Virus record (IMG/VR): IMGVR_UViG_3300038701_003123
Location: 1 to 25,708 of that record
Origin: a virus
Direction: 5' to 3' (one strand)
Length of the DNA stretch: 25,708 nt
Below are positions 1 to 25,708 of the stretch, piece by piece. The position numbers and the translations under genes are program-made. Numbering within the stretch: the stretch's first letter is position 1; each line of letters begins with the position of its first letter. Under the pieces are notes generated by a model. It was not told the DNA's origin, searched no databases, and worked only from the letters and a program-made list of their open reading frames with translations.

Positions 1-48
1 GGGAGAAGAGGCATGGTTTTAGTCTGCTGTGGTGTTTGTTATAATCGG

Positions 49-88
49 GAAATCGATTTGTACATAGTTTGAAATCGATTTGTACATA
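49..88. repeat. Two tandem 22-bp end repeats, probable phage right end
   Basis: An 18-bp core, GAAATCGATTTGTACATA, occurs at 49-66 and again at 71-88, giving an exact 22-bp period. Each core contains the palindromes AAATCGATTT and TGTACA. Transposases of Mu-like phages bind repeats of about this length near the phage termini, and the repeats lie outside the last phage gene. The flank at 1-32 looks more GC-rich than the rest. A 5'-TG that could be the terminal dinucleotide occurs at 33-34. Reading this as the right end of a transposable prophage is inference, because the other end and the target duplication are not in the window. Confidence 0.5.
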
Positions 89-119
89 AAAAAACAAATG
101 TAAGCAATTTAAATGCTGT

Positions 120-944
120 TTAAAAGAGCTTTAAATCATCTCTAGGATTAGATAAGTCATAATTTGCTGTCATAACCTCTATCTTCTTCTTAGCAGGCTT
201 ACTTGTACTATTTGCAACACTAACCTTTTGTTCTACGGTCTTAGTAAACCAATTGTTCTGTTTAGTGTACTTGTTTAGTATTTCACTAGGATAACTACTC
301 ATTAAAAACTTACCCTCAATACCTGACAGCGTTTTTAAGAGCATTTCAAAGTCTTCTATTGTATAACCATCATAATGTCCGCAATCACTATTGTAATATG
401 GCGGATCGCAGTAAAAAAATGCATCTTTATAATCTCTTGAACGAATTATTCTCAATGCATCTGTACATTCAACTTGAACATTCTGCATGCGATATGCATA
501 ATCTAAAGTGAATTCAGTGCGCTTATTTGATATTTTTTGTGATGTTGTTCCTTTTACTTTATCATAACCCCAACTACCATCAAGCATACTACTAAAACTT
601 TGTGCTGCTAAAACCCAAACAGACCATGCTCGCTGTATACGACTAAACATATGAGGATTATTGTAAATAACTGAAGCATCACTATGAAGCGAACGGGAAT
701 GTAAACTAATTCGGATCATCTTTTCTAACTCTACATATTCATTTTTTACAACTTCATAAAAATTAATTAACTCTCTATTAGTATCATTGATTACTTCAAC
801 TTCACTTTTGGGCTTTGACCAAAATATTGCACCACCACCAACAAACACTTCAGCGTATAGAGTGTGCTTTGGAATTAATGGTAAAATTGTTGATACTAAA
901 TTTTGTTTGCCACCGTAGTAGCTTGTAGGTGTTTTTAAACTCAT
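120..944 (-). CDS. DNA adenine methylase (D12 class, Dam-like)
   Basis: Predicted to transfer a methyl group from S-adenosylmethionine to the N6 of adenine in phage DNA. The 274-aa protein has the D12-class order: motif X near residues 6-16 (SYYGGK), the SAM-binding motif I at about 31-42 (AEVFVGGGAIFW) and the catalytic motif IV DPPY at 180-183. The length is normal for the family. It is the last gene before the tandem end repeats and is separated from the tail operon by a 138-bp structured intergenic region. Mu keeps its mom modification gene at the same place, which suggests protection of packaged DNA from host restriction. The target sequence cannot be read from the protein; GATC is only the common case. 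Confidence 0.93.
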   Translation of the reverse strand: MSLKTPTSYYGGKQNLVSTILPLIPKHTLYAEVFVGGGAIFWSKPKSEVEVINDTNRELINFYEVVKNEYVELEKMIRISLHSRSLHSDASVIYNNPHMFSRIQRAWSVWVLAAQSFSSMLDGSWGYDKVKGTTSQKISNKRTEFTLDYAYRMQNVQVECTDALRIIRSRDYKDAFFYCDPPYYNSDCGHYDGYTIEDFEMLLKTLSGIEGKFLMSSYPSEILNKYTKQNNWFTKTVEQKVSVANSTSKPAKKKIEVMTANYDLSNPRDDLKLF

Positions 945-957
945 TATTTGTATATTT

Positions 958-1080
958 GAAATCTCTTATCACTTTATCTAAATATCTCACAACTCAAATG
1001 TTGCAAGATTAACGTCCTACAGTCCCGTTTGGGTTGTGTTATTAAGAAGTGGTAAGAGATTTTTTAATGAGCTGTAGGAC
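958..1080 (+). ncRNA. Candidate structured RNA with a pseudoknot
   Basis: Three inverted repeats interlock here. Helix 1 pairs 958-974 with 1047-1063 (17 bp). Helix 2 lies inside it and pairs 988-1000 with 1026-1038 (13 bp). Helix 3 pairs 1014-1023, in the loop of helix 2, with 1071-1080 (10 bp), which lies outside helix 1, so the topology is a pseudoknot. All five imperfect pairs (969-1052, 958-1063, 994-1032, 999-1027, 1023-1071) are G-U if the RNA is plus-strand, but C-A mismatches if minus-strand. A perfect TAnnTTTG box (TATATTTG, 951-958) sits at the left edge, but its likely start point would trim the base of helix 1. The 3' arm of helix 3 can instead form GGACT/AGTCC (1077-1081 with 1087-1091). 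Function unknown; the fold is seen, the transcript is inferred. Confidence 0.55.
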
Positions 1081-1082
1081 TA

Positions 1083-1427
1083 TTAAAGTCCTTCATAAAT
1101 AAGTTTTTTTGCGTCAAATTCAGATTGTGTATCGGTAGTATCTTCACCCATTCTGGTTTGTAGATCTAATTCATTAGAAAGTAGTAATAATTCTCGCCTG
1201 ACTTTATTTTTATTCTGTTGTGAAACAGCATTACTTAATTTAGATGAATCACCTTGAACTTTATTTGCACCAGTATCATAGGTGCTAAAAGGATTATCAT
1301 TCAATACTCCAACAAATTCATCATACTTAGTTTTGGTTATTTCAGTAAAACCTGCTAAAACCACATCATCTGCAAACCTTGTTATTGCAATGATTTTTCC
1401 ATTGTCGTGTTTTATTCCGTATTTCAT
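1083..1427 (-). CDS. Hypothetical phage protein, tail-fibre region
   Basis: A 114-aa protein I cannot assign to a family. The N-terminus is a compact beta-like segment (MKYGIKHDNGKIIAITRF), the middle is polar and Gln/Asn/Lys-rich, and the C-terminal third is probably helical. It overlaps the stop of the upstream fibre-like gene by one base, so it is the last gene of the tail operon. A small protein just downstream of a fibre gene is often a fibre-assembly or trimerisation factor, and that role is possible here but is position-based inference only. Confidence 0.7.
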   Translation of the reverse strand: MKYGIKHDNGKIIAITRFADDVVLAGFTEITKTKYDEFVGVLNDNPFSTYDTGANKVQGDSSKLSNAVSQQNKNKVRRELLLLSNELDLQTRMGEDTTDTQSEFDAKKLIYEGL

Positions 1428-2161
1428 TACTGTATAAGTTTTATGTTAATATTATTAACGTAATTAAGCACGTCATATAAAATTTCTCGACGTATATCGA
1501 TTGTGATCGTAGTAGATGTTTGCTCATGTATAGCAAAGTTCATTAGACCAGTATTTGTGCTATCATCATTTAGAATATTAAAAAAAGGAAAATAGTCACC
1601 TTCTATTTCAGCAAAGGTTAATCTTAATCTGATGTTTTGAACGTCACTAGAAAGTAATTCAGCATTAACAAAATCTCCAACAACAATCATTTCTATTGGA
1701 TTGCCTGCTATTTTTGTTAGTTTTATATTACCTGATCTTTTAATTGAAAGCTTGTTTTTTAGACTGATTAAAGTCTCTAATCGTTCAAGAGTATCAAACT
1801 GAAAAGAATCAACAACATCTGTATCAGCAACTTCACTAAACTTTGCTTTTCGAGTTTTCCAAACTGGTAATACTTCATCAAAACTATCATCTTCAGCTGT
1901 ATCATAACCTGCTGAAGTAACGGTTTCAATTATATTTATTGTTGCTCCTGTAGGACTTGATTCAAATGGCAATAACTCGTTGTTAAAAATTATGTAACCA
2001 GAGCTTGACGTACCATTGTCATCAACCACTCCCGAAACAATAACATTGTCTCCAATTGTTTTAACTAACCCTTCTATTTGCTCTATTGATTGGTTCTCAA
2101 TAAAACTTAACCATTCACTGCTTCCTGGATAACCAGCAGCTGATATTATCATTCTATCCAT
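1427..2161 (-). CDS. Tail fibre or baseplate-distal structural protein
   Basis: A 244-aa protein with many short beta-prone segments and little helix. The N-terminus (SAAGYPGSSEWLSFIENQ) and the segment with FNNELLPFE resemble N-terminal parts of short fibre or collar proteins of Bacteroidetes prophages, in which a trimer begins with a virion-attachment strand region. A likely beta-rich C-terminal domain (residues about 135-244) could be the distal head. It overlaps the upstream gene by 13 bases and the downstream gene by one, so it is translated within the tail operon. The structural role is supported mainly by its place after baseplate J; the exact part is not resolved. Confidence 0.6.
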   Translation of the reverse strand: MDRMIISAAGYPGSSEWLSFIENQSIEQIEGLVKTIGDNVIVSGVVDDNGTSSSGYIIFNNELLPFESSPTGATINIIETVTSAGYDTAEDDSFDEVLPVWKTRKAKFSEVADTDVVDSFQFDTLERLETLISLKNKLSIKRSGNIKLTKIAGNPIEMIVVGDFVNAELLSSDVQNIRLRLTFAEIEGDYFPFFNILNDDSTNTGLMNFAIHEQTSTTITIDIRREILYDVLNYVNNINIKLIQ

Positions 2162-2655
2162 TCTATTGTGTATTTTTTAGCAAAGAGCTTATAGTAATCT
2201 ACTTGCGCTCTAAGTTTAATTAGAAATTTATTTAACTGTAATTCATCACTATACTGATATTCTACAGGAACGTGTATTATAAAATCTGAACCTTCTGAGT
2301 TGTTCAAAGAAGGTCTAAAACCAATCTTTGCTGGACTATAAAAACCAACTTCACGCTGTGAAGCTTCAGGATAAAACCTTACACCTTCATTGCGTTGAAA
2401 GTTCTTTATATAAATTCTTCGTAAGGTATTATCAAACTTATCATTTAAAACTTTGGTTAAAAGCACAATAGAGCCATTATGAGATACTTTATAAATAGTA
2501 TCATCCTTGCTTGCTACAAAACCTATATAATACTCTTTTAATGGCGTTATAATAGCATTTAAATAAGATAATCGATTTGATTGCCTCAAGAAAGTTGGCA
2601 GCGCAAGCCTAATGAGTTTATTAAAATCAACTATGTACACATTTGCAAAAATCAT
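2149..2655 (-). CDS. Baseplate-associated protein downstream of gpJ
   Basis: A 168-aa protein beginning with a hydrophobic helix-like stretch around LIRLALPTFLRQ (residues 14-25), then a mixed alpha/beta region ending in aromatic strands. The pattern, an early conserved Leu-Pro-x-x-Leu-Arg segment and later an IIHVPVEY strand, is familiar from an unnamed family that follows baseplate J in Bacteroidetes contractile prophages, the slot held by gp48 or gpI in Mu and P2. It starts within an ATGA overlap with the J gene stop, implying coupled translation. I assign it to the baseplate from context and general resemblance, not from a diagnostic motif. Confidence 0.6.
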   Translation of the reverse strand: MIFANVYIVDFNKLIRLALPTFLRQSNRLSYLNAIITPLKEYYIGFVASKDDTIYKVSHNGSIVLLTKVLNDKFDNTLRRIYIKNFQRNEGVRFYPEASQREVGFYSPAKIGFRPSLNNSEGSDFIIHVPVEYQYSDELQLNKFLIKLRAQVDYYKLFAKKYTIEWIE

Positions 2656-3554
2656 ATCTCAATAAAATTAAATGTAGATTCAACATCATCTAATTTGAAA
2701 TAGCCACTATCTGGCTGCCTAAATTTAGTTATAACACCTACATTTGAAACAACATCAGAATCATAAGTAAATGAACCATATTTTGAAGCTGCTAAAATTA
2801 TAAATGGAGAAACAACGCCTTCCACAGACTCAATAACATTATTTAGCTTAACAAGATCTAATTCCCCATCAAACTCCGAACTTTTTAAATAAGTTTCAAC
2901 AGCATCTTGCAATGGTGTATCATTAGTACCATCTAGACGTTTACCTTCGTTATCTAAAATAAGAGGATTAAAATGTATATCAACCACAAGCTTTAGATCA
3001 TCAGCTGTTGTACTTGTAGCAATGACATAAACTCCAGCTGCACCCATTAACTCAATATATTCTTGAAATCCGTTCAACTGATCTGAACTTAGAGGAACTA
3101 GCTCACCATCTTCTAATGTAGCAACCTTAATTCTCAATGATCCGACTCCAGATATTATAGCCTGAACAACACTAGCTTTTTTAACTATTTTACTTTCATT
3201 AACGGCTTGAATTTCGGCTGCCGTATTAGGAGTCTCATAAACTCCTGAGTCATTTAAGTTATAACCATGTTGATACAACAAACTAGTAGTACTATACCAA
3301 CCTTTAGTAAATGGTCGTGTTTCTGCTATTCGCTGCTCAATATCATCTCTCAAAACATTAAGAAGTTTTTCTTGAACCCAATAAGTAAATGCAACAACCC
3401 AAACAAACAACCTCCATTGAGCTACTTTGCTCGTACTGGTTAAATTATTTAATGACGACGTTTCATTTTCTGTCAAAACGTCTAATGTTGACAAATCATC
3501 AGATTGTTCAACAGCAGCTAATATTTCATCTTGTATTTCGTCTAATCTACTCAT
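2652..3554 (-). CDS. Baseplate J-like protein
   Basis: A 300-aa protein read as the baseplate J or gp47 wedge component that links the hub to the fibres. The N-terminal 110 residues are helical (RLDEIQDEILAAVEQSD onward) and include a W/F-rich helix near 47-66. The middle contains the IVKKASVVQAIISGVGSLRIKVA region typical of J-like folds, followed by a beta domain. The C-terminal part matches the J pattern in which LQDAVETYL and LDLVKLNNVIESVEGV precede a final strand region. Neighbours support this: gp25, spike and hub lie upstream in the same operon. It overlaps the upstream exported-protein gene by 8 bases. Confidence 0.75.
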   Translation of the reverse strand: MSRLDEIQDEILAAVEQSDDLSTLDVLTENETSSLNNLTSTSKVAQWRLFVWVVAFTYWVQEKLLNVLRDDIEQRIAETRPFTKGWYSTTSLLYQHGYNLNDSGVYETPNTAAEIQAVNESKIVKKASVVQAIISGVGSLRIKVATLEDGELVPLSSDQLNGFQEYIELMGAAGVYVIATSTTADDLKLVVDIHFNPLILDNEGKRLDGTNDTPLQDAVETYLKSSEFDGELDLVKLNNVIESVEGVVSPFIILAASKYGSFTYDSDVVSNVGVITKFRQPDSGYFKLDDVESTFNFIEI

Positions 3555-3918
3555 CGTTACATAATTCGGTTATTGTTACTAAATCAATATTTGATCCTAT
3601 TTCAACATTACTAAAATCACCTTCGCAACCAACTAGAACAACCATCGGATTTGCATCATCAACAAATCTATCTATTCCATTAATTGTTGGCGCACCTCCA
3701 ATACCACCTCTTTTAATTAATCCAGAGCCTTCAACTTTAAAAACATATAAAACTGCACTGTCTTGAATTAATAAAGTTTTTGCACAAGTGAACCTTAAAG
3801 TATCTACAACAGTTATCGACTTATGATAAATCGTATTTGGCTGACCACATTCAACTACAATGTTTTGCGCTCCAACAGAAAAAGTTGTTATCAGAAATAA
3901 TACAAGTAAGTTTTTCAT
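3547..3918 (-). CDS. Small exported protein inside the baseplate operon
   Basis: A 123-aa protein with a clear Sec signal peptide: basic MKN, a hydrophobic core LLVLFLITTF, and a likely cleavage site after VGA near residues 15-17. The mature protein is about 105 residues, beta-prone, with four cysteines that could form disulfides and a glycine-rich turn (KRGGIGGAP). It overlaps the LamG-like fibre gene and the J gene by a few bases each, so it is an integral part of the operon. A secreted protein is unexpected among virion genes. It may be a periplasmic protein acting on the host envelope or on competing phages; no function can be read from the sequence. Confidence 0.75.
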   Translation of the reverse strand: MKNLLVLFLITTFSVGAQNIVVECGQPNTIYHKSITVVDTLRFTCAKTLLIQDSAVLYVFKVEGSGLIKRGGIGGAPTINGIDRFVDDANPMVVLVGCEGDFSNVEIGSNIDLVTITELCNDE

Positions 3919-4634
3919 ATACTTAGTATTGGAGTGTTATTAGTATATCTGGTGTCTATAATATCAATTTCATTGTCTGGCAAACCTCGATTCCAAACTG
4001 CAAAATCTCGAAGCTTCCCATTATAATTCGCACCTGTATTAAAATGTTTACCTAGCAACAATTCTGCTGTAGTGTTCTCCATAGCAGTATAATTTTCTTG
4101 CGCATTAGATACTGGAGAATTACTAACATTAACGCCATCAATAAACATTGATAAAACACCAGCTTTTAAACGTATTAAATACCAGTACACAGTATCTATT
4201 ACAGGACTTTGAGCGTAATCTACCACCCACTCATCACCAGTGCTATTATCCCATGTTTCAAACCTCATTGTTATATTACCTGTAACTAATCTAAATCGGT
4301 ACTCTTTATCTGTACCATTTAGTTTTCCAAATAGCACCATACTGCCTAATGAGTCAAATTTTGCACGAGTACTAAAAGTAAATTCACCATTAACCAAACC
4401 GTTTCCAAAAGTGAAATTGTCCGAATCTCCTAAATTCACTACAGATGTATTATTTGGAAAATCTGCCATATTTTGAAAATCTCCATAATCACCATACACA
4501 ACACCTGTATCAGCACCATCAACTCCAATAGTCGCAACACTATTTGTGATCATAGGATTGTATTGCACAAGTCCATTTAACAATGGATTTGTCACAATAT
4601 TTTCTTCGTATCTCTTTGAGTTAATTACGTTCAT
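3915..4634 (-). CDS. LamG or concanavalin-like tail fibre protein
   Basis: A 239-aa protein whose residues 70-235 fit a LamG or concanavalin-A-like jelly roll: FTFSTRAKFDS, then YRFRLVTGNITMRFETW, a YWYLIRLKAGVLSMFIDGV strand pair, and LLLGKHFNTGANYNGKLRDFAVWNRGL, which is the characteristic closing motif of these glycan-binding domains. The first 70 residues lack this pattern and may attach the protein to the virion. It is probably an adhesin that recognises a surface polysaccharide or other receptor. The gene overlaps its upstream neighbour by one base and the downstream exported-protein gene by four. Confidence 0.8.
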   Translation of the reverse strand: MNVINSKRYEENIVTNPLLNGLVQYNPMITNSVATIGVDGADTGVVYGDYGDFQNMADFPNNTSVVNLGDSDNFTFGNGLVNGEFTFSTRAKFDSLGSMVLFGKLNGTDKEYRFRLVTGNITMRFETWDNSTGDEWVVDYAQSPVIDTVYWYLIRLKAGVLSMFIDGVNVSNSPVSNAQENYTAMENTTAELLLGKHFNTGANYNGKLRDFAVWNRGLPDNEIDIIDTRYTNNTPILSI

Positions 4635-5161
4635 TATATCTGTGCGTAACGTATTGCTGCTTTTAAATTTTTTCCTGGTGCTGTATCACCAACTTGGGTG
4701 ATAAAAACTTCTATTTTATCTAATGGATCAAATGCTATTGTACCATCTAAATCCTGAGGCGTGTCTTGTGTTAATGTAGATAACTCACCAGCTTCAATTC
4801 TTGGTAATACACTGTATATTGAAGTGCCATTTTTTTTAACATCAATAATGATATCAGAACCTGTTGGAGCTGTTGTAACACTAAACCTTATTTCTTTTAC
4901 TTGAGGTATAGGCTGCAACATAATCTGACTATAAACAGGTGTAGTTGATGATGCTTCTAAATCACTAATCTCATCACTACAAGCAAATGAATAATAACCA
5001 GAATTATTCACTAAAGCTTTTAAAATAGTTCCAAGCTGAGCTATACTATTATAATCGACATCATCATGTTCCGTTCTTTTATTTAGCTCTTCAATTAACG
5101 CTGCACCTTCAGGAATACTATAGGTTTGATCGTTATACTCTCTTATGTTTTGTTGTTCCAT
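4634..5161 (-). CDS. Tail fibre protein with beta-sandwich domain
   Basis: A 175-aa protein. The N-terminal 70 residues are polar with a helix (GAALIEELNKRTE) and look like an attachment or oligomerisation segment. The C-terminal 90 residues have the pattern of a compact jelly-roll domain often seen in phage fibres: FSVTTAPTGSDIIIDVKKN, GTSIYSVLPRIEAGE, then IAFDPLDKIEVFITQVG. The last motif is typical of receptor-binding or neck-appendage domains that pack as trimers. It sits between the LysM-like protein and the LamG fibre, with a 2-base gap and a one-base overlap, so the two fibre proteins are probably made and assembled together. Confidence 0.7.
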   Translation of the reverse strand: MEQQNIREYNDQTYSIPEGAALIEELNKRTEHDDVDYNSIAQLGTILKALVNNSGYYSFACSDEISDLEASSTTPVYSQIMLQPIPQVKEIRFSVTTAPTGSDIIIDVKKNGTSIYSVLPRIEAGELSTLTQDTPQDLDGTIAFDPLDKIEVFITQVGDTAPGKNLKAAIRYAQI

Positions 5162-5163
5162 AA

Positions 5164-5730
5164 TTATTCAAATAAACCTGATTCAAATAATCCAGCTTCA
5201 AATAAGGTATTGGTAACACTTGCATCACCAAAGAAACCAGTTGCTGGTCTTAGTTTTCTATTTTTATAATATGTCTTGGTATCAATTTCAGTTAATTCAA
5301 ATGTTGTTTTAACTTGAGATCCTGGTACCAAATATTCTGTAAGACTTAAGTTTTCATTTTCTAAATATTCAAAGACACTTTCAATAGTTCCAGATTCCTG
5401 AACTGCTATGTCTAATGTGCTTTGGTTGAAACCTACAAATGTTAAAAGCTCTTTATAAGGATTAACAACCGTATAATAGTTATCTGTAGTTAATGAGGCT
5501 CTATCCTTTGATGTTGAAACTTTATAGTTTTGTTTGATAAAGTAATCGTGGTTTGATACGTTTTCTAATTCACTATCAGGAATTAAATACTTAATACCAG
5601 GAGTCAAATCTTCAGTTAAAGACACATCGTTAGACACTGCAATTTCAAAAGCATGCTCGATGCTTAAATGCTCCTGTATTGAAACATCTAAAACACTTTG
5701 ATCATGTATGGCTGTTGTTTTCTTAATCAA
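5164..5730 (-). CDS. LysM-like repeat protein, tail or baseplate
   Basis: Contains two homologous LysM-like units. The first reads VLDVSIQEHLSIEHAFEIA then VSLTEDLTPGIKYLIPDSE; the second reads LDIAVQESGTIESVFEYL then LSLTEYLVPGSQV. Such units bind peptidoglycan or act as tail-tube adaptors. The extreme C-terminus is a short tandem repeat, LFEAG LFESG LFE. I place the start at the TTG at 5730, which overlaps the holin stop by 8 bases; another TTG at 5760 would add ten residues with no family support. There is no ATG nearby. Genes of this kind in Bacteroidetes Mu-like prophages sit near the gp25 and fibre genes, as here. Whether it binds cell wall or is a structural adaptor is open. Confidence 0.7.
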   Translation of the reverse strand: MIKKTTAIHDQSVLDVSIQEHLSIEHAFEIAVSNDVSLTEDLTPGIKYLIPDSELENVSNHDYFIKQNYKVSTSKDRASLTTDNYYTVVNPYKELLTFVGFNQSTLDIAVQESGTIESVFEYLENENLSLTEYLVPGSQVKTTFELTEIDTKTYYKNRKLRPATGFFGDASVTNTLFEAGLFESGLFE

Positions 5731-6256
5731 AATCTTTATCTGATTTAAAATCGTTACCAAACTTCCTAGTGATGTAACCTAAAATTCCATTAGCTTCTTT
5801 ATATCCTAAACCTTCTAAGTTTTCTAATAATGATTTAAAAAGTTGATAAATGACACCTGTTAAAAACGCCCAATACAACACTATAAATGGATCTATTTCA
5901 TAATTAGAAACTTCAGGAAATTTTAAGCCAGTCATAAAACTTTGAAGCATAAATAGTATTAACAAGTAAACACCAACTTTTAAAAACATGCGTCCCATTT
6001 TTCGAGATTCAATGTTTTTCCCTTTTCGTTTAGCTACTAAAACTCCGGTATGAAACTCTAACAGATTCAATAAAACAAATGAAGAAAATACTATAAGTGG
6101 CAATCCTAAATAGGTCTGTAAAAAAGACTCTAAAAAACCAACAATTAATGACCATGTAACAACTTTTGAAGTTATCATGTGTTTAAATGCACTTAATCTA
6201 AAGTCGTTTAAATTATCAAAGCCAAAACCTTGTAGTATAAAGTTTAAAAAACTCAT
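5723..6256 (-). CDS. Holin, phage_holin_4-like
   Basis: A 177-aa integral membrane protein with four predicted transmembrane stretches, near residues 31-50, 52-75, 91-110 and 122-142. The cytoplasmic loop between the second and third is strongly basic (KRKGKNIESRKMGR), matching the toxin-secretion or phage-lysis holin family. The segment FLLNLLEFHTG-like at 62-71 aligns with the LDxxTG-type motif of that family. It should permeabilise the inner membrane to release or activate the M15 endolysin at the end of the lytic cycle. It lies between gp25 and the LysM-like gene, about 7.4 kb from the endolysin, so the lysis genes are split. The start overlaps the gp25 stop by four bases. Confidence 0.85.
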   Translation of the reverse strand: MSFLNFILQGFGFDNLNDFRLSAFKHMITSKVVTWSLIVGFLESFLQTYLGLPLIVFSSFVLLNLLEFHTGVLVAKRKGKNIESRKMGRMFLKVGVYLLILFMLQSFMTGLKFPEVSNYEIDPFIVLYWAFLTGVIYQLFKSLLENLEGLGYKEANGILGYITRKFGNDFKSDKDFD

Positions 6257-6534
6257 TGTATATTTCTTTTTAGGTTAATGAGATCTTTAATCTCTTCATA
6301 GTTTTTACCATCTCTATTGAGGTGTATTTTTACTCTACGTTGTAATTCATCTTCAGATACGTTGCTATTAATTAGCTGTATTAAATTTGCACCTAACAAC
6401 GGATCGCTTTTAAGTTCACCTTGATTCATTCTCAGAATAGTTGAAACCTCCTGAGTTAAACTTTCACCAATCTTGAAGTCACCATTCTCGATAATTAAAT
6501 CATCGTTTTCATCTGTTAAAAAATCAATTGCCAT
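6253..6534 (-). CDS. gp25/GPW-like baseplate wedge protein
   Basis: A 93-aa protein matching the gp25 or GPW lysozyme-like wedge family in length and order: DENDDLIIENGDFKIGES, then LTQEVSTILRMNQGELKSDP, LLGANLIQLI, and a C-terminal amphipathic strand-helix region. In contractile phages this subunit sits in the inner baseplate and touches the first sheath ring. It overlaps the spike gene by 11 bases and the holin gene by four, consistent with coupled translation within the tail operon. Confidence 0.85.
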   Translation of the reverse strand: MAIDFLTDENDDLIIENGDFKIGESLTQEVSTILRMNQGELKSDPLLGANLIQLINSNVSEDELQRRVKIHLNRDGKNYEEIKDLINLKRNIQ

Positions 6535-7096
6535 TTCCGTGCTTTACTGTGTTGTTTTCAATATCTGATAAATCTGCTCTTTGCAATCCTGTAAATTGCG
6601 ATACCAAAGCTTTTAAAGCTGCACCACCATCTTCAGGTATTACAGTCCAGCTGTTAAAAACGTTTTGTATCATTTCAATTATTTTAGTGTTTTTGTCAAC
6701 CTGAGTTCTTAACTCTGGTGCTTTTACCAATCCAGAATAGTTACTACCATTAATAGTCATTAAACCTTCATTTAACTCTAGTTTAAACCCTGTACTATCA
6801 ATTAATTCGTAAGCTTCAATTTCTGAAGCTTCAATCAAAAATGCTGAAGCATCCTGATTAAGAATGATTCCGATTAAGCAAAGGGAGTCAAGTTTTGGTT
6901 TTCTATTAACAGATCCTAAACCTAAAAGCACATCATTAAAATCTAATTCATCTTTTACACCAGTGCATATCATTGTTTTTTCTTCCCAATTAACAGTTTT
7001 AACCTTTACCCAATGGGTTTGTATTTTGGTTTTAGCATTCAATGTCTTATCTAAAAGACTCCCAAACTCTTGTAATTCGCTTCCTTTCTTTTTCAT
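6524..7096 (-). CDS. Baseplate spike or gpV/gp45-like protein
   Basis: A 190-aa protein read as the central spike (gpV in P2, gp45 in Mu). Residues 25-95 form the expected OB-like domain (HWVKVKTVNWEEKTMIC and LLGLGSVNRKPKLDSLCLIGII), followed by a short strand region with GFKLELNEGLMTINGS, which resembles the repetitive beta-prism part, and a C-terminal helical tail. It lies directly after the gpD hub gene and before gp25, the usual order. The prism seems short, so a separate tip protein or a small spike is possible. Confidence 0.8.
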   Translation of the reverse strand: MKKKGSELQEFGSLLDKTLNAKTKIQTHWVKVKTVNWEEKTMICTGVKDELDFNDVLLGLGSVNRKPKLDSLCLIGIILNQDASAFLIEASEIEAYELIDSTGFKLELNEGLMTINGSNYSGLVKAPELRTQVDKNTKIIEMIQNVFNSWTVIPEDGGAALKALVSQFTGLQRADLSDIENNTVKHGNGN

Positions 7097-8064
7097 AATA
7101 ATGAACCACCTAATGTAATTTCCTGTCTGTATTGAGCATTTTCAAAACGTTTGGTTACAGATTCTATATAGTAAGTTCCCTCTCGATCTTCATACAATCT
7201 ACTTTCAAGCTTAACTTTTAAACCATGTCTTACTGAAGGAATTCCAAAACTTGTAAAGCTTCCATCGAAGCCACCTCGTTTTCTTAACTCATAGTCCTTT
7301 TCAAGCAATCGTTTAATTTCATCCTTTTGTTCAATATTATAATAGGTCAATTGAAACTCATCACCACCTTTTTCTCCAATCTCGACTTCAATTTTATTTC
7401 CATTTTTCAAAACGGAAACACCTTTCATAATCAAAATGATATCGTCTGCGTTTCGGTAATTTAGATCATTGCTTACTGCGTTTCGTTCTAAATGAAAGTT
7501 TACAGTTGGTTGATCACTATCGTCACTATAATACTTACCACAAACCAGAGTTTTACCTTGCATATAGCTATAAAGGTTATATGGCTCTTTTTGAAGTTGA
7601 TCAAGTACAGCTGCTACTTTTGTTTTAGCATACCTTACACCACCTAATTGAACGCCTTCTAAGGCATCAACTTTGTAATCTGGCACAATGGATTGAAGTA
7701 GGTTTTGAAGCGTTGTATTTGACAAGCTAATGTTAACAGGGAGTTGTTTTAACTTCCACATCTCATCTTCACAATGCAATTCTATTGGAATGTTAGCTGA
7801 ATGTTGAACCACATAACCTTCAAACTCTGTTATATACTCACCATTGTAACCTAATTCAATCTTTATAGGACAGCCACGTCTAAAGACCTCACGTACATTA
7901 TTTTTATCAAAGAACTTTACGTTACGTGGCAACCTTACAATTGCCTTATCTGTTAAGAGTTTAAAACTGCTCTCAATTTCAACAGATGTAACTTTATTTA
8001 ATACGATCTCACGTCTGCCTTTAAACGCTGCAAAAGTGATTCGAGCATTCATTGCCAACGTCAT
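7093..8064 (-). CDS. Late control gpD-like baseplate hub protein
   Basis: A 323-aa protein of the gpD, gp27 or Mu gp44 type: the ring at the tip of the tail tube onto which the spike docks. Visible landmarks are the N-terminal strand pair VTSVEIESSFKLLTDKAIV, IKIELGYNGEYITEFEGYV (the D-like motif that precedes the second barrel), CEDEMWKLK, and the C-terminal GIPSVRHGLKVKLES and GTYYIESVTKRFENAQYRQEI, which match the last barrel of the family. The four-base overlaps with the DUF6046-like gene and the spike gene keep it tightly coupled. Length is normal. Confidence 0.87.
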   Translation of the reverse strand: MTLAMNARITFAAFKGRREIVLNKVTSVEIESSFKLLTDKAIVRLPRNVKFFDKNNVREVFRRGCPIKIELGYNGEYITEFEGYVVQHSANIPIELHCEDEMWKLKQLPVNISLSNTTLQNLLQSIVPDYKVDALEGVQLGGVRYAKTKVAAVLDQLQKEPYNLYSYMQGKTLVCGKYYSDDSDQPTVNFHLERNAVSNDLNYRNADDIILIMKGVSVLKNGNKIEVEIGEKGGDEFQLTYYNIEQKDEIKRLLEKDYELRKRGGFDGSFTSFGIPSVRHGLKVKLESRLYEDREGTYYIESVTKRFENAQYRQEITLGGSLL

Positions 8065-8672
8065 AAAATCAACTCTAAAGGTTCATCACTATAGGCTTGT
8101 ATTTCAAATGGTATAATATTCTGTTTGCCTTGCAATTGTCTAAAGTCAACTTCAGAAAACGTCAATGCAAAAATGCTTTTGTCTTTAAATAGCTCACCAA
8201 CAACATTTATTGAATCTGCAAGCTTTTCCCATTGTAATAATTCAACATGCTGTTCGTATGCTGTCTTTTCTGGTGTGTCTAAACACAATCCTCTTATTCT
8301 AACATTCCAATCATCAAATCCATAAACTTCCTTCACAGTTCCATTAGCACCCAATAAATTAGTCCTGGTTATATTTTTAGGTCTTCTAAAATCTGTTATT
8401 GTTGCTGGAGGTAGTTCAAAATCATTAAGGCTTTTAGTTCCAATAGTACCATCATCATTATAATAGTTGTAATTACCTCCTTTAAAAGTGACAGGAAACA
8501 TTATTGGAGTTCCCATCCAACTCATTTTTTTAGCCTCTTCAAGTGGTTTTGTTTCTACTTTAAATATAGCTGGAGAGTTTTCTGTGTCTTTATGTGGTAT
8601 TGAATACGTAGCAGGAATAAACCCGAAAGCAGCATTAAAAAGTTGTGATATGTTAGGCTTAAAACTGCTCAT
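8061..8672 (-). CDS. DUF6046-like tail protein between tape measure and hub
   Basis: A 203-aa protein I recall as a DUF6046-type family from Bacteroidetes prophages. Residues 55-110 include MGTPIMFPVTFKGG and FELPPATITDFRRPK; the middle includes GTVKEVYGFDDWNVRIRGL, and the end has FDFRQ-like strands leading to IPFEIQAYSDEP. In Mu the same slot, after the tape measure and before gpD, is held by gp43. This suggests an adaptor between the tube tip and the hub. The role is inferred from position; the family assignment is from memory. Confidence 0.75.
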   Translation of the reverse strand: MSSFKPNISQLFNAAFGFIPATYSIPHKDTENSPAIFKVETKPLEEAKKMSWMGTPIMFPVTFKGGNYNYYNDDGTIGTKSLNDFELPPATITDFRRPKNITRTNLLGANGTVKEVYGFDDWNVRIRGLCLDTPEKTAYEQHVELLQWEKLADSINVVGELFKDKSIFALTFSEVDFRQLQGKQNIIPFEIQAYSDEPLELIL

Positions 8673-10681
8673 AAACTTACTAATGAATCTCTTAAACGAT
8701 CGTTAATCTTACCAGTAACAGCATCTGCTATTTTGTCTATTTTATCTCTCCAATTACCATCAACAGTGAAATAATTATTTACAGTTAGATTTTGAGTTAC
8801 TGTTTTACCAGCTTCTTTTCCTATACCTTGTAATTTTGAACCTCCAGCACCACCAGTACCACCAGACTTATCAGGTACTTTTCCATCTAAAACGCTAGTG
8901 AAATTTGAAAGACCAGGAGTGTCTGTTTGCGTTTTTTCTTCTTCGTCTTCTTTTAACTTTAAAGAACCTGCTCCTTTTATTAATTCACTGCCAGCTTCAA
9001 GTGCTAATTTTGCTACTTCTTTGTGACCATCTATAATAGATTGCTTTCTTGCTTCAGTATCTTGGTTAATTTGATCTAACATTCGTTGGTTTTCAGCACT
9101 GTCACCAATACCCATTAGTTCTTTAAATTTGAACCAACCAACTTTAATCATATTGATACCAATCATCAACCCATTTACCATTGTGTTAAAATTGGCTTTG
9201 ATGCCTTCAACAAATGCACTAAACAAAAGTTTTGCAGCATTCCATGTGTGTGTCCACATGTCTCCCCAGCCTTCTACACTTGTAGCCAACCAAACAATAC
9301 CAGCTACAAGAGCAGCTACACCTACAATTATTAATCCTATAGGATTTGCAGTAAGCGCAGCATTCCATAACCATTGAGCAGCTGTTGCTACCTTAGTGGC
9401 AGTACTTTGAATCCATGTTACTTTTGTTAATGAAGACATTATCGGAATCATAGAAGCAATACCAGTAACAACTGGAGCCAATTCTACAACCGAAGCTCCG
9501 ATACTACCAAAGGTTTGACTAAACGATGTTTTTAAATCGGCTAACCAACCTCTTATTCCTGCTCCAGCTTGTTCAACTGAAGGTATATTGTTAATATCAA
9601 GGTCTATGCTTCCTAAACCTTCAATCCATGCAAGTCCAGCGTCTTCGCCTGCTCCCTTAAAAATATCTGCTAAAATTAATTGTTTGGCTTGCGTAGTTGC
9701 GCCTTCCATCGACTTCGATATCATTTGAACAGCTTCAAATGTTGTTTTGCCAGCCAAATCTTTAACCTCTAAACCAATACCTTTTAAGGCATCTATTTGA
9801 GGCTGACCAATTTCACGTAATGAGAGATCGGCTTCTTTAATTGAGTCAATCGCTTTATCACTAAATATACCTTCCTGACCTGCTTTTGCCATCATAGCAA
9901 TAGCTTGAGATTGACTCAAACCTAATTGATTTATAAAGGTTGGATATTCCTTCAGCTGATCTATAAAGTCACCATTAATGTTTGCGCCTTTTTCAAATCC
10001 TGCCTCAATAAGTGCAAAGTTTTCTTCATAACTGCCACCAATTTGTTTGGTCATAGCGTTGGCAGCTTTAGCAATCTCATCAGGATTTTCTTTAAAAACT
10101 GCACCAAGTCGATAAGCTTTTGCTGTAAGGCTGTCTAATTGCTCACCAGACTCTCCAGAGAATCTCTGTATATTAGTTCGTAAGCTTTCTATTTCAGTAG
10201 TAAAACTTAAACCATCAATAGCTTTGTTAACCAATTCAACAGTTTGATTTGCTACAACTACAGCTGCTCCCCAATTTGCTTTTAGCTTTGCTGGATCTGG
10301 AGCATTTTCAATTTCTTTTAATTCATGTTGTACTTCAACAAGCTGTTCTTTATAACGACGTGCTTTTGTTTCTGCCTGTTTTACATCAAAGTCTATTTGA
10401 GCCTTAGTTAAAGGATCTACTGATTTCCCTAAACTATCAAGATGCTTTTTTAAACCATCTATTTGACGTTGTTCCTTTTTTATTTCTTCAGTTAGATCTC
10501 TGAAGCTTTTTATTGATTTGTTTGCAGCTTCACGAGTAGAATCATCCATACGATCTAATGACGCAGTTACTTTATGTAACGTATCATCAAATCCATTAGT
10601 AGCTTTATCTACACTTTTCATAGGTGCAGAGACCTTATCTACTAATTCAAGAATCCATTGTGTAACTGTGCTATTTGCCAT
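8669..10681 (-). CDS. Tail tape measure protein
   Basis: A 670-aa tape measure that sets tail length and is ejected ahead of DNA. The first 150 residues are charged coiled coil (KSFRDLTEEIKKEQRQIDG and similar). Residues about 195-330 fit the PhageMin_Tail domain, with ENPDEIAKAANAMTKQIGG and FSDKAIDSIKEADLSLREI. Hydrophobic stretches lie around 395-420 and 437-465 (ANPIGLIIVGVAALVAGIV), as expected for a protein that may insert into the host membrane. The C-terminus is Gly-rich then helical. It directly follows the chaperone frames, the standard order. At roughly 0.15 nm per residue it would predict a tail near 100 nm. Confidence 0.93.
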   Translation of the reverse strand: MANSTVTQWILELVDKVSAPMKSVDKATNGFDDTLHKVTASLDRMDDSTREAANKSIKSFRDLTEEIKKEQRQIDGLKKHLDSLGKSVDPLTKAQIDFDVKQAETKARRYKEQLVEVQHELKEIENAPDPAKLKANWGAAVVVANQTVELVNKAIDGLSFTTEIESLRTNIQRFSGESGEQLDSLTAKAYRLGAVFKENPDEIAKAANAMTKQIGGSYEENFALIEAGFEKGANINGDFIDQLKEYPTFINQLGLSQSQAIAMMAKAGQEGIFSDKAIDSIKEADLSLREIGQPQIDALKGIGLEVKDLAGKTTFEAVQMISKSMEGATTQAKQLILADIFKGAGEDAGLAWIEGLGSIDLDINNIPSVEQAGAGIRGWLADLKTSFSQTFGSIGASVVELAPVVTGIASMIPIMSSLTKVTWIQSTATKVATAAQWLWNAALTANPIGLIIVGVAALVAGIVWLATSVEGWGDMWTHTWNAAKLLFSAFVEGIKANFNTMVNGLMIGINMIKVGWFKFKELMGIGDSAENQRMLDQINQDTEARKQSIIDGHKEVAKLALEAGSELIKGAGSLKLKEDEEEKTQTDTPGLSNFTSVLDGKVPDKSGGTGGAGGSKLQGIGKEAGKTVTQNLTVNNYFTVDGNWRDKIDKIADAVTGKINDRLRDSLVSL

Positions 10682-10683
10682 TT

Positions 10684-10914
10684 CTATTTACTAAACATTT
10701 GGCTTAGTATTTCTGCTAATGCTTTTTTACTTGCAATTTCTACAACTTTAAAAAGGTTATTAAACTCAATCGCTTTTACATAGCTCAATTCTTGATAGCG
10801 TTTTGCCCAATCTTTGTCAGACAAGGTTTCAGGATCTATTTTGAAATGGCAGCGTAAAAGCGCGTTGATTTTTGATATTTGTTGCTGATCGTTTTCCGTA
10901 TCGTCGACCTCCAA
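10684..10914 (-). CDS. Second tail assembly chaperone frame, reached by -1 frameshift
   Basis: A 76-codon frame encoding a helical acidic protein (LSDKDWAKRYQELSYVKAIE). The nominal first codon here is TTG and there is no ATG. The frame is open back through the slippery site at 10932-10938, so translation most likely enters by a -1 shift from the upstream chaperone. The fusion would be 193 residues: 111 from the first gene, six linker residues (ALDLYQ) and this segment. In lambda (G and GT) and Mu (gp41) the extended chaperone loads onto the tape measure, and here the tape measure gene follows three bases later. Independent initiation at the TTG is possible but less likely. Confidence 0.8.
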   Translation of the reverse strand: MEVDDTENDQQQISKINALLRCHFKIDPETLSDKDWAKRYQELSYVKAIEFNNLFKVVEIASKKALAEILSQMFSK

Positions 10915-10938
10915 TTGGTAGAGGTCTAACGCTTTTTT
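10906..10938 (-). promoter_or_regulatory. Programmed -1 ribosomal frameshift signal
   Basis: On the minus strand the heptamer A AAA AAG (10938 to 10932) is exactly in the X XXY YYZ phase of the first chaperone frame, 3 codons before its stop. A 5-nt spacer follows, then an 8-bp hairpin with a 5-nt loop (arms 10919-10926 and 10906-10913, one G-U pair). Slippery sequence, spacing and stem all match known -1 signals such as that of dnaX. The shifted frame runs into the second chaperone segment. Confidence 0.88.
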
Positions 10939-11264
10939 ACGGTAGACTTCGCTTCATGCTTCAATTTGTTTAATTGAGTTAAGACTTCTAAGTAAACTTC
11001 GCCATCTTTTTCTAGAGCTTCCATGTCACCTCCTAAAACACAGTTTTTAATTAAAGCTCTGTTAGTTGATCGTACATCATTCTTAATTCCATGTTGAGCC
11101 ATAGCTTCTAATACAGCTCTGTCTGGTTTTCTAAGAACAAATTTTACAAGTTCACCATCTTGAGTCTCAATCTCAAGATCTACAATTCTCTTTTTTCCGA
11201 ATTTAGCTTCCCACTCCCGATTTACATCAGGAGTGATATCACTATGTTTTTGAAATTCACTCAT
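10926..11264 (-). CDS. Tail assembly chaperone (zero-frame product)
   Basis: A 112-aa soluble protein ending in a charged C-terminus with VKKR. Segments VDLEIETQDGELVKFVLRKP and DRAVLEAMAQHGIKND fit the small chaperones that coat the tape measure before the tube assembles. It is encoded between the tube and the tape measure genes, the standard location. Its 3' end carries the slippery heptamer, so a fraction of ribosomes should make the longer fusion with the next frame. The four-base-scale gap to the tube gene suggests co-translation with it. Confidence 0.8.
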   Translation of the reverse strand: MSEFQKHSDITPDVNREWEAKFGKKRIVDLEIETQDGELVKFVLRKPDRAVLEAMAQHGIKNDVRSTNRALIKNCVLGGDMEALEKDGEVYLEVLTQLNKLKHEAKSTVKKR

Positions 11265-11267
11265 ATC

Positions 11268-11708
11268 TTAAATTACGTTCCATTCAATGGTAGAAATGAT
11301 CAAATCATATTTGATAGAAATAGTACCATCATTGTTTTTTACTTCAATCCCATCATTAATAAATTCACAATTTCTAATACGATCTTTTTGGATTGATAAA
11401 TCCTTACGTTCGTACTGAACATTGATGTCAAATGCAGGTATATCTTGTAAACGGATACCAGGAGGTAAAGACGCTTTTAAACCATCTACCTCTTCTTTGT
11501 ATAAAGTAATTGATGCCTTCGCTTCATAATTACCTTCACCACGTCCTACTGGATATTTTCCAGCACCATAATGGTTTTCCTTTTTTACAGAATCGTCGTA
11601 TGAGACTTCAGTAATTCCTTCAATATCTCTTGACAACATGTTAACAGTGACGTTATTCCATCCTGTCATTGTGCCAAATCTGTTAATTATTCTTGTTTCT
11701 ACTGGCAT
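11268..11708 (-). CDS. Tail tube protein
   Basis: A 146-aa protein with the size and strand pattern of contractile-tail tube subunits (gp19, Hcp or Mu gp40 type). The order is WNNVTVNMLSRDIEGITEVSY, then GRGEGNYEAKASITLYKEE, followed by IPAFDINVQYER, and a final hydrophobic strand (YDLIISTIEWNVI). The glycine-rich GRGEGNYE turn and the D-I-x-V-x-Y strand are usual in this fold. It lies three bases downstream of the sheath gene, the normal sheath-tube order. Confidence 0.87.
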   Translation of the reverse strand: MPVETRIINRFGTMTGWNNVTVNMLSRDIEGITEVSYDDSVKKENHYGAGKYPVGRGEGNYEAKASITLYKEEVDGLKASLPPGIRLQDIPAFDINVQYERKDLSIQKDRIRNCEFINDGIEVKNNDGTISIKYDLIISTIEWNVI

Positions 11709-11711
11709 CTT

Positions 11712-12944
11712 TTATAGTTTATCAGTTAAACCTAAATCCACTTCAAATTCAAATACAATTCCATCAACTACAATCTGACCTTTGATTAATAAAGGAGAGT
11801 CTTCAGCTAATACTTGCTGAGGATCAATGTAGAAGTCAAATCCACTTATTTCATTATCAATAATCATGACTTCCATTGCTTTATTTAAGCGTGATTGCCA
11901 ATCTGAAATAGTTGTAGATCTAATAAAACCTGTAGTTTCATCCTTTTTAACAATACCTCTAACTTTAGGAATAAGAGTTGTTCGGATAATACGTATAGCC
12001 TTATTCCAAACTCTATTGTTTTCGATATATGCAAAATCGTCTGCAATATCAACACAAGTAGGTGAACCGTTAAAGAAAACACCACCATAACCTTCAAAGC
12101 TTCCTGCATAGATATAACCTGAAGACGTGAGAGCTTTCTTATCTGCTTTGCTCAATGCAGAATATTCACGACCATCACTAAGTCTAGAGGATGCAAAGTT
12201 GCTAGTACCTAAAACTGTAAGTGGATAATCTTGATTCCCTTTTTTGCCTGTTGGCTTATTAAGGATGTCAACCGAACCTAAATTTTCATTTACTTGACGT
12301 ACAGCCAGCATGCCCAAGACCGAACCAACAGATGCACGCTTGGCATACGCAGCATCTAAATCAGCAACCGCTGGATCTTGAGCTATACTAACTGAAACAT
12401 TTGGAGCTTTCTTGGCTCTTAGGTCAGGATAGTTAGCTATTGGTGTTAATGTCAAAGCTTCACCTTTCCCTTCTAGAATTACGGCATCAATATATCGATA
12501 TTCACTTGCAAAATCATCTACAAAAGCCTGAACAGCTTCGACATGATCATCCATATCTGGCACAGTTATATTAGTGTTAATAACACCTATAGATTTTGCA
12601 TCAGATACAGATCTTACTGCGTCTTTAAATAGATCTAATTCTACCAATTCTGTAGGTGTTAAATCCACAGCAACTGGAATTAGATATAAAATACCATCAG
12701 GACAATACTCGAAAAACTCTCGAATACCGTTGTAGCACAATGCAGTCTCATTCGCATCATAGGCAGCATTGATACCTAGAGCCTCTGCATCACTAACCTG
12801 CAATAACTTTTCAGGCTGGTAGAGTACAGCTGTGGTTCCAGTTAAAGCCATACCAACAGCCAATATCATGATATTGTCTTCGTTGGCAGATCTTCGACCT
12901 AAACCACCATTTAATTTATTTGCTAATACGCCATCAAAACTCAT
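11712..12944 (-). CDS. Tail sheath protein (DUF2586-like)
   Basis: A 410-aa contractile sheath subunit. The N-terminus (GVLANKLNGGLGRRSANEDNI) and the region YNGIREFFEYCPDGILYLIPV are typical of the DUF2586 sheath family of Bacteroidetes phages and related contractile systems. Later landmarks are SVGSVLGMLAVRQVNENLGSV, a GYIYAGSFEGYGGVFFNGSP segment, and a C-terminal FYIDPQQVLAEDSPLLIKG region ending in strands that interlock with neighbouring subunits. It is shorter than the 480-660 aa of T4 or Mu sheaths, as usual for this family. One-base overlap with its upstream neighbour. Confidence 0.92.
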   Translation of the reverse strand: MSFDGVLANKLNGGLGRRSANEDNIMILAVGMALTGTTAVLYQPEKLLQVSDAEALGINAAYDANETALCYNGIREFFEYCPDGILYLIPVAVDLTPTELVELDLFKDAVRSVSDAKSIGVINTNITVPDMDDHVEAVQAFVDDFASEYRYIDAVILEGKGEALTLTPIANYPDLRAKKAPNVSVSIAQDPAVADLDAAYAKRASVGSVLGMLAVRQVNENLGSVDILNKPTGKKGNQDYPLTVLGTSNFASSRLSDGREYSALSKADKKALTSSGYIYAGSFEGYGGVFFNGSPTCVDIADDFAYIENNRVWNKAIRIIRTTLIPKVRGIVKKDETTGFIRSTTISDWQSRLNKAMEVMIIDNEISGFDFYIDPQQVLAEDSPLLIKGQIVVDGIVFEFEVDLGLTDKL

Positions 12945-13318
12945 TATTTATCGGCTTTTAGTTCTTGAATTCGTGCATCGTATGCAGCTAAAACAGTTTT
13001 TCTGTTTTTACCTTCAGTTTCTAAAACAATTGCAGCTTCAACAGCTTCAGTAGTTTCAATGTCTTTTGCATCAGCAATTAAATCTTCAGCAGATTTGGAT
13101 TTAGAATCCTTTGAATTGTCAGCTGAAGCTTCACCTTCATTTTCAATTTCAAAGTATTGACCTTTCTTTAAGGATTTAGCGTGTAACGCAGCTCTATTCT
13201 CTTCTAAAAAGAATTGACCATCGTTTGAAGCAAAAATCTTTTCAGCAGTTGGGTACGTCTTAAATACGTCAACAGCTTTTTTTGCTAATTCAGACTTACT
13301 GTATGTTTTTTTACTCAT
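12944..13318 (-). CDS. Hypothetical phage structural-region protein
   Basis: A 124-aa acidic-basic mixed protein I cannot name with certainty. The N-terminal 55 residues look folded (YSKSELAKKAVDVFKTYPTA and FFLEENRAALHAKSLKKGQ). A Ser/Asp/Lys-rich linker follows at about 64-77. The last 45 residues are helical and resemble a short HeH or Rho-N-like segment (AEDLIADAKDIETTEAVEAA). It lies directly upstream of the sheath gene and overlaps it by one base. In Mu this slot holds gp37 and gp38, also poorly characterised, so a role in tail completion is possible but unproven. Confidence 0.72.
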   Translation of the reverse strand: MSKKTYSKSELAKKAVDVFKTYPTAEKIFASNDGQFFLEENRAALHAKSLKKGQYFEIENEGEASADNSKDSKSKSAEDLIADAKDIETTEAVEAAIVLETEGKNRKTVLAAYDARIQELKADK

Positions 13319-13330
13319 GGTTTCTAAGTA

Positions 13331-13687
13331 TTAGTTTTTGTTTTTTCCTTTAAATAATCGTTTAAAAAAGCCTTCCTTTTTTTCTTTTGGAGGTTCTTTA
13401 GGATTCACGATTGTATCCTTTTTTTGTTGTTTGATTTGATTTTCAATAATCGGTTCTACATCAAGAGTAATGACACCATCTTTTTTGCTTTTAAGCTTTT
13501 TGATCTCAGTTTTAAACTCGTTAGAAATTGATGTAGTTTCCTTTTGTATTGCCTCTCTTATGGTTGGTGTTAACAACTCGATAGTTTGTTTATTAGAAGC
13601 TGTAGATGCCATGTAACCAATACCACCACCAACTGAAGCTGATATGATGACTATGATTAAGTTTTCGGCTAAGTTTCTAAAGTTCAT
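13331..13687 (-). CDS. Membrane-anchored coiled-coil protein, possible i-spanin
   Basis: A 118-aa protein with one N-terminal transmembrane helix at about residues 8-27 (AENLIIVIISASVGGGIGYM), a helical periplasmic region (LTPTIREAIQKETTSISN and following), and a Lys/Pro-rich C-terminus with KRLFKGK. That topology and its position immediately after the endolysin gene match inner-membrane spanins that connect to the outer membrane during lysis. No outer-membrane lipoprotein partner with a lipobox is visible next to it, so the assignment is tentative; it could also be a small regulator of the endolysin. Confidence 0.65.
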   Translation of the reverse strand: MNFRNLAENLIIVIISASVGGGIGYMASTASNKQTIELLTPTIREAIQKETTSISNEFKTEIKKLKSKKDGVITLDVEPIIENQIKQQKKDTIVNPKEPPKEKKEGFFKRLFKGKNKN

Positions 13688-13688
13688 A

Positions 13689-14132
13689 CTATATGTTTGC
13701 TAATTGAAAATGCATTCCATCAGGACGAGTCCAGATTCCTCCCCAATCAAAGCCAGCATCTGTAAAACAAGCCACCAATCTTCTGTCCATAGAAGGTGTT
13801 TGTCCCAAACCGTTTCTGGTAGCATTGATGTCAATTGCTATTGCCCAGCTGTGGAGTGACCAAGACTTGAGTCCTCTTTTCCTTCTGATATTAAAGCAAC
13901 CATCCCAAGTTTTAATTTCATCTTCTAGGCGTCTTTCAATAATGTTATTGAAAGCTTTTTCTAGTGGCTCAACCAAATCTTTATTACAATAGATCCTATT
14001 TGGTAACTCAGGTATGCATTTATTGATTTCATCTGGAACATCCCAAAGCACCATGTGCTTGCGCTCCATTGTTGGAGTTGGATATCCATATTTATCAATA
14101 CAATCTTGTGAAGTTACCATTTGTGAATCCAT
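13689..14132 (-). CDS. Endolysin, M15-family peptidase
   Basis: A 147-aa zinc peptidase of the M15 family (VanY or L-Ala-D-Glu/D-Ala-D-Ala type) that would cut peptidoglycan crosslinks or stem peptides at lysis. The zinc motif S-x-H-x6-D is present (H94, D101, in SLHSWAIAIDIN) and the third ligand H141 occurs in the terminal GMHF. The size is that of a single catalytic domain with no binding module. There is no signal peptide, so it needs the holin encoded at 5723-6256. It is transcribed after the capsid gene, and a hairpin lies nine bases upstream of its start. Confidence 0.9.
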   Translation of the reverse strand: MDSQMVTSQDCIDKYGYPTPTMERKHMVLWDVPDEINKCIPELPNRIYCNKDLVEPLEKAFNNIIERRLEDEIKTWDGCFNIRRKRGLKSWSLHSWAIAIDINATRNGLGQTPSMDRRLVACFTDAGFDWGGIWTRPDGMHFQLANI

Positions 14133-14140
14133 TAAGGGAA

Positions 14141-14168
14141 GCAGGCTGACTGCAATAGTCTAGCCTGC
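14141..14168 (-). terminator. Hairpin between capsid and endolysin genes
   Basis: GCAGGCTGACT (14141-14151) pairs with AGTC and AGCCTGC (14157-14160 and 14162-14168), an 11-bp stem with one bulged T and a 5-nt loop. On the minus strand it is followed by UUCCCUUAA, only a weak U tract, so it is more likely an attenuator or mRNA-end stabiliser than a full stop. It would let capsid mRNA accumulate above downstream lysis and tail mRNA. Confidence 0.6.
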
Positions 14169-14186
14169 CATTTATTAATTAAATGC

Positions 14187-15197
14187 TTAAACTGTTTTTC
14201 CTGACACAATTGCAGCAGAGCCTTCAATGCCATAAGTCACTATGATGTGCCAAACTCTAAAGCCAACTGTGTGCTCTCTGTTCTCAGGATCATCTTGTGC
14301 ATCTCTAGCAAAACGCTCAACCGTTCCTGTAGCTTTAGCTGTAGATCCTTTATGAAATACAATTGAAGATTTACGTCCTGGTGTTACACTATCATAAGGC
14401 AACTTCTCTAAAGTTGTATCGTCATACTCTGGAGTTGTTGAGTCTTCATAGATTTTAAAGCCATAGTACTTATTACTAATTGCACCATCAGGATGATTGT
14501 GATATTGCGTATAGAACTTTCTATCCTCTTCGAGCAAATCACTAACGTGATCATCTGTCAAGACTAAAATTCTACCTTTTTTACTAATCTTAGCTTTGTT
14601 CATTTTTTCCTGAAGTCTTCTAAGATCTTTAGTAGTCATTTTTAAACGTCCAGTACCATCGTCGTCACCTGTAGTTTCTAAAACAAATTGATTATCTGGT
14701 TCAGAATCTTCTTGAGGTGCAAGTCCCCAAATACCATACTCCATAGTTTCATCTTCTAGAGTTTCTCTATGCTGCATTTGTACATCACTTACTTTCTCGT
14801 ATGGTAAAGCGTAAAGTTCGTCTTTGGTAACAGTAGTGTTTTCCGTTTCAAACTTATGTAATGAAACCACTACATGGCTATCGTCTCTACCATTCTTTAA
14901 AATAGGATAGTTGGTATTGTCAATTAAAACTTTAGGTGCTGCACCTCGTTTTGGAATTTTAATAACATCGTTATTTACCCAACTTTGTTTGGAACGAATC
15001 TCACTAACCCAAGTGTGTTCATGTCTCAATTGCTTGATCATTTCACGCTCAGCTAATTCGTTTTTAAATGGTAAGGCTACAGTAGTAACACCAGCCATTG
15101 ATACAGTCTCAGTTGCTGATCCTGTAAATGCGTAGCTTACACATGTAACAGCGACTACGATAATAATTGCAAAAAATGCTTGAAAAATCTTTTTCAT
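14187..15197 (-). CDS. Major capsid protein with signal-like N-terminus
   Basis: A 336-aa protein matching major capsid proteins of Bacteroidetes Mu-like phages. Landmarks are ELAEREMIKQLRHEHTWVSE, SKQSWVNNDVIKIPKRGAAP, LIDNTNYP, the long-strand segment VTKDELYALPYEKVSDVQ, and the C-terminal GFRVWHIIVTYGIEG. It follows the ClpP-type protease and scaffold gene, the standard order. Its first 24 residues are unusual: basic MKK, a hydrophobic run (IFQAFFAIIIVVAVTCV) and SYA at 21-23, exactly like a Sec signal. A shorter protein from Met34 (15098) is possible. The prohead protease may remove this segment. Identification as capsid is firm; the meaning of the N-terminus is not. Confidence 0.85.
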   Translation of the reverse strand: MKKIFQAFFAIIIVVAVTCVSYAFTGSATETVSMAGVTTVALPFKNELAEREMIKQLRHEHTWVSEIRSKQSWVNNDVIKIPKRGAAPKVLIDNTNYPILKNGRDDSHVVVSLHKFETENTTVTKDELYALPYEKVSDVQMQHRETLEDETMEYGIWGLAPQEDSEPDNQFVLETTGDDDGTGRLKMTTKDLRRLQEKMNKAKISKKGRILVLTDDHVSDLLEEDRKFYTQYHNHPDGAISNKYYGFKIYEDSTTPEYDDTTLEKLPYDSVTPGRKSSIVFHKGSTAKATGTVERFARDAQDDPENREHTVGFRVWHIIVTYGIEGSAAIVSGKTV

Positions 15198-15261
15198 GTC
15201 TATTTAATTTGTGTTTAAATGTTGTTTTAAGTAGGTTAAATTTTTGAGATAGAAACCTTAA

Positions 15262-16407
15262 TTATTTAGCTAAATAAGCGGCTTCTAGTTTTTTTGCTTT
15301 TTCTGGTTCGGTTGCCCAAAGAGCTTCTAAAGCTGATGGATCTTGTTCCAAGTAATCCTCATACTTCCAATTAGCTTGAGCACCATCTTCACCTTCGCCT
15401 TTTTCATTAAGATTAGCAGTCAATTTTGGCTTTGATGGCATAGCATCAATTATAGCTTTAGTTGACTCAAAATTTGCTGTGGCTAATTCTGTATAGTGCT
15501 TTGATTCTTTAGCTGAGTATTTTTTGGCTTTGACACCAGCTTCAACTAATGCTTTCACTTCAGCAGATGGTTGATCATCGTCGTCATCATCATTATCAGA
15601 TGCACCAGGAGTATCTTTTTTACCAGTTAGAGTTTCACGATGTTTCAATGCATCGATTTTCATTTTACTTTTTGCTTCAGCAATTTGGTCGTCTGTAGCA
15701 TTGGCATCTAAGCCTAAGAAGGCAATTAATTCTTCTCTGTCCATTTTATATTTAGATTTAATGTTCGTTTGTCTATTAGTTGGTGTAGGAATAATAGGTG
15801 CGCCACAAGCCTCAAGAACGAGAATGTCTTCAGGTGTAATTACAGCTTCAACTTCATCATCAATAAAATCAATAAAACCATCAGCTTTAGCTTCTGTGGA
15901 ACTCATCCAATAATCGCCAGAACTCCATAGATCTTCAATCTCTTTTGTGGTTTTTCCTGTCTTTTTAGAATACTTAGCTAAATAATCTTTAGTGACATTT
16001 TTAAGGAGCTTCAATTGGCTTTCAATCTCAGTTTCATTACCAAATGCAGATAGCATTGGTTTGTGAATCATGATTTGAGAGTTCATCGATGCTGTTGTAG
16101 GATAACATGCAATAAAGTAAGTTGCTGCACTTGCAGCCATAGATCCGACTGTGACTGTTACATTTTTAAAGCGTTTTAGTTGATTGTTAATTTCTACAGC
16201 TTCAAAGACAGAACCACCTTCACTATTAATGTAAACTTCGCAATCGTCATAAACCTTGAGCAACTCATCAACATTTTTTTGAAAGTCTTTTGAGTTGTTA
16301 GAGTTCCAATTACTAATACGACCGATAATGCGTACATACGCTTTACCGTTTTTACTTTCAGCAGTAATAGTTAAACTTCTTTGTGTTTTGCCAGTGGCTG
16401 TAATCAT
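15262..16407 (-). CDS. ClpP-type prohead protease fused to scaffold-like region
   Basis: A 381-aa protein in two parts. Residues 1-200 are a ClpP/S14 serine protease: Ser93 in GSMAAS, His115 in MIHKP and Asp165 in SSGDYW form the triad, with NSEGGSVFEA as the usual substrate-binding loop. Residues 230-381 are charged and helical, with an Asp-rich stretch, resembling a scaffold that is cut during head maturation. I use the ATG at 16407 because MITATGKT leads straight into the first strand of the fold; the frame stays open to 16491, but that would place the start inside the operator. Upstream is the divergent late region; downstream is the capsid gene. Confidence 0.87.
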   Translation of the reverse strand: MITATGKTQRSLTITAESKNGKAYVRIIGRISNWNSNNSKDFQKNVDELLKVYDDCEVYINSEGGSVFEAVEINNQLKRFKNVTVTVGSMAASAATYFIACYPTTASMNSQIMIHKPMLSAFGNETEIESQLKLLKNVTKDYLAKYSKKTGKTTKEIEDLWSSGDYWMSSTEAKADGFIDFIDDEVEAVITPEDILVLEACGAPIIPTPTNRQTNIKSKYKMDREELIAFLGLDANATDDQIAEAKSKMKIDALKHRETLTGKKDTPGASDNDDDDDDQPSAEVKALVEAGVKAKKYSAKESKHYTELATANFESTKAIIDAMPSKPKLTANLNEKGEGEDGAQANWKYEDYLEQDPSALEALWATEPEKAKKLEAAYLAK

Positions 16408-16467
16408 AGTATTAATTGTATTATCGACCACAAAAATGCATTGTAAAGCAAGTTGAAAAAAATCGGC

Positions 16468-16526
16468 ATTCTGAATCGGTAGGTTTAACATACCGAATCG
16501 GTAACTCTAGGATACCGATTCAGAAT
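16468..16526. promoter_or_regulatory. Symmetric operator array between divergent late operons
   Basis: A 14-bp inverted repeat, ATTCTGAATCGGTA at 16468-16481 and its complement at 16513-16526, encloses a second perfect palindrome, TACCGAATCGGTA at 16491-16503. Both share the same centre (16497). The GAATCGGTA half-sites at 16473 and 16495 and the opposite-strand ones at 16491 and 16513 are each 22 bp apart, two helical turns. It lies between the start of the capsid-protease gene on the minus strand and the small terminase on the plus strand. I infer that a dimeric late regulator binds here and sets both operons. Confidence 0.65.
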
Positions 16527-16555
16527 AAGAAATTTATTTAAACACCATACTCAAT

Positions 16556-16563
16556 GATATTTG
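16556..16563 (+). promoter_or_regulatory. Possible -7 box for the packaging operon
   Basis: GATATTTG matches the Bacteroidetes TAnnTTTG -7 element at 7 of 8 positions (6 of 8 if the degenerate bases are not counted) and lies about 20 bases upstream of the small terminase ATG. No good TTTG -33 box is visible, which fits a promoter helped by a regulator bound at the operator just upstream. Weak evidence on its own. Confidence 0.35.
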
Positions 16564-16583
16564 TACGATAATTAAATGGTAGT

Positions 16584-17123
16584 ATGGCAAAAGATAAAGA
16601 GCGTAAACTCGCACGAATATATTACGTTGAACAAGGCAAAACAGCTAAATGGATTGCTAACCGATTAAACCTCACTGAAAAAACTGTAGGCGATTGGGTT
16701 GCTAAATATGGCTGGAAAGAAGAGCAACGTGCCAGAGAGAATTCTGTTGATAAGCGTATTGAAAACATTAAAAGCGTTATTGATGACATTATTGAAGATC
16801 GTGCCTCAGCTCGTATTCGTTTAAACGAACTTAAAACGGAATTAAAACAGGCTCAAACAGACAAAGACTCAGACGCTATTACGATCAACAGAGATATTAT
16901 AGCTGATATTAAAAAGGAGATTGTTGGTTATGATGATGCCATTAGCAAGTGGAACAAAACACTTGAGAACTTCGACAAAGAAAATGTCGTGTCACTTTCT
17001 AGTTATTTATACGTAATGGACGAGGTGTTTAAAGATCTTCAAAACACACATCCTGAATTATACATGAAATCTTTAGACTTTCAAGAGCAGCACGTTAACA
17101 AAATTAGCATACAAAGACGATGA
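16584..17123 (+). CDS. Small terminase-like DNA-binding protein
   Basis: A 179-aa protein whose residues 17-41 form a helix-turn-helix (AKWIANRLNLTEKTVGDWV followed by KYGW), the signature of phage small terminase or Mu gp27-like proteins. The following 90 residues are a long charged helical region (IEDRASARIRLNELKTELKQ), expected to drive ring assembly. It is first in the packaging operon and is separated from the large terminase by a small gene, the normal order. It should recognise phage DNA for the headful packaging motor. The ATG has an AT-rich leader. Confidence 0.8.
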   Translation: MAKDKERKLARIYYVEQGKTAKWIANRLNLTEKTVGDWVAKYGWKEEQRARENSVDKRIENIKSVIDDIIEDRASARIRLNELKTELKQAQTDKDSDAITINRDIIADIKKEIVGYDDAISKWNKTLENFDKENVVSLSSYLYVMDEVFKDLQNTHPELYMKSLDFQEQHVNKISIQRR

Positions 17124-17395
17124 ATATAATAAAACGCATTTTCGGCTTAATGGTTCAACGTGCGCCAAAGCAACAATATTTTTTAGAGCTAGGATCCTAT
17201 TTTATCAGAAAAGGAACTGGCTACAAAGTTGGACAGCCATTTGAGTATAGCCAAATCAAACGTAAAAAAGGTGATCATAAAATCGCTAAAAAAGAGCTTT
17301 ACATCTCTAACTTATTTTACAATTTTAAGGAGAATAAGATCACTTATAAACTCGATAAGAATCCAATACTAAACCGAAGTGAAAAGGCAGGATAA
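17120..17395 (+). CDS. Small hypothetical protein between terminase genes
   Basis: A 91-aa strongly basic protein (KRKKGDHKIAKKELY). It has no motif I recognise, no signal peptide and no clear membrane segment. It overlaps the small terminase stop by four bases and the large terminase start by 17, so it is translationally coupled into the packaging module. Possible roles are a terminase accessory factor or nucleic-acid-binding protein, inferred from charge and position. Confidence 0.72.
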   Translation: MNIIKRIFGLMVQRAPKQQYFLELGSYFIRKGTGYKVGQPFEYSQIKRKKGDHKIAKKELYISNLFYNFKENKITYKLDKNPILNRSEKAG

Positions 17396-18899
17396 ACAGG
17401 CATTAGAAAAGTATTTAAAACGGTTAGAGTTTGCACGTAGTGCTGGAACTGTTAACCCGTTTGAGACTGAAGATGATAAAAAAACAAGAATTGAACGTGC
17501 TAAAAAAGACGTGAAATTTATGGTTGAGTATTATTTTCCTCACTTTGCTACGTCTAAATGTGCTGGATTTCAAATACAATATGCTAAAGACATTAAGCGT
17601 GATAAGCATTTTACTGGGTTTTGTGAATGGGGAAGAGGACTCGCTAAGTCTGTATGGAATACGATGTTGATTCCTTTTTGGCTTTGGATTAATGATGAGC
17701 CAATGTATTATTTAGTTATTGGATCATCTTACAATAGAGCTACACAATTACTTGATGATATTAAAGCTGAGTTTGAAGCTAACCCTAGAATTATTGCAGA
17801 TTTTGGAGAGCAACATAATCCTGGTGAATGGGAAGATGGTAAATTTGTTACTAAAGGCGGATTTGTAGGTCAGGCATTAGGACGTGGACAATCAGTTCGT
17901 GGTCTTCGATATAAAGACATGAGACCTACTCTAATAAATCCAGATGATATTCAAACTGAAGATCTTCTAAATAATCCACAGCGTACTCGTCGTTTAGTAG
18001 ATTGGATCTTACGTGATTTAATGGCTTGTATGGATGGCGAATATGGACGTTTTAGTTATTCAAATACTAGGCATGCAGATCCTAAAAGAATGATTCAAGG
18101 TCAACTACAAGAGATGCATCCTGATTGGAAGATTTCTCATGTAAAAGCTTACGATCCTGTAACCTATGAACCTGCTTGGTCTGAGAAGTACGATAATGAG
18201 TATTACAAAAACGTTGAGTATAAAGTTGGTAAGCTTGCTGCACTTGCAGAATATTGTCACATCGCACATACTGAAGGTTCTATTTTCAAACTAGAACATA
18301 TACAATATGGTAAAATGCCAAGCCTTAACCATTTTAAAATCATTTTTGGGACTTGGGATATTGCTTATTCTGGTAAATCTACTGGAGATTTTAATGCCAT
18401 AGGAATTCATGGATTACACCATAAATCATTTTGGGTTATTGATGGATTTTGTAAACAATGTAAAATGCGTGATGCTGTTGCATATATGTGTGACTTTCAA
18501 AAGCGATTACCTAAAACCGTAATGGTTCATTGGCGTTTTGAAGCTCAATTTTGGAACGATGAAGTTGAACGTATTATAAAAGAAACCGAACAGGCTTTTG
18601 GAGTTAAACTAAATATTGTAAAGTTTACTGTTCCTAAAGTAAAAAAATACGATCGTATTTTGAGTTTACATCCATATTATCAAAATGGTCGAATCTGGTA
18701 TAATGAAAAATTGAAAAGCCATAATGACACTCAAGTTGGTATTTCTCAACTCTTAGGAATTGAACCAGGTTACAAAGGTCACGATGATTATCCTGATCAG
18801 CAACAGCAAGGTATATCTCTTTTAGAACCATACAACCAACCATCTACAGCAAACAACTATCGTTTTGGCAAAATGAAACCTAAAAATCAACGCATATGA
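17379..18899 (+). CDS. Large terminase (Mu gp28-like)
   Basis: A 506-aa packaging ATPase and nuclease. The N-terminal ATPase carries the deviant Walker A WGRGLAKS (84-91) and a Walker B candidate, LINPDDIQTED (185-195). The C-terminal RNase H-like nuclease has D327 in GTWDIAYSG and D337 in TGDFNA, as in Mu gp28 and related terminases, then a further acidic site near HDDYPD. It pumps DNA through the portal and cuts it at headful. The start is GTG at 17379, inside the preceding gene; the next ATG would remove the conserved N-terminal helix. It overlaps the gp36-like gene by four bases. Confidence 0.93.
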   Translation: MKRQDKQALEKYLKRLEFARSAGTVNPFETEDDKKTRIERAKKDVKFMVEYYFPHFATSKCAGFQIQYAKDIKRDKHFTGFCEWGRGLAKSVWNTMLIPFWLWINDEPMYYLVIGSSYNRATQLLDDIKAEFEANPRIIADFGEQHNPGEWEDGKFVTKGGFVGQALGRGQSVRGLRYKDMRPTLINPDDIQTEDLLNNPQRTRRLVDWILRDLMACMDGEYGRFSYSNTRHADPKRMIQGQLQEMHPDWKISHVKAYDPVTYEPAWSEKYDNEYYKNVEYKVGKLAALAEYCHIAHTEGSIFKLEHIQYGKMPSLNHFKIIFGTWDIAYSGKSTGDFNAIGIHGLHHKSFWVIDGFCKQCKMRDAVAYMCDFQKRLPKTVMVHWRFEAQFWNDEVERIIKETEQAFGVKLNIVKFTVPKVKKYDRILSLHPYYQNGRIWYNEKLKSHNDTQVGISQLLGIEPGYKGHDDYPDQQQQGISLLEPYNQPSTANNYRFGKMKPKNQRI

Positions 18900-19315
18900 T
18901 TTACATAACTATTGATGATTTAAAAACAGACAGCTACGAGCGTTTTATCGACTCAAGTACTGAAGATTTCCCTGAGTCAAAAGATAAAGCCGAATTAAAG
19001 GCAATTGGCATGTGTAAAACATTAATGCGAGCTCGTTATGATGTCGATACCATTTTTGATGACGCAGATCCAGTGCGTGATGAATTTTTAGTAGACATTA
19101 TTGTAAGACTTACACTCGCAAAACTTTTTGGACGAAATGCTGCTCGAAAATTACCAAGTGACATTAAAGATGATTACAAGGAAGCAAAGGCAGATCTCGA
19201 AAAAATCAATGCTGGAAAAATTACACTTGAACTTCCATCTGCTAATGATGCTGAAGGCAACCCAATAAGTGATTCTATTTGGGGAAACAATACTAACAAA
19301 GACTATTACATATAA
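18896..19315 (+). CDS. Mu gp36-like protein (DUF1320)
   Basis: A 139-aa protein of the DUF1320 or Mu gp36 family. It begins with the acidic TIDDLKTDSYERFIDSS, contains the helix ELKAIGMCKTLMRARYDVDTI and the DFLVDII-like strand-helix, and ends in a polar tail. In Mu the gene is between head and tail genes and the product is a head-tail connector component. Here it sits between terminase and portal, with a four-base and a one-base overlap. Connector function is inferred from the family and position. Confidence 0.85.
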   Translation: MIYITIDDLKTDSYERFIDSSTEDFPESKDKAELKAIGMCKTLMRARYDVDTIFDDADPVRDEFLVDIIVRLTLAKLFGRNAARKLPSDIKDDYKEAKADLEKINAGKITLELPSANDAEGNPISDSIWGNNTNKDYYI

Positions 19316-20592
19316 TGAAGCTACCTCCAATAATACACAATGCAATTGCAAAATATGTATATAAAAATACAGACGAACGTGCGCTTAAAGTTCTAGCAGC
19401 TGCTAAGTCTGGAAGCAAAAGAAGTGCTGTAGATTTAAATATCGAATCTGAAACCATGCAAGCCAAAACTCTAAAAGATTGGATTTTAGCGTTAACACTT
19501 GCTAGTGATCCTGAAGAACCTACTCGTGTAGAACTTGCTAAATTATACACCAATTTAAAGCTTGATAATCATGTAGTATCTCAGTTTGAGAATAGAACAG
19601 AGCCTGTACAAGGTGCGCCTTTTAGATTGGTTGATCAAAGTGGTAATGAAAACGAAGATGCTAAAGATCTTTTAGAAGCCATGTGGTTTATTGATTTCAT
19701 AAAGATTTGTATGGACTCAAAATGGGAAGGTACAAAAGTGATTGAACTTTATGATCTTGACGAAAACATGCTTTTAAAGGAAATTAACGAAGTACCAATG
19801 GCTCACGTTATACCTCAAAAAGGACTCATCACTAAAGATGCTGGAGGATCTAGCGGATGGAATTATAAAGAAGGTGTTTTTGCCGATAGTTATATACAAA
19901 TTGGTAAGGATAACTTCTTAGGCATGTTGGCACAATTAGCACCAATCATATTAGCTAAAAAGTTAGGATTTGGTTCTTGGTTAGATTATATCGAAAAGTA
20001 TGGCATACCTCCAATTTTCGCTATTACAGATCGTGAAGACCAGGAGCGAATGGATCAACTTTATGAAGCCTTACTAAACTTCAAGTCTAACAACTTTATG
20101 GTTGGTAGAGGACAAGAGCAATTTACCATTGGTAAAGATATGGCTGGAGGTTCTTCTGATCTATTTGATAAACTCGTAGAACGTGCCAATAGCGAAATGA
20201 GTAAACGTATAAATGGTGCAACTGGTACCAGTGACGAAAAATCTCATGTTGGTGCTGCAAATGTTCATGCCGATATTTTAAAGACCAAACACAAACTCGA
20301 TAAGTTTTTCGTAAAGGTTATTATCAACAATGACCTTTTGCCTCGACTTGTAAAAATAAGTCCTGCATACGCTGTATTAGCAAATTTGAAGTTTGAATGG
20401 GATGAGACCGAGTCTTTAACGCTTAAAGAAATTTTAGATGCTATTAAGAGCTTGAGTTCTTTTTACGAGTTTGATATTGAAGAATTAGTAAAACTTACAG
20501 GCTTACCAATTACTGCATTAAAAAATGCTGCCTTACCAGCTGATCCCGATAATCAGCCAAATCCTCATAATAAAAAAAAAAGTCTAAAGTAG
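19315..20592 (+). CDS. Portal protein (DUF935, Mu gp29-like)
   Basis: A 425-aa DUF935 portal through which DNA enters and leaves the head. Landmarks: SETMQAKTLKDWILALTLAS, then FIKICMDSKWEGTKVIEL and VPMAHVIPQKG, the KKLGFGSWLDYIEKYGIPPI motif that marks DUF935 portals, and SHVGAANVHADILKTKHKLDK. The last residues are Pro/Asn and Lys-rich (NPHNKKKSLK), encoded by a run of ten A at 20572-20581. The MuF frame is open across this run in the -1 phase, with no start codon of its own, so a fraction of ribosomes or transcripts may continue into MuF. The product without a shift has a normal portal length. Confidence 0.92.
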   Translation: MKLPPIIHNAIAKYVYKNTDERALKVLAAAKSGSKRSAVDLNIESETMQAKTLKDWILALTLASDPEEPTRVELAKLYTNLKLDNHVVSQFENRTEPVQGAPFRLVDQSGNENEDAKDLLEAMWFIDFIKICMDSKWEGTKVIELYDLDENMLLKEINEVPMAHVIPQKGLITKDAGGSSGWNYKEGVFADSYIQIGKDNFLGMLAQLAPIILAKKLGFGSWLDYIEKYGIPPIFAITDREDQERMDQLYEALLNFKSNNFMVGRGQEQFTIGKDMAGGSSDLFDKLVERANSEMSKRINGATGTSDEKSHVGAANVHADILKTKHKLDKFFVKVIINNDLLPRLVKISPAYAVLANLKFEWDETESLTLKEILDAIKSLSSFYEFDIEELVKLTGLPITALKNAALPADPDNQPNPHNKKKSLK

Positions 20593-20594
20593 AC
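20572..20594 (+). promoter_or_regulatory. A10 slippery run with hairpin at portal-MuF junction
   Basis: Ten consecutive A (20572-20581) are followed directly by GTCTA AAG TAGAC (20582-20594), a 5-bp triloop hairpin that includes the portal TAG stop. The run offers A AAA AAA in the correct phase for a -1 shift, and runs of ten A also favour transcriptional slippage. The MuF frame is open through the run and lacks an ATG, GTG or TTG for 285 bases after the last in-frame stop. A homopolymer error in the sequence would give the same picture. Confidence 0.55.
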
Positions 20595-21878
20595 GCTGTT
20601 TGGTTACAATTAGAAGCTTATTATAATCAACCACAATGCACTCATGATCATGTAAGTATTGAAGCTGTTAATTTAAGCAGCTGGAACAAAGTTATTGAGC
20701 GTGTTGCAAAAGAGCTTCATTCTGGTAAACTAAAGCCGACAGATTTAGATGATGAGCTGTTAACCAAAACATACGATTATCTAAATAAAGGCGTTGCTGA
20801 AGGTTATGGAGCTCGTTACTCTAGTAGTGATTCTCAACAAACTGCAACTGTACAAAAGTTGCAACAAAACATCTACCAATTTTCGGGAGCTAAAACGTAT
20901 CAACAGCTTAAGCGTTACAATAGCTTTTTAATTGATGAGAATGGCAAAGAGCGTTCATTTAACGCCTTTAAGCAATTAGTACTTGCTGAGCATCCAAAGT
21001 ACAATAAAAACTACTTAGAAGCCGAATTTCAAACTGCACGAGCTTCAGGTCAAATGGCTGAAAAATGGCAGGGCTTTTTGCGTAACCAGGAACGCTATCC
21101 AAATTTAAAATATAGAACCGTTGGTGATGAGCACGTTCGTGATGATCATAGAACACTTGATGGTTTTACAGCTGCTATTGACGATCCTATTTGGGACAAG
21201 ATTTATCCTCCTAACGATTGGAGATGTCGTTGCTCTGTATCTCAAACCAATTCAGAAACTACTCCTGAAGCTGAGCGTCCAGATACCAAGTTCATGAAAC
21301 CAGAGTTTGAGGTCAATGTTGGTAAAACTGGAGAGGTATTTAGCAAAGCAGCTCATCCTTATTATGTGATGCCTAAAAAAGACCAGGACGATTATAGATT
21401 GGCTTTTGAAAGTATGAAGCTTCGATTGAGTTATGGTAAAGCAAAGTATAATTCTAATAGTGGAGCTAAAGTGTTTGTACATCCATTTGCTCATAATGAA
21501 GGTACTGAACTTATAGAAAATTATAAGGTCGCTAAGATACTATCTGATAAAGAAAAATTAAATGTTCATATACAACCTCATGTTGATGGTCATGTAATAA
21601 GTAGAAAAAATCCTGAGTATAAAATCAAAGGAAAATTAGCGGAAAGGAAAGCTCCATTTTCAACAAACTATAAGAAATCTTTAAAAAAGGCAAACGATCA
21701 GGAATGTGAAATTGTTGTTTTTGATTTATCACGAAATAAGGACACGATAAAGAATGCTCAAGCTCGCATTCACAATGTATTAAAACATCAAGGAATTCAT
21801 AAATTTATAAAAGAGGTGTATATCATTTCTAGCGATGGCAAAACGACCAAACATTATAAAAGAAAAAAGCAATCGTAA
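20580..21878 (+). CDS. MuF head-morphogenesis protein with nuclease-toxin-like C-terminus
   Basis: An open frame of 432 codons. After about 95 codons with protein-like sequence (VDAVWLQLEAYYNQPQC) comes the MuF minor head domain, marked by QFSGAKTYQQLKRYN, FQTARASGQMAEKWQGF and the closing PPNDWRCRCSVSQ. The last ~135 residues (from about 21465) are unlike MuF: HPFAHNEGTELIENY, EYKIKGKLAERKAP and CEIVVFDLSRNKD follow the pattern of CdiA-C tRNase or BECR-type toxin nucleases, in which E and an E-x-K pair are catalytic. There is no good start: the first candidate, TTG at 20859, would delete conserved sequence. It may be read as an 854-aa portal fusion by a -1 shift at the A10 run. No immunity gene is evident. 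Confidence 0.72.
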   Translation, partial: KSKVDAVWLQLEAYYNQPQCTHDHVSIEAVNLSSWNKVIERVAKELHSGKLKPTDLDDELLTKTYDYLNKGVAEGYGARYSSSDSQQTATVQKLQQNIYQFSGAKTYQQLKRYNSFLIDENGKERSFNAFKQLVLAEHPKYNKNYLEAEFQTARASGQMAEKWQGFLRNQERYPNLKYRTVGDEHVRDDHRTLDGFTAAIDDPIWDKIYPPNDWRCRCSVSQTNSETTPEAERPDTKFMKPEFEVNVGKTGEVFSKAAHPYYVMPKKDQDDYRLAFESMKLRLSYGKAKYNSNSGAKVFVHPFAHNEGTELIENYKVAKILSDKEKLNVHIQPHVDGHVISRKNPEYKIKGKLAERKAPFSTNYKKSLKKANDQECEIVVFDLSRNKDTIKNAQARIHNVLKHQGIHKFIKEVYIISSDGKTTKHYKRKKQS

Positions 21879-21929
21879 ACGATTGCTCTTCTGTGATGGA
21901 CGAATAAGGAATTACCCGAATTCTTAGTC
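21868..21929 (+). terminator. Two hairpins after the MuF-toxin gene
   Basis: AGCAATCGT (21868-21876) and ACGATTGCT (21879-21887) form a 9-bp palindrome around the stop codon. A second imperfect hairpin, with TAAGGAATT and AATTCTTA arms and closing GAC/GTC, spans 21899-21929. Neither is followed by a long U tract, so these may slow or protect rather than stop transcription. They occupy the only sizeable gap in the packaging operon. Confidence 0.45.
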
Positions 21930-21950
21930 ACAATACAAATATAACAAAAA

Positions 21951-22463
21951 ATGAGCCAGATTAACAAAATACCAGACTTTTTAGCAATGGGAGATCAACT
22001 CATGAGAGATCTTCAGAGTGATGCTGAAATAAAAGGAACTGATTTTATACACAGTAATTTTGAAAAACAAGGCTTTACTGATAGTGCGTTTCAAGCTTGG
22101 AAGCCAAAAAAGGAAAGCAACACTTACAATCTATTGCGTGTAACAAATTACTTATATAAAAGTGTTCATGTGTCTGAAAGTTCTAAAGAACGCATTGTAT
22201 GGACAGCTGATGCTACTTATGCATCCATTCATAATGAAGGTGGTGTTTTGAGTATTCCTATTACAGAAAGATCTCGAAAGTACTTTTGGTATATGTTTAA
22301 AGCTACAGGCAAAGCCAAATGGAAATGGATGGCACTTACTAAAAAGGAGCGAATGACAATTAAAATTGATAAACGTCAATTTATGGGAGACTCTGTTACT
22401 TTTAGAAACGAATGGGATGCTCATGTAAGACAAGAAATATTACAACGATTTAAACAACTTTAA
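21951..22463 (+). CDS. gpG-like virion morphogenesis or tail completion protein
   Basis: A 170-aa protein of the phage virion morphogenesis family (Mu gpG, P2 gpS). It has an N-terminal helix (FLAMGDQLMRDLQSDA), the motif FEKQGFTDSAFQAWKPKK, in which the tryptophan-proline pair is typical, and LLRVTNYLYKSVHV and ATYASIHNEGGV, where the ASIHNEGG segment is the usual core. The C-terminus holds a basic region and ends in REEIL-like helix. The product is needed for head-to-tail joining. The leader before ATG is the AT-rich ATATAACAAAAA type common in Bacteroidetes. Confidence 0.87.
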   Translation: MSQINKIPDFLAMGDQLMRDLQSDAEIKGTDFIHSNFEKQGFTDSAFQAWKPKKESNTYNLLRVTNYLYKSVHVSESSKERIVWTADATYASIHNEGGVLSIPITERSRKYFWYMFKATGKAKWKWMALTKKERMTIKIDKRQFMGDSVTFRNEWDAHVRQEILQRFKQL

Positions 22464-22478
22464 AACACCATTTAAACC

Positions 22479-22991
22479 ATGCAAAACTGGAAGGATTTAT
22501 ATTTAGAGCATGCTGAAATGATCAGCCAAAATTTACCTGAGATCAAATGGATAGACCTATGGCACAATCAGGTTAACTTTTTAGAAGAGGAATATCCGTT
22601 TCCTGCGCCAGCAACCTTTTTAAGTTATAGAATTTTGAGAACTGAAGATGTTGGCTTGAAAGTTCAAAATGTCAAGCTTCAAGTTGATATAAGACTATTC
22701 TATGAAACGTTTGCAGACACTTATAAAGGCAGTTTTAATCAAGATACTGCTTTAGAATTTATTGATTCTTTGGACAAGATAAACGCTTTATTTCATGGTT
22801 CTGAAGGAAATAATTTTAGTGGTATGCGTCGTTTAGGGTTTTCTCCTGAAGACACTGGGAATGCTGGTAACTTGTATTTAATAAGTTATGAATGCACATT
22901 GATTGATTATTCTGCAACCAAAACGTATGTAGATCATGAACTTGATGACATTAGAGTAACTCATGATGATGATCCATACGACTTAAATTAA
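22479..22991 (+). CDS. Tail terminator or gp37-like connector protein
   Basis: A 170-aa mixed alpha/beta protein. The middle includes FLSYRILRTEDVGLKVQN and VQVDIRLFYETFADTYKG-like strands, followed by ALEFIDSLDKINALFHG; this strand-strand-helix order resembles tail terminators that cap the tube. It is last in the head operon, after gpG, where tail-completion genes lie in Mu. The acidic C-terminus (DIRVTHDDDPYDLN) is probably disordered. The name is inferred from position and pattern. A strong terminator starts four bases after its stop. Confidence 0.65.
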   Translation: MQNWKDLYLEHAEMISQNLPEIKWIDLWHNQVNFLEEEYPFPAPATFLSYRILRTEDVGLKVQNVKLQVDIRLFYETFADTYKGSFNQDTALEFIDSLDKINALFHGSEGNNFSGMRRLGFSPEDTGNAGNLYLISYECTLIDYSATKTYVDHELDDIRVTHDDDPYDLN

Positions 22992-22994
22992 AAT

Positions 22995-23026
22995 AAAAAG
23001 CCTCATCAATTGCGATGAGGCTTTTT
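22995..23026. terminator. Bidirectional intrinsic terminator
   Basis: AAAAAGCCTCATC (22995-23007) pairs with GATGAGGCTTTTT (23014-23026), a 13-bp stem with a GC-rich core and a 6-nt loop, with T on the right and A on the left, so it ends both the head operon on the plus strand and the small genes on the minus strand. It lies between converging stops at 22991 and 23027. Confidence 0.93.
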
Positions 23027-23209
23027 TTATACTCTATAAAAGATGATGTCTTCAATTGTTTTTATTTCTCTAAAAAAAGTATCTGCTAGTTTGGCTTTGA
23101 TCCAGTTATCATGATATTTTTGAACACCAAACTCTGTAATTTTAAGTAAACGATCATATTCATTACGTATGCTATTGTAAAATTCGTTTGTCTTTTGTTT
23201 GGCTGCCAT
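23027..23209 (-). CDS. Small HTH-like phage protein
   Basis: A 60-aa protein from MAAKQKTNEF (ATG at 23209; an extra upstream ATG at 23227 would add six residues). It is almost wholly helical: FYNSIRNEYDRLLKI, then FGVQKYHDNWIKAKLAD and FFREIKTIEDIIFYR. The arrangement of the last two helices resembles a helix-turn-helix like those in small early proteins of Bacteroidetes prophages. It ends at the terminator shared with the head operon. DNA binding and a regulatory role are possible; no stronger claim can be made. Confidence 0.7.
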   Translation of the reverse strand: MAAKQKTNEFYNSIRNEYDRLLKITEFGVQKYHDNWIKAKLADTFFREIKTIEDIIFYRV

Positions 23210-23252
23210 ATCACAAATTAAATACAATGTGATTAATTATCCAAAAGCAGTT

Positions 23253-23660
23253 TTACAAGGTTTTAAATACAGGATTAGCTTCTATCTTGGACTTGTTTTC
23301 TATTAACATCCTTTTTTGAGCGGTTGAAAAATTTTCAATAGGCATTAATCCTTCAGCTTTCTTATAATAAAACTTTGCTTTTTGTAGAATAGGATCAACT
23401 AGATCAGGATCTACTATAAGCACTTCATGAGCAGCTTCAAAATAACGATCTGCTAACAAATAATTTGCTGAAGCTTTTGCTTTGTTGCATTTTTCTTGAG
23501 GTGTGGCTTCACATATGGCTTCTATTTGCTTTAAACCTTCTCTTAGGTCTGTAGTGTTGCTTTGTGGTTGTACGAGGCTAGAAAACACGTCGTTTAGTGT
23601 TTGAGCCTGAGTAAAGCTAAATGCTAATACTGCGACAATGGTGCATAGTGATTTTTTCAT
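23253..23660 (-). CDS. Exported helical protein
   Basis: A 135-aa protein with a clear signal peptide (MKKSLCTIVAVLAFSFTQA, cleavage near residue 19). The mature part is a helical tandem: KASANYLLADRYFEAAHEVL and ILQKAKFYYKKAEGLMPIE look like TPR-like helix pairs, with two cysteines (CEA and CNK) about ten residues apart before them. It would act in the periplasm. Phage accessory genes of this kind sometimes alter the envelope to block later phages, but no function can be shown here. It is upstream of the HTH-like gene and separated by 43 bases. Confidence 0.75.
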   Translation of the reverse strand: MKKSLCTIVAVLAFSFTQAQTLNDVFSSLVQPQSNTTDLREGLKQIEAICEATPQEKCNKAKASANYLLADRYFEAAHEVLIVDPDLVDPILQKAKFYYKKAEGLMPIENFSTAQKRMLIENKSKIEANPVFKTL

Positions 23661-23749
23661 AATATTAAAAAAGTTTTGTTTTTTGGATTTTAGTTGTTTG
23701 CAAATTACAATTTATTATTACATTTATATTTCACTTTAAATTTTCAAAA

Positions 23750-23938
23750 ATGAAAACGATTGAATTAACACTTACAATAGACTACAAAAAAGTCACTTTA
23801 AATATTAATAATATTGACTATTTTACTTCTAGCTCAAATTATGACAATTACACAAGTATTTATATGAATGACAAAGCAATTACAGTGCAAGAAGATTATG
23901 AAACAGTTTTAAATTTAATAAGCAAAAAAATGCAATAG
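23750..23938 (+). CDS. Small hypothetical protein on the plus strand
   Basis: A 62-aa protein starting MKTIELTLTIDYKKVTLNIN, then IDYFTSSSNYDN and YMNDKAITVQEDYETV. The order of strands and the I-x-V-x-E-x-Y motif resemble very small LytTR- or FlbD-like proteins common in Bacteroidetes, but the fold cannot be settled. A TATATTTC box (23725-23732) with TTTG at 23697-23700 may be its promoter; spacing is 24 bases, longer than usual. It runs against its neighbours and meets the next stop within one base. Confidence 0.6.
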   Translation: MKTIELTLTIDYKKVTLNINNIDYFTSSSNYDNYTSIYMNDKAITVQEDYETVLNLISKKMQ

Positions 23939-24190
23939 TTATTTTATAATTATTTCGTGATCTTCTAAATCAAAAGAACGACAAAGTTTTACGTTACAAA
24001 AATAAGCTTTAGACCTTCCTGTAGTAAAATCTAAAGCTACAAAACCATTGGTGTAAATGTTTTTAAATTCAGATTTTAGCTTATAAAAATTGTGTTCATT
24101 TATAAAACAATGCGTTGGTTGTTCTATTTTAAGTGTTGAATGTAAATTTTTCGCTATTAATATTTGCTCATGTACAAATTTTAAATTCAT
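23939..24190 (-). CDS. Hypothetical early or accessory phage protein
   Basis: An 83-aa protein from MNLKFVHEQ (ATG at 24190, four bases after the stop of the membrane zinc-ribbon gene). The frame stays open to 24265, but that start lies inside the neighbouring gene and would add a basic stretch with no protein-like pattern. The protein has two cysteines and a central IYTNGFVALDFTTG segment. I do not recognise it. It is co-transcribed with the membrane protein upstream. Confidence 0.65.
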   Translation of the reverse strand: MNLKFVHEQILIAKNLHSTLKIEQPTHCFINEHNFYKLKSEFKNIYTNGFVALDFTTGRSKAYFCNVKLCRSFDLEDHEIIIK

Positions 24191-24194
24191 ATTG

Positions 24195-24521
24195 TTAATG
24201 TTTAAGTCCGCAATTATCGCAGTAGAAATTATTTTTTTTTTGTATGACTTGTGTTTCAACTTCACAAGCGAAACAAAAGATGTTGAATGGTGTTTTTGGG
24301 CCTACATAAGTGACTAATTTATTATTAAAGAAACGGCGTATAATGTAGGTTCTTAAAATCGATATCACTGTGTAAAAAATAGTAATACCGATATTGTCTA
24401 GGACTGAGGTTTTAATACCGAATAATGGAAATATGATAAAGCTAGCAGCTAGTGAAATTATAAAACCGATAAATGTATTTGTAATAGCTTCGGTTAACGA
24501 TTGCTTTTTAGATTGGTTCAT
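24195..24521 (-). CDS. DUF7220-like membrane protein with zinc ribbon
   Basis: A 108-aa protein with two probable membrane helices (residues about 14-35 and 43-58), the second ending in SILRTYIIRRFFN, a pattern typical of DUF7220-like small phage membrane proteins. It then has a C-terminal extension with C83-F-A-C86 and C101-D-N-C104, an apparent zinc ribbon on the cytoplasmic side. The N-terminal SLTEAITNTFIGF also fits the family. Function unknown; the added ribbon suggests a tethered nucleic-acid or protein contact. Confidence 0.7.
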   Translation of the reverse strand: MNQSKKQSLTEAITNTFIGFIISLAASFIIFPLFGIKTSVLDNIGITIFYTVISILRTYIIRRFFNNKLVTYVGPKTPFNIFCFACEVETQVIQKKNNFYCDNCGLKH

Positions 24522-24612
24522 GATTGTTTTTGTATTGAAATTATATTCTATTCACTTTTTGATTTCGATCGCATTTATTAGCTTTACAATAGAGCTGAAT
24601 AAATTATTCTTT

Positions 24613-24690
24613 TTAATGTTTTCTGTTATTAATTAAAGCTGCTCCAAATAGAGCTCCCACGATAAATATTGTTATTGCTAATGGTATCAT
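24613..24690 (-). CDS. 25-aa single-pass membrane peptide
   Basis: A short frame on the minus strand, ATG at 24690 and TAA at 24613-24615. The peptide MIPLAITIFIVGALFGAALI is one hydrophobic helix with a GxxxG-like small-residue face (G12, A13, G16, A17), followed by NNRKH. Such tiny membrane peptides are common in flavobacterial phages between small early genes. It fills a 181-base gap between two clear genes, and a typical AT-rich leader precedes it. No direct proof of translation. Confidence 0.5.
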   Translation of the reverse strand: MIPLAITIFIVGALFGAALINNRKH

Positions 24691-24702
24691 TTTAATTGCT
24701 TT

Positions 24703-25014
24703 TTAAAAGGGTTCATGTCCTAAGCCTGAACATGCCATTCCAAGATCTTTAACTATTGGATTGAAATTACATGGTAAGCCAATGTCATTGCACCAGTTGT
24801 TTTCTCTATGTACACAATTAAAGCATGTTTCGTATGATAGATTTTTATTATTTAAGGTCGACCATTTGTTAATATTTGCCTCTGATTCTAGCTTTAGAAT
24901 AGTTTTCCAACGATGATAACGCTCTTGTTTTGTATATTCATGACTATGACTTCCAAAAAGTTCTTCAGGAGACATGTTTAATTTTACTGAAGTTTCTGTA
25001 TTTGATTTTTTCAT
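24703..25014 (-). CDS. Cysteine-rich hypothetical protein
   Basis: A 103-aa protein. The C-terminal half holds five cysteines: C64 and C67 (CFNC), C75, C82 and C95, a spacing suited to zinc binding, in the pattern CVHR then WCNDIGLPCNFNPIVKDLG. The first 55 residues are polar and helical. Similar short Cys-rich proteins are found near replication and early genes in Bacteroidetes prophages, but I cannot name the family. A shorter start at Met14 (24975) is possible. It is followed by the 25-aa peptide gene and preceded, seven bases away, by another hypothetical gene. Confidence 0.68.
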   Translation of the reverse strand: MKKSNTETSVKLNMSPEELFGSHSHEYTKQERYHRWKTILKLESEANINKWSTLNNKNLSYETCFNCVHRENNWCNDIGLPCNFNPIVKDLGMACSGLGHEPF

Positions 25015-25021
25015 ATTTTAA

Positions 25022-25345
25022 TTACAGATTACGTGAACAAATTATTTTCTTCACTAAGTCAAATGATGCTAATTCATATGAATGGATGTGAACCTCTGGA
25101 GCATCACCAATTCCTCCTAAATTTTCTGGGCGTGGTACATGGATGAAAAAATCATTTTCATCCAAATCCATCGTTGGTAATGTAAATACATATCCATAGT
25201 CTGGAATTTCCCGATCTGTCCATTGAATTTCAACTTTTCCTCCAGGATCAGAAAACCCTTCAAACTTTTTGAAAAAGTCTTCCCAATTTTCATACTCAAG
25301 AGCTTTAGTTCTTTGCTTAATTAATTCTTCGATTGTTATGTCCAT
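25022..25345 (-). CDS. Hypothetical acidic protein
   Basis: A 107-aa acidic protein with an N-terminal helix (TIEELIKQRTKALEYENW) and then a strand-rich region with aromatic residues (YGYVFTLPTMDLDENDFFI). No signal peptide, membrane helix or known motif is visible. It is spaced seven bases from the Cys-rich gene, so the two are probably co-transcribed. Acidic small proteins in this region may be DNA mimics or inhibitors of host defences, but nothing in the sequence proves it. Confidence 0.65.
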   Translation of the reverse strand: MDITIEELIKQRTKALEYENWEDFFKKFEGFSDPGGKVEIQWTDREIPDYGYVFTLPTMDLDENDFFIHVPRPENLGGIGDAPEVHIHSYELASFDLVKKIICSRNL

Positions 25346-25380
25346 ATTGTTTTGTTTTAATTAAAATCGGCTTTGAGGTG

Positions 25381-25491
25381 ATCGCCACCGATTTTCTCTG
25401 TTTAGCGGGTTTTCGTTGCTGCTAATTTCGATTGTAGAATTTTTATTCTCTTGTGACATTCTGAAAATTCCATAAAATCGAATCGCCACCG
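25381..25491. repeat. Short direct repeat in the 25346-25519 gap
   Basis: ATCGCCACCG occurs at 25381-25390 and 25482-25491. An 8-bp inverted repeat (AAAATCGG and CCGATTTT) also flanks the first copy. The gap contains short minus-strand frames of 23 to about 50 codons in different phases, none convincing. It may hold a leader or small operator; I see no more. Confidence 0.35.
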
Positions 25492-25519
25492 TAGTTTGCC
25501 GTACAATCAAAATCACTAC

Positions 25520-25699
25520 TTACCCTTTCATCTCGGTTATTGTTATGCGTATTTCAGATGTTGCTTTAGACTTGCCTTTGGAAATACTCCCTTGCAAATC
25601 ATAAAGAGCATCATCCACGCTCATAAATTCTTTTTTAAACTCTCGGACTTCAGTGTCATCACCAATAATCCGCATTTCTTTTATTAAAAAATTTTTCAT
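25520..25699 (-). CDS. Small hypothetical protein at the right edge
   Basis: A 59-aa frame from ATG at 25699 to TAA at 25520-25522, not overlapping any clear gene on the same strand. The peptide begins MKNFLIKEMRIIGDDTEVRE, continues with a helix (KKEFMSVDDALYDLQGS) and ends in a strand (SEIRITITEMKG), which reads as a small folded alpha/beta protein. A plus-strand frame over the same bases is Cys/Phe/Tyr-rich and less protein-like. I do not recognise the family. Its promoter region would be beyond the window. Confidence 0.5.
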   Translation of the reverse strand: MKNFLIKEMRIIGDDTEVREFKKEFMSVDDALYDLQGSISKGKSKATSEIRITITEMKG

Positions 25700-25708
25700 C
25701 TTAACTAC

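What the first reader, a model, noticed from the sequence alone, without database searches (positions are those of the whole stretch)
958..1080. Pseudoknotted structured RNA candidate next to the phage methylase
Three helices of 17, 13 and 10 bp interlock in 123 bases: one nested in another and the third linking the inner loop to sequence beyond the outer helix. Every one of the five imperfect pairs is G-U on the plus strand and C-A on the minus strand, which points to a selected plus-strand RNA, opposite to the surrounding genes. The 3' arm of the pseudoknot can also form an alternative hairpin (1077-1091), so it could switch. It lies where Mu regulates its DNA-modification gene. I know no described RNA family with this layout.
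Basis: partly seen in the sequence, partly recalled or inferred. Interest (0 to 1): 0.8.

Follow-up and report, generated by a model that had tools for sequence, protein, structure and literature searches.

The report
Phage antisense RNA guarding DNA-modification genes
The knot-like RNA seen in this phage belongs to a previously undescribed, widespread family of small RNAs in Mu-like phages of Bacteroidetes, always written backwards across the start of the phage's DNA-modification genes, and it probably controls when those genes are switched on.

Summary
Three interlocking helices (17, 13, 10 bp) lie at 958-1080, and all five imperfect pairs are G-U on the plus strand. They are one member of a large RNA family. 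A covariance model trained without the window finds it (951-1084, plus strand, E=1.2e-5) and about 140 non-redundant relatives. Covariation is massive: 32 of 33 pairs, the crossing helix included, change on both sides, score 0.77 against 0.22 shuffled. In the crossing and fourth helices G-U:C-A is 145:9, which fixes the RNA on the plus strand; H1 and H2 show no strand bias. A Bacteroidetes -7 box precedes the RNA and a U-tract usually follows. The RNA is always antisense, directly upstream of the first gene of a DNA-modification operon, whatever that gene is: D12 methylase, thymidylate-synthase homologue, or Mom itself. It occurs in Peternella_1, Hankyphages, an Elizabethkingia phage and Porphyromonas phages. 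Rfam has no match. Two mutually exclusive sets of pairs suggest a switch. Best explanation: a cis-antisense regulator of the late DNA-modification operon, occupying the place of Mu's com/mom control. The function is inferred; no transcript was seen here.

The parts
951..958 (+). Bacteroidetes-type -7 promoter box TATATTTG of the RNA
   Evidence: TAnnTTTG at this place in 57/63 and 132/139 relatives, v 1/63 with such a box anywhere on the opposite strand; promoter type from general knowledge of Bacteroidetes; the model was trained with the box included. The first base of helix H1 overlaps it
960..1085 (+). Predicted structured antisense RNA (start near 960-966, inferred; end near 1080-1085)
   Evidence: R2 match 951-1084 plus, E=1.2e-5; fold z -5.2; no transcript data
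958..974 (+). H1 5' arm (pairs with 1047-1063)
   Evidence: covariation in all 9 consensus pairs
988..1000 (+). H2 5' arm (pairs with 1026-1038)
   Evidence: covariation in all 15 consensus pairs
1014..1023 (+). Crossing (pseudoknot) helix, 5' strand in the H2 loop (pairs with 1071-1080)
   Evidence: 8 of 9 consensus pairs change on both sides; permutation 8.40 v 6.08+-0.11
1026..1038 (+). H2 3' arm
1039..1045 (+).
   Evidence: permutation 6.08 v 3.98+-0.09; G-U 49 v C-A 2
1047..1063 (+). H1 3' arm
1064..1070 (+). H4 3' strand
1071..1080 (+). Crossing helix 3' strand; in relatives followed by a U-tract (terminator-like), weak in the window (TATTA)
   Evidence: 5.6 T in the next 8 nt v 2.55 background
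120..944 (-). D12 N6-adenine DNA methyltransferase, the right-end modification gene; the RNA is antisense to its leader
   Evidence: PF02086 E=2.3e-23
1083..1427 (-). Last late gene (unknown protein); its stop codon abuts the RNA 3' end

Best explanation
The element is a phage-encoded small RNA of about 120 nt, transcribed on the plus strand from a promoter that abuts the start of the DNA-modification operon, running backwards across that operon's leader and ending at the last late gene. It belongs to a new RNA family, found so far in Mu-like phages and prophages of Bacteroidetes, in which every arm sequence has been replaced many times while the fold was kept. The modification genes have no recognisable Bacteroidetes promoter of their own in this leader, so they are probably reached by late read-through transcription (inferred). 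The most likely job is cis-antisense control. Made from the quiet prophage or early in infection, the RNA pairs with, or stops transcription through, the late mRNA leader and so keeps DNA modification off until late transcripts outnumber it (inferred). The RNA can hold H1+H2 (strand-symmetric, so the mRNA leader can form the mirror hairpin) or H4+crossing helix followed by U's (RNA-strand only, terminator-like). The switch between these sets is probably how it folds, ends and meets its target (inferred). Shown by sequence: the family, the fold, the strand, the position. Not shown: transcript, target, direction of control.
For: R2, trained only on methylase-linked RNAs and without the window, finds the window, 39 of 55 viral D12 loci searched, 32 of 62 D12 loci in bacterial genomes, 75 of 80 viral loci of a thymidylate-synthase homologue and 15 of 34 viral Mom loci (15 of the 18 at 50% identity or more). 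In all of these the best match is antisense to the modification gene. In the 27 TS and Mom loci examined the RNA sits upstream of the first modification-operon gene, typically by 16-60 nt, whether that gene is D12, TS, Mom or a small HTH-like gene. Pair counts: 93.8% of cells paired, 32/33 pairs with double changes, covariation 0.770 v 0.221+-0.009 shuffled and about 0.1 when slid. Strand: crossing helix + H4 145 G-U v 9 C-A. Promoter box and U-tract. A TAnnTTTG box on the sense strand in 1/63. A Mu-like phage record without a modification gene has no RNA. No Com gene in 16 Mom-bearing records.
Against: No transcript, target or phenotype was tested. One strong copy (L146, Paenimyroides) stands alone between two host-type genes with all helices kept, so the RNA can exist without a modification operon. 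The arms differ completely between phages, as expected for antisense RNAs, but the partly conserved loop and the pseudoknot suggest something more than plain antisense. More distant D12 methylases lack the RNA.
Confidence: 0.55

Rival explanations
1. A trans-acting phage RNA (anti-defence, superinfection immunity, or regulator of host or early phage genes) that shares the right-end accessory slot with the modification genes because both help the phage survive, and does not regulate those genes.
For: Own promoter and terminator-like end; a stand-alone copy with intact fold; a pseudoknot and partly conserved loop beyond what antisense pairing needs; association with functionally similar but unrelated genes.
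Against: Always the same orientation and tight spacing to the first gene of the operon; absent from the one Mu-like record without a modification operon; seed-like arm sequences are not conserved.
Confidence: 0.25
2. The working RNA is the minus-strand leader of the modification mRNA: its H1/H2 hairpin blocks or times translation, like the translation-inhibition structure of Mu mom, and the plus-strand features are secondary.
For: H1 and H2 show no plus-strand bias (81 G-U v 84 C-A); the hairpin lies just before the start codon; Mu mom is controlled by a leader structure (PMC6483171).
Against: The crossing helix and H4 favour the plus strand 145:9; promoter box and U-tract fit only the plus strand. 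The start codon is not in the hairpin as it is in Mu.
Confidence: 0.1
3. A DNA-level element: inverted repeats forming a cruciform or a protein or transposase site near the phage right end, kept perfect by selection or by template switching.
For: H1/H2 are nearly perfect and strand-symmetric; about 0.9 kb from the right end with its transposase-site-like repeats.
Against: The crossing helix and H4 keep G-U and avoid C-A 145:9, which DNA pairing cannot explain; promoter and U-tract; also found far from the right end of records and in a stand-alone copy.
Confidence: 0.05
4. A virion or packaging RNA, like phi29 pRNA, or a structural RNA of the phage particle.
For: Length about 120 nt, intramolecular knot, near a genome end (inference only).
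Against: These phages encode a Mu-type terminase; the RNA tracks modification operons, and a Mu-like phage without one lacks it.
Confidence: 0.03

Closest known systems
Structured cis-antisense RNAs: CopA/CopT of plasmid R1, RNAI/RNAII of ColE1, sar RNA of phage P22 (general knowledge)
   Same: Short RNA made opposite the leader of the gene it faces; strongly structured; freely varying arm sequences with kept fold; mirror hairpin in the target strand
   Different: Here a pseudoknot and a competing fourth helix are conserved; the faced genes are DNA-modification operons; no experiment yet; no sequence relation tested or claimed
Mu com/mom control (Com protein and translation-inhibition structure, PMC6483171)
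   Same: Same place in a Mu-like genome (head of the right-end DNA-modification genes), same kind of gene including Mom (PF25680)
   Different: An antisense RNA gene instead of an mRNA hairpin plus Com protein; no Com found in 16 Mom records
DGR template RNA of Hankyphage (RT and Avd next to the RNA)
   Same: A non-coding RNA in the same phage, in the same region of the genome
   Different: The present RNA is antisense to the RT/Avd genes; the family occurs without RT in the window and Peternella_1; no template repeat
ToxI-type pseudoknot RNAs (type III toxin-antitoxin)
   Same: Small phage-related pseudoknot RNA
   Different: No tandem repeats, no toxin gene next to it

Membership tests
Any Rfam 15 family | Match at or above the curated score | tested here: not met
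   Window: none. 20 relatives: best RF04352, 36.9 bits below its 56.8 cut-off, a generic long hairpin
The new family (covariance model R2) | Match to a model trained without the window | tested here: met
   Window 951-1084 plus, 45.7 bits, E=1.2e-5
The new family (covariance model R2) | Compensatory changes in H1, H2 and the crossing helix | tested here: met
   32/33 pairs; score 0.770 v 0.221 shuffled, 0.09-0.12 slid; crossing helix also on a sequence-only MAFFT alignment, 8 of 10 pairs
cis-antisense regulatory RNA | Encoded opposite the leader of the regulated gene | tested here: met
   Orientation and spacing constant across D12, TS and Mom loci; transcription itself not tested
cis-antisense regulatory RNA | Transcript exists and lowers target expression | not testable with these tools
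   Needs RNA-seq and reporter; public stranded data exist (E-MTAB-14274, PMC12135933)
Mu com/mom control | Com zinc-finger protein gene | tested here: not met
   PF10122 absent at E<=1 from 16 Mom-bearing records, some of them fragments
Type III toxin-antitoxin RNA | Tandem RNA repeats next to a ToxN-like gene | tested here: not met
   Single copy per record; window neighbours are a methylase and a late gene of unknown family
Retron or DGR RNA | Reverse transcriptase partner gene | tested here: not met
   No RT among the window genes scanned, which include both neighbours of the RNA, nor in the Peternella_1 annotation

The most novel reading that the evidence does not exclude
A categorically new class of phage RNA switch: a pseudoknotted antisense RNA with two mutually exclusive sets of conserved helices that times phage DNA hypermodification across unrelated modification enzymes (Mom, TS homologues, D12 methylases), replacing Com-type protein control in transposable phages of Bacteroidetes.
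Probability: 0.3. Interest if true: 0.9.

Novelty: new variant of a known kind. Interest (0 to 1): 0.78.

Why it matters
It would be, as far as I could find, the first described RNA family of the transposable phages that are common in gut and marine Bacteroidetes, including Hankyphage. It would show how such phages time DNA modification, which shields them from restriction, without the Com protein used by Mu. Because the same RNA fronts unrelated modification enzymes, it also marks such operons: searching with the model should point to new DNA-modification genes. A public stranded RNA-seq series of Hankyphage induction makes the key question testable at once.

Tried and rejected
Exact-sequence searches for the element found nothing informative: the arms are too variable, so protein-anchored loci and a covariance model were needed. 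MAFFT alignment alone misaligned H1/H2; a model built from seven similar RNAs solved this. The excess of C-A over G-U in H2 (61:38) looked like evidence for the opposite strand but comes mostly from one repeated lineage motif in TS-linked RNAs, so it is not used. Right-end protein and portal searches to find phages without the operon gave few records; one clear negative (G447). Pfam search for Mom in Bacteroidota genomes found almost none. A conformer-energy script crashed; only the window value is available (nested H1+H2 -32.1 kcal/mol; H4+crossing helix +6.5, this second figure computed with the crossing helix one base out of register and therefore not reliable), so the relative stability of the two sets is open.

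Full report
The window is a 25.7-kb viral record with Mu-like portal, terminase and tail genes. Its nearest named relative, by the methylase, is Winogradskyella phage Peternella_1 (82% identity), an isolate with a MuA transposase (PMC8776804). At the left edge of the window a D12 adenine methylase (120-944, minus) is the last gene before the phage right end, marked by two copies of AATCGATTTGTACAT (51-65, 73-87). Upstream of the methylase on its strand lies a late gene (1083-1427, minus). The element fills the gap between the two.

Observation. H1 958-974/1047-1063 (17 bp), H2 988-1000/1026-1038 (13 bp) and a crossing helix 1014-1023/1071-1080 (10 bp) are there, with five non-Watson-Crick pairs, all G-U on the plus strand. 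The plus strand folds with z -5.2, the minus strand with z -4.2.

Homologues. Loci around relatives of the methylase showed the same layout with wholly different arm sequences. A covariance model from seven similar RNAs (R1) collected 24 others, from which R2 was built without the window. R2 finds the window at 951-1084 plus with E=1.2e-5, 39 of 55 viral D12 loci searched and 32 of 62 D12 loci in bacterial genomes. There is one place per phage record.

Structure. On 62 R2-aligned rows (one of them a stray opposite-strand match), 93.8% of cells pair. 32 of 33 pairs show changes on both sides. The covariation score is 0.770 against 0.221+-0.009 for shuffles and 0.09-0.12 for slid partners. The alignment was fitted to H1/H2 but not to the crossing helix, which has 8 of 9 pairs with double changes there and 8 of 10 on a plain MAFFT alignment. 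A fourth helix, H4, pairs the linker before the H1 3' arm with the linker after it. In 137 non-redundant RNAs its duplex score is 6.08 against 3.98+-0.09 when strands are exchanged between sequences; the crossing helix gives 8.40 against 6.08+-0.11. The median linker between H1 and H4 is 3 nt for a 13-bp H1, and between H4 and the crossing helix 1 nt for a 13-bp H2. So H4 should exclude a full H1, and H2, H4 and the crossing helix cannot all form together (geometric inference). The conserved pairs thus fall into two sets, H1+H2 and H4+crossing helix, each nested in itself. H1+H2 is stable in the window (-32.1 kcal/mol); how stable the second set is, and when it forms, is open.

Strand. Counting wobbles neutrally on the RNA strand: crossing helix 96 G-U v 7 C-A, H4 49 v 2, H1 43 v 23, H2 38 v 61. 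The first two require an RNA on the window's plus strand. H1 and H2 together are symmetric (81 v 84), as expected if both the antisense RNA and the mRNA leader need the hairpin, or if a DNA-level process keeps it perfect. The H2 excess of C-A is largely one lineage motif. Counts include related sequences, so p-values are not used as probabilities. A -7 box TAnnTTTG stands at the start of 132 of 139 RNAs (the model included this box, but it occurs on the opposite strand in only 1 of 63). After the crossing helix the next 8 nt hold 5.6 T on average against 2.55 background. In the window this U-tract is weak.

Context. An order-wide search independent of the methylase gave 13 of 396 genomes. Their RNAs face D12 methylases of several kinds, thymidylate-synthase homologues, one Mom protein (PF25680, E=8.9e-56) and an operon of an ABC-type ATPase, an acetyltransferase-like and a formyltransferase-like gene (the last two named from their sequences, not searched). 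One hit (L179) is weak and probably false. Searching from the other side, 75 of 80 viral loci of the TS homologue and 15 of 34 Mom loci carry the RNA, with the best match always antisense. In 27 such loci inspected the RNA is directly upstream of the first gene of the modification operon, typically 16-60 nt from its start, whichever gene that is. Its other end usually lies close to the stop codon of the preceding late gene. A Mu-like record without a modification operon has no RNA (G447). No Com gene was found in 16 Mom records. Named carriers are Peternella_1 (L059), Elizabethkingia phage TCUEAP3 and Porphyromonas phage 012a (both Mom), and Bacteroides Hankyphages (between avd and hp44, before ThyA and a methylase). 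One copy stands alone in a Paenimyroides chromosome between a YetF-like and a fatty-acid-hydroxylase gene, with H1, H2, H4 and the crossing helix kept.

Interpretation. Shown by sequence: an RNA family, its strand, its fold, its fixed antisense place at the head of DNA-modification operons. Inferred: it is transcribed from prophage or early; the modification genes are reached by late read-through, since no own promoter is visible; the antisense RNA holds them back until late. This works like structured antisense RNAs such as CopA or P22 sar and sits where Mu uses Com and a leader hairpin (PMC6483171), but it is not shown to be a member of either. I put about 0.93 on a genuine plus-strand RNA family and about 0.55 on cis-antisense control of the modification operon. 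The main rival is a trans-acting RNA sharing the slot.

Known or new. No Rfam family matches. Paper searches touching Winoviridae, Mu-like Bacteroidetes phages and Hankyphage brought up no description of such an RNA (titles, abstracts and selected passages read); the library holds open-access papers only. Stranded RNA-seq of Hankyphage induction is public (E-MTAB-14274, PMC12135933) and can decide the first question.

Noticed in passing
window 51-65 and 73-87: Two direct copies of AATCGATTTGTACAT at the phage right end, like transposase end-binding sites of Mu-like phages.
   Followed up: partly
L146 1501-1629 (Paenimyroides baculatum chromosome): A stand-alone copy of the RNA with all helices kept, between a YetF/DUF421 gene and a fatty-acid-hydroxylase gene, no phage modification gene nearby.
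   Followed up: partly
L298 1447-3515: Prophage-end operon behind the RNA: ABC-type ATPase (phrog_11143), acetyltransferase-like and formyltransferase-like genes; possibly an undescribed DNA-modification pathway.
   Followed up: no
L269 2689-2931 and hp44 of Hankyphage (L305 1480-1722): A small (80 aa) weakly HTH-like gene is often the first gene behind the RNA in Bacteroides-type phages, before the thymidylate-synthase homologue.
   Followed up: no
TS-linked RNAs (e.g. L259, L242, L283), H2 near the loop: A recurrent A-C mismatch in H2 next to the loop (CAU/ACG) in one lineage; could be a protonated A-C pair or an internal-loop motif.
   Followed up: partly
L014, L033, L035 and others, just after the crossing helix: GGGGGC-U-rich loop-CCCC hairpin downstream of the RNA, weakly above permuted controls; may be an alternative terminator or belong to the late mRNA.
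   Followed up: partly
D12 relatives without the RNA (e.g. L039-L046, L083-L087): More distant D12 methylases, in other contexts, lack any such structure upstream; the upstream gap sometimes holds other hairpins.
   Followed up: partly
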